64,000 nucleotides of DNA from Moraxella sp. (GTDB lineage Bacteria > Pseudomonadota > Gammaproteobacteria > Pseudomonadales > Moraxellaceae). Below the pieces are notes generated by a model. That model did no database searches and had not been told where the DNA came from. It worked only from the letters and a program-made list of their open reading frames with translations. This document shows, in pieces, positions 1 through 64,000 of the stretch. The DNA is taken from the NCBI GenBank assembly GCA_030528385.1, contig JAUMYZ010000003.1, positions 62,001 to 126,000 of the forward strand, read 5' to 3'. The translations under genes were made by a program, and so were the position numbers. Each line of letters starts with the position of its first letter. The first letter of the stretch is position 1.

Positions 1-2
1 TA

Positions 3-1460
3 TTATTTATTGCATTTTTTATCATTTATTGGCTGTTTAAGCAAAAGCCACAAATCCAAAATTTATTGCTGTGTGTTTTTAGTTATGTCATTATTTATTT
101 AATGGCAGGGTGGGTAGCTTTGGTGGCATTGCTGATTTTTAGTGTGTTTATTTTTGTCATTGCCAATATCATAGAAACAAGCAACCACCAAAAATTTTGG
201 CTTGTTTTTGCGCTTATTGTTACTTTGTTTAATTTAAGTTTTTTTAAATATTATGACTTTTTTCGTGCGTCTGTCAGTCAAACAATGCAGTTGTATCAGC
301 TGGACACTTCAGGATTGATTGCCAACATTGTTTTTCCTTTGGGGATTTCTTATTATTCTTTTCAGGCAATCAGTTGTTTGGTGGGTGTGTATCGTGGCGA
401 AATTGAATTCTCAAAATTGACATGGCTACAATCGCTGAGTTATTTTTCATTTTTTGCCACCATTAGTGCAGGGCCAATTACACGCATGAATGACAGTAAG
501 GGTTTGTTGGACATAAAAAAACAGCCCTGTGGCATGCAATCTCAATTAAGCAGTGTTGAAACTAGAAAGATTTTATTGCCCACTTTGGCATTTGCGCTGA
601 TTTTATTGGCATTGATAAAAAAGTGGTGGCTGGCTGGTTATTTGGCGGATAATTGGGTCAATCCTATTTTTGCCAATCCAACGGGTTTTCATAGTTTGGA
701 AGTGTTGGTGGCAATTTATGGTTATACATTACAATTATTTTTGGATTTTTCTGGTTATAGCGAAATGATGGTGGCTTTTGGGCTGCTGTTGGGATTTAGA
801 TTGCCCATGAATTTTAATGCCCCATTATTGGCGCACAATATTAGGGATTTTTGGGACAGATGGCACATCAGTTTGTCCACATGGATAAGGGATTATATTT
901 ATATTCCTTTGGGGGGCAGCAGGGCGGGATTTTTGCGCACACAAGTCAATTTAATGCTGGCGATGGTGCTGTCTGGCATTTGGCATGGTTCTACTTTTAA
1001 TTTCTTTTTTTGGGGATTGTTGCACGGTTTGGCAATTTGCTTGTTAAATATTGGCGATAAGGTGGGGCAGACATTGTCCAACAATCCCAAAGGGCGCAAC
1101 TTTTTGGCAAATACTGGAGTGTTTGGTAAAGTACTTGGGGTGTTTATTACCGTTCATTTTGTGGTTTTTGCTTTTGTGTTTTTTAGAGCCACCACTCTAA
1201 ATGAAGCATTATTGGTGTTTGCAGCTTTGTTTGGCAATCATGTCAATGTGGCTTGGACAAATAATCCTTTGTATTTGTTGTCTGTCTTGTTTTTTGCTTG
1301 GTTGTTGTATCCAGTGGTCAAAAATAACACAAAAAAACTTGCGCCGCTCATCAATAAAATACCCAGCGTGTTTATTTATATGGCGCTGTTTATTGGGTTT
1401 ATGGTTGTGGTGATATTTGCACCATCTGGAATTCCAGGTTTTATTTATGCAAACTTTTAA
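3..1460 (+). CDS. MBOAT-family membrane O-acyltransferase (PatA/AlgI/DltB-like), 5' end outside window
   Basis: This protein belongs to the membrane-bound O-acyltransferases that move acetyl or acyl groups across the inner membrane onto cell-surface polymers. The frame is open to the left edge of the window, so the true start lies upstream; an in-frame TTG at 66 would give only 464 residues and skip a hydrophobic segment. Many membrane segments are visible. The family signature RDFWDRWHISLSTW lies near nt 845-885, and the conserved histidine motif SGIWHG lies near nt 973-990. The stop codon overlaps the start of the next gene by one base (TAATG), and two SGNH-fold proteins follow, which is the usual PatA/PatB or AlgI/AlgJ arrangement. 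Peptidoglycan O-acetylation is the best guess because the third gene resembles Ape1; other polymers are possible. Confidence 0.85.
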   Translation, partial: LFIAFFIIYWLFKQKPQIQNLLLCVFSYVIIYLMAGWVALVALLIFSVFIFVIANIIETSNHQKFWLVFALIVTLFNLSFFKYYDFFRASVSQTMQLYQLDTSGLIANIVFPLGISYYSFQAISCLVGVYRGEIEFSKLTWLQSLSYFSFFATISAGPITRMNDSKGLLDIKKQPCGMQSQLSSVETRKILLPTLAFALILLALIKKWWLAGYLADNWVNPIFANPTGFHSLEVLVAIYGYTLQLFLDFSGYSEMMVAFGLLLGFRLPMNFNAPLLAHNIRDFWDRWHISLSTWIRDYIYIPLGGSRAGFLRTQVNLMLAMVLSGIWHGSTFNFFFWGLLHGLAICLLNIGDKVGQTLSNNPKGRNFLANTGVFGKVLGVFITVHFVVFAFVFFRATTLNEALLVFAALFGNHVNVAWTNNPLYLLSVLFFAWLLYPVVKNNTKKLAPLINKIPSVFIYMALFIGFMVVVIFAPSGIPGFIYANF

Positions 1461-2527
1461 TGCCAATTTTGGGGGTGTCAATGGATAAGTCAACGAATGA
1501 TGTGTGGGCAAATACAACAAAGTGCCATCATTGCTCATTGTGGGGTGCTTTGCTTTTTTTGATGTTGTCGGCATTATTGGCAATTTGGATAATGCAAAAG
1601 TCGGTCAATGCTTATTTTATACAGACTTATCATCAACCAAGCCCTTTGACCAATATTGACCACCCTTTTTGGAAGCAAGGAGCAATGATTGGTGATTTGC
1701 TTTATGATTATCATCAAACATTAACAACCACGATTGATACCTTTAATCAAAAGGTGGTGGCAAATTTTAATGAATATTATGCATACACCCCACAATACAA
1801 AGCCGATTTGATAAACAAACAAAAACAAGAAGCCATACGCCTTGCCAAAGAAAAGGCATTAAAAAAACAACAATTATTGGACAACCAATTGCAAGCGTCT
1901 TTGACTATCAACAAATCACACAAAGTGTTTTTTGCTGGCGATTCTATGATGCAAGGCATTGCCCCACATATACAAAAATATTTACAAGGCTTGGGCATAC
2001 AATCCATTAACTTAAGCAAACAAAGCACTGGTTTGGCATATCCTAAATTTTTTGATTGGCAAAGCACCATCAAACAAACCATTGCCGATGACAAAAGCAT
2101 TAAAGTATTGATTGTCATGCTTGGACCCAATGACCCTTGGGACATGCCAGATGGTCAAGGCAAATATTTGACTTTTAATACCCCACAGTGGAATAAAGAA
2201 TATCAATCGCGTATTGCTGACATTATTACTTTTGCAAACAAAAGCGGCGTGGGCGTAATATGGATAACACCGCCCAACATGAAAAAAGATAAATTAAATG
2301 AGCAAATGGTGCAGCTTAATGCAGTGATTGCCGAAGAGTTGGCGCGCCATCAAATCAAAGCCATAGACAGCCGCCCAATCATGGGGGGTGTTAATAATCG
2401 TTACAATGATTATCTGACAAAAGACGGCAAACAGATTAAAATGCGCAGTGGCGATGGCATTCATTTTTCGCCCGACGGACAAAAAATCTTGGCGCAAGTG
2501 GTGCAATCACAGTTGATTATTGAATAA
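1460..2527 (+). CDS. SGNH/GDSL-fold protein, probable partner of the MBOAT transferase (DUF459/PatB-like)
   Basis: This is a 355-residue protein with one N-terminal membrane segment near residues 28-50 and a periplasmic domain. A lysine-rich helical stretch near 115-145 precedes the SGNH domain. Visible blocks are AGDSMMQG (nucleophile serine), LGPNDP, and GDGIHFSPDG (Asp-x-x-His). The gene overlaps the acyltransferase stop by one base, so the two are translationally coupled. In O-acetylation systems such a protein passes the acetyl group from the MBOAT protein to the polymer or removes it; which applies here cannot be read from sequence. A second possible start is the ATG at 1481. Confidence 0.8.
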   Translation: MPILGVSMDKSTNDVWANTTKCHHCSLWGALLFLMLSALLAIWIMQKSVNAYFIQTYHQPSPLTNIDHPFWKQGAMIGDLLYDYHQTLTTTIDTFNQKVVANFNEYYAYTPQYKADLINKQKQEAIRLAKEKALKKQQLLDNQLQASLTINKSHKVFFAGDSMMQGIAPHIQKYLQGLGIQSINLSKQSTGLAYPKFFDWQSTIKQTIADDKSIKVLIVMLGPNDPWDMPDGQGKYLTFNTPQWNKEYQSRIADIITFANKSGVGVIWITPPNMKKDKLNEQMVQLNAVIAEELARHQIKAIDSRPIMGGVNNRYNDYLTKDGKQIKMRSGDGIHFSPDGQKILAQVVQSQLIIE

Positions 2528-2544
2528 ATTGTAATGGGTATCTG

Positions 2545-3801
2545 ATGTTAAAAAAAACCGCCTTACTATTGTGTTTTCTTGGTGCAGCGCCAATGGTTTA
2601 TGCCAATTATTTGAGCAATTACGGTGAACCAAACACCGCCAATTTGGTCAATGCCATCAACAATCGCTTGCTGCATGTGGTGCAGTTGGGCGACTCACAT
2701 ACCGCAGGCGACACCATGACCGAAGCCACCAGAAGTCGCTTACAAAGCGTGCTTGGTGATGGTGGTATGGGTTGGGCAATGCCGATGTATTTTAGTGGGC
2801 AGCGCATGGCGCGTTTTGGTTATGACAACAGCAACTTTACACCGATTTCTAGTCGTAGCAATAGTAGCGAAAACTACACGCTTGGCGGTATGATTGCCAG
2901 ACCCAAAGCCAATGGTGCAAGCCTGACCCTAAAAGCCAAGCGCACCGAAGTTGCCCAAAAAATCTTGGTGAGCATTCGCCAGATGGCAGGCGATGGCAGG
3001 TTTGTGGCAACAGACGCAACGGGCGCACGCTTTGCCATAGAAACCCCTTACAAAAATGGCGCTTGGCAGATGGTTGCCATCAACGCCAAATTGCCCTTAA
3101 CGCTTTATAATGAAGGGGCAAATCATTCGGCGATTGGGGGTTGGTGGGCATTTAATCCCAATCAACAAGGCGCGGTGGTCTCGGCGCTGGGCATCAATGG
3201 CGCAGAGTTGTCGCACTGGAATCGCTGGAGCGAATCGGCGTGGCAAAACGAACTAAAAACCATCAATCCGCAGCTGATTGTGATTGCCTATGGCACCAAC
3301 GAAGCCTATAACGGCGTTGATGCCCAAAGTGTCAAAAATCACTTACAATGGCGCGTGCGCCAGCTCAGACAGCACATACCCACAGCCGCCATCATGATTG
3401 TAGGAGCGCCAGAAGCCCTAAAAAGCACCGCAGGTGGCTGCGGCACACGTCCTGCAACGCTCAATGCCATTCAGCAGGCGCAACGAGAAGTCGCCCAAAG
3501 TGAACACACTTTGTATTGGGATTGGCAAGCGGCAATGGGTGGCAGCTGTTCTATGAAAGCGTGGATAAATTCAGGCAAGGCCAATCGTGATGGTGTGCAT
3601 TTTAGTGCGTCAGGATATGGCGCGCTTGGCACGCAGCTGGCGGACGATTTGTTGGCGTTGGGCAGTCGTGGTGGTTATTACCATGGTTATGGCGCAGGTC
3701 ATGCCAACCAACCGAGCGCACCTTATGTGCCAGCCAGTACGCCCAACGTCCCAAGCAGCACCCAAGGCTTTATTCGTATTGAGCGTGCCAACCCACAATA
3801 A
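2545..3801 (+). CDS. Secreted SGNH hydrolase, Ape1-like peptidoglycan O-acetylesterase candidate
   Basis: This 418-residue protein has a clear signal peptide (MLKKTALLLCFLGAAPMVYA). The mature part shows GDSHTAGD (nucleophile Ser block), the YGTNEA block and DGVHFSASGYG carrying the Asp-His pair of the catalytic triad. The wording of these blocks resembles neisserial Ape1, which removes O-acetyl groups from peptidoglycan in the periplasm. The C-terminal 60 residues are rich in Gly, Tyr, Pro and Ser and look unstructured. It follows its neighbour by 17 bases and completes a likely three-gene operon: membrane acyltransferase, SGNH partner, esterase. The substrate is inferred from family resemblance. 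Confidence 0.75.
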   Translation: MLKKTALLLCFLGAAPMVYANYLSNYGEPNTANLVNAINNRLLHVVQLGDSHTAGDTMTEATRSRLQSVLGDGGMGWAMPMYFSGQRMARFGYDNSNFTPISSRSNSSENYTLGGMIARPKANGASLTLKAKRTEVAQKILVSIRQMAGDGRFVATDATGARFAIETPYKNGAWQMVAINAKLPLTLYNEGANHSAIGGWWAFNPNQQGAVVSALGINGAELSHWNRWSESAWQNELKTINPQLIVIAYGTNEAYNGVDAQSVKNHLQWRVRQLRQHIPTAAIMIVGAPEALKSTAGGCGTRPATLNAIQQAQREVAQSEHTLYWDWQAAMGGSCSMKAWINSGKANRDGVHFSASGYGALGTQLADDLLALGSRGGYYHGYGAGHANQPSAPYVPASTPNVPSSTQGFIRIERANPQ

Positions 3802-3871
3802 AATAAAGTGTTCTTTGGCGGTTTTATCAGAATTTATTTAAAAAATATACCCATTTTTATAAGAAATAAAA

Positions 3872-3900
3872 TTGAGTATCGCCACAATAGTCGTTATAAT
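3872..3900 (+). promoter_or_regulatory. Sigma-70 promoter for ppsA
   Basis: TTGAGT at 3872-3877 and TATAAT at 3895-3900 are separated by 17 bases, ending 36 bases before the ppsA start codon. It lies between the surface O-acetylation cluster and ppsA, so ppsA is probably a separate transcript. Confidence 0.75.
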
Positions 3901-3936
3901 TTGATAAATTTTTCTAATGATGAAAAGGTATTTTGT

Positions 3937-6300
3937 ATGGCACAGGTTATCCCTTTTGACAAACTTGGCAAACATGATGTAGAAATCGTAGGCGGTAAAA
4001 ACGCTTCACTTGGTGAGATGATTAGTCATTTAGGCGAGCTTGGCGTGAGCGTTCCTAATGGCTTTGCCACCACCGCCGAAGCGTTTAATCGTTTTTTAAA
4101 TGAAACAGGTTTGTTGGATAAAATCAACAGCGAGCTTGCCACATTGGATGTTGATGATGTGGAAGCCTTGGCACAAACAGGCAAAAAAGTGCGTGGCTGG
4201 GTGATTGAGCAAACTTTGCCCCAAGAGTTAGAAAATGAGATTCGCGCTGCTTATGAGACGCTCACAGGTGGTCAAGATGTGGCGGTGGCGGTGCGTTCTT
4301 CTGCCACAGCCGAAGATTTGCCCGATGCGTCTTTTGCCGGTCAGCAAGAGACTTTTTTGAACATTCGTGGCATTGACAATGTGCTTGTCGCCATTAAAGA
4401 AGTGTTTGCCAGTCTTTATAATGACCGTGCCATCGCTTATCGGGTGCATAAGGGTTTTGAACACGCAGGCGTGGCACTGTCAGCAGGCGTGCAGCGTATG
4501 GTGCGTTCTGAGACGGGCACATCTGGGGTGATGTTTAGCATTGACACCGAAAGCGGTTTTGATGAAGTGGTGTTTGTTACTGCCAGTTATGGCTTGGGTG
4601 AGATGGTGGTGCAAGGGGCGGTGAACCCTGATGAGTTTTATCTCTCCAAAGTATTGCTTGAACAAGGTCGCCCTGCGGTCATTCGTCGTAACTTGGGCTC
4701 AAAACACAAAAAAATGATTTATGGCGATGAAGGCAGCACCACCAAATCCACCAAGATTGTTGATGTGGAAAAAAATGAACGCAACCAATTTGCCCTAAAC
4801 AGCGATGAGCTGACAAGCCTAGGTAAGCAAGCCATCATCATTGAAAAGCATTATGGCTGTCCGATGGACATTGAATGGGCAAAAGATGGCGATACAGGCG
4901 AGATTTTTATCGTCCAAGCTCGCCCAGAAACGGTCAAATCTCGCCAAGACAAAGGCACGATGGAGCGTTATGTTATCAACTCCAAAGGGGCAAAAGTACT
5001 TACCGAAGGGCGTTCTATCGGTCAGCGTATCGGTGCAGGCAAAGTGCGAGTGGTGCACAACCTAGCCGAGATGAGCAAAGTCCAAGATGGTGATGTGTTG
5101 GTGTCGGACATGACCGACCCAGATTGGGAGCCTGTGATGAAGCGTGCTTCTGCCATCGTTACCAACCGTGGCGGACGCACCTGTCATGCGGCGATTATTG
5201 CCCGTGAGCTGGGTGTGCCTGCCATTGTTGGCTGTGGCAACGCTACCGAAGCACTCACCGATGGTCAAGATGTAACGGTTTCTTGTGCCGAAGGGGACAC
5301 AGGCTTTATTTATGAAGGGATATTGCCCTTTGAAGTGCAAAAAAATTCCATCAATGCCATGCCACAGCTTGCTTTTGATGTGATGATGAACGTGGGCAAC
5401 CCTGACCGTGCCTTTGATTTTGCAGGCATTCCTAATAAAGGCGTGGGTCTGGCTCGCTTAGAATTTATCATCAATCGTATGATTGGCGTACACCCCAAAG
5501 CGCTGCTCAACATGGACAGCTTGCCAAGCGAGACCATCGCCGCCATCAATGAGCGTATGGCAGGTTATCCATCGCCTGTGGATTTTTATATCAACAAACT
5601 CATTGAAGGCATTGCCACTTTGGCGGTGGCGTTTCGTGATAAGCCAGTCATCGTGCGTATGAGTGATTTTAAATCCAATGAATACGCCAACCTTATCGGT
5701 GGTAAACTTTATGAGCCGTCTGAAGAAAACCCCATGCTTGGCTTTCGTGGGGCAAGCCGTTATGTGTCAGAAAACTTCATTGACTGCTTTGAGTTAGAAT
5801 GCCGTGCCCTAAAATACGTGCGTGATGAAATGGGTTTGACCAATGTCAAGATTATGATTCCCTTTGTGCGCACCACAGGCGAAGCTGCCCAAGTGATTGA
5901 ACTGCTTGAAAAAAATGGGCTAAAACGTGGCGAAAATGGTCTGCAAATCATCATGATGTGCGAGCTGCCAACCAACGCACTGCTTGCCGATGAGTTCTTA
6001 GAATACTTTGATGGTTTTTCTATCGGTTCAAACGATTTGACCCAATTAACCCTAGGGCTTGACCGTGATAGTGGTATCGTATCGCACCTGTTTGATGAGC
6101 GAGACCCCGCGGTTAAGAAGCTCTTGGCAATGGCGATTGAAGCCTGCCGCAAACAAGACAAATATGTGGGCATTTGCGGTCAAGGACCATCAGACCACCC
6201 CGACCTTGCCAAATGGCTGATGGAGCAGGGTATTAGCTCGGTATCCTTAAACCCTGATACGGTGCTGGATACTTGGCTGTTTTTGGCAAATAAGGCTTAA
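3937..6300 (+). CDS. ppsA: Phosphoenolpyruvate synthase (pyruvate, water dikinase)
   Basis: The enzyme makes phosphoenolpyruvate from pyruvate and ATP for gluconeogenesis. The chosen ATG gives 787 residues, close to E. coli PpsA; the frame is open upstream to 3808, but that extension overlaps the promoter. The N-terminal ATP-grasp-like domain includes [11 protein letters not shown] and [20 protein letters not shown]. The swivelling phosphohistidine motif [14 protein letters not shown] has its His at about residue 417. The C-terminal PEP/pyruvate barrel ends with [11 protein letters not shown], which carries the catalytic Cys. It appears monocistronic: a decayed gene follows. Confidence 0.97.
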
Positions 6301-6315
6301 TATTAGGGACGATTG

Positions 6316-6681
6316 GTGCAAAAATTGTTCTTGATATCGGCTTTGGCGGTGGTGAGTGCTGCCGCTTTTGCCGATGAGTTTTTTATACGCCATCAGGCAA
6401 TATCCTATGTCAAGGTGGTGATACGGGCGTAACCTGCTTTATTCTTAAAAGACACCAAAACCACGTTGCCAAAACCTGCCGACTGTGATTTGGATTGGGG
6501 ACAAATGTTTTTTTGAACGCATGGGGCAGGGCTTGGCTGTCATGGCGATGCCTTAGATTTTACAGACAGCAAGGTGCTGTCCTATGGCAGGAAGTTTAAA
6601 GGGCAAAGACTGGCAATGCACCAGCCAAAAAACAGCCAAGGGCATGGCTTTAAGTGGTTTTTTGGCCAATCTGACTTTTTA
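6316..6681 (+). pseudogene. Decayed tandem copy of the downstream DUF6636-like secreted protein
   Basis: The stretch begins with a GTG-initiated signal-peptide-like sequence (MQKLFLISALAVVSAAAFAD). It then continues in different frames with fragments that match the intact neighbour: PSGNILCQGG, DCDLDWGQ, LSYGRKFKG and NSQGHGF, against PSGNIICGD, DCAGDWGD, LPYGSTIKG and NSQGHGF in the next gene. At least two frame changes and an in-frame stop after about 40 codons separate them. It reads as a tandem duplicate that has lost function. Confidence 0.75.
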
Positions 6682-6695
6682 TAAAGGAGAGATTG

Positions 6696-7091
6696 ATGAA
6701 AAAGATTGCTTTGATGTTTGTGTTGGCAATGTGTACTTCTGGTGCTTTTGCTGATTTTCAATCACCAAGTGGCAATATCATCTGTGGCGATATTGATGGC
6801 AGTATGTTGATTTGCGATGTACAAAAAAGAGACAATAAAAAGCCTGCTCGCCCAAGACCACACGATTGTGCGGGCGATTGGGGCGACAGATTTGTTATAG
6901 AAGCTCGTGGTAAGGCTCAGATGGAATGTGCGTTTGATTACCCTTTTGACGAAAATGTGCAAACTTTGCCTTATGGCAGCACCATCAAAGGTAAAGGCTG
7001 GCAATGCACCAGTCAAAAAACAGGCATGACCTGCAAAAACAGTCAAGGGCATGGTTTTACATTAAGTCGTAAAAAACAAACTTTGTTTTAA
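6696..7091 (+). CDS. Small secreted protein of the DUF6636 type
   Basis: This is a 131-residue protein with a signal peptide (MKKIALMFVLAMCTSGAFA) and six or more cysteines in the mature part, consistent with a disulfide-stabilised periplasmic or secreted fold. The FQSPSGNIICG opening and the GKGWQCTSQ...MTCKNSQGHGF ending match what I recall of DUF6636 proteins, whose function is unknown. The ATG at 6696 is preceded by AAAGGAGA. A degraded tandem copy lies just upstream, so this is the surviving member of a duplicated pair. Confidence 0.7.
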   Translation: MKKIALMFVLAMCTSGAFADFQSPSGNIICGDIDGSMLICDVQKRDNKKPARPRPHDCAGDWGDRFVIEARGKAQMECAFDYPFDENVQTLPYGSTIKGKGWQCTSQKTGMTCKNSQGHGFTLSRKKQTLF

Positions 7092-7160
7092 TTGTTGGCT
7101 GGATAAATCAAGCGACCTTGTGGCATAATTTGTTATAATAATGCCTTTTAAGAGACGATT

Positions 7161-7802
7161 ATGCAACCAAGCCATCGTTTTGAGCGTTTGTTAAACGTCC
7201 ATGCTTTGTATGCCCCACGAGATTTTGCTCCGATTGCTAACACGCCCATTTGCTTGGAAATCGGGGCAGGCAAGGGCAAACACGCCCTAATTTTTGCCCA
7301 AAATCACCCAAATACCATGCTGTATGCCGTAGAGCGTACCCAAGAAAAGTACCAAGCCTTTATCAAACTTGCCGAGCGTGAAAACTTGCCAAATCTGCAC
7401 GTTATTCATGCTGATGCCATTGCGTGGACGGCGTTTGCTGTATATCCCAAACAAGTCCAAACGTGTTTTATTTTATATCCCAATCCAGAACCAAAAAACA
7501 AAAATCAGCGGTTTTTAAACATGCCGTTTTTTGAATTGTTATTGTCAAAAATGGCAGATGATGGGCAAATTATTTTGGCAAGCAACATCGCCGATTATAT
7601 CAGTGAAGCCGAGCAATTGTTAAGCACGGTTTGGCGACTGCCTTATGTCAAAAGGCAAATTCTTGGCTCATCTGCTCGCACCCATTTTGAAATCAAATAT
7701 TTGGCTCGTGGCGATGTTTGTCAAGAGCTCATCATCACCAAGCCTGTGGGCTATTGCACCCGTTTTGATACGCTACCGCCACTGTCTTTGGAGCGGACAT
7801 GA
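7161..7802 (+). CDS. SAM-dependent methyltransferase of the TrmB (tRNA m7G46) type
   Basis: This 213-residue class I methyltransferase has the SAM-binding motif CLEIGAGKGKHALIFA near residue 31. The YPNPEPKNKNQR segment near residue 112 corresponds to the FPDPWPKKRHHKRR signature of TrmB. The C-terminus (FEIKYLARG) fits TrmB's substrate-recognition end. The protein is a little short and divergent, so it may be TrmB itself or a related enzyme. Its stop overlaps the start of the next gene by four bases (ATGA), implying translational coupling. Confidence 0.7.
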   Translation: MQPSHRFERLLNVHALYAPRDFAPIANTPICLEIGAGKGKHALIFAQNHPNTMLYAVERTQEKYQAFIKLAERENLPNLHVIHADAIAWTAFAVYPKQVQTCFILYPNPEPKNKNQRFLNMPFFELLLSKMADDGQIILASNIADYISEAEQLLSTVWRLPYVKRQILGSSARTHFEIKYLARGDVCQELIITKPVGYCTRFDTLPPLSLERT

Positions 7803-9007
7803 GACCGACTGTTGCCATCATTGGGGCAGGGGCGAGCGGTCTGATGGCGGCAGATTGTTTAAGCACTTATGATGTTGATGTGCAGATTTACGAGCAAATG
7901 CCCAGTGCAGGGCGCAAGATATTATGGGCAGGCAAAACGGGGCTAAACATCACGCACAGCGAGCCGATGGCGGAGTTTGTGGGGCGTTATACACCTGATG
8001 ATTGGCTAGATAGGTTTTTGTATCGTTATGATAATGATTGGCTGGTGAATTGGCTAGGTGGGCTCGGCGTGGCGACTTTTGTGGGGTCGTCAGGGCGGAT
8101 TTTTCCTGTGGTGATGAAGGCATCGCCGTTTTTAAGGGCGTGGCTTGGGCGTTTGGACAGTCGGGGGGTGCGCTTTTTTTATCGTCATCGCTGTGTGGCG
8201 ATTGATAATAATATGCTTAAGTTTACCGCCACCGACAAACACGGTCAAAGCACCACTTTTGATAAAACTTTTTCTGCCATTATTTTGGCGTGTGGTGGTG
8301 GCTCTTATGCCAAACTTGGTAGCGATGGGCGGTGGCAGGCGTGGTTTGCTGATGACGAACTGTGTCCGCTTTATGCCAGCAATGTCGGTGTGGTCAAAGC
8401 GTGGTCGCCCTTTATGCGTGAGCATTTTGGCAAGGCACTAAAACGTGTTGCCGTGTGGGTGAACAGTCCTGAGCAAAAAAGCCAAGGCGACATCATCATC
8501 AGTCATTATGGCATGGAAAGTGGTTTGATTTATCGTTATAACCGCCAAATGCGAGACGATTTGGCTCGGCGTGGGCGTATTTTTATGATGGTGGATTTGT
8601 TGCCTGATAAGCATGAGCGTGATATTGAGCAAATATTATCCCAAAAAAAGAAATCACTCAACACATTGCTACAAAAAGCAGGGCTAGATAAAGTCAAAAT
8701 TGCCCTACTTAGAGAATGCACCAACAAAGCCGACTGGACAAATCGTGATAAAATGGCAAGTTTTATCAAGGGTTTGCCTGTGGTGTGTGATGGTTTCCGC
8801 CCTATTGATGAAGCCATCAGCACAGGTGGTGGCGTGGGGCGGTCGGCATTGACAGACACTTTGCAACTAAAATCCAATCCTTATGTGTTTTGTTGTGGGG
8901 AGATGTTGGATTTTGACGCACCAACAGGGGGCTATCTTTTGACAGCGTGCTTTGCTACGGGCAGGGCGACGGGTGAAAGTGTGGCACAGTTTTTAAATTT
9001 ACCATGA
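7799..9007 (+). CDS. HI0933-like FAD-dependent oxidoreductase (TIGR03862-type flavoprotein)
   Basis: This 402-residue protein starts with an FAD-binding Rossmann motif (VAIIGAGASGLMAAD), followed by GRKILWAGKTGLNITHS, typical of the HI0933/BaiN-like flavoproteins. Near the C-terminus, TGGGVGRSAL and GEMLDFDAPTGGYLL match the conserved FAD-proximal ending. The physiological substrate of this subgroup is not established. It is coupled to the upstream methyltransferase by an ATGA overlap. A second, distinct member of the same superfamily is encoded at 43581-44789. Confidence 0.8.
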   Translation: MRPTVAIIGAGASGLMAADCLSTYDVDVQIYEQMPSAGRKILWAGKTGLNITHSEPMAEFVGRYTPDDWLDRFLYRYDNDWLVNWLGGLGVATFVGSSGRIFPVVMKASPFLRAWLGRLDSRGVRFFYRHRCVAIDNNMLKFTATDKHGQSTTFDKTFSAIILACGGGSYAKLGSDGRWQAWFADDELCPLYASNVGVVKAWSPFMREHFGKALKRVAVWVNSPEQKSQGDIIISHYGMESGLIYRYNRQMRDDLARRGRIFMMVDLLPDKHERDIEQILSQKKKSLNTLLQKAGLDKVKIALLRECTNKADWTNRDKMASFIKGLPVVCDGFRPIDEAISTGGGVGRSALTDTLQLKSNPYVFCCGEMLDFDAPTGGYLLTACFATGRATGESVAQFLNLP

Positions 9008-9081
9008 AAAATAAGGATTAAAGAGATGTGATAAAGCAGTGATGTGGTGAAGTTTGTCCGTCAGATTGTTAAAGGCGAATG

Positions 9082-9783
9082 TTATTGATGTAAAAACTGT
9101 CCATGCTCCAAAAAATAAATCACCTGATGAGCCACAGTTTGGTCAAACAGTAACTGACCGTGTGTAACAGGCAGTATCAGCGTGTCGGCAGCCGTTGGGC
9201 ATAAGGCTTCATTTAAGTATACTGTTCCGTCATTTTCGCCAAAGGTGGCGGTGGCACTGTGCCGATATCGGCGATTGTGATGTTTTAAAAAAGGCGTGCC
9301 TATGCCCCAAGGTTTGTTGCCTGCGATGACGCCAAGGGCGATGTTTGGCGGCAAAGGCGGACACGTGCCATCTAATGCGCCAAAATAGGCACGACCAAGC
9401 AGCGTGGGCAAATAACGCTGAACATAATTGGCGCAAACACTGCCTTGATGTGGCGTGCCGAGCGTAACACAGCGATTGAGTTGCCAAATCCGATGATGTG
9501 CGATGAATTGGCGCAGCACTAAACCACCCAAGCTGTGAGCAACGACGTTAATTGGTTCTTGGGGGTCGTGGTGTGCTTTAAGCCAAAGGTGTAGATTTTG
9601 GCTGTGGATGTCAGCACCTTGGGATAAACTGGCATAATCATGCACATAGGTGCGATAGCCTGCCCGACCAAGTCGCCAAGAAAGCGGGTACATCAAGTGG
9701 CGGTTTTGATATAAACCGTGCAACAAGACTGTTAAAGGTTTTTTTGGGATTTGGTCAATCTTGGCGTGGATGAATGTGGTCAA
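9082..9783 (-). CDS. Alpha/beta hydrolase, triacylglycerol-lipase-like
   Basis: This 233-residue protein has VLLHGLYQN near residue 20 (oxyanion-side HG motif) and NVVAHSLGGLVLRQF near residue 80, where AHSLGG is the nucleophile elbow. NDGTVYL and THGQLL toward the end would supply the acid and His. No signal peptide is visible, so it is probably cytoplasmic. It starts with TTG directly after the infA stop codon with no gap; the start is therefore uncertain. It is likely co-transcribed with infA. Confidence 0.75.
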   Translation of the reverse strand: MTTFIHAKIDQIPKKPLTVLLHGLYQNRHLMYPLSWRLGRAGYRTYVHDYASLSQGADIHSQNLHLWLKAHHDPQEPINVVAHSLGGLVLRQFIAHHRIWQLNRCVTLGTPHQGSVCANYVQRYLPTLLGRAYFGALDGTCPPLPPNIALGVIAGNKPWGIGTPFLKHHNRRYRHSATATFGENDGTVYLNEALCPTAADTLILPVTHGQLLFDQTVAHQVIYFLEHGQFLHQ

Positions 9784-10008
9784 TCAGTTTTTACCACGGT
9801 AGGTAATGCGACCTTTTGACAGGTCGTAGGGAGTCATCTCAACTTTGACACGGTCGCCAGTTAGGATACGAATGTAATGTTTACGCATTTTGCCTGAGAT
9901 GTGAGCAATAATCTCATGTCCGTTGTCAAGGCGGACTTTAAATAAGGTGTTTGGTAGGGTGTCAATGACTTCGCCTTCAAACTCAATGATGTCGTCTTTT
10001 TTTGCCAT
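9784..10008 (-). CDS. infA: Translation initiation factor IF-1
   Basis: The 74-residue protein is a single OB-fold. [20 protein letters not shown] and [19 protein letters not shown] match IF-1, which binds the ribosomal A site with IF-2 and IF-3 during initiation. Length and residues are standard. The hydrolase gene follows directly on the same strand. The short region upstream (10009-10090) is very AT-rich and contains TATAAT-like hexamers on the minus strand, but I could not pick a confident promoter pair. Confidence 0.96.
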
Positions 10009-10097
10009 AGTTTTATAAAGATAAAATAAAATGTCAATTATAATATAAATTTTGATAAAAATCTAGTGAATTAGACTAAGATGGTGCGCAATGGCTT

Positions 10098-10907
10098 TTA
10101 TGTGGGCAGATTTAGCCAAAGGGGTGTGAGCGGTAAATTTGGCATGTGTGTTTGAAATTTGTCAGGATAATAGGCATTGATAAAATACAACCCATCGGCG
10201 TCTGCGGTTGGGGGAAGTTGTGAGCGGTCTTTGAGTTTAATCAAGTGGGGAATGTCATCGGCAGACAGTTTGTTTGTACCCACAGCAAACAGCGCCCCCA
10301 TGATGTTACGTACCATGTGATGTAAAAAGCCGTCTGCTTGAATGTCTAGCACCAGATATGCCCCGTGTTGAAACAGTTTGATGTGATGAATATCACGCAC
10401 GGGTTTTTTGGATTGGCAAAGTGATGAGCGAAAACTGCTAAAATCGTGTGTGCCATGAAAATGAAGGGTGGCAGTCATCATGCTATCCACATCAAGTGGC
10501 TCATAAAAATGGGTAACTTGGCGGTATAATATGGCAGGGCGGTAGGGTTGATTGAGTGTAACGTAGCGATAACGCCGAGCGATGGCACCAAAGCGAGCAT
10601 GAAAATCTGACGGCATGGGAGCAACCCAGCGTAGAGCGATGTCTTGTGGCAGCAGGGTATTGACGCCACGAAGCCACTGATGACTGGTGCGTTTGGCATG
10701 GGTGCAAAAGTGTGCAACCATGTTGCTTGCGTGCACTCTTGCGTCTGTGCGTCCAGCGGCGATGACTTCTATGGGGTGATTGGCGACTTTGGATAGGGCG
10801 TGTTCTAGGTGGGCTTGGATACTGTCCACTTCTTGTTGGCGTTGCCAGCCCTTATAATGCGTGCCAATAAATTCAATGCCAATGGCATAAGTGGTGGGTG
10901 TATTCAT
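10098..10907 (-). CDS. truA: tRNA pseudouridine(38-40) synthase TruA
   Basis: TruA isomerises uridines 38-40 in the tRNA anticodon arm. The ATG at 10907 gives 269 residues and overlaps the asparaginase stop by four bases (ATGA); the frame is open further up but has no need of a longer start. Visible motifs are GIEFIGTHYKGWQRQ at the N-terminus, GRTDARVHASNMVAHF with the catalytic Asp, RRYRYVTLN, and FLHHMVRNIMGAL. All essential parts are present. Confidence 0.95.
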   Translation of the reverse strand: MNTPTTYAIGIEFIGTHYKGWQRQQEVDSIQAHLEHALSKVANHPIEVIAAGRTDARVHASNMVAHFCTHAKRTSHQWLRGVNTLLPQDIALRWVAPMPSDFHARFGAIARRYRYVTLNQPYRPAILYRQVTHFYEPLDVDSMMTATLHFHGTHDFSSFRSSLCQSKKPVRDIHHIKLFQHGAYLVLDIQADGFLHHMVRNIMGALFAVGTNKLSADDIPHLIKLKDRSQLPPTADADGLYFINAYYPDKFQTHMPNLPLTPLWLNLPT

Positions 10908-11860
10908 GATTGCCATGCCCCAAGCGTTAGGTTGTCTGTTAAATAAAGCCATAGCAGTTTGCTGTAAATTCCAGCAACTGTCAAATTACCCCCTGACCAC
11001 ACACCATGTTGATATTGCCAAGCACCCGCACCATAGTGGCTATCCACCCCACCAAAGGCACACATACTGGTGCAGACGACAGGTATGTTTAGGTCATTTA
11101 GCCTATCAAGTGCTTGTATGACATCTGGCGATGATGCCACGTTGCCCGCCCCAAAAGCGATGATGATGACAGCAATGCTGTCTGTGGCGTGTTGCAATTC
11201 ATCGGCTAAGACATTCGGGCTGTTGGGAGTCAGATAGATGGGTTTGATGGGCGCGCGCCTAGCTTTTTGGTGGAGTATGTCCACAGGTGGGGGGGTGATT
11301 TGTGTTGGGGCAGGCGTGGCGATGGCAACAAAAGCGTCGTTGGCTTGACTGTGGATTTTTTGGGTGTTGTGCGCCAAAAAAATATCACCCACCACCACAA
11401 ACACGCCTTTTTTATGGGTGTTTTTTAGGCAGATTGATAAGTTTTGCCAAGCGTCTCCTATTTTGTCTATGGTATAGGGTAGGCGGTCAGCGACAAATAA
11501 TGGGTGCATACTGCCCATCACAAACACACTAATATCGCCAATGGACGCCAAGGCATGGGATAAAAAAGCTCCCAAAAAACTCAAACTGTCCGTGCCAGTG
11601 ATTAGGATAAACTGTCTAGCCCCTGCCTGATACGCCTTGATGATAAGCTCGTAAAAATGCACAAAATCGGCAGGGGTAAGTGTGCTGCTGTCTTTGATGA
11701 TGTGGTTTGGTAAAATGGTGTGGTCATACTGATGAATGAGCGAGCTAAAAGCAGGTAAAAACTTATCGGCAGGCAGCGGCTTTAAAGGCGTGCCATGACT
11801 GCCAAAAGTGCCACCTGCATAAATCAGATGGCTGGTTGCAGGGTTGGTGATGTGCATCAT
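10904..11860 (-). CDS. L-asparaginase-family amidohydrolase
   Basis: This 318-residue protein carries both threonine motifs of bacterial asparaginases: IYAGGTFGSHGTPL at the N-terminus and LITGTDSLSFLG near residue 87. There is no signal peptide, so a cytoplasmic type I-like enzyme hydrolysing asparagine to aspartate and ammonia is expected. The first motif is YAGGTFGS rather than the more common TGGTIA, so substrate preference may differ. It is translationally coupled to truA by a four-base overlap. Confidence 0.8.
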   Translation of the reverse strand: MMHITNPATSHLIYAGGTFGSHGTPLKPLPADKFLPAFSSLIHQYDHTILPNHIIKDSSTLTPADFVHFYELIIKAYQAGARQFILITGTDSLSFLGAFLSHALASIGDISVFVMGSMHPLFVADRLPYTIDKIGDAWQNLSICLKNTHKKGVFVVVGDIFLAHNTQKIHSQANDAFVAIATPAPTQITPPPVDILHQKARRAPIKPIYLTPNSPNVLADELQHATDSIAVIIIAFGAGNVASSPDVIQALDRLNDLNIPVVCTSMCAFGGVDSHYGAGAWQYQHGVWSGGNLTVAGIYSKLLWLYLTDNLTLGAWQS

Positions 11861-11927
11861 GTTGTCTATAAAATTTTTGCAAGATTATAACACAAAATTA
11901 TCGCACAAAGTCATGGCTAAGCGTCTA

Positions 11928-13766
11928 CTAACCCAAACGCATGATAAGTTCTTGGGCGTACTGTTGTTGGTTGTCATTGCCTGTTTGTATGATTTCGTCA
12001 AGCAAGCGTTTTGCTGCGTCATATTCCCCCAGTTTTAGATAGTGTTTGGCAAGATTTAGGGTGATTTGGGGGTTGTCAAATTGATTGACAAAATCTAGCC
12101 TATCAGGCTGTGGCTGTGGCTGTGGGGTTTGTGTGATGATGACGGGTATTTCTCGCACTTGGGGGGTGCTGTCGTCCTTGCTGGGCACAACGTCGACGCT
12201 AAGCACGCGAGATGGTGCGGGCGCAGATGGGGTTGTTGTCGCGTCAGTTGACACATCTAACGACAATTCATCAAGGTCAAATGACAAGTCATCGCTCGTG
12301 TTTGGTGCTTTTTGGGTGGGCGCGATGTCGTCTTTGTCATCATCGTCGGCAAATATCAAGTCGTCAAAGCCAAACGCAAACTCGGTTTCGTCAGTTTTGT
12401 CAGCGCCGCTTTTGCTTTGGTCGGTTTTGTTGTGCTCTTTGATTGCAAAAGTGGGTGCAACTGACGTTGTTTGTTGTGTTTGTTCAAAATCAGCCGACAA
12501 TGTTTGTTCATTGATGACGGTATTTGTGGTTTGGGGGACATCATCAAGCAGCAGTCCATCAAACGCCAAATTAAAATCGTCTGTGTTTTTTGCGGTTTGC
12601 TGTTCTTGGGGGACAACGGTACTCTGGGCTGATTTTGGTTTGTCGTCTGGCTCAAAATCCAGCATAAACCCATCATCAAAATCCAGTCCATCATCAATTG
12701 TGTCGGTCTTGCTGGTTTCTGGAGTGTGAGTGGTTTTTTGTGTTGGTTCAAAATCAAACACCAAATCTTCTGTGATGGGCGCAGGCTTTGCTGGTGTCGC
12801 TGGCGCTTTTGTGGTGGTTTGTGTTGGTGTGTCAAGCAGTAGGTCAAAATCGTCCAACACCGAATCATCGGCATGCGTTGTTTCTACGGTGTCGGCAAAG
12901 GTTCTGGGTTTGGACAAATCAAAAATATTGCCTTGCTGCGATTGCAGACGGTCTTGGTCGCCATCATCGTGTTTTGTTGCCACAGTCTCAAAGCGCGACG
13001 GCTCGGCACTGCTGGCGGATTTGGCCGGACTGACAGGCGTTGTTAGTGTGATGGGCTCATCTAAGAGTAAATCAAAGTCGTCATCGTCAGACGGTTGGGC
13101 TGCTGGTTCATTGGGAGCAAACGCCAAATCAAACTCTTTGGTTTTGACCGCTGGTTTGGCCGCAGGAGCGCTTGGGGTGTCTAAAGAGAACTCTATGGTG
13201 TTAAAATTTGGCTGGGCAACGGGCGCAGCAGGGGGTGTTTGGGCAGGTTTAACGCTTTGACTGGCAAGCTCATCGTCAATTAAGGTCTTTAAAAAGTCGG
13301 CTTCGGCGATGGTTTTACTGTCGGCGATTTCTTGGATTTTTTGATAAAGTTGGTTAAAAGCACCATAGCGCTTGGCGATGCCGTACACTTGTAGCAGCTT
13401 GAGCATGGCTTCGTTGTGATGGGGGTTAATCATCAACCGACGTTTGAGCTCATCAATGGCGTCGTCGTAGTTTTGGTTACGAATATGGGCTTCAACGCTT
13501 GACAACCCATCAGCTGGCGCAGGTGCGGCAACGGGCTTTGGTGGTGCGCTTGGCTGCTGCGGTTCTGGCTGGTTTAGTTGCTGTAACGCTTCGGTAATCG
13601 CTGTTGAAGTAACAGGCGTGCCAGTTTCGGGCTTTCTGACCTTTAGGTAGTTGTCCAAGGATTTTTTGGGTCGCTCACCTTTTTTGGTTTGTAGGTGTCT
13701 TAGACCAAATAATGCCACAACAGCAAGAATGATGATAAAAATAACGGCAATAAGTAAGATGTCCAT
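11928..13766 (-). CDS. FimV-like protein, membrane and cytoplasmic half (TPR/FimV C-terminal domain)
   Basis: The 612-residue protein starts with a membrane helix (MDILLIAVIFIIILAVVALF) followed by a basic stretch, so the rest faces the cytoplasm. Two TPR-like segments (residues about 90-170) are followed by about 350 acidic residues with repeated DDFDLLLD / FDDGFMLDFE motifs. The C-terminal domain (NLAKHYLKLGEYDAAKRLLD) matches FimV, a polar organiser of type IV pili. The ATG at 13766 has GGAG upstream; the frame is open to 13784. The periplasmic half of FimV is encoded by the separate gene just upstream. Confidence 0.8.
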   Translation of the reverse strand: MDILLIAVIFIIILAVVALFGLRHLQTKKGERPKKSLDNYLKVRKPETGTPVTSTAITEALQQLNQPEPQQPSAPPKPVAAPAPADGLSSVEAHIRNQNYDDAIDELKRRLMINPHHNEAMLKLLQVYGIAKRYGAFNQLYQKIQEIADSKTIAEADFLKTLIDDELASQSVKPAQTPPAAPVAQPNFNTIEFSLDTPSAPAAKPAVKTKEFDLAFAPNEPAAQPSDDDDFDLLLDEPITLTTPVSPAKSASSAEPSRFETVATKHDDGDQDRLQSQQGNIFDLSKPRTFADTVETTHADDSVLDDFDLLLDTPTQTTTKAPATPAKPAPITEDLVFDFEPTQKTTHTPETSKTDTIDDGLDFDDGFMLDFEPDDKPKSAQSTVVPQEQQTAKNTDDFNLAFDGLLLDDVPQTTNTVINEQTLSADFEQTQQTTSVAPTFAIKEHNKTDQSKSGADKTDETEFAFGFDDLIFADDDDKDDIAPTQKAPNTSDDLSFDLDELSLDVSTDATTTPSAPAPSRVLSVDVVPSKDDSTPQVREIPVIITQTPQPQPQPDRLDFVNQFDNPQITLNLAKHYLKLGEYDAAKRLLDEIIQTGNDNQQQYAQELIMRLG

Positions 13767-13820
13767 GATAACTCCAGTAACCAAATAGCGCTTGTTAAAA
13801 ATTTGCCAATAATAAGTGCT

Positions 13821-15179
13821 CTACTTCTTTTCTTTGAGAGCCTTTAAGCGAGATTCCAGTTCGGCAAGTTTTTGATTTTGCAGTTGCAATTTTTGTGTTG
13901 CCGAAGAGAGTTCTCTGTTTAGGTTATTGACGTGTTTTGCGTTGCTGGCGGTTTGTTGACGTGTGTGTTTGAGTGTGCCAACCAAGTTACTCTCGCCGCC
14001 TGCGGTGGCATTTTTGACGGCTTTGTTGTTGGTGCCTGTGGCTTTGCCTTGTTGCGTTGGGGTTACCAGCGTAACTTGTGCTTTTGGCAGAGCTTGTTTG
14101 GCGAGCTTTTTGGTGGTTTGGGTGCTTGTTTTGCTCGTGCTCTTACTGCTTTGTTGGTTGTTGGTTTTTTTGTTTGTGGCGGCTTTTTGGTTTTGTTGTT
14201 TGGTGCCAATGGCTTCTTGAATGGCCTTTTGTGAAGGAATGACATCATAGTCGGGCAATTGCAAGCTGACATTGGTTTTTAGTTGGTTCATTTTGCCGTG
14301 GTTAAAAGCGTCAGGATTGGCAGTGTGAATGGCTTTCATCACTTCATTGACACTCATGTTGTTGGCAATGGCAATTTGATGGGCAATGCTCCACAAACTG
14401 TCGCCACTTTGTACCACATAGCTTTTGTCTGATGGGGAACGTGTGTCGGTTTTGTCGTCCGCGCCGTCTTGGGTGCTGGCAAGCACATCATTGGCAGTTT
14501 CGGTGTCTGCTGGCGTGAGTTCTTTGGGCGCTTGTCCGATTGGATAGACTTGGCGCGTAACTTGCTCGGTTAAAATTTGTATTTGTTTGTTGCTGTTTGT
14601 TTTATCTGTGTTGCTGTTTTGGTTTGGTTGCTTTGTTTCACTGATGCCACTCATTATTTCTTGTGCAACAACGTCTGCTGGGTGCGTTTTGTCCTTTGGC
14701 GCTGGCGTTACCACAGGCAGGTTTTGTTGTTGATTGGTGGTGATGACTTGTGTGGGCTTTTCGGACAATGTAAAGATGCCAGACTTTGGCAAAGGCATCA
14801 GCAAAGTTTGTGGCTCAATGATTTGCTTACCATTGTCGTTTAGGTTGAGCACGATGTCTGCAAATGGCGCAGAAATGGGCGTGTTAGACGTCAAAGTAAT
14901 GCGACCTGAAGACTCTGATGTGGGGGTAAATGTTGCCGAAATTTTGGCATTGGCATCAAGCCCAAGCTGCTGATAAATGTCAGCGGTGGCAATGGACACA
15001 TGAAAGTTTTTGGCATCAATGTCAGACACTTCAATGGTGGCAGACAAAGGCTCATGCTGTGCTGACTGAATGTCAGTTTGACCCAAGTTGATGGCATGTG
15101 CCAAGCTGGTTGTACCAAGCAAACAAGCAAGTATCGCTTGGGAAATAAGGGTGGTGCGATGAGTGTGATGCCACGACAT
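13821..15179 (-). CDS. fimV: FimV-like protein, periplasmic half (FimV N-terminal domain plus LysM)
   Basis: This 452-residue protein has a signal peptide ending near SLAHA. A FimV N-terminal domain follows (INLGQTDIQSAQHEPLSATI), then a LysM peptidoglycan-binding domain near residues 250-310 (SYVVQSGDSLWSIAHQ, LQLPDY). After a Lys/Thr/Gln-rich linker comes a C-terminal coiled coil (TQKLQLQNQKLAELESRLKA) that ends the protein. In single-chain FimV the next element is the membrane helix; here that helix begins a separate gene after a 54-base gap. The two products probably work together at the cell pole or septum. Confidence 0.82.
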   Translation of the reverse strand: MSWHHTHRTTLISQAILACLLGTTSLAHAINLGQTDIQSAQHEPLSATIEVSDIDAKNFHVSIATADIYQQLGLDANAKISATFTPTSESSGRITLTSNTPISAPFADIVLNLNDNGKQIIEPQTLLMPLPKSGIFTLSEKPTQVITTNQQQNLPVVTPAPKDKTHPADVVAQEIMSGISETKQPNQNSNTDKTNSNKQIQILTEQVTRQVYPIGQAPKELTPADTETANDVLASTQDGADDKTDTRSPSDKSYVVQSGDSLWSIAHQIAIANNMSVNEVMKAIHTANPDAFNHGKMNQLKTNVSLQLPDYDVIPSQKAIQEAIGTKQQNQKAATNKKTNNQQSSKSTSKTSTQTTKKLAKQALPKAQVTLVTPTQQGKATGTNNKAVKNATAGGESNLVGTLKHTRQQTASNAKHVNNLNRELSSATQKLQLQNQKLAELESRLKALKEKK

Positions 15180-15651
15180 AGTTATCCTTGAATTAACAGT
15201 ATGGCAAAAGATGCCAAAAAAAGTTTTACCATAGCTTTATAGCAAAATACCAATGCAAAAGCCAGTTTATTTTGATAATTTGCAAAGGTATGGTATCAAA
15301 AGGGGGTTTTGGTGCGCTGTCTCGGCATAAATCATTTGTGATATCATGGATTTGTTTAGTGCTGTTTGAGACAATTTATGCTAAAAGCTGCTATTTTCAT
15401 GCAAATTTTATTCTTAAAATAGCAATAAATGTTGGTATATTTATTAAAATATGTAAAGTTTTATTTCTATTAAATTGCTGGTAGACGACATGACTGACTT
15501 GTTGTCAGTATAAAACACCATCAAATTGGTCTGTGTGGTTTAATTTTTATGATAACTTACTGATTTTATTTTATTTTTAAAATTTGGGTTGAGTTGAAAA
15601 ACGGCAACAAAAAGCGTATGATGACCACAAATCATCACAAGCAAGAAAGTT
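15180..15651. other. Intergenic region between fimV and scpB
   Basis: About 470 bases separate the divergent fimV and scpB genes. It is AT-rich and must hold promoters in both directions, but I see no coding sequence with support, no RNA gene and no clear terminator. Confidence 0.4.
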
Positions 15652-15816
15652 ATGTTGGCAAATATTGAGCATGCCACCGAGCAGACAAAGGTCGCCACGC
15701 TTTGCCCCAAGACTTGGGACTTGGTGGGTTTGATGTGGTTTGGTCGCTGCGTTATTTTGTATTTTTTAACGCCGATTTTGACACCCAGAACAGACAATTT
15801 TTTGACAATTGAGTAA
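15652..15816 (+). CDS. Possible 54-residue membrane protein upstream of scpB
   Basis: An ATG-initiated frame encodes 54 residues, starting MLANIEHATEQTKVATLCPK and continuing with a hydrophobic stretch (LVGLMWFGRCVILYFLTP) that could span the membrane. It ends three bases before the scpB start, in the position where scpA is found in many genomes, but it has no resemblance to ScpA. I do not recognise it. It could be a chance reading frame. Confidence 0.3.
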   Translation: MLANIEHATEQTKVATLCPKTWDLVGLMWFGRCVILYFLTPILTPRTDNFLTIE

Positions 15817-15819
15817 AGA

Positions 15820-16389
15820 ATGATGACAAAAACACAGCATTATCCGTTCGCAAAGGCGCAGCGATTATACGATGTGTTAAGTCGCCATATTGAAGTGCTG
15901 CTGCACGTTAGTGAAAAACCATTGACCCATCAAGAACTTAAAAAGCATTTGAATGTTGACGATGACACATTAAACACCGCGTTATTGTTGCTTCAGGAGC
16001 GATTAAGTCATGGCGTGCTGCAGTTAAACAAAACCGCCAGTGGTTATCGTTTGCAAATCAAAGGCGAATATGGTGCACTGATTTGGCAGGCATTTCCTGA
16101 ACGCATTGAAAACTTAAGCCAAGCCTTGCTTGAGACTTTAAGCGTCATTGCCTACAAACAGCCTGTAACACGCTCAGACATTGAGCAGGTACGCGGTGTT
16201 ACAGTGTCAAGCAACATTTTGCGTCAGCTGTTTGATAAGGGCTGGATTGTGGAAAAGGGTCATAAGGATACGTTGGGGCGACCAGCACTACTACACACCA
16301 CACCTGCCTTTTTGGACGCTTTTGGTTTGGGCAGTTTGGCAGATTTACCGCCTTTGCCTGACCTACAAAGTCTAAAAGTTGATGGCTAA
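15820..16389 (+). CDS. scpB: Segregation and condensation protein B
   Basis: ScpB forms the kleisin-associated winged-helix dimer of the SMC-ScpAB condensin. The 189-residue product has the conserved blocks LLQERL, ALLETLSVIAYKQPVTRSDIEQVRGVTVSSNILRQL (residues about 105-140, read in two parts) and GHKDTLGRPALLHTT. Two adjacent ATG codons are possible starts. It sits directly before rluB, a very common pairing. No scpA is present next to it. Confidence 0.92.
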   Translation: MMTKTQHYPFAKAQRLYDVLSRHIEVLLHVSEKPLTHQELKKHLNVDDDTLNTALLLLQERLSHGVLQLNKTASGYRLQIKGEYGALIWQAFPERIENLSQALLETLSVIAYKQPVTRSDIEQVRGVTVSSNILRQLFDKGWIVEKGHKDTLGRPALLHTTPAFLDAFGLGSLADLPPLPDLQSLKVDG

Positions 16390-16461
16390 ATTTTAGCAAA
16401 TTTGCTATAATGGGCGGTTTACACATTGTGAAATGTCATTTTCCAACCACAGGATACCATC

Positions 16462-17418
16462 ATGAGCGATTTATCTGCCAGAACCGAAGGCGAAAAGTTA
16501 CAAAAACTCTTGGCACGCATGGGGCTGGGCTCACGCCGTCAGCTTGAAGAAGTGATTAAAGCAGGGCGTGTTTCTATCAATGGCAATCTTGCTAACCTTG
16601 GCGACAGAGCCACACCCCAAGATGAGATTCGTGTTGATGGGCGTTTGGTGCGTCTAAAGAGCGAAAAACAAAAACGTCGCCGTGTGCTTGCTTATTATAA
16701 GCCTGAGGGTGAGATTTGTTCTCGCACTGACCCAGAGGGTCGCCCCACCGTTTTTGACCGTTTGCCCAAGCTCACAGGCGACCGCTGGGTGATGGTCGGG
16801 CGTTTGGACATCAACTCATCGGGTCTGCTATTGTTTACCAATGATGGCGAGCTGGCTCATCGGCTGATGCACCCATCAAGCGAAGTGGTGCGTGAATATG
16901 CGGTGCGAGTGCTTGGCGAACTTAGTCCCCAGATGGTTCATCATTTAACCGAAGGCGTAATGCTTGATGACGGCGTGGCAAAATTTGACGACATCAAAGA
17001 AGGCGGTGGCAGTGGTGTCAATAGATGGTATCATGTCAGCCTAAAAGAAGGTCGCAAACGTGAAGTACGCCGTATGTTTGAATCCCAAGAGCTCAAAGTC
17101 TCACGCCTGATTCGCACCCGCTATGGCACGGCTTATCTGCCCAAAGAGCTGCGCACGGGTCGTTTTTTGGAGCTGGACGCCAAAGAGATTGACCAGCTGG
17201 TTAAATTGGTGGGGCTGCGTTCACGTCTGGGTACGGGGTTAAATAGCAAAACCCAAGAAAAACAAGCCCGTATCCACAAAAAACCATTAAAATCTCGTGA
17301 AGTGCACCGCCAAAAAGGCGATAAACGCCCCCAACAATCTTCTAACAAAAACCCAAACAAAACCACCAACAAATCCCACAGCCCTAATCTTAAAAACAAT
17401 CAGTTTTATCCCGTATGA
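16462..17418 (+). CDS. rluB: 23S rRNA pseudouridine(2605) synthase RluB
   Basis: The 318-residue protein opens with an S4 RNA-binding domain (EKLQKLLARMGLGSRRQLEE). The catalytic domain carries GRLDINSSGLLLFTNDGEL, where the Asp is the catalytic residue of the RsuA/RluB family. The last 60 residues form a basic tail rich in Lys, Asn and Pro, typical of RluB rather than RsuA. It follows scpB on the same strand. Confidence 0.94.
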   Translation: MSDLSARTEGEKLQKLLARMGLGSRRQLEEVIKAGRVSINGNLANLGDRATPQDEIRVDGRLVRLKSEKQKRRRVLAYYKPEGEICSRTDPEGRPTVFDRLPKLTGDRWVMVGRLDINSSGLLLFTNDGELAHRLMHPSSEVVREYAVRVLGELSPQMVHHLTEGVMLDDGVAKFDDIKEGGGSGVNRWYHVSLKEGRKREVRRMFESQELKVSRLIRTRYGTAYLPKELRTGRFLELDAKEIDQLVKLVGLRSRLGTGLNSKTQEKQARIHKKPLKSREVHRQKGDKRPQQSSNKNPNKTTNKSHSPNLKNNQFYPV

Positions 17419-17446
17419 CAACCGCCATTGCGGCGATGGCTTTGGG

Positions 17447-18337
17447 CTATAGGTGTAAGTCATGCCCACAGCGGTCGCAAAATTTGGCATTGGACGCATG
17501 ACCGAATTTGCCGCAGTTGGGGCAAGAAATGGGGTGTAATTGTGGTCGCATGGTGCGTGTCAGTTCGGCAGTAAAAATCCCTGTGGGCACGGCAATGATG
17601 GCATAACCGGTTATCATCACCATGCTGGCGATGGCTTGTCCGATGGGGGTTTTGGGGGAGATGTCGCCATAACCTACGGTGGTGAGTGTTACCACCGCCC
17701 AATAGATGGACAAAGGAATGCTGGTAAAGCCGTTTTCAGGGCCTTCAACCACATAAAGCACCGAGCCAAAAATTGTTACCAACAACAACAGCGATAAGAA
17801 AAACACAGTGATTTTGTGGCGACTGGTTCTAAAAGCGGCCGCCAAAAATCCCGCTTGCTGCATATAGGATTTTAGTTTGAATACCCGAAAAATACGTAAT
17901 ATGCGTAATATGCGTACGACAAGCAAATACTGCGTACCTGCAAAAAAAACGCTCAAATAACTGGGCAGCAGTGCCAACAAATCCACCACCCCAAAAAAGC
18001 TAAAAACGTAGCGATGGCGATTGGGAGCAGAATACAGCCGCAATAAATACTCAATGGTAAACAAAATGGTGAAAAACCATTCGGCAAAATAAAACAGACT
18101 TTTGTATTGCAAACGCAAATACAGCACACTGTCTAACATCACCACAATCACACTAAGCACAATGGCAACGAGCAAAACCACATCAAAAAACTTGCCTGCT
18201 GGGGTGTCTGTGCCTTCAATGATGATGTGAATGTGCTCTCTTAGCTGAAGTTTGGCTTGGTGTTTGTGGAGGTGAATGCTCATAAATGCTGGCGTGATAG
18301 ACAAAGCTCTGTGGTATTTTATAATAAAGACCGCCAT
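17447..18337 (-). CDS. Kch/Kv-type potassium channel with C-terminal zinc ribbon
   Basis: This 296-residue protein has six membrane segments. The fourth contains regularly spaced arginines (LVVRILRILRIFRVFKLK), as in voltage sensors. The pore carries the selectivity filter TLTTVGYGDISP. The C-terminal 30 residues form a CxxC...CxxC zinc ribbon (CPNCGKFGH, FCDRCGHDLHL), which is unusual for this family. Its 3' end faces that of rluB. Start alternatives include the Met at nt 18283. Confidence 0.85.
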   Translation of the reverse strand: MAVFIIKYHRALSITPAFMSIHLHKHQAKLQLREHIHIIIEGTDTPAGKFFDVVLLVAIVLSVIVVMLDSVLYLRLQYKSLFYFAEWFFTILFTIEYLLRLYSAPNRHRYVFSFFGVVDLLALLPSYLSVFFAGTQYLLVVRILRILRIFRVFKLKSYMQQAGFLAAAFRTSRHKITVFFLSLLLLVTIFGSVLYVVEGPENGFTSIPLSIYWAVVTLTTVGYGDISPKTPIGQAIASMVMITGYAIIAVPTGIFTAELTRTMRPQLHPISCPNCGKFGHASNAKFCDRCGHDLHL

Positions 18338-18486
18338 TAAGATACTTGTTTTAACAAAAAAGTTATTCTGTCTTAAAATAACACAAGACCGCCATTAAGA
18401 TTGCTTATATTTTGTACTTTTGTTTGCAAAGCCCTTTGTTTTTGGGTAACATAGGACGATTATTTTTGTGATTTTGGGAGCGTATT

Positions 18487-18885
18487 GTGTTTAAAAAAAG
18501 TGTGTTTGTTGCTTTGTTGGCGGTGAGTACCACCGCGTGCATTGGTTTGGACAACTTGAGTTTGGACGGCGTCAGTATTGGCGGTGTTGCCAGTGATGGT
18601 GGCAGTGGTTCTAAAAAGACCAATTTTTATTGCGATAATGGCTATAAAGTGCTGGTCAGCTACCAAAATCCCAACAGTGAGATACGCCTTGCGTTTAATA
18701 ATGGCAAAGACACCTTTATTGTTTCGGCTTATAACCAGCAGCCAGCCACGCACGAGCCATTGTACATCAACGACACGCAGACGGTACGCTGGCAAGACAA
18801 AAACGGCGTGGGCACTTTGACTTATCCTGATAATAATTATCGCGATACCAAACTCATTCATCAAACGACTTGTCGCACGCGTTAA
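18487..18885 (+). CDS. Lipoprotein, MliC-like (possible lysozyme inhibitor)
   Basis: The 132-residue product has a lipoprotein signal peptide with lipobox STTAC (Cys at residue 18), so it should be lipid-anchored. The mature domain begins TNFYCDNGYKVLVSYQN and ends with a Cys pair partner (HQTTCRTR). The YxCDNG opening followed by a short beta-rich domain resembles MliC/PliC inhibitors of C-type lysozyme, which protect peptidoglycan in the periplasm. The match is by eye, so function is tentative. Confidence 0.6.
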   Translation: MFKKSVFVALLAVSTTACIGLDNLSLDGVSIGGVASDGGSGSKKTNFYCDNGYKVLVSYQNPNSEIRLAFNNGKDTFIVSAYNQQPATHEPLYINDTQTVRWQDKNGVGTLTYPDNNYRDTKLIHQTTCRTR

Positions 18886-18920
18886 TTGCTCAGTGAGCTG
18901 GTGATAAAAGTTATGCATCA

Positions 18921-19139
18921 GTGCTGGCAGTGTTTGCTGTTCTAAGTGCTTGTCAAAGCGTGCCAAGCCAAGACTGGGGCGACAAAGCCGTCTTAGTTAT
19001 GATGACCCAAATTGCCAAAGACATCAGCCCAAGTCTAAACCATCAGCCATGCACCCCAATGCTGCCGACCATGCCGAGCACTATGCCCACAGACATCAAT
19101 GTTGGCAGTATTGATGGGTGTATGCCAAACAAGCGATAA
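18921..19139 (+). CDS. Small lipoprotein-like frame, possibly a remnant
   Basis: A GTG-initiated frame gives 72 residues starting MLAVFAVLSACQSVPSQDWG, with a lipobox-like LSAC. The signal peptide is very short for a lipoprotein, there is no ATG upstream in frame, and the ribosome-binding site is weak. It may be the remains of a longer lipoprotein gene. I do not recognise the mature part. Confidence 0.3.
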   Translation: MLAVFAVLSACQSVPSQDWGDKAVLVMMTQIAKDISPSLNHQPCTPMLPTMPSTMPTDINVGSIDGCMPNKR

Positions 19140-19305
19140 AATTGCTAGATTGTTCGTTTGTGGTGAGTTTTAAGTCAAACCACAACGAAAAGCCGACCAA
19201 GGGCAAAACTTAAGGGTAAGCCTTTTGTGTTGCCTGTGGGTTTATTGGGTATAGTTAATGATACAATGGGGTTTTGCTTAGTCATTGTATTTAGCGTTAT
19301 TGCAT

Positions 19306-20751
<1,446 letters not shown>

Positions 20752-21915
20752 TTAATCTTTGATTTTATCAAGCAACATCGCATCGCCATAACTAAAAAAG
20801 CGGTACTGCTGGTCAATGGCGTGGGCATAGGCTTGTTTGATGTTGTCCGTGCCAGCAAATGCCGAAACCAGCATAAGTAGGGTGGATTTGGGCAAGTGAA
20901 AATTGGTAATCAGCCTGTCCACCACGCCAAAGCGATAGGGGGGATAAATAAAAATATCGGTATCGCCCGACCATGCTGATAGCCCGTCTGTGGTGGCGTC
21001 TCGGTGCAAAAAGGCGGTCTCTAGCACACGCGTTACGGTGGTGCCAACGGCGATGACTTGCCTGCCTGCCTGCTTGGTTTGGTTGATTTTATCGGCGGTG
21101 GCTTGGGGTAGGTGGGCGTATTCTTTGTGCATGACGTGCGTGCTGATGTCGTCTGTTTTGACGGGAGCGAAGGTGCCAGCACCCACATGTAGGGTAACAA
21201 AGGCGGTCTCTATGCCTTTGTTTTTTAGGGCGTGCAAAAGGGCGTCATCAAAATGCAAGCTGGCGGTAGGGGCGGCAACACTGGCGACTTTGGCAGGGTC
21301 ATAAAAAACCGTCTGGTAGCGCTCGTCGTCAGTGTCATCAGCCAATCGCTCAAAATAGGGCGGAATGGGCATTTGTCCAAGTTTGTCAAGCAGTGGCAAA
21401 ATCGCACGCTCAAAACCGACCACAAATAAATTTTTTAGCCGTCCAAAAGTGCAGGCGTGCACACATCCATCGGCAGATGTGTTTTTTGTGTTGCCGAATT
21501 TGAGCAGTTGCCCTGCTTTGGGGGCTTTACTGGCTTTGATGTGGCATAGGGCAATGTGGGGATAGGCTGGCAAATAACTGTGAATGACTGTTTTGTCAAG
21601 CACACCATCGGCGGGCAAGTCTGATAAAATCCGTTCAATCAGCAGTTCAACTTTACCGCCTGTGGGTTTGACCCCAAATAGGCGGGCTTTCATCACTTTG
21701 GTGTCGTTTAGCACCAGCAAATCCCCAGTGTTGAGTAGCTTGGGTAAGTCGCTAAAGTGTTTGTCGCTAAGTGTGTCATTATCTACGCACAACAGGCGAG
21801 ACTGTGAACGCTGTTCAAGTGGATAACGGGCAATCAGCGTGTCGGGCAGGTGATAATCGTAGTGGTTGATGTGTAAGGTGGTGCTGGTTGTTGGTTGGTG
21901 GGCGGCGTGGGGCAT
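20752..21915 (-). CDS. queA: S-adenosylmethionine:tRNA ribosyltransferase-isomerase
   Basis: QueA adds the epoxycyclopentanediol group to preQ1-tRNA. The 387-residue product shows [87 protein letters not shown] and LMLVSAFAG, all standard. About 13 residues precede the usual start. The truncated prophage begins within about 50 bases upstream, so queA's original promoter may have been replaced by the insertion. Confidence 0.96.
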
Positions 21916-21962
21916 AACTACCTTCTAAAATTGGCAATTATACCATAAATGCCGTCATTGTG

Positions 21963-23132
21963 ATGTTCTTTGCTCTGGCATTTACCGTGGCACAAATTGC
22001 CGACAAGGACATGCTAAAAGAATTTCATCAAGCCATGCAGCAAGCCATAGAAAACGGCACACCCTTTCACGATTTTCAAAAACGCTTAAAACCCTATCTG
22101 ATGGCAAAGGGCTGGCTTGCCCCCACAGGTGAGCCAACAGATGAGTTACTAAAAGCACACCAAAAGCACTTAGGACAGCGTTTAAGGGTGATTTACCACA
22201 CCAATAAACAAACCGCCTATGCAGCAGGTCAGTGGGAGCGAATTCAACAGACTAAGGAATTTTTACCATATTTGCAGTATATGCCCAGCCTGTCAGAAAA
22301 CAAAAGAGACAGCCATCAGCGTTATTATGGCTTGGTGCGTCCTGTTGATGACCCCATTTGGGCAAGTCTGATGCCGCCTAATGGCTTTGGTTGCAAGTGC
22401 TGGGTCAAACAAATCACCAAATCCGAAGCCAAACGCCAAGGCATTTCAGAGCCCATAGAACTTGAAACCGAAACCATCAAAAACCCCGCTACAGGTGAGA
22501 TGGTAGAAACACCCAAAGGCGTGCATTTTAGCTTTAACCACAACCACGACCGATTGACGGCGATGTTAAAATTGGCAGAAGATAAGCATGGGACGGTGTT
22601 TGGCGAGAAACTAAGAGCCCACCTTGATGAGATAATGCTTGGACTGACAAAGGATAAAGGGGTGGCGGTGGCGAACTTTGCGGGGATTACGGTTGCTCAA
22701 AGTGAGGTGGAACGCCTACTCATTGATAAATTAGACAATAAGCCCAAACTACACGAAGCACAAGCAGGAGCAGAGTATCAAGCCCATTATGGCGTTCGTC
22801 TTGAAAGACCAGAGCCAGTGTTTGACAACGGCAATCCACAAGCAGGCTTTGATTATTGGGTAGCGGATGATGGCAAGAAGTTGGATTTTATGTACACCAT
22901 GCACGGTTACAATGAATTTAAGGTTGGTAAATTCAATGAGTTTTTCGCCAAAACTCATGAGCATTGGCAAAAGCAAATTGACGATATCTTGAACCACTTA
23001 CAAAAAGCCGACATTGTACCGCTTGATTTACGGTATTTAAGCACAGAAAATCGTACCAAGCTAATTGCTTTTGTGTTATCATTGAGCGAGAAGCAGAAAA
23101 AACAGATTGTCTTAATTGAAGGTAAATTATGA
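21963..23132 (+). CDS. MuF-type phage head morphogenesis protein with toxin-like C-terminal domain, N-terminus truncated
   Basis: The 389-residue product carries the MuF domain of Mu-like phages (residues about 5-160: AFTVAQIADKDMLKEFH, RVIYHTNKQTAYAAGQWERI, MPPNGFGCKCWVKQI). Compared with full MuF proteins roughly 50 residues are missing at the N-terminus, so the gene is cut by the prophage's left edge. Residues about 245-389 form a separate module (DYWVADDGKKLDFMYTMHG, NHLQKADIVPLDLRYL, KKQIVLIEGKL). It resembles, from memory, C-terminal nuclease-type toxin tips found on MuF and contact-dependent inhibition proteins. The stop overlaps the next start (ATGA). The truncated gene may not be expressed. 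Confidence 0.75.
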   Translation: MFFALAFTVAQIADKDMLKEFHQAMQQAIENGTPFHDFQKRLKPYLMAKGWLAPTGEPTDELLKAHQKHLGQRLRVIYHTNKQTAYAAGQWERIQQTKEFLPYLQYMPSLSENKRDSHQRYYGLVRPVDDPIWASLMPPNGFGCKCWVKQITKSEAKRQGISEPIELETETIKNPATGEMVETPKGVHFSFNHNHDRLTAMLKLAEDKHGTVFGEKLRAHLDEIMLGLTKDKGVAVANFAGITVAQSEVERLLIDKLDNKPKLHEAQAGAEYQAHYGVRLERPEPVFDNGNPQAGFDYWVADDGKKLDFMYTMHGYNEFKVGKFNEFFAKTHEHWQKQIDDILNHLQKADIVPLDLRYLSTENRTKLIAFVLSLSEKQKKQIVLIEGKL

Positions 23133-23428
23133 CAGCAACATTATTTGTCAATGGTCATAAAAACACGCTACCCATGATAAGTACGGATTTGGAACTACTT
23201 TATCATGACATTGTGCCGACACTAGCAAAGCGAGTAGGCGGTGATTTTGCTGATGTTGCAGAAGTAAATCTATGGCAAGAAGCATTACATTTATCGCATT
23301 TATCCGCTGATGATTTTGATTTAGCTTGTGATTTGATAATTAAGTCTTGTAATAAACATCAAACCCTACAAAAATACAAGACAAAATTACAAGCACTATT
23401 CAAATCCGACCCCCGCTATACTGCCTAA
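23129..23428 (+). CDS. Candidate immunity protein for the MuF C-terminal toxin module
   Basis: This 99-residue acidic, helical protein (MTATLFVNGHKNTLPMISTD...) overlaps the MuF stop by four bases. I recognise no family. A small gene immediately behind a MuF protein with a toxin-like C-terminus is the classic position of a cognate immunity gene, so this role is inferred from context alone. A strong terminator follows at once, which makes MuF and this gene one transcriptional end unit. Confidence 0.55.
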   Translation: MTATLFVNGHKNTLPMISTDLELLYHDIVPTLAKRVGGDFADVAEVNLWQEALHLSHLSADDFDLACDLIIKSCNKHQTLQKYKTKLQALFKSDPRYTA

Positions 23429-23431
23429 ATT

Positions 23432-23460
23432 AAACCCACTACTTTGGTGGGTTTATTTTT
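23432..23460 (+). terminator. Intrinsic terminator after the MuF/immunity pair
   Basis: AAACCCAC (23432-23439) pairs with GTGGGTTT (23447-23454) around a 7-base loop and is followed by ATTTTT. The hairpin overlaps the stop codon of the converging 67-residue gene, so it may act in both directions. Confidence 0.85.
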
Positions 23461-23656
23461 GCAACATACCCCATGCCACAGCCATCACAATACCACATAC
23501 CACCAAAATACCCACAAACAGACAATTTAGCTTGTCTTTGCCCTGTTGACCCTGCTGGGTAATTTTGATAATCATATTCGCCAAAAAGTACAGCAAAGAC
23601 ACCACGCACATGAGTGCCAAAGCAGTTAAAAAGACAACGGTTGCCAGTGCTGCCAT
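23453..23656 (-). CDS. Small two-helix membrane protein downstream of the Panacea-domain gene (toxin candidate)
   Basis: The 67-residue product has two hydrophobic helices (MAALATVVFLTALALMCVVS and LFVGILVVCGIVMAVAWG) linked by a polar Gln/Lys-rich loop. It begins three bases after the stop of the DUF4065 gene, indicating coupling. An overlapping ATGA start in another frame gives a less protein-like sequence and was not chosen. Small membrane proteins are among the toxins paired with Panacea antitoxins, so a toxin role is plausible; it could also be a holin-like or unrelated phage protein. Confidence 0.6.
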   Translation of the reverse strand: MAALATVVFLTALALMCVVSLLYFLANMIIKITQQGQQGKDKLNCLFVGILVVCGIVMAVAWGMLQK

Positions 23657-23659
23657 ATC

Positions 23660-24163
23660 TCATATGTTGGCCGCTCTTAGCTCGTCATCTGTGTAATACA
23701 AATCTTCTTTGGCTCTTAAAATTTCTAGCTCAAAATCCTTCCATGCAGGTTCTTGATGGGTGCGATCAACCAGCTCAAAAGGACTGCAATTTAGCAATTT
23801 ATCCAGTACAAATGTTACCGATTGTCTAAACACTTGGTCTTTGTCCAGCGTGGCGTTTTCTACATCAGTTTTAACAAATTCCAAGTTAAAAATATCATTT
23901 GAAATCAGGTAGGCAGAAGGCTCGGTAATCAGTGATTGTCCGTAGAGTTTAAATTGATGATAAACGCTTTTTACCACAGGTCCAAACTGCCACTTACTGA
24001 CTGGTTCACTGATAAGCGGTCTGTTGGTTTGTTTTAGGTGCTTTGCCACCACATAATACAATAGCTTTTGTAGTTTCAGATGGGTAACAGGCTTGCCCAG
24101 CTCATTGGCACGCCATACGATGTAGTTGGCAACATCAATCGGATTGTGGGGTGCTTGTTTCAT
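23660..24163 (-). CDS. Panacea/SocA-like (DUF4065) domain protein, antitoxin candidate
   Basis: This 167-residue protein shows the DUF4065 opening ANYIVWRANELGKPVTHLKLQKLLYYV, then KWQFGPVVKSVYHQFKLYG, both typical of GepA/SocA/Panacea proteins. Family members act as antitoxins or proteolytic adaptors. The start ATG has AGGAG 8 bases upstream. It reads against the phage structural genes and is followed by a two-helix membrane protein, which together look like a cargo module of the prophage. Confidence 0.8.
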   Translation of the reverse strand: MKQAPHNPIDVANYIVWRANELGKPVTHLKLQKLLYYVVAKHLKQTNRPLISEPVSKWQFGPVVKSVYHQFKLYGQSLITEPSAYLISNDIFNLEFVKTDVENATLDKDQVFRQSVTFVLDKLLNCSPFELVDRTHQEPAWKDFELEILRAKEDLYYTDDELRAANI

Positions 24164-24194
24164 GACAATGCTCCTGTTTAAAACTCCTTTAAAG

Positions 24195-24223
24195 TCTTAG
24201 ATGGCACAATCTTAGATGACACA
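24195..24223 (-). promoter_or_regulatory. Direct repeats upstream of the Panacea gene, possible autoregulatory operator
   Basis: TCTTAGATGGCACA (24195-24208) and TCTTAGATGACACA (24210-24223) match at 13 of 14 positions with a 15-base period. They sit 32-60 bases upstream of the DUF4065 start codon, where an autoregulatory site would lie. Binding is inferred, not shown. Confidence 0.35.
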
Positions 24224-24257
24224 AAAAGCACCAAGTTTGTTCAACACAGGTGCTTTT
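24224..24257. terminator. Hairpin, possible bidirectional terminator
   Basis: AAAAGCACC at 24224-24232 pairs perfectly with GGTGCTTTT at 24249-24257 across a 16-base loop, with A/T runs on both sides. It lies upstream of the Panacea gene and could shield it from transcription on either strand. Confidence 0.5.
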
Positions 24258-24741
24258 ATTAAAGTTAAAGAATGCGTTCTTGTAAAGTGATTATAAAGGT
24301 GCTGATACCAGAAATCAATCAAAATACCCCCAAAAAGCCAATTTTTACCCCCAATGGCTCTACCACCCCACCAAATAGCGTTTAACAGCGTTTAAATCGC
24401 GTTTAAAATCTTTTAAAAATCTTAAATGGTGTCATTGCCCCATTTTGCCCAAAAATCGCTTAAAACGCTTGTACGGGCGTTCTAGGGCTATGTTTAAAAA
24501 ATAAGCAGTTTTACACTGATTAAAATTTAATCACTTTTTTTAAAATTTCCCCCAATTTTTGCCACTTTTGAGAAGTTTTTAAAGGCTGTAAGCCTTGATC
24601 TAAACAGGTTTAAAGATTTTTTAAAGATTTTTCTTTAATTTTTAAAGGCTAAATTTTAACCAGCTTTTCCTGAAAAGCGTCATCTAAACAAACCTTGTCC
24701 ATCGTGCCACAATAGCCCCAAATCTTAATCGCCCCCATTGT

Positions 24742-25656
24742 ATGCACCATTTTATCCTAACTGACACCACTAACGCCATCATTGATGACAAATCGGGCAA
24801 ACGTACCTTTACAGGCATTGCCAACAGTGGCAAGCCCTTTGTCTATCATGGCGAGCGTGCCATTGCCGATTTGTCGGACATCACTTTTGCCGACAAAGTG
24901 CCTGCCCTGCTACTGCACAACCGTGATAAACGGGCAGGCTTTGGCAGTTTGTCTGTGCAAAATCATCAGCTTATCGTCTCTGGTGATTTGCTGGACAACG
25001 AGCATGGCAAACAAATCGCCAGCGAAGCTGATGCAGGCTTTCCTTGGCAAATGTCAGCTCATATCATCGCGGGCTATGTGGAAACTTTGCCAAATGGACA
25101 ATCTGTAGAGATAAATGGGCAGACCATCACAGGTGATATTAAGATTTTACGCAGCTGCCGTGTCTCTGAAATCAGCTTTACCCCCACAGGGGTGGACAAT
25201 CAGACCATGGCGATGATTTTGTCTGAGCATTTTGCCAGTCCAAACACCACCCACCCAAACAAGGAACATACCATGACCGACAATGTCAAACTAAGCGAAC
25301 TTACCCAAAAAATTACCGAGCAAGACCAACGCATCAGCGAGCTTGAAGCACAAAATCAGAGCCTAAAAGACACCAACGCCCAGCTAGAAGCTGATGGCAA
25401 AAAGGCAAATGTAGAAGCCAAATTGTCCGCCAAAGGTTTTGTTAAAGATGACAAAGGCAACTGGGTGGGTGTGGACAGTACCACCTTTGAGGTGCTTTTG
25501 GGCTTGGACGGTGATAAAGCGGGTGTCATCATTGACAGTCTTGCCACGCCCAAAGCCGATGTGCCCCAAGTTTTATTGGGCGAAAATTACACAGATGGCA
25601 ATGCCAACAAGCAAACACCCACCAGCCCACTGCTGGCGGTGATTGGCGGTGAGTAA
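24742..25656 (+). CDS. Mu-like I protein: head maturation protease with C-terminal scaffold (Z-like)
   Basis: The 304-residue protein matches the Mu gene I type. Residues 1-170 form the protease (RTFTGIANSGKPF, VPALLLHNRDKRAGFG, SAHIIAGYVETLP, SCRVSEISFTPTGVDNQTMAM). The C-terminal part is a coiled-coil scaffold (KLSELTQKITEQDQRISELE) and an AKGFVKDDKGNW tail. At nt 25273 an in-frame ATG follows AAGGAAC, which fits a nested scaffold product like Mu Z. The gene looks intact although its capsid partner is deleted. Confidence 0.8.
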   Translation: MHHFILTDTTNAIIDDKSGKRTFTGIANSGKPFVYHGERAIADLSDITFADKVPALLLHNRDKRAGFGSLSVQNHQLIVSGDLLDNEHGKQIASEADAGFPWQMSAHIIAGYVETLPNGQSVEINGQTITGDIKILRSCRVSEISFTPTGVDNQTMAMILSEHFASPNTTHPNKEHTMTDNVKLSELTQKITEQDQRISELEAQNQSLKDTNAQLEADGKKANVEAKLSAKGFVKDDKGNWVGVDSTTFEVLLGLDGDKAGVIIDSLATPKADVPQVLLGENYTDGNANKQTPTSPLLAVIGGE

Positions 25657-25784
25657 GTTGTGCCTTTTGTATCGATGTTTGCTCAAAAAATAGGCAAATA
25701 TGACAAAAGCCCTAAGTCAAATCATGTTTGGTTATCGTGTGCCGTTGGCATTTAATCCCCATAAATTTTTAAAGGTGAATCCTT

Positions 25785-26126
25785 ATGAACATTCCCACGC
25801 TGTCAATCACCATCGGCGAGCTCTTAAAATCCGAAGCCGACCCACTAAGCCGTATCGCTATAGCTGCCCCAAAAGGCACCAAAATCGCTCAGCTGGTCAA
25901 ATACGAGCTAAGAAAACAGTATCTGGTCGCTTTGTCAGACGAAAAAGATGGCAAGGTGCTGGTTCAGCCGCACAACTGTGTTATTAACCTTGATGTTGTG
26001 AGCGAAGCTGACATTACAGGCAAACAAACAGGCGATGAAGGCAATATGCCTTTGACCGTGGATTTACTCAAAAAAGAAGGTGATGTCTATGGCATTAAAT
26101 ACATTGGTACACCTAAAAGTGCTTAA
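25785..26126 (+). CDS. Small phage head protein (decoration-like)
   Basis: A 113-residue protein between the protease/scaffold and capsid genes, where Mu-like phages encode a small head protein. It is mixed alpha/beta, with IGELLKSEADPLSRIAIAAP early and VYGIKYIGTP at the end. I recognise no catalytic motif; a head decoration role is inferred from position. AAAGGTGAATCCTT precedes the ATG. Confidence 0.5.
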   Translation: MNIPTLSITIGELLKSEADPLSRIAIAAPKGTKIAQLVKYELRKQYLVALSDEKDGKVLVQPHNCVINLDVVSEADITGKQTGDEGNMPLTVDLLKKEGDVYGIKYIGTPKSA

Positions 26127-26186
26127 CATCTGGTTTTGCTTAATATCTAGTTTAACGCCCAATTAACCCATATTTAAGGAGTGATT

Positions 26187-26783
26187 ATGCCCCTATCTAA
26201 CGATGCTCATTATGGCGTATTGCCAATGAGCGAAGCCATTAACCGTGTTGCCAGTGTGCCAACCATCATTGATGAGCTGGGCATTTTTAAAAAAACCATG
26301 CTCACCACCACTTATGTCAGTGTAGAAAGCAAAGGCGGTGCATTGACCCTAGTGGACGCTGTGCCACGCGGTACAGCGGGTATGCCAGTCAGCGAGCAAC
26401 GCGGTAAAACACGCACCTTTAGCTGCTTACACCTGCCCAAAAATGACGTGGTGCGAGCAGACGACGTGCAAAACGTGCGTAGCTTTGGCAGCCATAAAAA
26501 CACCTTGACGGTTGCCCAAAAGGTCGCCGATAAGCTCTCTGCCATGAAAGCAGACATTGATTATACCATTGAGCACCTGCGACTGGGTGCATTAAAGGGC
26601 AAACTGCTCAATGCCGATGGCACAGAGCTGGTGGACATTTATCAAGAATTTGGTATGGCTCGCCAAAGCCACGCCCTAAAACTTACCGGTAAAGATGCCC
26701 ATGCTGGTAAAGAGCATGGACGCCGCCATCACCCAGCCGGCTCAAGGTTTATCTGCTGGAGCATTGCGAGGGGACGAGTTTAA
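26187..26783 (+). pseudogene. 5' fragment of the phage major capsid gene, fused out of frame to tape-measure sequence
   Basis: The frame begins at an ATG with AAGGAG upstream. Residues 1-170 match major capsid proteins of Mu-like/FluMu phages (MSEAINRVASVPTIIDELGIF, SVESKGGALTLVDAVPRGT). From about nt 26705 the capsid frame reads through DNA that encodes tape-measure protein in another frame, giving a meaningless tail of about 25 residues. About half the capsid gene is missing, so no functional capsid can form. Confidence 0.8.
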
Positions 26784-27609
26784 TAGTGTGGTAGAACAAT
26801 CGCCACGCCTTGCCCAAGCAATGGCAGACGGGTTGGGTGTCAATATTGGCAAACTGCGACAGATGGCGGGCGAAGGCAAATTGACCGCCGAAGTGGTTAT
26901 TGGGGCGTTAAAAAGCCAATTAGAGACCATTGCCAAAGAATTTGCCCAAATGCCAAGCACTGTCGCTGGCTCGCTGACCGTGCTTAAAAATACCGTGCTG
27001 GGCTTTGTGGGTGATTTGGACAATGAGCTAAACTCATCATCAGGTTTGGCAGGATTTATTGGCTCTATCAGTGATGGCATTAAAAACATTGACACTGCCA
27101 ATATTGAAGCCCTAAAAAATGCCCTAGGCAGTTTGGGTGAGATTGCTCATGTTTTGTGGTCGCAGTTGGTATTGACTGCAAAGAATGCCCAAGACTTGAT
27201 TGATATTTTTGCGGGCGTCTCTGACGCCAATGAAAAGGTGTTATTTTTAACACGCACCATACAAGGTCTAGCGATTGCCACAGGCACGGTAGCAGATGGC
27301 TTTAAAGCCATTCAAATTGTTGTGCAGACGGTTATGGGTTTTGTAACCGAGCAAGTGGGCAAAGTTGTTTATGCTTTTAGCCTTATCACAGGCAAGGGTA
27401 GCGAACTTGCCGACAGCCTAATGACTAAGGGCAAAGAAATGTTGGCAAGTGCCGAGCAAAATGCCCTAAATTTTAGCTCTAGTGCCAAAGCTGCTCTAGA
27501 TGACGCCGCTAAAAGCAGCGCGCAGCGCCTTCAAGAAACGGTCGACAAAGCCAAACAAATTTATGATGATATGGCCCAAGACGGCAAAGCAAGCTCATAT
27601 GATGGTTAA
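26695..27609 (+). pseudogene. Internal fragment of the phage tape-measure gene
   Basis: The 304-residue frame contains the tape-measure core LSAGALRGDEFNSVVEQSPR, then MAGEGKLTAEVVIGALKSQL and a long helical region with hydrophobic patches, typical of Mu-like tail length proteins. The N-terminus is lost at the capsid junction. The C-terminus is lost where the frame enters the truncated terminal CRISPR repeat: its last codons lie in ATGATGGTTAA, which matches the repeat. A full tape-measure protein is usually 600 or more residues. Confidence 0.85.
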
Positions 27610-27641
27610 TAAAAGAGTGGATAATAAATTTAGGTACTTAT
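27583..27641 (-). repeat. Truncated terminal CRISPR repeat and last 31-nt spacer, fused to prophage DNA
   Basis: Aligned to the array period, 27583-27610 is where the next repeat should be. Only its leader-side end survives: 11 consecutive bases (ATGATGGTTAA, 27599-27609) match, while the remaining bases are tape-measure coding sequence. The 31 bases 27611-27641 then separate it from the first intact repeat. The array therefore ends in a repeat cut off by the prophage junction. Confidence 0.7.
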
Positions 27642-30600
27642 TTTCTAAGCCATCTACATGATGGTTAACTTGGATAAGTTGGGGATATATGATTGTCTGT
27701 ATTTCTAAGCCATCTACATGATGGTTAACTTAGTAAAATGCGTCCCTTTGTTGTTGGCATATTTCTAAGCCATCTACATGATGGTTAACAAAATACAGTT
27801 AATTAGGGCATTGACGGCTCATTTCTAAGCCATCTACATGATGGTTAACACCATGTCTAAGATGTCATTATGCAAGCGCTTTTTCTAAGCCATCTACATG
27901 ATGGTTAACTTGCGGGCTCTAAAACCAAGTGGGAACTTCTCTTTCTAAGCCATCTACATGATGGTTAACACAACAAGAAAATAATGAAGAAATGCAGAAA
28001 CTTTCTAAGCCATCTACATGATGGTTAACCTGACGCTAATGCTATGCTGGCGACTGGTGATTTTCTAAGCCATCTACATGATGGTTAACTATCACTTACA
28101 ATGTTGTGCAGTGTTGTGTTTTTTCTAAGCCATCTACATGATGGTTAACACCTAAAAGACAACGGTGCAGGCACACTGGTTTTTCTAAGCCATCTACATG
28201 ATGGTTAACATGGACGCAGTCATCAAAACAAAGGTTATTTCGTTTCTAAGCCATCTACATGATGGTTAACAAGGACTTAAGTTTGTTCAGCGTTATCTTC
28301 TTTTTCTAAGCCATCTACATGATGGTTAACATTTGGTTTTTGACTTCATCAAATTTACCGTATTTCTAAGCCATCTACATGATGGTTAACTATTACGCAC
28401 GCAACCTTTGACGTTTGCGACTTTTCTAAGCCATCTACATGATGGTTAACGATGTGCAAGCGTTGTATAATGCCATCAATGATTTCTAAGCCATCTACAT
28501 GATGGTTAACAATCTGTTCTGTACCGTCCAACTCATCTAAACTTTCTAAGCCATCTACATGATGGTTAACTCTGTTCGCACCAGTTTACCGTCTCGGTTA
28601 TCTTTCTAAGCCATCTACATGATGGTTAACGCCGTCCATTGTGCCCATCGCTTTAGAGATGATTTCTAAGCCATCTACATGATGGTTAACTGGTATCTGG
28701 CCACCAGTTTGTCCACGTTAATTTTCTAAGCCATCTACATGATGGTTAACAAGCCTGCCGATTTATTCAATGATTAACAAACTTTCTAAGCCATCTACAT
28801 GATGGTTAACTGCTCACCGCCTTCGTTTTGCCCGTAAAATTTTTTCTAAGCCATCTACATGATGGTTAACAGTTTGGAGGTTTCAGGCATGAGTTTACGG
28901 TTTTTCTAAGCCATCTACATGATGGTTAACGCAGGGGGCGGACTTGAACCGCCGACCTTATGTTTCTAAGCCATCTACATGATGGTTAACTCTTGAAAAC
29001 CCTTACGAGTACCAGCGGCTGAATTTCTAAGCCATCTACATGATGGTTAACACAAGGCTATCCAAGAAACCGCCCCAGTCTTTTTTCTAAGCCATCTACA
29101 TGATGGTTAACCATGAATTTGTAGGCATTGATTATCCTGTTGGTTTTCTAAGCCATCTACATGATGGTTAACCTGTCGTCCCAACCTGTAAAAGACGCTT
29201 CAATTTTCTAAGCCATCTACATGATGGTTAACAGGCTAAATGCCACTGATTGGCTGTTGGCAAATTTCTAAGCCATCTACATGATGGTTAACCAGTAGCT
29301 TGGCATAAGTAGGCGCTTATGCGTTTTCTAAGCCATCTACATGATGGTTAACTTCTTCAATCCCCACATACCAGATTTTATAAGTTTCTAAGCCATCTAC
29401 ATGATGGTTAACTTAATGCCAAGATTGATGGGATTAATGTGGGTTTTCTAAGCCATCTACATGATGGTTAACATAGTGATGACAAAAACAGCCAGCACAG
29501 CACATTTCTAAGCCATCTACATGATGGTTAACGATGATTTACGCCTGATGCAGTTTCGTGTCATTTTCTAAGCCATCTACATGATGGTTAACACTACAAT
29601 TAGTAAAAGACTGGCAAACAGGCTTTTCTAAGCCATCTACATGATGGTTAACATCAGGCAGTTGATTACCCTTGCTGTCAGTTTTTTCTAAGCCATCTAC
29701 ATGATGGTTAACTCATCATTTAAGAGAAATGCCAACCACAATCATTTCTAAGCCATCTACATGATGGTTAACGTAAATAAACTAGGGTTGGTTAGAGTTG
29801 GTTAATTTCTAAGCCATCTACATGATGGTTAACCATCTATCACGCATATCAAAACTACCCCCTTTTTTCTAAGCCATCTACATGATGGTTAACTTGCCGA
29901 TTTGATGAGCGTAACCACAGCTGATTTTCTAAGCCATCTACATGATGGTTAACACGTGCTTGCAGTAGTATATAACACAACTTCGTTTCTAAGCCATCTA
30001 CATGATGGTTAACATACTCGGTTTGCTCACGGTTCATGCCATCTATTTCTAAGCCATCTACATGATGGTTAACTGTATACACTAGGCAAAATAACCAAGC
30101 GCGCCTTTCTAAGCCATCTACATGATGGTTAACGGACGAAAGCTCCCCACGAATAGGCTCCGTTATTTCTAAGCCATCTACATGATGGTTAACACCACAA
30201 GGGCTTCTAGGGCTTCAAGATAAGTTTTCTAAGCCATCTACATGATGGTTAACGCGTTATATGCGCACCAGAAGTGGTACAACATTTTCTAAGCCATCTA
30301 CATGATGGTTAACAATGAGCTAAAAGCCATTTTGGACAATATGTCTTTCTAAGCCATCTACATGATGGTTAACTAGACAAAGAAACTTGCCTTTGTTTGG
30401 TGGCATTTCTAAGCCATCTACATGATGGTTAACTGCTTGCACCTGTTTTGTTGGTAGGTGCAAGGTTTCTAAGCCATCTACATGATGGTTAACTTGTGGC
30501 ACAAGGGCTCAACATCGGAAATGTATTTCTAAGCCATCTACATGATGGTTAACCGCTTCTTAGCACCCAGCAAGAAGCACCAAAATTTCTAAGCCATCTA

Positions 30601-31334
30601 CATGATGGTTAACACTTATGACCCCGATAACTGGTAGTTCTCATATTTCTAAGCCATCTACATGATGGTTAACTGTCCAAATTATCACAAATTTGGTGCG
30701 AGAGCTTTCTAAGCCATCTACATGATGGTTAACCGCCCGCTTGTGCCATCCACATGCCTACGTGATTTCTAAGCCATCTACATGATGGTTAACCTGATTT
30801 GAGCCAAGCACGCCTACAACGGTATTTTCTAAGCCATCTACATGATGGTTAACTCTTTAGATGATGGGCAAGCCCTGCAATGCTTTTTCTAAGCCATCTA
30901 CATGATGGTTAACACAACGGACAAGAAATAACCATTCATCAGTTATTTCTAAGCCATCTACATGATGGTTAACTTGCTGTTGTAGGGTGGTTATTTGCTC
31001 ATCTTTTTCTAAGCCATCTACATGATGGTTAACACGCTACAACGCTACAAGACTTGATACACAAGTTTCTAAGCCATCTACATGATGGTTAACACAATCA
31101 CGCCATAACATTCATTGGCATTGGCTTTCTAAGCCATCTACATGATGGTTAACAGTCTGAGATGATTGACGATTTGATGACCGTAATTTCTAAGCCATCT
31201 ACATGATGGTTAACATGGCGCAAAAAACAGCGTCAAGATTGTCGGCTTTCTAAGCCATCTACATGATGGTTAACGCGGTGGACAACCTGTCCACTGAAGA
31301 TTTGGTTTTCTAAGCCATCTACATGATGGTTAAC
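27642..31334 (-). CRISPR. Type I-F CRISPR array, 62 repeats and 61 spacers
   Basis: The 28-base repeat, read on the minus strand, begins GTTAACCATCATG and ends GATGGCTTAGAAA. It can form a CCATC/GATGG stem with an ATGTA loop and leaves the 8-base 5' handle CTTAGAAA, as in type I-F. The period is 60 bases with 32-base spacers. Five spacers are 33 bases, which gives 61 intervals between the first intact repeat (27642) and the last (31307). All repeats appear identical. Direction is set by the I-F repeat end and by the leader and cas6f at the high-coordinate side, so the newest spacers are near 31300. I found no spacer matching elsewhere in the window by eye. Confidence 0.98.
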
Positions 31335-31470
31335 AAGAATTCTACACCAACAAAGCCAGACATAGCAATGGTTTGGTAGTAAAATTTGCTTTTACCCCTT
31401 TATTTTTAGCACTATTATAAAATATTGATTTTATTAAATATTTTTTAGGTCAAAAATAAAAGGGTTGTTT
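31335..31470 (-). promoter_or_regulatory. CRISPR leader with TATAAT box and IHF-type site
   Basis: The 136 bases between cas6f and the first repeat are AT-rich. On the minus strand TATAAT lies at 31414-31419, about 80 bases before the first repeat; no good -35 box is visible. A perfect match to the IHF consensus WATCAANNNNTTR covers 31418-31430. IHF bends the leader during spacer acquisition in type I-E and I-F systems, so the site is functionally sensible. The 45 bases next to the first repeat are less AT-rich than the rest. Confidence 0.7.
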
Positions 31471-32076
31471 TTACCAATGGGGAACGGTAACGCCATCTAA
31501 AGCATTATTGATGCCATAACTGTTAAACGTGCCTTGGGTGGGGCTGTCCACCTGTTTTTGTTGGATAAACAGGCAGTACTTGTGTCCATTGGTTTGGCTT
31601 TGTAGGGTGATAAATGGATAAGGTTTGGCTTGCTTTTTGTATTTTTGGCAATGTGCCAGCGCATCATCAAAACTTATCCCCTTGTGTTTGGCAAGGTTTT
31701 TGGCTTGAGTGTTGAGATTGGGTCGGCGGTAACGGCTGACCACGACATGAGCGCGCATTTTGTCTTCATTGACGCGGTCAATGCGCTTGATGTGCACATA
31801 GTCGTCCAGTCTGTTTAGCCATTTGGGCAGGTCAAGCGCTTCTAACAGTTCGCGACTGGGAGCAAACACCCTAAGTTTATAACCCAAAGTGGCAAAACCG
31901 CCTTGGCTTTTTTCTGAAAAATGATAATTGGGAAAACTTATGCCAATGGGTTGATTGCCCAACGTGTTTTGCAAATCTGCCAAAGCGATATGGAGCTGAT
32001 TGTAGAGCTTTGACCAAATGGCATAAGGGGGAATTTCACTGTCGGGAATTAAGCTGATTTCTTGATAAAATTTCAT
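31471..32076 (-). CDS. cas6f: Cas6f/Csy4 crRNA-processing endoribonuclease
   Basis: This 201-residue enzyme cuts the pre-crRNA at the base of the repeat hairpin and stays bound to the 3' stem-loop in the Csy complex. The N-terminus (MKFYQEISLIPDSEIPPYAI) aligns well with Csy4 of Pseudomonas. The catalytic His falls at residue 29 (NQLHIAL), the same position as in that enzyme. PFITLQSQT near residue 175 holds the active-site Ser region. The gene overlaps csy3 by four bases and precedes the leader. Confidence 0.96.
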   Translation of the reverse strand: MKFYQEISLIPDSEIPPYAIWSKLYNQLHIALADLQNTLGNQPIGISFPNYHFSEKSQGGFATLGYKLRVFAPSRELLEALDLPKWLNRLDDYVHIKRIDRVNEDKMRAHVVVSRYRRPNLNTQAKNLAKHKGISFDDALAHCQKYKKQAKPYPFITLQSQTNGHKYCLFIQQKQVDSPTQGTFNSYGINNALDGVTVPHW

Positions 32077-33083
32077 GATTCTTTACCACTTTCACCAAAG
32101 ACGCCACCACGAATCAACACAGCCATCACATAGTGCTGCTCATCAACCGATGGCACAGCGCCTTTGAGCACCCAGCTGTCAAATAGGCTATAAAAATCTT
32201 GTTTTTGTTTGGGTTGGCGAAACGCTGTGCCAAGCGTGGTAACCGCTCCATAAGGCTCAATGGCGATGGGAAATTGGGCGTCAAGATACCAGTCATCAAT
32301 GGTGCGAATGGCGTTACTGACTTTTTGGGAGTGCATGGCGGCGTGGTTGTTTTGGGTGTTGCCAGCGCGGTACAACACTTTGCTTTTTTTGTTGCCTGTG
32401 TCCAAAATCAACTCTTGAGATGGATAGACTTCTTGGGCATAACCAACTTTGGCTTTGGCAGTAACGTTTAAGATGATGAATTGTTCGCCAAGCAAGCCTT
32501 GTTGTATCCATGTGCTTAGTTGTGTCAGCTCTGGACTGGTTTGGTTGAAGTCATTGAATTTGATGGCTTTGGCGTCTGCAAAAACAACGGTTTGCTTGCC
32601 ACAAGAAACGCTGACTTCAATATGCTCAGCGCCCAAGCGATTGCGCCACAAAAAGCGTGCGTTGGCAATGTTGATGGCATAACGTTTGGCAAGCTCGCTA
32701 AATTGGTGGGTTTTTTTGTAATCGCTGACGATGTCAATGACCGCTTTTTGGTAGTCTGGTTCATTGCACACGTTGGGCGTACCATCAAAGGGCAGCACTT
32801 TGCAGCTGAACTTGACCACCAAGGTGTCGCAATCTTGGTCTAAGCTGCTGGCATCAACGCGTTGCAAGTTGGCTTTTTCGGTTTCGGCATCCAGTTTGGC
32901 GGGGTCGCTGGTGATGGCGTTTTTTAGGCGGTTGCTGATGGTGCCACGCACGGACTTTTCTTGTACGCTGACAATGCGCGCGTTTTGTGCTTTGTCTTGG
33001 CTGTTGAGTTGCCAAAAGTAGGCATCGGACACATCAAGTTTGCGCTCAAATGCCAAAACGGTGGGGGTATGTAATTTTGTCAT
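32073..33083 (-). CDS. csy3: Csy3 (Cas7f) backbone subunit
   Basis: The 336-residue Cas7f forms the six-copy backbone along the crRNA spacer in the type I-F surveillance complex. LAFERKLDVSDAYFW at the N-terminus and ANARFLWRNRLGAEHIEV are characteristic of Csy3. It starts 9 bases after csy2 and overlaps cas6f by four bases, in the standard csy1-csy2-csy3-cas6f order. Confidence 0.97.
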   Translation of the reverse strand: MTKLHTPTVLAFERKLDVSDAYFWQLNSQDKAQNARIVSVQEKSVRGTISNRLKNAITSDPAKLDAETEKANLQRVDASSLDQDCDTLVVKFSCKVLPFDGTPNVCNEPDYQKAVIDIVSDYKKTHQFSELAKRYAINIANARFLWRNRLGAEHIEVSVSCGKQTVVFADAKAIKFNDFNQTSPELTQLSTWIQQGLLGEQFIILNVTAKAKVGYAQEVYPSQELILDTGNKKSKVLYRAGNTQNNHAAMHSQKVSNAIRTIDDWYLDAQFPIAIEPYGAVTTLGTAFRQPKQKQDFYSLFDSWVLKGAVPSVDEQHYVMAVLIRGGVFGESGKES

Positions 33084-33092
33084 AAAACTTCC

Positions 33093-34040
33093 TTAGGGTT
33101 GGTTGGGTTGTTGGGTAACTAAATACAAAGACGATTGTGGGTCATGACGACAAAACCATAGGGCTTGTGTCAGCTCAACAAAATGAACAAACTTCCATTT
33201 GCCAAGACCATAAACCGCTTCAACATACTGGCTTGGATATTGCTGGCTGCGGCTGTTTTTTAGAGTGTTGGCGTCAAACAAAGGTGAGATGCCCACAAAG
33301 CCCATAGGCATTGGCACAAGCCAGCCCCGCCCTGTCTTAACCGATGTGGTGTGCCAGCTGTCGTGGGTGTCGTCTGGTGGGTTGTGATATAAGGTAGAAA
33401 CGGCAATCAAAGCATCAAGCGCGGTTTTGTTGGGGTCTTGTTCTTGGAGTTCTTGGGTGATGTCTGACAGCTCTTGATGGGCATCCATCAGCACAAAAGC
33501 GGGGCGCAGTTTGTTTTTGATTTTGGCGGCACTGCGCTCGTGGTGGCTAAAGAATGACACCTTTTTTAGGCTGCTGACGCTGCCCCCAGCAAACCGCTGC
33601 TGCTGCGCCAGTTGGCTGACGGTGTCGCACAACAGGTGTTTGGCAGTCTCTTGGCTGTACCCTATAACGTCTGTATGATAAACACCGACCACCAAGCTCA
33701 CCACCAAATGGCAGCGACCTTCTTCAATGATGGGGGCGGTTTTGCCGGTTTTAAGCAAGGGGTTGCGCGTTTGTACAAAGCTAAAGTCGCCAAAAGGATG
33801 GTTGCGATAACTTTGTACTTGGCATTCATGACAGGCAATCATCACGCCATCTAGGGCAAAGTCAGACAGCGCATCAATTTGGGCAAGTTTGCGACTTAGG
33901 GCGTGTGTGGCGCCTGCAAAGCCAGTAATTGCAGGAAAGCCATAGGTAAGGGGGCTGGAGATGGCGTTGGCATTGATAATCTGTATTCTTTCAAGCAAAA
34001 GATAGCCAATAAGTTCTGACTGCGGATAAATATAACTCAT
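33093..34040 (-). CDS. csy2: Csy2 (Cas5f) subunit
   Basis: The 315-residue Cas5f pairs with Csy1 at the crRNA 5' handle. ITGFAGATHALSRKL and RGWLVPMPMGFVGISPLF match Csy2. The start overlaps the csy1 stop by four bases (ATGA), supporting equimolar translation of the Csy1-Csy2 head. Confidence 0.95.
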   Translation of the reverse strand: MSYIYPQSELIGYLLLERIQIINANAISSPLTYGFPAITGFAGATHALSRKLAQIDALSDFALDGVMIACHECQVQSYRNHPFGDFSFVQTRNPLLKTGKTAPIIEEGRCHLVVSLVVGVYHTDVIGYSQETAKHLLCDTVSQLAQQQRFAGGSVSSLKKVSFFSHHERSAAKIKNKLRPAFVLMDAHQELSDITQELQEQDPNKTALDALIAVSTLYHNPPDDTHDSWHTTSVKTGRGWLVPMPMGFVGISPLFDANTLKNSRSQQYPSQYVEAVYGLGKWKFVHFVELTQALWFCRHDPQSSLYLVTQQPNQP

Positions 34041-35404
34041 ACAAAAACCTTTTCTCCCAAGTATTGGCTGTGGGCGATAGTTTGTTTCATGTGCTTAGCC
34101 CACGCTTGATGTTCTGCTGCACCAAAATGATGGGCGTTCTTTTTAAAGTTGTGTTTTAGCTGTTTTTGTAGCCAGTTGGCAAAATCTTGAGCGATTTGGG
34201 CGTGCCAATCGCTGTGCTCGCGCTCGGTGTCAAATGCTGTATCCAGTTCAGCGCGCTGCGGGTCAAGCCAGTACTGCTGGGCTTTGGGCAAATGGCAGTC
34301 TTTGGACCAGCCAGCAGGTTGATTGTGTTGAATGTCGCTTGCCAGCTGGATGATTTTGAGCAAAATCTCTTCAATGATGTCATCGCGTCTGCTGCGAACT
34401 TGAACGTTATTGGTTTGGCTTGCGATGTTTTTAAACAGAGCGCTGAGTAACTCATGGGTATAAAAACGTATGCCTTTAATGTCAAAAAAATTGCTGGCAG
34501 ATTGGTGAATGCTCAAACTGCTGCTGGCTTTAAAACTTGGTGGAACAGAAGGCAAAAGATACACTCGTCCACTTTTTTTGCTGATAAGCTGCGAGACGTT
34601 TTGGGGTTTGGTGCCACCTAAGTGCAAAATCGTCAAATCTGGAATGCTGACATAGGCCATTTGTTTGTCGCTTTTTTTGTGGCGACTTTCTTTGGCGCTT
34701 TGATTGGCTGCTGAGTAACGCAATTCTTGGATTTTGTGATACACATCATGTGTCAGCACAGATGGATAAAGCGGAACAATGGTGTGATACAGGTCTGTTT
34801 TGTCAATCGCCCACAAGAGCTGTTTGTTGCGTTCGTGGGTTTTGGGGTTTGTGGGTTGATTGTTTAGGCAGGCAAAAAATAATTGCTGATAGCTGTCAGA
34901 GACCGTCAAATCATCATCAAAACAACCAGTCAGTGCTGGGTGTTTGCCAAGAATTAAATCGCGCATTTTGATGCTTTGTTCGTCGTCTATCCAACAATCA
35001 AAAAACGTTGCCAAGGGCAGGGCGGCGGCATTGCCATTGGCATCAAGATGAAGATTGGGCAGGGTGTGTGTGCCAACATAGGCGATGGGCAAAGATGGGT
35101 TTGGTGTGTATCTGACGTTGTCGCCTTTAGCGTCGGGGTGAACACCTTTTGAGATGTGCGTGCCAAACTTTAGCTGTCTGGCCATTTTTTGGGCTTCTTG
35201 TGCCAGCCATTCGCTTTTGCAAAATTTTAATTGCAAAGACTGCAACACTGCCAAAAGTTCATTTATCTTGGCAAGGTCGTTGTTTTCTTGAGCTTTGGCG
35301 AGCTGTTTTAGGTCTTTGTCGGCTTTTTTGTGATAAAGACCTAACAAAAAATCATCAATCGCCTTTTTGATTTGTTGTTGGCTAATCGTATCAATATTTG
35401 CCAT
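34037..35404 (-). CDS. csy1: Csy1 (Cas8f) large subunit
   Basis: The 455-residue Cas8f recognises the CC PAM and recruits Cas2-3. The family features seen include the N-terminal helical region (QIKKAIDDFLLGLYHKKADK), THISKGVHPDAKGDNVRYTP, and YVGTHTLPNLHLDANGNAA. It is the first gene of the csy operon; the upstream gap to cas2-3 carries an AT-rich promoter region and the CreR-like locus. Confidence 0.96.
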   Translation of the reverse strand: MANIDTISQQQIKKAIDDFLLGLYHKKADKDLKQLAKAQENNDLAKINELLAVLQSLQLKFCKSEWLAQEAQKMARQLKFGTHISKGVHPDAKGDNVRYTPNPSLPIAYVGTHTLPNLHLDANGNAAALPLATFFDCWIDDEQSIKMRDLILGKHPALTGCFDDDLTVSDSYQQLFFACLNNQPTNPKTHERNKQLLWAIDKTDLYHTIVPLYPSVLTHDVYHKIQELRYSAANQSAKESRHKKSDKQMAYVSIPDLTILHLGGTKPQNVSQLISKKSGRVYLLPSVPPSFKASSSLSIHQSASNFFDIKGIRFYTHELLSALFKNIASQTNNVQVRSRRDDIIEEILLKIIQLASDIQHNQPAGWSKDCHLPKAQQYWLDPQRAELDTAFDTEREHSDWHAQIAQDFANWLQKQLKHNFKKNAHHFGAAEHQAWAKHMKQTIAHSQYLGEKVFV

Positions 35405-35461
35405 ATTCGTTCCCTATCGTGATGGTGTGTGTATTAAAACACAGTATTTTTTTAAAATCAA

Positions 35462-35474
35462 CCTATTTATAGTT
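35462..35474 (+). promoter_or_regulatory. Candidate CreR target: CC PAM and 11-nt protospacer seed in the csy1 promoter region
   Basis: CC at 35462-35463 is followed by TATTTATAGTT (35464-35474), identical to the first 11 bases of the mini-array spacer at 35549-35559. On the minus strand the same bases form the TATAAA-like boxes 60-70 bases upstream of the csy1 start codon, so a bound Csy complex would cover the csy1 promoter. PAM and seed placement follow known type I-F rules; the regulation itself is inferred. Confidence 0.75.
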
Positions 35475-35489
35475 TATAATATAAAAATT

Positions 35490-35518
35490 TTGACTGATAT
35501 GGTGCGTTCCTTTATAAT
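35490..35518 (+). promoter_or_regulatory. Strong sigma-70 promoter for the CreR-like RNA
   Basis: TTGACT (35490-35495) and TATAAT (35513-35518) are spaced by exactly 17 bases. No coding frame follows. Transcription would start near 35525, at the base of the first repeat hairpin, and read away from csy1. Confidence 0.85.
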
Positions 35519-35520
35519 TA

Positions 35521-35593
35521 GTTACCCATCATACAGATGGCTTAGAAATATTTATAGTTAAGTTGTTTGCCACCGTGTAGGTGGTTTATTTTT
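35521..35593 (+). ncRNA. CreR-like mini-CRISPR RNA between cas2-3 and csy1
   Basis: A degenerate repeat (35521-35548) matches the array repeat at 25 of 28 positions, keeping the CCATC/GATGG stem and the whole CTTAGAAA handle. A 16-base spacer follows (35549-35564). The second repeat (35565-35592) matches about 18 of 28, but compensating changes preserve a perfect CCACC/GGTGG stem, and it is followed by TTTATTTTT, so it can also terminate transcription. The spacer's first 11 bases match the csy1 promoter region next to a CC PAM. CRISPR-derived guide RNAs that make Cas complexes repress their own promoters (CreR) are known from several CRISPR types; this locus has every expected part. It lies opposite to the csy and cas strands. 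Confidence 0.8.
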
Positions 35594-38500
35594 CTTGTTG
35601 CCAGCACCCCAAATATTCATCAAAAAACCACGGTCGGCTGTCGTCTGGTCGCTCAGGAGTGCTGAGCGTACAAAAGCGCATCAGCAGCGTGGTGTTGCTA
35701 AGCTCTGGATAATGCTGACAGATGTTTTGTAGTTCATCGTATAGGCGCGCGTTCAGCCATGGGCACACGTGCCGATTGTTGTTGCTGATGGGTTGGTGTA
35801 TCAGTCCCATGTCGGTTTTGCCATGCTTGCCATCTTCTTTGATGGCTTCATAAGTATGCACATCAAATGTGCCATCTGGGTGGGGGTTGATGACGTATTC
35901 TGTTTCTTGCTCGCCATGGCGAAAAGGGGTCAGGCAGCTTAGATGGACGTGCAAGCGGTTGGACGTTTGTGGGTCTTGCCAATAAGCGTTGACAACGTTG
36001 AGTGTTGGATTGTTCATCAAAGTGTGCATGACTTGCTGTTCTAGGTCGGCAAGGTTGCCTGTGGCATTGAGCTCTTTGGCTTTGTCAATGCGCGGTATGG
36101 CGTTGATGTTTTGGTATTGCCAAGCCGACAAAAGTGCGTTCATGTCGTGCGTAACCAGTTTGTTTTGGGCGCTTTCAAAACCAGGTTTTGTAAAGACAAT
36201 ATCCCTGCTATTGGGGTTTGCTTGTTTTTTTAATGCCTTGATGTTGTATTGCAAAATGGCAATGTTGGGCGTATCAATCACGTTGTGATGACGATGTCTT
36301 TGTACTCTGCCTGCCAACTGAATGACAGAGCGCATGGAACTTGGTTCAACAATTGCCCAATCATAATCATGGTCTCGTCCCACTTCAGCAACAGGCGTGG
36401 CAAGCACCATAAAGATGTGCTTGCGTTTGTGCGGGTGTTTGGTGATGTTGTTGGCGATGTCAGCGTGGGCGCTGATGTCTGTGTTGTCTTGGCGTTTTAA
36501 CAAAGTGTCCAAGCGGTTTTCTAGTTGGTTTCTAAGCAGCAGCACTTGCCGAGAGTGATAGCAAGCCACATAAAATTGACAATCGGCAAAGTTTTCTTGA
36601 CAAAAGTCGCCAAGGCGCTGCGTGGCTTTGACCAGAGCAATCAGCGGTTCAATATTTGCCAAGCGCACCAAACCAATGCTGACGCTGTGCGTTGTGGTGG
36701 TGTTGTGGTGGTCGTGCAAGACTGCTGCTTGACTGAGTATCTGTTGGGCAATTTGCTCAAAAAATGACTCACCTTGAGCGCGCTGTATGCAGATGGGCAT
36801 AATCTTGCCCATGCGTTTGTTGGGCTGACTTGCCAAAAACTTAACGCGCTTTTGGATAAATGCTGTGTGATGGCTGACAAAGTCAGCATCAACTTGGCAA
36901 GTTATGCTGTGATTTTCGTCAAACCATGCGCACACTGTCTTTGGGTCGGGTTTGTTAAATTGGGCGTTATAAATCTTGCGCCCCGCTTGATAGGCGTTAA
37001 ACAAACCAATCACCATATCGGGCGGCAAGGTTGCCGATGACAACAGCACCCGACTGCCAAACAAACCTGCCAAATGCACTAGGCGTGATAGGGCGGGCAG
37101 GTCGTCTTGGTCAAAATCGTCAGGCTCGTCCAAAATCAAATCGCTGCCAAACAATCTTAGTGCTGGCACGACATAGCGACCACCGCGTTTGCATTCGCAG
37201 GCTTGGATTAGGTGGTCAATGGTACAACTGACCACAGGCGTCAACAAAAGTTTTTTGGCGTTGTCATCAGCAATCACTGCGCCCAATTTTAGGTCATCGC
37301 TGTGCCAGCTGTCTTTGGCGTCCACAAACTCATCAAAGAGCCCTTGAGCGGATTCACTGCCGCTGTCTTGGCTGTCTTTGTCGGATTGGGCAAGCTCAAA
37401 CAGTTGTTTTTGGGCAAGTCCGCCCACCAAAATGGCGAGTTGGTTGTCGTTTAGTTGTAAATCGCGGCGAAGGCTTTGTCCTGTTTGTAAAGTCAAAACG
37501 CGCAGTCCCAAAGCGATGGTCAGGCGCGAGCCTTGTTTGGGGTCGCTAAGTGCGCACATGATACGGGCGTTGCCAATGGTTTTGCCTGTGCCAGTGCTTG
37601 CCATATTGACCCCAAAAAAGCCGTGGGTTTGGCTGCTTTGTTGATGCTTTAAAGCCGCTTTAAAGGCTTTGTTTTGCCAAAGAAATCGGTCTTTGTCGGT
37701 GTTTTGTAGTAAGGGGTTGTGATTGGTGAGCTTGGGCAAGCTGTGGTGCAAAAATGGCAATGCGCGCACAAAATCGCCTGCAAATCTTGCCACCCCAAGC
37801 AAATGCTCATCCAAGGTTTGTTTGGTTTTTGCTTTACTTTTGCCCGATGGATAATAGGTGTTGGCAGCCAGCGTGGTGCAATGATTTGTTTGGCGCAGTC
37901 TTTGGGGGCTGTTGGCTGGCAAACCAGAATAACGATGGTCGCCCACCATCAGGCTAAGCCGAGATAAATACAATAAAAACGGGTCGGCAATGGCTTGCTT
38001 TTGGGCAAGCGCTTGAGCGCTTAATTGGGTAAGATAAGGGCTGTGCAGCGCTTTTTGGGCATAGCGTTTAAGCTGTTTTTGCCATAAGGGGTTTTGTACA
38101 ATAAACTGACTAAATTGCCAAAAAATATCGTTATCTGACCGTGCTGAGTCGTTTTTTACCCATTTTTCTTTGGCTGTTGGCTGACTTTTATAATATTTTT
38201 GTAGGTCATAATGAAGATAATTGGGGCGGCTTTCTTTGTTTTTGTCAGGATGGTATTCGGTCAATGGCGGCAGACGGTGATGGGTAACAATCAACCAAGC
38301 CAGCCACTGAGCCAAAGGCGGTAATCTGTCCAGACATGGTTGGTCAATGCCGTCTTGCAAGGTCTGTGGGGTTGGTGCATCAATGGTGCTGTCTAATTGG
38401 CTGAAGCGTTCAAACATTTGTTGGTCGCTTTGACAGCCTGTAATCAGCCAGTTAAACAGTTTTAGAGAAACCCATTCGTGGCGGTAGGGGTCGCCCTTTG

Positions 38501-38927
38501 TGCCAGCTTGGGCAAGTTTTTGTTGAAAGCCATCGCTGGATTTGCCAATGTCATGAAACAGCCCCGCCAAAGTGGTGATGATTTGTAGGGCAGACAAAAA
38601 ATGCCAGTCGTTTTGCCAGTCTTGGTGCAAAAGGTCGCGCTTGGTGTAATTGACCGCCACTTTGCCCGTGTCATCAAAGCTGCTGCGACTGCCCACAATC
38701 CACAAAAGCTCGGTGGTGTGGCGACTTTTGATGCGATGACAACTGACGCAGAGCAGTTTGGATTTGCTGGCGGCGGCTTTGAGTTGCCCATAAACGGCTT
38801 GCAGACCAGCTTGGGTGATGGTGGTTTGCCAGACGTCGTCGCCAATGCGGTTGGCAAAGGCATCTAGAATTTGGTTGGTTTTGTTTTTTGCTTTCTTTTG
38901 TGATTTTGAGATGAAAGTAACAATCAT
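35586..38927 (-). CDS. cas3: Cas2-Cas3 fusion helicase-nuclease (type I-F)
   Basis: The protein combines the Cas2 adaptation subunit with the Cas3 effector. The ATG at 38927 overlaps the cas1 stop by four bases and gives 1113 residues; a GTG/ATG further up is less likely. Residues 1-95 are the Cas2 domain (MIVTFISKSQKKAKNKTNQ). The HD nuclease follows (LAGLFHDIGKSSDGF, near residue 125). The SF2 helicase has Walker A ASTGTGKT, the DEPDDFD box, the SSATLP motif III and QLAGRVQRHRH motif VI. All key residues are present, so interference should be functional. Its 3' end overlaps the mini-CRISPR by a few bases. Confidence 0.97.
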   Translation of the reverse strand: MIVTFISKSQKKAKNKTNQILDAFANRIGDDVWQTTITQAGLQAVYGQLKAAASKSKLLCVSCHRIKSRHTTELLWIVGSRSSFDDTGKVAVNYTKRDLLHQDWQNDWHFLSALQIITTLAGLFHDIGKSSDGFQQKLAQAGTKGDPYRHEWVSLKLFNWLITGCQSDQQMFERFSQLDSTIDAPTPQTLQDGIDQPCLDRLPPLAQWLAWLIVTHHRLPPLTEYHPDKNKESRPNYLHYDLQKYYKSQPTAKEKWVKNDSARSDNDIFWQFSQFIVQNPLWQKQLKRYAQKALHSPYLTQLSAQALAQKQAIADPFLLYLSRLSLMVGDHRYSGLPANSPQRLRQTNHCTTLAANTYYPSGKSKAKTKQTLDEHLLGVARFAGDFVRALPFLHHSLPKLTNHNPLLQNTDKDRFLWQNKAFKAALKHQQSSQTHGFFGVNMASTGTGKTIGNARIMCALSDPKQGSRLTIALGLRVLTLQTGQSLRRDLQLNDNQLAILVGGLAQKQLFELAQSDKDSQDSGSESAQGLFDEFVDAKDSWHSDDLKLGAVIADDNAKKLLLTPVVSCTIDHLIQACECKRGGRYVVPALRLFGSDLILDEPDDFDQDDLPALSRLVHLAGLFGSRVLLSSATLPPDMVIGLFNAYQAGRKIYNAQFNKPDPKTVCAWFDENHSITCQVDADFVSHHTAFIQKRVKFLASQPNKRMGKIMPICIQRAQGESFFEQIAQQILSQAAVLHDHHNTTTTHSVSIGLVRLANIEPLIALVKATQRLGDFCQENFADCQFYVACYHSRQVLLLRNQLENRLDTLLKRQDNTDISAHADIANNITKHPHKRKHIFMVLATPVAEVGRDHDYDWAIVEPSSMRSVIQLAGRVQRHRHHNVIDTPNIAILQYNIKALKKQANPNSRDIVFTKPGFESAQNKLVTHDMNALLSAWQYQNINAIPRIDKAKELNATGNLADLEQQVMHTLMNNPTLNVVNAYWQDPQTSNRLHVHLSCLTPFRHGEQETEYVINPHPDGTFDVHTYEAIKEDGKHGKTDMGLIHQPISNNNRHVCPWLNARLYDELQNICQHYPELSNTTLLMRFCTLSTPERPDDSRPWFFDEYLGCWQQEK

Positions 38928-39904
38928 AGGGTTTCCCAATGTTGATTGAGCGCCATCGCTTTGACCGTGTCAAACATCACATCAAGCGCGTTGTATGTGA
39001 TGAAATAATTTAGGCAAGTTTGGCGAAACTCTTGCTCGCTGACATTGTCTTTGGCGCAAATAAACGCCAGCGGCAACACGATGGCGTCTTTGATGATGTC
39101 TGCCACATCAAACACCAAAGCACCGCGCCGCGTTTTGCCGTGCATGATGGCGAAACCGTGGGGAATGCCAAGCACCCAAGTGGTGGTGGCCGCCAACCCA
39201 TAAGCCAGATAATTGCCATGATTTAAAAAGACGTTGGCTTTGTCAATGCCGCTGCTGTCTCTGCCAAAACCTGCTTGTTTGGTGTTTTTGGCGGCGATTT
39301 TATAAAGTTCTTTGGTCATGCGCCCTTCCAAGGCGAGCAGGTCGTTGACATGATTTTGGCACAAAATGGACTGTTGATAGTGTTTTTGTAAGCTTATGAT
39401 GGACTCTGAGCGGCTGTCAAAACCGATGTGATTAAATTCTTTGTCCTTGTCCCATACCGTCTGCATGAACCATAAGCGCGCCAGTTGCAGGCGTTTTGCC
39501 ATGTATAAGCGTTTGGCATCGTCCCACCACCATGACAACCAGCCTTGAATGTATTCGGTGGGGCGGTACTCTGACTGTGGGGTCAGCCACTCAATCTCGC
39601 TGCCCATCAATAACGGCGTGCCCCCACCGCCACAAAAGCCAATCAGCACACCAGCCCCAGCAAGCAGTCGTACGGCGGCTTGGGTGATGGACGTGCCTGT
39701 GCCCAGCAAAATGCAGGTGGTGTTAGCGATGGGGATGTTGTAGTACAGATTGTGTTTGTCGCTTTGGGTCAGGTACAAAACTCGCCCGTCTTTTTGCATG
39801 ACGCGGCAATGCTCCAGATAAAAGATGTTGGCGCGTTTGGAATGTAAGATGGTTTTAAGAGCGGCATGATTAAGGGCGCTGGTATTTTTGCGGGTGGTTT
39901 GCAT
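38924..39904 (-). CDS. cas1: Cas1 integrase (type I-F)
   Basis: Cas1 inserts new spacers together with Cas2-3. The ATG at 39904 gives 326 residues, matching type I-F Cas1; a TTG at 39943 in frame was not used. The three metal ligands are in LALEGRMTKELYK (Glu), FLNHGNYLAYG (His) and GALVFDVADIIKD (Asp). GTGTSITQAAVRLLAGAGVLI is also typical. A minus-strand TATAAT at 39953-39958 lies about 50 bases upstream. It starts the cas1-cas3 transcript. Confidence 0.96.
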   Translation of the reverse strand: MQTTRKNTSALNHAALKTILHSKRANIFYLEHCRVMQKDGRVLYLTQSDKHNLYYNIPIANTTCILLGTGTSITQAAVRLLAGAGVLIGFCGGGGTPLLMGSEIEWLTPQSEYRPTEYIQGWLSWWWDDAKRLYMAKRLQLARLWFMQTVWDKDKEFNHIGFDSRSESIISLQKHYQQSILCQNHVNDLLALEGRMTKELYKIAAKNTKQAGFGRDSSGIDKANVFLNHGNYLAYGLAATTTWVLGIPHGFAIMHGKTRRGALVFDVADIIKDAIVLPLAFICAKDNVSEQEFRQTCLNYFITYNALDVMFDTVKAMALNQHWETL

Positions 39905-40025
39905 GGTGATGTATCTGGTATCTATTTGTAAACTTAAAACCAAAAAGCAATTATTATACCAATTTAATAAAATTTTTGGTTTTTAAGACAAATGGCTTAT
40001 TTTGCAGATAAAATAATTTTTGCAC

Positions 40026-40059
40026 ACAAAAACCCCATCAATCAACGCGATTGATGGGG
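40026..40059 (-). terminator. Intrinsic terminator of the tRNA-Ser gene
   Basis: Read on the minus strand, CCCCATCAATC pairs with GATTGATGGGG (11 base pairs, 5-base loop GCGTT), followed by TTTTTGTG. It lies about 17 bases after the tRNA 3' end. Confidence 0.9.
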
Positions 40060-40075
40060 CAGATAACAAATAGCT

Positions 40076-40166
40076 TGGCGGTGAAGAAGGGATTTGAACC
40101 CTTGATACGCTATTAACGTATACACACTTTCCAGGCGTGCGCTTTCGACCACTCAGCCACTTCACC
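40076..40166 (-). tRNA. tRNA-Ser (anticodon GGA)
   Basis: The minus strand folds into a class II tRNA with a long variable arm: acceptor GGTGAAG/CTTCACC, anticodon loop CTGGAAA giving GGA, variable stem near TGTGTATACGTTAATAGCG, and T-arm AAGGGTTCAAATCCCTT. Discriminator G and an encoded CCA are present. The anticodon reads UCC and UCU serine codons. Confidence 0.96.
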
Positions 40167-40208
40167 AATCAATATATTATAACCCAGTTAAATAAAATTT
40201 GCAAAACT

Positions 40209-40436
40209 TTAATTGGGCACAAACACGCCTTGTTGACAATCAAAGCAATCAGCGATGGCATGCTCAGCAGTTTTACTGTCGGTAAATGCTTTGTCATCAA
40301 ACACTTAGGCGGGTAATGTTGGTGTTTGGTTTTGTTGGTTGGCAATAAATCGTGGGAATGGATAAGGTTTGGTGGGCATAAGTTTGTGATGGTGCGGCAT
40401 GTTGGTAACAATGCACCATCAAAAGCACAAACAAAG
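40209..40436 (-). pseudogene. Possible decayed small secreted protein gene
   Basis: On the minus strand one frame gives a signal-peptide-like start (MALFVLLMVHCYQHAAPSQT) and runs on for about 46 residues. Another frame continues from about nt 40305 with VFDDKAFTDSKTAEHAIADC and ends FVPN. The two pieces would join after a single frameshift. I do not recognise the family. The rest of the 322-base gap between tRNA-Ser and the next gene holds nothing clear. Confidence 0.3.
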
Positions 40437-40488
40437 CCAAGCAATTATTTGTTAAAATAACAAATTTTGATTAACATAAAGGTCGTTT

Positions 40489-40863
40489 ATGAAGATAAAA
40501 CACGTCGCGGTGATGGTTTTGGTGCTGGCAACGGCTGCTTGTGGCAACCCAAGCACCACCCAAGTACATGCCGCCCATCTTGACACAACAGCCAACAAGC
40601 AAATAGCCCAATCGGGGATTTGGCTTGATGTGCGCACCTTGGCAGAATATCAAGAAGGACACCTAAAAAACGCCATCAATGTGCCTGTTGATGACATCAA
40701 CCAAATCTTTGCCATCACCAATGACAAACAAGCCACCATTTATTTGTATTGTCGCAGTGGCAGGCGCGCCGAAGTTGCCCGCAAAACCTTGATGGATTTG
40801 GGCTATACCAACGTCATCAATCAAGGCGGTTATCAGGATTTGTTGGATAAGGGTGTGGAATGA
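40489..40863 (+). CDS. Rhodanese-domain lipoprotein
   Basis: The 124-residue product has a lipoprotein signal peptide with lipobox TAAC (Cys about residue 19). The single rhodanese domain shows WLDVRTLAEYQEGHLKNAIN and the active-site loop LYCRSGRRAEVA with catalytic Cys. It is therefore an envelope-anchored sulfurtransferase or persulfide carrier; the substrate is unknown. It converges tail-to-tail with another Cys-loop enzyme of the same broad chemistry. Confidence 0.85.
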   Translation: MKIKHVAVMVLVLATAACGNPSTTQVHAAHLDTTANKQIAQSGIWLDVRTLAEYQEGHLKNAINVPVDDINQIFAITNDKQATIYLYCRSGRRAEVARKTLMDLGYTNVINQGGYQDLLDKGVE

Positions 40864-41214
40864 TTAGTTTTCATCCAACAAATCTTGCTCACGAGCGACA
40901 GTTAGTAGGGTGTTTGAGCGGTTGCCTGTGCGACAAAACAGATGTAGTGGGCGCTCGGTGCCATTAAAAAAGTCGGCAAAGGCTTGGACGTGGCTGATGT
41001 CCATCATGCCCCCAGCAAAGGCAATGTGCGCATAGTCTATGCCGTGTGCTTGACAAGCGGCGGCGATTTCTGCTGAAGTGGGCTGTCCTGCTTCTTCACC
41101 ATCAGGGCGGTTATTGACCATGCTTTTGACACCTTGTTTGGCAAGCTCTGCCACGTCAGCGACCGTCAGTTGTCCTGAGATGGTGATACAAAATTCTGGG
41201 GCGACATCACTCAT
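40864..41214 (-). CDS. TIGR01244/DUF442-type phosphatase or sulfur transferase
   Basis: The ATG at 41214, preceded by AGGAGT, gives 116 residues. The protein matches the DUF442/BLH family (ISGQLTVADVAELAKQGVKS, NNRPDGEE), with the Cys-loop LHLFCRTGNRS, a CX5R-type active site. Related domains occur alone or fused to persulfide dioxygenase-like enzymes in sulfide handling. The adjacent rhodanese gene supports a role in sulfur chemistry, but that is an inference. Confidence 0.8.
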   Translation of the reverse strand: MSDVAPEFCITISGQLTVADVAELAKQGVKSMVNNRPDGEEAGQPTSAEIAAACQAHGIDYAHIAFAGGMMDISHVQAFADFFNGTERPLHLFCRTGNRSNTLLTVAREQDLLDEN

Positions 41215-41366
41215 AAAAACTCCTAATACTAAAAATCCAAATAGCATAGCGTGATTTTGTGCTTTTGGCAATCTGCCTTCTTAAAATTTTATCTTGGCTC
41301 AAGACAAAGATGACTTATAAGTCATTTGTGGGGTATTTTGGTTTCACAAAAGTTGGACTGTGGTAA

Positions 41367-43544
<2,178 letters not shown>

Positions 43545-43580
43545 TTGGTTGGATTTTGTATATTATAAATATGGACAAAA

Positions 43581-44789
43581 TCACAACAAAGCACTGGCGC
43601 AAGCAAAAGCACTTGCCCATGCCCAATGAAAATTATAACCGCCCAACTGTCCTGTAACGTCCAGCACTTCGCCAATAAAATACAAATTGGCACACAGCTT
43701 GCTTTGCATGCTTTGGCTGCAGATGTCTTTGGTGTCTACGCCACCAAGCGTTACTTCGGCGGTGCGGTAGCCTTCTGTGCCTGAAGGTTTGATTTGCCAG
43801 TGGTTGAGTGTGTTGCCAAGTTTGATAAGCGTTTGGTCTTTGATGTTGGCAAGCTCGCTGTCTTGGTGTGCTTGCCAAAAATGCGTCTGCAAAGCCAGCA
43901 AGAGTTTTTTGCTAAAATAGGGAGCAAGCACCGTGCGGATAAATTGCTTGGGGTGCTGTCTTTTGTGTTGGGTGAGCAGTGTACCGATGTCAATGTGGGG
44001 CAACAAATTAATGCCGATGGGCTCGCCGATTTGCCAGTAATTGGACAGCTGTAGCATGGCAGGCCCAGACAAGCCACGATGGGTAAACAGCATGGGCAGC
44101 TCAAAGCTGGCTTTGTCATTAAAGGCGATGACATCAAGGCTGACACCGCTGAGCGCTTTTGTCATTTGTCCAACGTCATCGGTAAAGGTGAACGGCACCA
44201 GCCCTGCGCGCGTAGGGACAATCTGATGACCAAATTGGCTGGCGACTTGATAGCCAAAGTCGCTTGCGCCCAGCGTGGGAATGGACAGCCCACCTGTGGC
44301 AACAACCAAGGCAGAGCAGCTTAGCGTTTTTGGCGCGCTTGCTTTGGTTTGGGTGTTTAGACAAAATTTGTCGGCATGATTGATGGACAAAACGGCGGTG
44401 TTTAGCTGTATATTGACGCCTTGTTCATCGCATTCATCAAGAAGCATGTTCAAAATGTCTTTAGAAGAGTGTTCACAAAACAGCTGTCCGTGCGATTTTT
44501 CAACAAAGGCGATGTTGTGTTTATAAACATACTGCAAAAAATGCTCAGGCATAAAGCGTGCCAGTGCTGAACGCACAAAATGACGGTTTTGGCTGATGAA
44601 GTTTTGTGGGCTGGTGTGCAGATTGATAAAATTGCAACGCCCACCACCACTCATCAAAATCTTTTTGCCCGCTTTGTTGGCATGGTCAAGCACCAACACC
44701 TTTTTGCCACGCTTGGCGCTGTTGATGGCACAAAACAGCCCAGCTGCACCTGCACCGATAATGATGACATCAAAGTGAGTGCCTTGCAT
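43581..44789 (-). CDS. BaiN-like NAD(P)/FAD-dependent oxidoreductase (HI0933 family)
   Basis: The ATG at 44789 gives 402 residues starting MQGTHFDVIIIGAGAAGLFC, the FAD-binding motif. KKILMSGGGRCNFIN, VVATGGLSIPTLGASDFGY, TAEVTLGGVDT and FIGEVLDVTGQLGGYNFHWA complete the family pattern. The frame is open 30 codons further, but that would overlap the pgsA promoter region. Its function in Gram-negative bacteria is not established. It is divergent from pgsA. Confidence 0.88.
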   Translation of the reverse strand: MQGTHFDVIIIGAGAAGLFCAINSAKRGKKVLVLDHANKAGKKILMSGGGRCNFINLHTSPQNFISQNRHFVRSALARFMPEHFLQYVYKHNIAFVEKSHGQLFCEHSSKDILNMLLDECDEQGVNIQLNTAVLSINHADKFCLNTQTKASAPKTLSCSALVVATGGLSIPTLGASDFGYQVASQFGHQIVPTRAGLVPFTFTDDVGQMTKALSGVSLDVIAFNDKASFELPMLFTHRGLSGPAMLQLSNYWQIGEPIGINLLPHIDIGTLLTQHKRQHPKQFIRTVLAPYFSKKLLLALQTHFWQAHQDSELANIKDQTLIKLGNTLNHWQIKPSGTEGYRTAEVTLGGVDTKDICSQSMQSKLCANLYFIGEVLDVTGQLGGYNFHWAWASAFACASALL

Positions 44790-44907
44790 GACGTTTAACC
44801 CCCAAAAAGCACGTATTGTACCCAAAAGTGTGCAAAAGTCCAAATCTTTGTACAAAATTGACTGGATTTGGGGTATCATAAGCGGACATTTTTAAGCAAT
44901 TTTTATC

Positions 44908-45552
44908 ATGTTTCAACCAAGTCCGCCCAACAGCATTTTTAATTTGCCCAACAATTTGACCATTGCACGCATTGTGATGATACCGTTGTTTGTGGCGATT
45001 GCTTATTGGCCACCTGCGTTGGGCATTGGGCTGCCTGCCATTCCTGACAATGCCATTGCGCGTCTGGGCATGCTTGAGTACAGCGACAATATGCTGCGTC
45101 ATTTTTTGCTGACCTTGGTGTTTGTGCTGGCGGCAGTTACCGACTGGCTAGACGGCTTTTTGGCGCGCAAAATGGGCATTAGCTCCGCCTTTGGGCGTTT
45201 TTTAGACCCTGTGGCGGATAAACTGATGGTGGCGGCGGCGCTGATTGTGCTGGTGCAGTGGCACCCCAATATCGTCATGGCAATCAGTGCCATTGTGATT
45301 ATCAGCCGTGAAATTGCTGTGTCGGCACTGCGTGAATGGATGGCGGAGCTGGGCAATCGCACCAGTGTGGCTGTCTCGTATGTGGGCAAGCTCAAAACCA
45401 CCTTTCAGATGGTGGCGATTACGGTGCTGCTGCTCAACTGGCAAAGCCTAGAGATGGTGGGCTATGTGTTGATGTTGGTGGCGGTGGTGCTTACTTTGTG
45501 GTCAATGATGATTTATCTAAAAGCGGCTTGGCCTTATCTAAAACAAAGCTGA
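44908..45552 (+). CDS. pgsA: CDP-diacylglycerol-glycerol-3-phosphate 3-phosphatidyltransferase
   Basis: PgsA makes phosphatidylglycerol phosphate in the inner membrane. The 214-residue product has several membrane helices and the CDP-alcohol phosphatidyltransferase signature DWLDGFLARKMG followed by FGRFLDPVADK, with all conserved Asp, Gly and Arg residues. ARIVMIPLFV at the N-terminus is also typical. Confidence 0.95.
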   Translation: MFQPSPPNSIFNLPNNLTIARIVMIPLFVAIAYWPPALGIGLPAIPDNAIARLGMLEYSDNMLRHFLLTLVFVLAAVTDWLDGFLARKMGISSAFGRFLDPVADKLMVAAALIVLVQWHPNIVMAISAIVIISREIAVSALREWMAELGNRTSVAVSYVGKLKTTFQMVAITVLLLNWQSLEMVGYVLMLVAVVLTLWSMMIYLKAAWPYLKQS

Positions 45553-45610
45553 TAATCTGTTGTTGGCAACACACAATTTAACTGCTTAAATTCAACAGCC
45601 CAAAGCGGGT

Positions 45611-46201
45611 TTAATGACAAAATACCATCAAATCTAGCCCATTTGCCACACAAAAATTGATGTTCTCAATAATGCCTTTGATGTGGGCAAGGGCATAACC
45701 TTGTTCTGCTTGGTCTTGGTTGTCGCTGTGCTGTAAGGCGCTGATGTGTGCTTGGTCAATGCTGATGTCAGACAATAGGCGTTGTAGCTCTTGCAGCCAA
45801 GTTTGGTCAAGTTTGCCAATGATGGGAAACTCTTCCATGGCTGGAATGTCAAAACCATGATTGTCGGGGTATGGAAGAAGCAGCACTTCTATGGGCTCGC
45901 TGACACAAAATTCATCATCAAGCACCCGATTTATCCAATCGGTCTCAAAGCCAAGTTTGATGTCTTGAGTATAAGGCAGCTGCTGCCCAAGTTTAAAACA
46001 CAACTCAATCAAAGCGTAACCATAATGATGTGTTTCTAGGGTTTTGTCTTGAGCGTTGATGATGTGTGATAAGGCTTTTAGGGCGTCATCAAAACACTCG
46101 CCATCGCTGGCGCATTTGTCCAGTAATGCTTTGTCGTGCGAGCCAAATGCCGCGTCAATGGTTTTGGAGCTGACCGCCGTCATATAAATATACAATCCCA
46201 T
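45611..46201 (-). CDS. Uncharacterised cytosolic protein, 196 residues
   Basis: The frame is well formed, with codon use like its neighbours and no signal peptide or membrane segment. The protein is acidic and mostly helical, opening MGLYIYMTAVSSKTIDAAFG. CFDDALKALSHIINAQDKT and GYALIELCFKLGQQLP look like the core of a small immunity-type or DUF domain, but I do not recognise the family. It stands alone between pgsA and fhs. Confidence 0.7.
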   Translation of the reverse strand: MGLYIYMTAVSSKTIDAAFGSHDKALLDKCASDGECFDDALKALSHIINAQDKTLETHHYGYALIELCFKLGQQLPYTQDIKLGFETDWINRVLDDEFCVSEPIEVLLLPYPDNHGFDIPAMEEFPIIGKLDQTWLQELQRLLSDISIDQAHISALQHSDNQDQAEQGYALAHIKGIIENINFCVANGLDLMVFCH

Positions 46202-46249
46202 AGCGCTTCCTTATTGTGCCGATTGAGTTGTGATTACAGGCATTATAAT

Positions 46250-47932
46250 CTAAAATAATCCCAAAATCTCACCGTTTATCACGTCAATATGCTCGGCAGC
46301 AGGGACTTTGGGCAGACCTGGCATTTTTAATATGTCGCCACACATCACCACCAAAAAGCCAGCCCCACCAGAGACTTGGACTTGGCGTACCGTCAGGGTA
46401 AATCCTTGCGGGCGACCGAGCAATTTGGGATTGTCAGACAAGGAATATTGGGTTTTTGCCATACAAATGGGCAGTTTGTCAAAACCCAATTTTTCTAGGC
46501 GTTTGATGTCTTTTTGGGCGTCGTCGCTAAAACTTACCGCTTGTGCGCCATAAATCTTGGTGGCGATGGCGTGGATTTTGTCTTGGATACTGTCATCTAA
46601 TGAGTAGGCAAAGCCAAACTGGCGGGGGTTGTTGATGGCTTTGAGCACTTTGTCTGCCAGTGCCAATCCGCCTTGTGCGCCCTTGCCCCACACTTCGGTC
46701 AACGCCACTGCCACGCCGTACTGCTCGCACGCTTCTTTGATAAGTGTCAGCTCTTCATCGCTGTCGCTGTCAAAGCGGTTGAGCGCCACCACCACACCCA
46801 AGCCAAAGACCTGCTGCATATTGTGGATGTGTTTTAGTAGGTTGGGCAGTCCCTGTTGCAGTGCGTCAAGGTCGGGGGTTTGTAGGTGGGCTTTGTCCAT
46901 GCCACCATTGTATTTTAGGGCGCGCACGGTGGCAACAATCACGCAGGCACTGGGCACAAGATTGCCCAGTCGGCATTTAATATCACAAAACTTTTCAGCC
47001 CCCAAATCCGCGCCAAAACCCGCTTCGCTAACCACATAATCTGCCAAATGTTGTCCCAAGCGGGTGGCAATCAGTGAGCTGCAACCGTGCGCAATGTTGG
47101 CAAAAGGTCCGCCATGCACCAACGCAGGCGTGCCTGCGATACTTTGTACCAAATTGGGGGAAAAAGCGTCTTTTAATAGGGCACTCATCGCTCCGTGAGC
47201 GTTTAGGTCTTTGGCAAAGACAGGCGTGTCATCAAAGCGATACGCCACCAAAATGTTGCCCAAGCGCGTTTTTAGGTCGTCAAGCGAGCTTGCCAAACAA
47301 AAAATCGCCATCACTTCGCTGGCAACGGTGATGTCAAAGCCGTCATGACGCATGACCCCATCGCTGGGTTTGCCCAGCCCATTGATGATGTGGCGTAGTT
47401 GGCGGTCGTTCATGTCCACCACGCGCCGCCAAAGCACGCGTTTTGGGTTGATGCCCAGCGCATTGCCTTGATAAATGTGATTGTCAATCATCGCCGACAA
47501 TAGATTGTTGGCACTGCTGATGGCGTGAAAATCCCCTGTAAAGTGCAGATTGATGTCTTCCATGGGAATGACTTGGGCATAGCCCCCGCCCGCTGCTCCG
47601 CCTTTGACGCCAAATACAGGTCCAAGTGATGGCTCACGCAAGGCGATGGCAGCGGTTTTGTTTTGTGGGGCGAGTAGCTGATTTAGAGCGTCTGCCAAAC
47701 CAATGGTAACGGTGGTTTTGCCTTCGCCTGCTGGCGTGGGGTTGATGGCACTGACCAAAATCAGCTTGCCGTTTTTGGCAGGTTTATCAAAGGCAGTAGG
47801 GGCGATTTTGGCTTTGTATTTGCCATACAAAGTATAGTCATCGGCACCTAGCCCAAGTTTGTGCGCAATGTTATCAATGGGTTGGGCGCAGCTCAGTGCG
47901 TTTTTGGCGATGTGAGCGTCTGTTGGGTGCAT
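46250..47932 (-). CDS. fhs: Formate-tetrahydrofolate ligase
   Basis: The enzyme makes 10-formyl-tetrahydrofolate from formate, ATP and tetrahydrofolate. The 560-residue product has the family P-loop [35 protein letters not shown], and [17 protein letters not shown]. Length is normal. It is followed 13 bases upstream on the same strand by pnuC, so both may share a transcript. Confidence 0.97.
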
Positions 47933-47945
47933 AAATTATCCTTAA

Positions 47946-48722
47946 TTATCCTTGTAAGTGGGTTGATGTGGTGGGGCTGTTTTGTTGGCTTTTATGCCAG
48001 CCATAAAGCCCGACGATGGTATTGAGCTGATAAACACAGGTTTGAATGGCAAAAATATAATTGCCCGACATGACATTGACCGTCAACCAAAAACAATTGA
48101 CAACAGTCCATAGCCACCAACTGAACGAATAGCGCATCATCATCGCTGCTTGGGCGGTGATGGACAAAATAAATGCGACAACATTTACCCAAAAAAAGCT
48201 GATCGCGCCCAAAAATTGACCGCCATCGTCATCAATAATGCCATAACCTTGGTGAATGAGCCAGTCATTGAGCGACGGAAAGACCACCAAACCTGTGATG
48301 ATAAATAAGGTGGTGATGACCCAAACGTATTTGTTGGCGGCTTGGGGGAGCATGTCGCCGTCGCTGCTGGTGTTTTTTTGCCAAGAAACCACCCCACAGG
48401 CATGGGTAAAAAAATTAAACAAGGGCGCCAGCATAAGCCCCACAGCGCCTGCGGTGGCTTGAACAATCACTTCGCCTGATGTGGCAAGCATGCCAAACCC
48501 GTTGCCTATGATGTTTTTACGAAAGGACAGTCCCACCACACACAGCAGCCCGACATAAGAGACGCCCAAATAAAACCAATCCAACGCGGCGCGTTCAGTG
48601 GTTTGCCAAAAACCAACAAACAAAACCACAATGCCAAACAAAAACCAGCCAACCACCCAGTGTTTGCTCCAGTCTTGTTTGCCAAAACCAACGATGTTGT
48701 CTAAAAAAGCAATGTTTATCAT
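47946..48722 (-). CDS. pnuC: Nicotinamide riboside transporter PnuC
   Basis: This inner-membrane protein of 258 residues has seven to eight hydrophobic helices. SFSWWLWTVVNCFWLTVNV near the C-terminus matches the substrate-site Trp/Asn motif of PnuC, and NTIVGLYGWHK is also typical. It imports nicotinamide riboside for NAD synthesis. The gene precedes fhs on the minus strand. I see no NAD riboswitch upstream. Confidence 0.88.
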   Translation of the reverse strand: MINIAFLDNIVGFGKQDWSKHWVVGWFLFGIVVLFVGFWQTTERAALDWFYLGVSYVGLLCVVGLSFRKNIIGNGFGMLATSGEVIVQATAGAVGLMLAPLFNFFTHACGVVSWQKNTSSDGDMLPQAANKYVWVITTLFIITGLVVFPSLNDWLIHQGYGIIDDDGGQFLGAISFFWVNVVAFILSITAQAAMMMRYSFSWWLWTVVNCFWLTVNVMSGNYIFAIQTCVYQLNTIVGLYGWHKSQQNSPTTSTHLQG

Positions 48723-49203
48723 ATAGCAAAATTGTTGTCAATCGTCTGATGTGATGGTGTTTTGATAAAAGCAGCCCTTGTAGATATTTTGGTGCTCATC
48801 ATTGTCAATCACTCAAGATTGTGGTTTGCCACCAATGCCACCAATGCCACCAACGACGCAAGTCATTTGTGCGGTGCATGCTGGCGCTGACAAAGTGATG
48901 AATGGGCTGACAAAAATATTTGGTTGTTAAAATGCTGCCATAGAAGTTGTATTGGCAGACTGGCAAACGTTGATGTTTGACTGTATGGCACTGGCTTGTG
49001 GCGCGGTGTAAGCGCTCCAAACACAGCGACTTAAAATAACCAATAAGAATGTCTGTTGTCATGTTTTTAAAGTTTAAAGAAAATATGCACCATTGTTGTT
49101 TATTGTAACCATCAAACAAAATGGATTGCTAAAACAAAAATCACCACCATCTATATCACAACCTTAAGCGTTGTTTTTATTATAGCGTATCTTGGAGAGA
49201 TTT
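48723..49203. other. Intergenic region between pnuC and pspC-like gene
   Basis: This stretch of about 480 bases has no convincing gene. It contains three near-exact copies of a 9-base unit (GCCACCAAT) at about 48828-48855. Promoters for the two divergent genes must lie at its ends. Confidence 0.4.
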
Positions 49204-49473
49204 ATGGCAAAATTACAAAAATTGCACCGCTCACAAAACCATCGTATGTTGGCAGGCGTGCTTGGTGGCATCGCTGAGTATATTGGTTGGACGCCCACCG
49301 CGGTGCGCATTTTGTTTTGGCTGGTGATTATTTTAAGTGCTGGCGTTACTTTGCCAGTGGCGGCACTGGCGTATGGGTTGATGTGGATTTTGATGCCAGA
49401 AGCCACCCCGCAGTCTTATATTGAATACAATACCAGTGCGGTACAAAAATCCGCCAATCGCCATAAAACCTAG
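49204..49473 (+). CDS. PspC-domain membrane protein
   Basis: The 89-residue product is a PspC domain: RSQNHRMLAGVLGGIAEYIG followed by one membrane helix region (LFWLVIILSAGVTLPVAALA) and a short polar tail. GGAGAG precedes the ATG. PspC proteins sense envelope stress or stabilise membranes. The stop codon lies inside a perfect terminator hairpin. A second PspC domain is encoded 300 bases downstream. Confidence 0.85.
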   Translation: MAKLQKLHRSQNHRMLAGVLGGIAEYIGWTPTAVRILFWLVIILSAGVTLPVAALAYGLMWILMPEATPQSYIEYNTSAVQKSANRHKT

Positions 49474-49490
49474 GTTCGCCTAGGTTTTGT
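49465..49490 (+). terminator. Intrinsic terminator with UUCG tetraloop
   Basis: AAAACCTAGG (49465-49474) pairs with CCTAGGTTTT (49479-49488) around TTCG, a 10-base-pair perfect stem with an extra-stable tetraloop. The T-run at the end of the stem continues GTTTT. It overlaps the TAG stop codon of the PspC gene. Confidence 0.92.
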
Positions 49491-49775
49491 TTTGGTGCTT
49501 GGGGCGTGCCTGACATTGGTTTTTGCGATTAAAAGTGAGCTAAATCGCCAGATTTTTTAGGAAAAGTTTGCAGGCGATATAAATATATTGGCAAGGACTT
49601 TGACAACAAAAATCCAGAGTTAGCCAGTTTTAATGCAAAAATAACACGCCAAAACATTAACATAACAGCGTATTGTTTAGTTATGTAACGAATGTTGGGC
49701 ATGCCCTATTAACAAATATCGACAAAGGGTGATGGCTTTGTTAGTATATTTTGGCGTGTTGAAATAGGACAAAAT

Positions 49776-50336
49776 ATGAAATTTGCCACCCATTATGACA
49801 ATTTGGGCGTTGCCAAAAATGCCCAGCCTGAAGTTATCAAAGCCGCCTACAAAGCCCTTGCCCAAAAATACCACCCTGACCGCAATCCTAATAACCCTGA
49901 TGCCCAGCGGATTATGACCATCATCAATACTGCTTATCAGGTGTTAAGCGACCCTGCCAGCCGTGCCGAGCATGACCGCTGGATAGCCCAGCAACAAGCT
50001 AGGCAGAGCCAAACTGGGGCACAAGAAACCCATCAAAAACCCAAGCCCGAGCAGGTTTACCAAGAGTTTTATAACACCAAAACCAATGATACCAAACACA
50101 CTCAGCAAAACACGCCCAATACATCTGTAGCAACTTCTAAAAAACTGCACTGCTCTGACAGTCAGCGTCTGGTAGCAGGCGTGCTAGGCGGAATTGCCGA
50201 ATATGCAAACTGCCCACCCATCGTGGTGCGTGCGGTGTTTGTGCTGGCTGTGATTGTTGTCGCCAAAGCGAGCTGGTTTTTGGCACTGCTTATTTACGGT
50301 TTGTTGTGGTTTGTAATGCCCAAGAATGCTGATTAA
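49776..50336 (+). CDS. J-domain protein fused to a PspC membrane domain
   Basis: The 186-residue product begins with a J domain (residues 1-70: HYDNLGVAKNAQPEVIKAAY, HPD motif in QKYHPDRNP), which stimulates Hsp70 ATPase. After a polar Gln/Lys/Thr linker, residues about 125-186 form a PspC domain (CSDSQRLVAGVLGGIAEYAN, LLIYGLLWFVMP) with a membrane helix. The fusion would recruit DnaK to the inner membrane. The PspC half closely resembles the neighbour at 49204, which suggests local duplication and domain capture. The 302 bases between the two genes hold only the terminator and AT-rich sequence. Confidence 0.9.
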   Translation: MKFATHYDNLGVAKNAQPEVIKAAYKALAQKYHPDRNPNNPDAQRIMTIINTAYQVLSDPASRAEHDRWIAQQQARQSQTGAQETHQKPKPEQVYQEFYNTKTNDTKHTQQNTPNTSVATSKKLHCSDSQRLVAGVLGGIAEYANCPPIVVRAVFVLAVIVVAKASWFLALLIYGLLWFVMPKNAD

Positions 50337-50346
50337 AGGCTTGACA

Positions 50347-50955
50347 CTAAAGTGCTTTTTGTAGCGTGTCTGTATCGATAAGATGTCCCATTTTGTCTTG
50401 TTTGACAGTTAGATAGTCTTGGTTGTGGGCATTAACCCCAACAACGAGTGGTACTCGCTGAACGACTTCTATACCCAAATTGGTTAAATCATTGATTTTA
50501 TTTGGGTTATTTGTCATTAGGGCGACTTTGGATACACCAACATGGGCGAGCATGACCTGACACATCTCATAGGTGCGTGCGTCCGCTGGCAACCCCAAAA
50601 GCAAATTGGCTTCTAGGGTGTCGTGCCCTTGGTCTTGTAGGGCGTAGGCGCGGATTTTGTTGGTGAGCCCAATGCCGCGACCTTCTTGGCGCAAATACAA
50701 TATCGCCCCACAGCCGTGTGCTTGTATGGTCTGCATGGCAGCGGCAAGCTGTGGGCCACAATCGCATTTTAGTGAACCAAAAGCGTCGCCTGTTAGGCAC
50801 TCTGAATGGATACGAATGATGGGCAGTTTATTTTGTGTGTCTGGCAAGCCAACACTTAATAAAATGTGCTCTTGACCGTGTTCATTTTCAAAGACATGAA
50901 TGACAAACTCACCATAAACGGTGGGCAATTTGGCTTGGCTGATAAACTGATACAA
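50347..50955 (-). CDS. ribA: GTP cyclohydrolase II
   Basis: RibA opens the imidazole ring of GTP as the first step of riboflavin synthesis. The 202-residue product has the zinc site [20 protein letters not shown], the catalytic block [11 protein letters not shown], and TNNPNKI. Length matches stand-alone RibA. It ends 11 bases from the converging J-domain/PspC gene. Confidence 0.96.
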
Positions 50956-51153
50956 AACAAATCCTATAAGATTGTATGAAAAATCAATGAAAAAGTGTCG
51001 CGATACAAGGTGTTTTTATGGCAAAAACACAGGCTATCTTGTACAATAGATTTGTTTTGCCAAAAAGCGTCTTATTATGCCACATTCTTTTTGACAAGCA
51101 AAATCCCTTTGTATTGATTATTTTAATAATGTCATTTGGAAAATTAGCCAGCC

Positions 51154-53280
51154 ATGTCAAGCCATTTTGCCCATTCGTCTGCTCGCCCCATACAACAATT
51201 TGATGAAATTTTAACCAAGCGTCCCACGACACCAATTTTGGACAAGGTGGACAGTCCTGACGATTTAAAGGACTTGTCTATGGATGAGCTTTTGCAGCTG
51301 GCAGACGAGCTGCGGGCGTTTTTGCTCTATTCGGTGGGGGTATCGGGCGGTCATTTTGGCGCAAATTTGGGGGTGGTGGAGCTGACGGTTGCTTTACATA
51401 CAGTGCTGCACGCGCCCGATGATAAGCTCGTTTGGGACGTGGGTCATCAAGCCTATGCGCACAAAGTCCTGACAGGAAGACGCGAGCGGCTGACCAGTAT
51501 CCGCGCCAAGGGGGGATTGACGGCGTTTCCAGAGCGCGACGAAAGCGAGTATGACACCTTTGGGGTGGGACACAGCTCAACGTCCATCTCAGCGGCGTTG
51601 GGCATGAGTTTGGCAAACCGCTTGCTTGGCAAAGATGACCGCGTGGTGGCGGTGATTGGCGATGGGGCGATGACGGGGGGCATGGCCTTTGAAGCGATGA
51701 ATGACGCGGTGCAACAAAATGCCAATTTGACGGTGGTGCTCAACGACAATGACATGTCTATCTCTCAAGCCATTGGTGGTTTTAGTCGTCATTTGGCGCG
51801 GCTGTGGCAACGGGGCTTGGCGATGGACATTGACAAACATGGCAATATCTTGATGACCAAACGTCAGATTAGTGCCGATGACCGCCGCGTGCGCCATTAT
51901 TTGCACATGGCAAATGACGCCTTTGAAAACATTTCTGGCAAATTGCCTGCCAAAATCAGCGACAAGATTGGCGAAACCATCGGTGGATTGTTGGGCAAAA
52001 ACGCGCCACCTGCACCATTGGCAGATAAAATCGCCGAAAAACTCGCCGACCACGTGTTTGCAGACAATTTGTTTAAGGCCATTGGTTTTACCTATCTTGG
52101 GCCTTTTGATGGACACGATTTATCCAAACTTATCAGCGTTTTTGAGCGTGCCAAATCGCTGAATGGCGCGGTGCTCATTCATGTGCATACAGTCAAGGGC
52201 AAGGGATTTTTGCCTGCCGAAGCCGACCCTGTGGGTTTTCATGCCATTGGTAAATTGCCCAAAGAAACACCCGCCCAAATCCCACCTGCCAAATCTGCCA
52301 AAAAGTACGCCCAAATCTTTGGTGAGTGGCTGATGGATACCGCCAAAACAGACGATAACATGGTCGCCATCACCCCAGCCATGTGCGAAGGTTCGGGCAT
52401 GGTAGATTTTGCCAAAGCCTATCCAGAGCGTTTTTTTGATGTGGCAATCGCCGAGCAGCACGCGGTAACTTTGGCGGCAGGCATGGCAACCAGCGGTGTG
52501 TTAAAGCCTGTGGTGGCGATTTATTCTACCTTTTTACAGCGCGGTTATGACCAGTTCATTCACGATGTGGCACTACAAAACTTAGACGTTACTTTTGCCA
52601 TTGATAGGGCAGGCTTGGTGGGCGAAGACGGCGCAACGCACGCAGGCGTGTTTGATTTGGCGTTTATGCGCTGCGTGCCAAATGTGGTGATTGCTGCGCC
52701 AAGTGATGAACATGAGTGTTATCATTTATTAAACGCTTGTTATCGTTATCAAGGCGTGTCTGCCATTCGCTATCCTAGGGGTGGCGGTGTTGGACGCAAA
52801 ATCATCAAAGAAACCAACGAAGCGTTTGTGATTGGTCAAGCCAAAACGGTTTGGCAAAGCGATGGTTTTATCAATCAAGCAAACAAAAAAGTTGCCCTAC
52901 TTGCCTTTGGCACGCGGTTGACAGACGCGCTGTTGGCGGCTCATGCTTTTTTTGACGACACAAAAACACCCATCACAGTGGTGGACATGCGCTGGGTCAA
53001 ACCATTGGATAAGGGCTTGTTAGACAACTTTGTCGCCTGTGGCGTTACACATTTTGTTACTGTAGAAGAACACCAAAAAATGGGCGGCGCTGGCTCGGCA
53101 GTGGGTGAGTATTTGGCAGCGGTTGGCTTTGTGGGGCGACTGCTGCAGCTTGGCATTGACGATATTTTTGTGGCGCATGGCAGCCATCAAGAGCAGTTGG
53201 CAGAGTGTGGCTTAGACACACAGGGAATATACCAAGCACTGACAAATATGGTGCGCCATGATGATAAAAAGGTGGTTTAA
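51154..53280 (+). CDS. dxs: 1-deoxy-D-xylulose-5-phosphate synthase
   Basis: Dxs joins pyruvate and glyceraldehyde-3-phosphate at the start of the MEP isoprenoid pathway. Visible are GGHFGANLGVVELTVALH, the thiamine diphosphate motif GDGAMTGGMAFEAMNDA, GPFDGHDL, IAEQHAVTLAAGMA and RYPRGGG. The 708 residues exceed the usual 620-640: about 30 extra residues at the N-terminus and an enlarged region near residues 215-305 before GFTYLGPFDGH. The first ATG has only a weak ribosome-binding site. Confidence 0.96.
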   Translation: MSSHFAHSSARPIQQFDEILTKRPTTPILDKVDSPDDLKDLSMDELLQLADELRAFLLYSVGVSGGHFGANLGVVELTVALHTVLHAPDDKLVWDVGHQAYAHKVLTGRRERLTSIRAKGGLTAFPERDESEYDTFGVGHSSTSISAALGMSLANRLLGKDDRVVAVIGDGAMTGGMAFEAMNDAVQQNANLTVVLNDNDMSISQAIGGFSRHLARLWQRGLAMDIDKHGNILMTKRQISADDRRVRHYLHMANDAFENISGKLPAKISDKIGETIGGLLGKNAPPAPLADKIAEKLADHVFADNLFKAIGFTYLGPFDGHDLSKLISVFERAKSLNGAVLIHVHTVKGKGFLPAEADPVGFHAIGKLPKETPAQIPPAKSAKKYAQIFGEWLMDTAKTDDNMVAITPAMCEGSGMVDFAKAYPERFFDVAIAEQHAVTLAAGMATSGVLKPVVAIYSTFLQRGYDQFIHDVALQNLDVTFAIDRAGLVGEDGATHAGVFDLAFMRCVPNVVIAAPSDEHECYHLLNACYRYQGVSAIRYPRGGGVGRKIIKETNEAFVIGQAKTVWQSDGFINQANKKVALLAFGTRLTDALLAAHAFFDDTKTPITVVDMRWVKPLDKGLLDNFVACGVTHFVTVEEHQKMGGAGSAVGEYLAAVGFVGRLLQLGIDDIFVAHGSHQEQLAECGLDTQGIYQALTNMVRHDDKKVV

Positions 53281-53504
53281 ATGGGCTTTGAGCCAACAGC
53301 TCAGGGCAAGCAGAGCATCTTTAATTCATAAAACAGATTGTGGCGCAAGATTAGGCTGGTTCGCCTTGTCAAATAACCTGTCTTAGCGCTGACACTGATA
53401 AAGCCATAGCAATTTGCCCCATTTTATTGTATCATGCAGCGCTTGGTTTGTGTGGTGGGTACAAACTTATTATTTAACATAATCTTAGTTTTTAAGGGTG
53501 AATT

Positions 53505-54332
53505 ATGGAACCGATGGTAGTGATTGCTTCGCAAGTTGCCAAAAAGGTGGGCTATGAAATCTTAAAGGCACACCAAAATCGTCATCGTTTGGAGCTGGCT
53601 GTTGAATCCAAAGGGGTTGATGGTCTGGTAACACAAATTGACCGTCATGCCGAAGAGTTGGCGATTGCTTTGTTAAAAGAAAGCTACCCAAACCATAGCT
53701 ATCTGGGTGAAGAGTTTGGTTTGCAAGAAGGTAAGGGGCAAGACAAAGCATGGTGCTGGATAATTGACCCATTGGATGGCACCCAAAACTTTGTCCATGG
53801 CGTGCCGCATTTTTGTGTGTCCATTGCTGTCCAAAAAAACGGCGTAACTGAACATGGCGTGGTCTATGACCCTGTGCGTGATGAGCTGTTCAGTGCCAGT
53901 CGTGGGCGCGGCGCTGTGCTCAATCAACGCCGATTGTCGGTTGGCGGCAGACAAACCATCGCTGGCGGATTTTTTAGCACGGGGCACCCGTTTGAGCGTA
54001 TGATTGATGGTGTGCGTACCAGTTTTGCTCGTCAGCATTTTGCCAGTTTGCAAGCCATTTGCGAGCAAGGGGGGCAGGTGCGTCGCTTGGGCTCAGCAGC
54101 GCTGGATTTGTGTTATGTGGCGGCAGCGCGTTTTGATGGCTATTTTGAGATGTCTATTAAGCCTTGGGACATCGCAGCAGGTGAGTTGATTGTTACCGAA
54201 GCGCGCGGCGTGGTGGTTGACCATAAAGGGGCAAACTCTGCTTTGAGCACAGGTTCGGTATTTGCTTGTAATGTTAAGTTGTTAAAACCACTCATGCAGT
54301 TGATTGTGCCAACTTGGGAAAATGTTTTGTAA
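53505..54332 (+). CDS. suhB: Inositol-1-monophosphatase family protein SuhB
   Basis: The 275-residue protein has the metal-binding motifs of the family: LGEEFGLQ, IDPLDGTQNFVHGVPHFCVS and PWDIAAGELIVTEARG. In gammaproteobacteria SuhB also binds NusG-containing antitermination complexes on rRNA operons, so both enzyme and rRNA-biogenesis roles are possible. GGTGAAT precedes the ATG. Confidence 0.94.
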   Translation: MEPMVVIASQVAKKVGYEILKAHQNRHRLELAVESKGVDGLVTQIDRHAEELAIALLKESYPNHSYLGEEFGLQEGKGQDKAWCWIIDPLDGTQNFVHGVPHFCVSIAVQKNGVTEHGVVYDPVRDELFSASRGRGAVLNQRRLSVGGRQTIAGGFFSTGHPFERMIDGVRTSFARQHFASLQAICEQGGQVRRLGSAALDLCYVAAARFDGYFEMSIKPWDIAAGELIVTEARGVVVDHKGANSALSTGSVFACNVKLLKPLMQLIVPTWENVL

Positions 54333-54600
54333 GCGTGTTGTGGATGCGCCAGCGCGTTTATCTGACTTTGATTGTTGCTTTGTGTCATCAGCCCAAGCCG
54401 CTGCCGCTTTTTGACCATAAAGCGTGATTGTGTCAGACTGTATTTGTACAAACACAAAGCATTGATGATTGATACAAAACAAGAATAATTAGCAACAATA
54501 ACAAAAATTGTGATAACTGCTGGTATAATGATTGTTATTAAGCTAAGAGTATTTTATAATGAAAAAGCGTTTTTTGGCGTTAATGAAAAGATAAGGAGTT

Positions 54601-55626
54601 ATGATGACCCGTTTGCCTGCTTTGCCAGCGCGTTTTGCTCAGCTTGCTGGTGTGAGTTTATTGAGTGCCATGTTATTTGCTTGTGGCGGTGATAAAGCGT
54701 CCACCAAAACAGACGCCGCTCCTGCCACCAATGAAGCCAAAACTTTGGCGATTACTGCCATTGTGGAACACCCTGCTTTGGACGATGTGCGTAAGGGTGC
54801 GCTTGAAGAACTGGCCAATCAAGGTTACACAGAAGGACAAAACCTAACGGTAAATTTCCAGTCTGCCCAAGGCAATATGGCAACCGCAGGACAAATCGCC
54901 AAGCAGTTTGTGGCGGACAATCCTGACGTCATCATCGCCATTGCCACACCATCGGCGCAGGCGGTGGCTTCTAATACGTCAACCATTCCTGTGGTGTTTT
55001 CGGCGGTAACTGACCCTGTTGAAGCAAAACTGGTCAGCAAGCTGGACGGTTCTGGCACAAACATCACGGGCGCGTCCGATGTGTTGCCACTTGAGCCACA
55101 GCTTGCATTGATTAAAGAGATTTTGCCAAATGTCAAAAATGTGGGCTTTATTTATAACCCAGGTGAAGTCAATTCAACCGTTACTCTTAAAGCCTTTAAA
55201 GAACAAGCTGTGGCGATGGGCATCAATGTGATTGAAGCGCCCGCCCAAAAATCTACCGACATCGCCATGGCAGCCAACAGTTTGGCAGGCAAGGTAGACG
55301 TGATTTATACACCAACCGACAATAACGTGGTCAGCGCCTATGAAGCCTTGGTCAAAGTTGCCAAAGAAGCCAAGATTCCCTTGGTGGGCGCAAGCACTGA
55401 TACGGTGGAGCGTGGCGCAATCGCAGCGCTTGGGGTAAATTACCATCATTTGGGCGTGGAAACTGGCAAAATCACCGCACGCATATTCAAAGGCGAGAAA
55501 GCTGGCGACATTGGTGTGTATAGCGCCCAAGAGCTGGATTTGTATGTCAGTCCCAAAAATGCCAGCGAGCAAGGCATTACCCTGCCACAAAGTGTGCTTG
55601 ACAAAGCCAAAAAAGTGGTGCAATAA
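54601..55626 (+). CDS. ABC transporter substrate-binding lipoprotein (ABC_sub_bind / TrpX-like)
   Basis: The 341-residue product has a lipoprotein signal peptide with lipobox LFAC (Cys near residue 23). The binding domain matches the ABC_sub_bind family: TAIVEHPALDDVRKGALEEL, IVVFSAVTDPVEAKLV-like wording (IPVVFSAVTDPVEAKLV) and YTPTDNNVVSAYEAL. Family members bind amino acids such as tryptophan or tyrosine. AAGGAGTT precedes two tandem ATG codons. Permease and ATPase genes follow on the same strand, completing an importer. Confidence 0.9.
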   Translation: MMTRLPALPARFAQLAGVSLLSAMLFACGGDKASTKTDAAPATNEAKTLAITAIVEHPALDDVRKGALEELANQGYTEGQNLTVNFQSAQGNMATAGQIAKQFVADNPDVIIAIATPSAQAVASNTSTIPVVFSAVTDPVEAKLVSKLDGSGTNITGASDVLPLEPQLALIKEILPNVKNVGFIYNPGEVNSTVTLKAFKEQAVAMGINVIEAPAQKSTDIAMAANSLAGKVDVIYTPTDNNVVSAYEALVKVAKEAKIPLVGASTDTVERGAIAALGVNYHHLGVETGKITARIFKGEKAGDIGVYSAQELDLYVSPKNASEQGITLPQSVLDKAKKVVQ

Positions 55627-55707
55627 GTTCTTATCATCATAGTGGTACAAATGCACGCTTAATTTGTTTGAGTTAAGCGTGTGTTTTATTTATAGTGTGG
55701 GGTTATT

Positions 55708-56631
55708 ATGTCGTGGATTGCCTTTTTTGGCGCCTTAGAAAGTGGATTGATTTATGCGTTGATGGCACTGGGCGTGCTGATTTCTTTTCGGATTTTGGAT
55801 TTTCCTGATTTGACCGCTGATGGCAGTTTTCCTTTGGGTGGGGCGGTGGCTGGATTGGCGATTGTGGCAGGCATCAATCCGTGGTTGGCGTGTGTCTTTG
55901 GTATGATGGCAGGCGCGATGGCGGGCGTGGTAACGGCGTGGCTCAATGTCAAACTTGGCATTTTGCACCTGTTGGCAGGGATTTTGGTGATGACCGCTTT
56001 GTATTCGGTCAATTTGCGTATTATGGGCGCACCAAACTTATCTTTGCTTGGTGAACCCACAGTATTTACACCATTTATTGAAGGCAATAATGGTGTTTGG
56101 GTGCGTGTGGTGGTTGCTGGCATTGTTGTGTTGGTGGCCAAGTTGTTGTTGGATTGGTTTTTTAGTACCGAAACAGGACTTGCCATGCGTGCCACAGGCT
56201 CAAACGTCAAGATGGCACAAGCCCAAGGCATCAACACACCGTGGATGATTGTGTTGGGCATGGCAATCAGTAATGGCTTGATTGCTTTGTCTGGAGCGCT
56301 GTTTGTACAAACCCAAGGCAGTGCCGATGTGTCTATTGGCATTGGCACCATCGTTATTGGTTTGGCGGCGGTGATTATTGGTGAGACGGTGCTGACTGCT
56401 AAAAAAATATTTTGGATTACTTTTTCGGTGATTGTCGGTGCGGTAATTTATAAATTATTTATTCAAGTTGCGCTGTCTAGTCAGCTGCTGCGCGGCATTG
56501 GTTTTGGCCCACAGGATTTAAATTTGGTAACATCGCTTTTGGTGGTGATTGCTCTGATGTTGCCAAAGTTTCGTTCTCGTGCCTTATCAGCGTTGGGGCT
56601 CGGGCGCAAAAAACCCAGCACTGCCAAATAA
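55708..56631 (+). CDS. ABC transporter permease (BPD_transp_2 type)
   Basis: This inner-membrane permease has 307 residues and about nine hydrophobic helices. LGVLISFRILDFPDLTADGS at the N-terminus and LAMRATGSNVKMAQAQGI in the middle are typical of permeases that partner ABC_sub_bind proteins. It lies 81 bases after the binding-protein gene and 14 bases before the ATPase gene. Confidence 0.92.
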   Translation: MSWIAFFGALESGLIYALMALGVLISFRILDFPDLTADGSFPLGGAVAGLAIVAGINPWLACVFGMMAGAMAGVVTAWLNVKLGILHLLAGILVMTALYSVNLRIMGAPNLSLLGEPTVFTPFIEGNNGVWVRVVVAGIVVLVAKLLLDWFFSTETGLAMRATGSNVKMAQAQGINTPWMIVLGMAISNGLIALSGALFVQTQGSADVSIGIGTIVIGLAAVIIGETVLTAKKIFWITFSVIVGAVIYKLFIQVALSSQLLRGIGFGPQDLNLVTSLLVVIALMLPKFRSRALSALGLGRKKPSTAK

Positions 56632-56645
56632 AAGGAGAATGTCCC

Positions 56646-57440
56646 ATGATGCAAGCAAGCGATTTGCGCTTAACTTTCAATCCTGGCACACCCATTGAAA
56701 ACCCTGCATTGCGTGGTATCAGCCTAAATATCCAAGACGGCGAGTTTGTAACTGTGATTGGCACCAATGGCGCGGGCAAGTCCACCTTTTTAAACACCAT
56801 CAGCGGTGCCCTAAAAGTGGACAGCGGCTCAATCGTCATCAATGGCACCGACGTTACCAAAAAACCCACCCACCAGCGCAGTCATTGGGTGGCGCGTGTG
56901 TTTCAAGACCCGATGGCGGGCACTTGTGAAGCCTTGACCATTGAAGAAAATATGGCGCTGGCGTACAAACGTGGCGACACACGCACATTAAAAGGGGCAC
57001 TCAATGGTCAAAATCGTGAACTGTTTCGTGAAAAATTGGCCATCTTAAAATTGGGGTTAGAAAACCGTTTGACCGACCGCATGGGGTTGCTCTCTGGTGG
57101 TCAGCGCCAAGCGGTGAGTTTGCTGATGGCAAGTTTGCAACCATCAAAGATTTTGTTGCTTGATGAGCACACTGCCGCGCTTGACCCAAAGACGGCGGCA
57201 TTTGTGTTGGAGCTGACTGATAAGATTGTCAGTGAAAACAAGCTGACCACCATGATGGTAACCCACTCTATGCAACAGGCACTGACTCACGGCACGCGCA
57301 CAGTCATGTTACATCGCGGGCAGGTGGTGCTTGATGTTTCTGGGCAGGAGCGCCAAGGCATGAGCGTTACTGACCTGCTGCATATGTTTGAAAAAACGCG
57401 CGGCGAGAAGGTGGAAGACGACAGTTTGATTTTGGGTTAG
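56646..57440 (+). CDS. ABC transporter ATP-binding protein
   Basis: The 264-residue ATPase has Walker A IGTNGAGKST, signature LLSGGQRQAV, Walker B ILLLDEHTAALD, and the switch His in MMVTHSM. AAAAGGAGAATGTCCC precedes the ATG. It powers the importer encoded just upstream. Its stop codon overlaps the stop of the converging GAPDH-like gene. Confidence 0.94.
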   Translation: MMQASDLRLTFNPGTPIENPALRGISLNIQDGEFVTVIGTNGAGKSTFLNTISGALKVDSGSIVINGTDVTKKPTHQRSHWVARVFQDPMAGTCEALTIEENMALAYKRGDTRTLKGALNGQNRELFREKLAILKLGLENRLTDRMGLLSGGQRQAVSLLMASLQPSKILLLDEHTAALDPKTAAFVLELTDKIVSENKLTTMMVTHSMQQALTHGTRTVMLHRGQVVLDVSGQERQGMSVTDLLHMFEKTRGEKVEDDSLILG

Positions 57441-58489
57441 TGGCTTTTTGCCAACAATTGACAAATATCAAGTAAACGATTGGCGTAGCCCACTTCGTTG
57501 TCATACCAAGCAAAGATTTTAAATTGGTGGTTGGCTTGCATAAGCTGCTGACCATCAATGACCAAAGAATGACCATCGCCAATAAAATCACTGGACACCA
57601 ATGGGTCGTCTGTGTAGTCCATGATGCCTTTTAGCGTTGTTTGGCTGGCATTTTTTAGTAGGGCTTGTAATTCGGTCAATGTGGTGTTTTGTTCAAAAAC
57701 CACATTCACATCAATGCACGCCACATTGATGGTGGGCACGCGAATGGAATGTCCGTTGAGTTTGCCTTGCAATTGGGGCAACACTCGTTCTGTGGCGTTG
57801 ATACTGCTGGATGTGGTGGGAATGATGTTGTGTCCTGACGCTCGCGCTCGGCGCAAATCACGATGGGCATGGTCAAGCACCATTTGGTCGGCAGTAACGG
57901 CGTGTATTTCGGTCATCATCACGCTTTGTAAACCCAGTTGTTTGTCCAACAAATGCAGCAAAGGCACAAGCGCTTGGGTGGTGCAAGACACTCCCGAAAT
58001 CACCGACAAATCACGGCTGAGCGTTTGCTCATTAACGCCCATAACGATGCTGGCGTCAACTTCATCAAAGGGCGCAGCACCAATAATGACTTGCTTGGCG
58101 CCTGCGCGCCTGTGTTGATTGGCTTGGTCATAAGAACGAAAATATCCTGTGCATTCTAGCACCAAATCAATGTCCAAACTGTCCCAAGGCAAATTTTGGG
58201 GGTTGGCTTGTGCCAGCAACAAAATTTTTGCCAGCGGCTGGCGGTTTTTTTCTAAAACCAAATAGGTGTCTTGATTGTTGCGCCACAGCGAAGCTGTGAC
58301 CCCCATATTTGACAGTTTGCCGTGCGTGCTGTCAAAGCGCAGCAAATGCAGCAGCGTATCAACATCGGCGATGTCATTGATGGCAACGAACTGGATATGG
58401 TCAAAGCTGTCTGTGCGCGCCAAAAATACCCTGATAAGCATGCGCCCAATGCGCCCAAAGCCGTTGATGGCTAGCCTAAGTGTTTTCAT
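57437..58489 (-). CDS. GAPDH/erythrose-4-phosphate dehydrogenase-like enzyme
   Basis: The ATG at 58489 gives 350 residues starting MKTLRLAINGFGRIGRMLIR, the NAD-binding motif. The active-site block reads SGVSCTTQALVPLL: the catalytic Cys is kept, but the near-invariant SNASCTTN pattern is changed, including Asn to Gln after CTT. The base His is kept in TEIHAVTADQ. The C-terminus (FAWYDNEVGYANRLLD) is normal. It could be a divergent glycolytic GAPDH or Epd. The start codon lies inside the 3' end of the upstream helicase gene (14-base overlap). Confidence 0.88.
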   Translation of the reverse strand: MKTLRLAINGFGRIGRMLIRVFLARTDSFDHIQFVAINDIADVDTLLHLLRFDSTHGKLSNMGVTASLWRNNQDTYLVLEKNRQPLAKILLLAQANPQNLPWDSLDIDLVLECTGYFRSYDQANQHRRAGAKQVIIGAAPFDEVDASIVMGVNEQTLSRDLSVISGVSCTTQALVPLLHLLDKQLGLQSVMMTEIHAVTADQMVLDHAHRDLRRARASGHNIIPTTSSSINATERVLPQLQGKLNGHSIRVPTINVACIDVNVVFEQNTTLTELQALLKNASQTTLKGIMDYTDDPLVSSDFIGDGHSLVIDGQQLMQANHQFKIFAWYDNEVGYANRLLDICQLLAKSH

Positions 58490-59930
58490 TTGTTGCCTTG
58501 GTTTTTGGTTGTGTGCTTTGTTTGGATTTGCGGTCATTTTTGGTGGGTCTTATCACTCCACCACAGTTTTTGATAAACTGCTGGTGCATTTTTTTGATGG
58601 CGGTTTTGTCAAGGCGACAAAAGCGCGTTTCGTGTTCTTGGCTGAGCTCAAGCAAGCGTTTGTCAACCCGAAACACCCATTCATCAAGCAGTAAGCTGTT
58701 TTTGTTGAGTCCAAGCAGTTTTAGACCGTCCAGTGAGCGCAAACGTGATAGGGCGACATAGCCTTGTCCTGCTTCAAAGGTGTAAGATAGGTCAATTTTG
58801 GCGGCGTCTAAGGTCATGCCTTGTGATTTGTGAATGGTGATTGCCCATGCCAAACACAAGGGCACTTGACTATAGCTTGCCAACACTTCGCCTTGATGGC
58901 TTTCTATGACCCACTCTTCGGGCTCAGCAATCACCGTGCGACCTGTCGTCAGTTGTACCACAGGATAGGCGCTGTCGGTGGTGTTTTTGCTCAAACTGGT
59001 TTGGGTGCTGGCAAAATCAATCACTTTGCCCATCGTGCCATTGGAAACGTTAAGCGTGTTGTTGTTTTTTACAAACATTACCCGCGCGCCCACCTTGAGT
59101 GTGAGCGTTTCGTTGGCACGCACGTTCTTTTTTAGGGTTTCTACGAGCACTTTGTCGCCATAAGTGGTGCATACAAATGTGTGGGGTTTGCCAGTCAAAG
59201 CGCTCAGCTTTTCTTCATTAATGTTATCCACATCAGCATTATGGGTATAAAGGTGGGTGCACGTTGCGTCAATGTTATGGTGCTTGGTGGCAAGCAGGGT
59301 GTCAATGGCGCCTTGTTCAACGTCTTGCTGGCGAATTTGGTTTAAGATTTGGTTGAGTGAAATGCCAAACTGCTGCTTTTCGTGTTGGGCATTTTGTCGG
59401 TGTTGTTCGCCAAGATAGCAAATTTGAAAGTTGGCGTGCAGCCACGCCTTTGCCATAAAAGCAAATTTTTCTTTGTTGTTTTCGCCTTTGTTGCCAACGG
59501 GGGGTAATTGAAAAAAATCTCCTGAAAAAATCACTTGTACCCCGCCGAAGGCATGCTCATTATCTCTGATGGTGCGCAGTATCTCATCAAGCAAGTCCAC
59601 CTGTTTGGCGTGCAGCATAGAAATTTCATCAACAATAAGTACTTTGGTGTCTTTAAGGCGTTCGGTGAGTGTTGGTCGGTGTTTTAGGCGCTGATAATCG
59701 TTGTTGTCAAAGCTGTCTTTGATGCCCATGCCTGACCAAGCGTGTATGGTCATGCCACTGATGTGAGTTGCGGCAATGCCTGTGCTGGCGGTGATGGCGA
59801 CGGGCACTCGGCGCGCGCGCAGATATGCAATGTATTGATTTAATACATGCGTTTTACCAGCACCAGCTTGCCCAGTTAAAAAGACGTTTTGACCCGTTTT
59901 TAAGATGTCAAGTGCGGTGGATTGTTTCAT
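58476..59930 (-). CDS. PIF1-like DNA helicase (RecD-type AAA ATPase)
   Basis: The 484-residue protein is an SF1B helicase: Walker A FLTGQAGAGKTHVLN, motif Ia ITASTGIAATHI, Walker B LIVDEISMLHAKQVD, motif III IFSGDFFQLPPVG and the C-terminal AITIHKSQGMTLD and YVALSRLRSLDGL. Bacterial PIF1-like enzymes unwind DNA and G-quadruplexes. The last 30 residues are a basic tail. The gene overlaps the next gene's start by 14 bases. Confidence 0.9.
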   Translation of the reverse strand: MKQSTALDILKTGQNVFLTGQAGAGKTHVLNQYIAYLRARRVPVAITASTGIAATHISGMTIHAWSGMGIKDSFDNNDYQRLKHRPTLTERLKDTKVLIVDEISMLHAKQVDLLDEILRTIRDNEHAFGGVQVIFSGDFFQLPPVGNKGENNKEKFAFMAKAWLHANFQICYLGEQHRQNAQHEKQQFGISLNQILNQIRQQDVEQGAIDTLLATKHHNIDATCTHLYTHNADVDNINEEKLSALTGKPHTFVCTTYGDKVLVETLKKNVRANETLTLKVGARVMFVKNNNTLNVSNGTMGKVIDFASTQTSLSKNTTDSAYPVVQLTTGRTVIAEPEEWVIESHQGEVLASYSQVPLCLAWAITIHKSQGMTLDAAKIDLSYTFEAGQGYVALSRLRSLDGLKLLGLNKNSLLLDEWVFRVDKRLLELSQEHETRFCRLDKTAIKKMHQQFIKNCGGVIRPTKNDRKSKQSTQPKTKATNENT

Positions 59931-60040
59931 GATGGTTGGTATGGCGATTTGTTGCTTAGCATAGCATATTTTGTCAGCTCAAGATAGGCAACAAATCTAT
60001 GGTAAGGGCAAATGATAATGGGGAAAATATGAGACCATGT

Positions 60041-60067
60041 AAAAACCCCACCAGTTGGCAGGGCTTT
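60041..60067 (-). terminator. Intrinsic terminator after rpsI
   Basis: On the minus strand GCCCTGCC, loop AACT and GGTGGGGT form a stem with two G-T wobbles, followed by TTTTTACATGG. It lies just downstream of the rpsI stop codon. Confidence 0.65.
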
Positions 60068-60080
60068 GTTGGTGTAACGA

Positions 60081-60467
60081 TTAACGCTTTGAGAATTGTG
60101 GGCGACGACGTGCTTTGCGCAGACCCAACTTTTTGCGCTCAACTTCACGGGCATCACGCGTAACAAAACCAGCAGCTTTTAGGGCGGGTTTTAGGGTTTC
60201 GTCATAGTCAATCAACGCACGAGTAATGCCATGGCGGATTGCCCCTGCTTGACCGCTGGCGCCACCACCGGTAACCGTGATGTATAAGTCATAGCTAGAA
60301 ATGGCGTCCAACAGCTCAAGTGGCTGGCGCACAACCATGCGCGAAGTTTCGCGACCGAAGTATTCATCAAGCGTTTTGCCATTGATGATGATGTTACCAG
60401 TGCCTTTGGCCAAGAAGACACGAGCAGTAGAAGTCTTGCGACGACCAGTACCGTAATTGCGTTCCAT
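60081..60467 (-). CDS. rpsI: 30S ribosomal protein S9
   Basis: The 128-residue S9 shows [20 protein letters not shown] at the N-terminus and ends with the basic tail [11 protein letters not shown] that reaches the P-site tRNA. It follows rplM by 9 bases in the usual rplM-rpsI operon. Confidence 0.98.
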
Positions 60468-60476
60468 AATGTCTCC

Positions 60477-60908
60477 TTAGATGTCTAGCACTTGTGGCTG
60501 TTGAGCAGCGTGTGGGTGCTGGCTGCCTGCGTACAGTTTGAGTTTTTTAATCATGGCATAGCCAAGCGGACCTTTAGGCAGCATGCCTTTAACGGCTTTG
60601 TGCAACACGTCTTCGGGCTTGTGAGCGATAAGTTTGGTGAAATTGGTCTCTTTAATGCCACCTGGATAGCCTGTATGACGATAGTATTTTTTGTCCTGAG
60701 CTTTTTTGCCAGTAACCGCAACTTTGTCGGCATTAATTACCACAATATAATCGCCAGTATCAACATGGGGAGTATAAGATGGCTTGTGTTTGCCACGCAA
60801 ACGAGAAGCGATTTCGCTGGCTAGGCGACCCAATGTTTTGCCTTCAGCGTCCACAACGTACCAGTCATGGACAACTTCAGCGGGTTTAGCACTGATGGTA
60901 GTTGTCAT
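60477..60908 (-). CDS. rplM: 50S ribosomal protein L13
   Basis: The 143-residue L13 shows [39 protein letters not shown] and [19 protein letters not shown]. It is the first gene of the rplM-rpsI operon and has a good promoter upstream. Confidence 0.98.
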
Positions 60909-61008
60909 ATAAAACCTATTTAATGTGAGTTTGAGAGTACAATAAACAAAACAAATGTTTGCTTATTTTAGGAATTGGGGAAACGAGGGCTCTCAAAAAA
61001 CGTCAAGT

Positions 61009-61037
61009 ATTATAGAGTATTTTTGGGTTTGGTGCAA
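61009..61037 (-). promoter_or_regulatory. Sigma-70 promoter for rplM-rpsI
   Basis: On the minus strand TTGCAC (61032-61037) and TATAAT (61009-61014) are separated by exactly 17 bases. The expected start leaves an untranslated leader of about 95 bases before rplM, which could carry autoregulation. A 10-base-pair hairpin (TTTTTGCTTA/TAAGCAAAAA) lies further upstream near 61058-61081. Confidence 0.85.
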
Positions 61038-61252
61038 CAGTTTTGGTAAAAAACCATTTTTGCTTACAATAAGCAAAAAATGTACTTTTATCATAAATTG
61101 TTTTACAAAAAAAGCGATTTTTTAAGGAGTATTTAACCTTTTATAGTGATAAAAAAGTCATTTATCGGATTTTTATTACTTATTAACATAAATGGTCTGA
61201 ATATTGCATGTACTTTTTTAACCATAGGTTTTATTTACAGAGTGTGGTGGAT

Positions 61253-61474
61253 ATGAAAAAGTACGTAGTTTTCGCCTTAGCTTTATCTTTTTGCAGCCCA
61301 TTGCTTGTGCAAGCAAAACAAAATTCCAGTGCCGATAATCACACCAATTCTGGCCATAAAAAAACACATGGTAAAAAAGAAAAGAAAGAATCTTGGACGC
61401 CAGCCAGCAGTGTGTTTATTGACATGCGTGGCACGATGTTTTGGATAAGAGCAGACAATGTAAAAAAGAAATGA
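61253..61474 (+). CDS. Small secreted basic protein
   Basis: The 73-residue product starts with a signal peptide (MKKYVVFALALSFCSPLLVQ, cleavage after QA). The mature part is very polar, with a His/Lys/Asn-rich stretch (HTNSGHKKTHGKKEKKE) and ends MFWIRADNVKKK. I do not recognise it. It lies between rplM and an orphan CRISPR-like half-repeat. A longer frame upstream from 61208 lacks a proper start. Confidence 0.5.
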   Translation: MKKYVVFALALSFCSPLLVQAKQNSSADNHTNSGHKKTHGKKEKKESWTPASSVFIDMRGTMFWIRADNVKKK

Positions 61475-61520
61475 CAAAATGTTGGGTGCAAATGGTGGCG
61501 ATTGTTGTTGTGTTTTGTGC

Positions 61521-61548
61521 TTTCTAAGCCATCTATGTACTGGTGTTG
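61521..61548 (-). repeat. Orphan CRISPR-like half repeat
   Basis: The 15 bases TTTCTAAGCCATCTA at 61521-61535 are identical to the handle and 3' stem half of the array repeat 30 kb away, in the same orientation. The other half has diverged, so the hairpin is weakened. No second repeat is visible next to it, and no promoter could be assigned. Confidence 0.55.
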
Positions 61549-61752
61549 GATTTATTGGGGCGTGCGGCAGCGTCCATACAATAAACAACCCAAAATCTAT
61601 AGCTATAAAAGCATAAAGCATATTGATGACTTTTGAGCAGCAAATTTAAAAGGAAAACCGATATCAGCCCTGCCCGCGATAAGATATCACCGACACACAT
61701 TTTGCCAAATGGCAATAAATGTGCTATCTTGTAAACATTTGAAGGTCAGACC

Positions 61753-62670
61753 ATGAACACCCTTGAACAGCTTGCCCAGTACACCACCATCGTTGCCGAT
61801 ACGGGTGATTTGAACGCCATCGCCCGTCTAAAACCCAAAGACGCCACCACCAACCCCAGCTTAGTAACGAGTGCTCTGCTGTCAGGTCAGCATGACGCAC
61901 TTATCAACAAAATCAAAGACTTATCGCTTGATGATGATCAAATCATAGACCGCTTAACTGCCGAGCTTGGCAAACAAATACTCACTCACATAGACGGACG
62001 AGTTTCCACCGAAGTGGATGCACGTCATTCTTTTGATACTGACAAAACCATCAAAAACGCCCTAGAATTTATAGAGCTGTACGACAAACTTGGTGTGGAT
62101 ACCAGCCGAATTTTAATCAAAATCGCCGCCACTTGGCAAGGCATCCAAGCCGCCAAAGAGCTAGAAAAACAAGGCATTGGTTGCAATCTTACCCTACTAT
62201 TTACAGACGCCCAAGCTCGTGCTTGTGCAGACGCTGGCGTTACGCTCATCTCGCCTTTTGTGGGACGAATCACCGACTGGCAAAAAAGACAAGAAAATAA
62301 ACCCACCATCGCCATCGCTGATGACATGGGCGTAAATTCCGTCAAAGCCATTTATCAGTTTTATAAACAGCATGGCTACACCACCGACATCATGGGAGCA
62401 AGTTTTCGCTCGGTTGAGCAAATTTTGGCATTGGCGGGCTGTGATTTATTGACCATCTCGCCTGCCTTGCTTGATGAGCTTGCCAGCATGGACACGCCTG
62501 TATCTTGTCAGCTCATTGATGGCGGCAAACACACGCCAAAACCACCAGTGATGACCATGACAGAATTTATGGACGCCCAAAACAGCCACTCACTCAATCA
62601 ACTACTACTCTCAGGCATTGATGGCTTTGTTAAAGCCAGAGCGGATTTGGCAAAACAATTATTTGCTTAA
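61753..62670 (+). CDS. tal: Transaldolase
   Basis: Transaldolase of the pentose phosphate pathway, 305 residues. DATTNPSLV near residue 30, and ILIKIAATWQGIQAA near residue 118 with the Schiff-base Lys, identify the TalB type. Length is slightly short of the usual 315 but all core residues are present. GAAGGTCAG precedes the ATG. Confidence 0.96.
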   Translation: MNTLEQLAQYTTIVADTGDLNAIARLKPKDATTNPSLVTSALLSGQHDALINKIKDLSLDDDQIIDRLTAELGKQILTHIDGRVSTEVDARHSFDTDKTIKNALEFIELYDKLGVDTSRILIKIAATWQGIQAAKELEKQGIGCNLTLLFTDAQARACADAGVTLISPFVGRITDWQKRQENKPTIAIADDMGVNSVKAIYQFYKQHGYTTDIMGASFRSVEQILALAGCDLLTISPALLDELASMDTPVSCQLIDGGKHTPKPPVMTMTEFMDAQNSHSLNQLLLSGIDGFVKARADLAKQLFA

Positions 62671-62716
62671 TCTTTGTAAAGCTCACTTTTTGACCGATTT
62701 TTCAAGTGATGGCACC

Positions 62717-64000
62717 ATGAAATATCCATGTATCATCAGCACCTTAGTAGCGTCTTTGTTTGTCGTGCCTGTCCATGCCAACCCATCAAGCGTTGTTTAT
62801 CAAGATGGTTTGGCAGAATACGCCTGCCACAAACCCGCCATCACCGACCCCAAGTTACAAAACGCCACGGTGAGCTGTTTATTTCATGATGACGGCAACA
62901 TCGCCCAAATCAAACATCAAGACAAATTTGGCTTAATCAACAAAGACGGCAAACTCATCAGCGACATTCGTTATGATGACATCAGTTCTTATGATGATGA
63001 GCACCACACCGCTTTGGTACAAATTGACGACAAATATGGGCTGATTAGCACCAAGACAGGCAAAGAGCTGACCGCTGTTCATTTTGACAAAATGCACTTG
63101 TTTAGCCAAAACCGTATGGCAGTATCCCTACATGGCAAATTAGGCTATATTGACAGCATAGGCAACATGGTCATCGTCCCAAAATACGGCAATGCTTATC
63201 GCTTTGAAGATGGGCTTGCCATCGTTAGCAATGACGGCAATGTCAAAGATGACACATACAGAATGGGGGTGATTGACACAACAGGCAAAGAGATTTTGCC
63301 GCCCATTTATAAAAGTGTCAGTATCAATGACAATCTCATTTATTTTGCTGATGAAGCAGGCTATCACGGTGTGATGGACAGCCAAGGCAATATCATCATC
63401 AAGCCAGAATATCCACACATGGACAGTTTTCGTCATGGCTTTGCTGTCGTTGCTTTGATGAGAGACCTAAATGGCTATATTGATGAAACTGGCAAAGAAG
63501 TGATACCGCCACAATACCTATACGCCAAAACGCCTGTCAAAATCGCTGATAAGGTGCTGTTTATAGTCGCCAAACGCCAAGGAAACAAATGGCAATTTGG
63601 GGTGGTGGACAAAGACAATCGCGTCTTGATTGATTTTATCTATGACCACCTGATTGGCATTGAAAAAAGCAACATCATCATCGCCAATCAAGACAACCAT
63701 CAGCTGATATTAAATCACGAATTTAAACCCATCTCCCCACACCTTTATGATGACATAATCGCTTTTGATAAAGAGATTGGCATTTATCAAAAAGACAATA
63801 AATACGGCTTTATCAAAACCGATGGCAAGCACATCACCGAGCCGATATTTGATGACATCAAACCACTATACAGCCAGCGATACGCCTTATCAAAAGCACA
63901 CACCACCTATTATGGCTACAAGGTGTGCGTGGGTGATAAATGGGGATTTGTTGATTTATATGGCAAAGAGCTGCTACCTGTCGTCTATGATGAGATTGTT
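62717..64000 (+). CDS. WG-repeat secreted protein, 3' end outside window
   Basis: The frame stays open from the ATG to the window's right edge (428 codons). A signal peptide (MKYPCIISTLVASLFVVPVH) is followed by about eight repeats of roughly 50 residues. They are recognisable by units such as DKFGLINKDGKLISD, DKYGLISTKTGKEL, GKLGYIDSIGNMVIVP, KYGFIKTDGKHITEP and DKWGFVDLYGKELLP. These are WG (KWG) repeats, predicted beta-propeller-like surface modules of unknown ligand. Export is predicted from the signal peptide. Confidence 0.85.
   Translation, partial: MKYPCIISTLVASLFVVPVHANPSSVVYQDGLAEYACHKPAITDPKLQNATVSCLFHDDGNIAQIKHQDKFGLINKDGKLISDIRYDDISSYDDEHHTALVQIDDKYGLISTKTGKELTAVHFDKMHLFSQNRMAVSLHGKLGYIDSIGNMVIVPKYGNAYRFEDGLAIVSNDGNVKDDTYRMGVIDTTGKEILPPIYKSVSINDNLIYFADEAGYHGVMDSQGNIIIKPEYPHMDSFRHGFAVVALMRDLNGYIDETGKEVIPPQYLYAKTPVKIADKVLFIVAKRQGNKWQFGVVDKDNRVLIDFIYDHLIGIEKSNIIIANQDNHQLILNHEFKPISPHLYDDIIAFDKEIGIYQKDNKYGFIKTDGKHITEPIFDDIKPLYSQRYALSKAHTTYYGYKVCVGDKWGFVDLYGKELLPVVYDEIV

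Follow-up and report, generated by a model that had tools for sequence, protein, structure and literature searches.

A degenerate mini-array in a Moraxella type I-F cas locus as a probable guide for Csy-mediated autorepression upstream of csy1

What does a small, degenerate repeat–spacer unit do when it lies inside a type I-F cas locus, apart from the CRISPR array of that locus? The question is raised by a 64,000-nucleotide stretch of the genome of a Moraxella sp. (contig JAUMYZ010000003.1, positions 62,001 to 126,000 of the forward strand), referred to here as the window, in which such a unit is found in the interval between cas2-3 and csy1. All six of the Cas proteins encoded at the locus (Cas1, Cas2-3 and Csy1-4) score above their family cut-offs, giving a complete effector, and on the basis of this gene set the locus was called I-F1 (Table 1). 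The canonical array contains 56 spacers of 32 nt and five of 33 nt, and none of them has a self target with CC and at most 6 mismatches when the window is searched with the array excluded.

Reading the sequence base for base, we find what the preliminary description had reported for the cas2-3/csy1 interval, namely a two-repeat degenerate mini-array with a 16-nt spacer (35521-35592, plus strand). Repeat 1 agrees with the array repeat except at 3 of its 28 positions, and an assembly-wide scan returned it as the only stand-alone repeat within 3 mismatches outside the 62 array repeats. Scored with Rfam CRISPR-DR4 it reaches 24.5 bits and the array repeats reach 24.4; neither attains the gathering score of 35. 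Repeat 2 shares 7 bp with the 3′ end of cas2-3 and has kept the 5-bp stem, the pairing of which survives a two-sided change from CCATC/GATGG to CCACC/GGTGG; since the hairpin is followed by T's it is terminator-like, and it is the one such site in a scan of the region in which 0.2 would be expected. In the minimum-energy fold of the predicted RNA (35525-35598) the handle is sequestered, and the centroid fold shows two hairpins. The unit is not a canonical array, because its repeats are degenerate and its spacer has 16 nt, as opposed to identical repeats and spacers of 32-33 nt; a degenerate repeat–spacer unit in the cas locus, apart from the array, is rather what is expected of a CreR-like guide.

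Table 1. Features of the type I-F cas locus, the mini-array and its target in the window
Feature	Position	Strand	Remarks
cas6f (csy4)	31471-32076	-	TIGR02563, 171.5 bits
csy3 (cas7f)	32073-33083	-	TIGR02566, 419.6 bits
csy2 (cas5f)	33093-34040	-	TIGR02565, 326.9 bits
csy1 (cas8f)	34037-35404	-	TIGR02564, 405.6 bits vs cut-off 169.4; first gene behind the targeted region
cas2-3	35586-38939	-	TIGR02562, 1051.6 bits, profile 1-1110 of 1110
cas1	38924-39943	-	TIGR03637, 453.6 bits
Canonical array	27642-31334	-	62 exact 28-nt repeats, 61 spacers
PAM of self target	35462-35463	+	CC, 5′ of the protospacer; sequence reading
Protospacer upstream of csy1	35464-35479	+	Spacer positions 1-11 and 13 match
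Putative guide-RNA promoter	35490-35518	+	TTGACT 35490-35495, 17 nt, TATAAT 35513-35518; 11/12
Repeat 1	35521-35548	+	GTTACCCATCATACAGATGGCTTAGAAA; stem 35526-35530/35536-35540
Repeat 1 handle	35541-35548	+	CTTAGAAA
Spacer (guide)	35549-35564	+	TATTTATAGTTAAGTT, 16 nt
Repeat 2	35565-35592	+	Stem 35570-35574/35580-35584; 3′ handle lost

The first 11 bases of the spacer had been noted to recur upstream of csy1 directly after CC, and this stood up to examination: TATTTATAGTT is present at 35464-35474, immediately after CC and upstream of csy1 by about 60 bp; overall, the guide pairs with its target at 12 of 16 positions. Dinucleotide shuffling of the 116-bp gap, repeated 20,000 times, never gave an 11/11 match after CC (10/11 was reached 11 times); without the CC requirement, 11/11 came up in 2 of 4,000 gap shuffles, whereas the best match of the 61 canonical spacers to the same gap is 7/11. 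In the whole assembly of 2,046,605 bases the full CC-seed pattern, CCTATTTNTAGTT, has a single site, which is the one at csy1. The match between guide and target in the window is beyond chance, and PAM-adjacent partial complementarity upstream of the effector operon, as in CreR-like guides, is found both here and in the relatives surveyed below.

Csy1 matches were obtained in 9 of 22 genomes of the genus and in 73 of 348 genomes of the family, and 72 of the 76 csy1 places of the family set were examined, the four weak ones being left out. On the strand opposite to that of csy1, 142 positions qualified as candidate guides by a hairpin with 4 or more of its 5 pairs and a handle agreeing at 6 or more of 8 positions, and each was compared with every nearby CC site, a match requiring at least 9 of the first 11 bases. 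A guide matching a site upstream of its own csy1 was found at 26 of the 72 family loci (29 had at least 8/11, of which L014, L043 and L053, with 8/11, were dropped), and only 98 of 10,082 swapped guide–locus pairs (1.0 percent) reached the same score. By the same criteria 46 of the 72 loci, the one of M. catarrhalis included, are without a match. Of the 9 loci of the genus, 6 carry the guide (L002, L003, L004, L005, L006 and L008), and none was detected in L007, L009 and L010; the last two are distant Csy1 relatives (23-27 percent), and at L007:2910-3608 (minus strand), on a Moraxella catarrhalis contig, the region upstream of csy1 is occupied by another gene.

The spacers follow their targets. 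In a matrix of 10 loci hand-chosen from the 26, the locus's own target gave the best fit in all 10 rows. The survey was also made on a named set of 80 csy1 loci among the matches listed, found with an alignment query where a single-protein query had found none. A guide is carried by 31 of these 80 loci among the matches listed, including loci of Pasteurella, Gilliamella, Halomonas and Advenella: 23 have it on the strand opposite to csy1 (24 had at least 9, and L138, with a mismatch at position 1, was dropped as likely chance), and 8 have it on the csy1 strand, in the orientation opposite to that of the window (L080, L082, L085, L087, L091, L101, L102 and L104, counted as real among 11 rows with at least 9, of which L030, L043 and L124 were judged chance). 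The weak case L052 was retained. Of the 31 loci, 8 carry a guide already counted in the 72-locus set, and the other 23 are not among the 72. Removal of spacers with at most 5 differences in 20 nt reduced 49 guides to 34 non-redundant ones, which differ among loci, yet each fits the site upstream of its own csy1. Guide and target thus co-vary across lineages, as they would for a CreR-like guide, and the check on seed–target co-variation in relatives that the preliminary description had called for was passed.

One of these mini-arrays has an additional component. At L021:1299-1330 (minus strand), and likewise in L086 (Psychrobacter urativorans), which has that guide too, the regulatory spacer is preceded by an extra one that is exactly 32 nt long, and the repeat copies follow each other at a distance of 60 bp (28 + 32). 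The adaptation machinery seems to have inserted a normal spacer into the regulatory mini-array. The extra spacer gave no phage match, and its first 24 nt gave no match in viral contigs.

How such guides are read can be judged from the pattern of their pairing. A search free of any PAM requirement was made at all positions on both strands, with a cut at 13/15 or more and positions 6 and 12 ignored (792 candidates). Among the resulting 50 non-redundant matches, 42 are preceded by CC, against a background of 4.3 percent, the other eight being preceded by CA (3), GA (2), CT, TC and TT (1 each); the pairing in the window, which with 12 of 16 is among the shorter ones, has 11/15 on this scoring and is below the cut. 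Over positions 1-18 the mismatches in the 34 non-redundant pairs number 0, 0, 0, 0, 0, 23, 0, 8, 3, 3, 2, 24, 2, 11, 6, 6, 8 and 21, so that there is none at positions 1-5 and 7 and there are 23 at position 6 and 24 at position 12. Taken together, positions 6 and 12 are mismatched in 47 of 68 cases (69 percent), the rate for unrelated sequence being 68 percent, which implies that they drift freely. The pairs were selected on positions 1-11, but the contrast between position 12 (24/34) and positions 13-17 (33/170; Fisher p 1.3e-8) is independent of that selection, tie-breaks aside, and chance matches between swapped loci have no excess of mismatches at position 6 (6/45). The difference between position 18 and positions 19-23 is not significant (p 0.095). 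Position 8, mismatched in 8 of 34 pairs, exceeds its neighbours and is unaccounted for by a 5+1 register. Type I-F Cascade pairs in a 5+1 manner and tolerates mismatches at every sixth position, as described in excerpts of PMC7305327, and this would give the reason for mismatches at every sixth base in natural guides. From the CC preference and the register, together with the evidence from strands discussed next, the natural guides are evidently read as crRNAs by the Csy complex, in R-loops on DNA. Among the papers listed in a literature search on mini-arrays, none was recognisable as reporting a 5+1 footprint of natural guides.

The same observations bear on other explanations. The spacer in the window is complementary to a csy1 message starting upstream of it, in an orientation that permits pairing, and the RNA could be imagined to act as an antisense on the csy1 leader transcript and not as a Csy guide. 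For antisense pairing, however, a CC is unnecessary, and so is an interruption every six bases; moreover, in 8 named loci both guide and protospacer are on the csy1 strand, where the guide is of the same sense as the csy1 message and so cannot pair with it. We regard an antisense role as extremely improbable; already the sequence, through the 5+1 footprint, argues that such guides are read by the Csy complex and not by antisense pairing. Hardly more credible is that the unit is the remnant of an old array with a spacer resembling the promoter by accident. Degenerate repeats and the 46 of 72 family loci without a match are compatible with a relic, but different spacers match different targets of their own, no shuffle out of the 20,000 equalled the match in the window, and the pairing of stem 2 was kept through a two-sided change.

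It could also be that binding of the guide activates the csy1 region or merely marks it, or that it mainly represses something else, and no distinct csy1 promoter came out of the sequence. Against this, the full CC-seed pattern has no genomic site other than that at csy1, and crRNA-like guides on cas promoters are described as repressors in excerpts of PMC12737573 and PMC13131331, and we consider such a role very unlikely. The core claim of the preliminary description, that the mini-array is a Csy guide aimed at the csy promoter region, is therefore supported by the co-variation, the CC preference and the register seen in relatives, beside the anatomy and the guide–target pairing seen in the window.

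A promoter of the form TTGACT-17-TATAAT had been claimed to precede the mini-array. The motif was confirmed, and its −10 box ends 7 nt before the first hairpin; since a promoter scan of the region gave 3 promoter-like sites where 1.7 would be expected, the match in the window is weak taken alone, but its placement is shared with relatives. At 34 loci the score of the guide promoter averages 7.94 of 12, compared with 5.87 at 742 control anchors (p 1.5e-12), and in 26 of the 34 the −10 box lies 6-8 nt ahead of the first hairpin, a placement that would set the start of the RNA at the hairpin. Scores at many of the individual loci are poor (5-7 of 12), and a promoter of the guide's own, placed for a start at the first hairpin, is a feature at the level of the consensus only. 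On the csy1 strand no promoter was found by the region scan, and a comparison of the loci singled out no −10 position when distances were taken from the target, which makes any placing of the csy1 promoter tentative. The suggestion that the complex also limits the guide's own promoter is not borne out as a conserved feature, because the 16-nt protospacer in the window ends 10 bp before the −35 box and protospacer and −35 box overlap in 2 of 12 measured loci (L006 and L012). In L012 csy1 and the guide are separated by a small ORF of 77 aa on the csy1 strand (2965-3198, minus strand), which we take to be DUF2188-like. The target is found upstream of this inserted ORF and hence seems to follow the operon promoter and not csy1 itself.

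How could a guide against the chromosome be harmless? Spacer length was measurable in 45 of 49 loci (the other 4 gave no second stem): 18 spacers have 20 nt, which is the mode, and 29 have at most 24 nt; the values of 47 (L134) and 51 (L052) are probably mis-assigned. According to excerpts of PMC7296934, I-F1 Cascades can still assemble when the spacer is truncated, the limit being about 14 nt, with three Cas7f, and the truncated complexes form R-loops without triggering Cas2/3 cleavage, which would explain how a self-targeting guide can be tolerated; the 16-nt spacer of the window is near this published lower limit. For the I-B system of Haloarcula, PMC10989794 reports repression in the absence of interference for spacers no longer than 24 bp and only weak repression, to about 67 percent of the control, for a 16-nt spacer, so that the guide in the window may be a mild repressor.

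We therefore think it very probable that the mini-array guides a shortened Csy complex to the site upstream of csy1 and that csy1-csy2-csy3-cas6f are autorepressed in this way. The mini-array would be transcribed and, after processing by Cas6f, would yield a short crRNA-like guide made up of an 8-nt handle, the 16-nt spacer and a 20-nt hairpin. With Csy1-Csy2, probably three Csy3 and Cas6f, this guide would form a shortened Csy complex, which would bind the CC-flanked site at 35462-35479 in an R-loop of about 11-13 bp. As such an R-loop would be too short to license Cas2-3, the complex would repress the four genes instead of cutting the chromosome. Canonical crRNAs from the 61 spacers would compete for the Cas proteins and relieve repression by titration, which would tie cas expression to the demand for crRNAs. 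Expression would also rise under anti-CRISPRs disabling Csy. More speculatively, and with considerable doubt, the guides might be tuned to the R-loop checkpoint of type I-F: short spacers would give small Csy complexes, with fewer Cas7f, that bind without licensing Cas2-3, and the drift at every sixth base would be the evolutionary footprint of the Cas7f register. Since a complex with three Cas7f needs about half the Cas7f of the immune complex, the guide could then sense the ratio of Cas7f to crRNA and not Cas protein as such.

The kind of circuit is already known, from CreR and from I-F1 regulatory mini-arrays, and the Moraxella locus adds a new case. Shmakov et al. (2023, NAR 51:8150) reportedly described two degenerate repeats with one spacer partially complementary to the cas8 promoter, and are said to have shown that a type I-F1 mini-array acts as a regulatory guide. 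Apparently nothing essential sets the present mini-array apart from those, its particulars being the 16-nt spacer near the limit of assembly and the terminator-like repeat 2. The CreR RNAs of I-B, I-E and V-A, as presented in excerpts of PMC13131331 and PMC12737573, are crRNA-like and act as repressors of cas operons. There, too, such an RNA is partially complementary to the cas promoter of its own system and brings the effector to it, with release by crRNAs and anti-CRISPRs, a likeness that for Moraxella is read from the sequence; the difference is that the Moraxella guide belongs to subtype I-F. CreA of the type I-B CreTA system shares the 11-bp seed match to a promoter without cleavage, but represses a toxin gene, whereas the Moraxella target lies in the 116-bp gap, the intergenic stretch on the csy1 side, and the full pattern occurs nowhere else than upstream of csy1, not at the promoter of an adjacent toxin gene. 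Racr RNA anti-CRISPRs resemble the mini-array in having a stand-alone I-F repeat behind a promoter; they are solitary repeats on viruses or plasmids in the excerpted account (PMC10651486), unlike the two repeats found here beside chromosomal-type cas genes, with a guide that matches the csy1 region of the host.

Copies of the guide in phages were looked for separately. Two pattern scans of viral contigs yielded 3 and 13 loci, all 16 with at most 3 pairs before the handle and none with a 5-pair hairpin there, and a blastn search of phages with the gap as query returned 5 matches, all weak and partial, the best with an E value of 0.05.

With more than 50 loci for comparison, the mini-array would represent a compact autoregulatory circuit in the Moraxella-type I-F system, and the 5+1 footprint that its relatives carry may be used as a test on other candidate regulatory guides.
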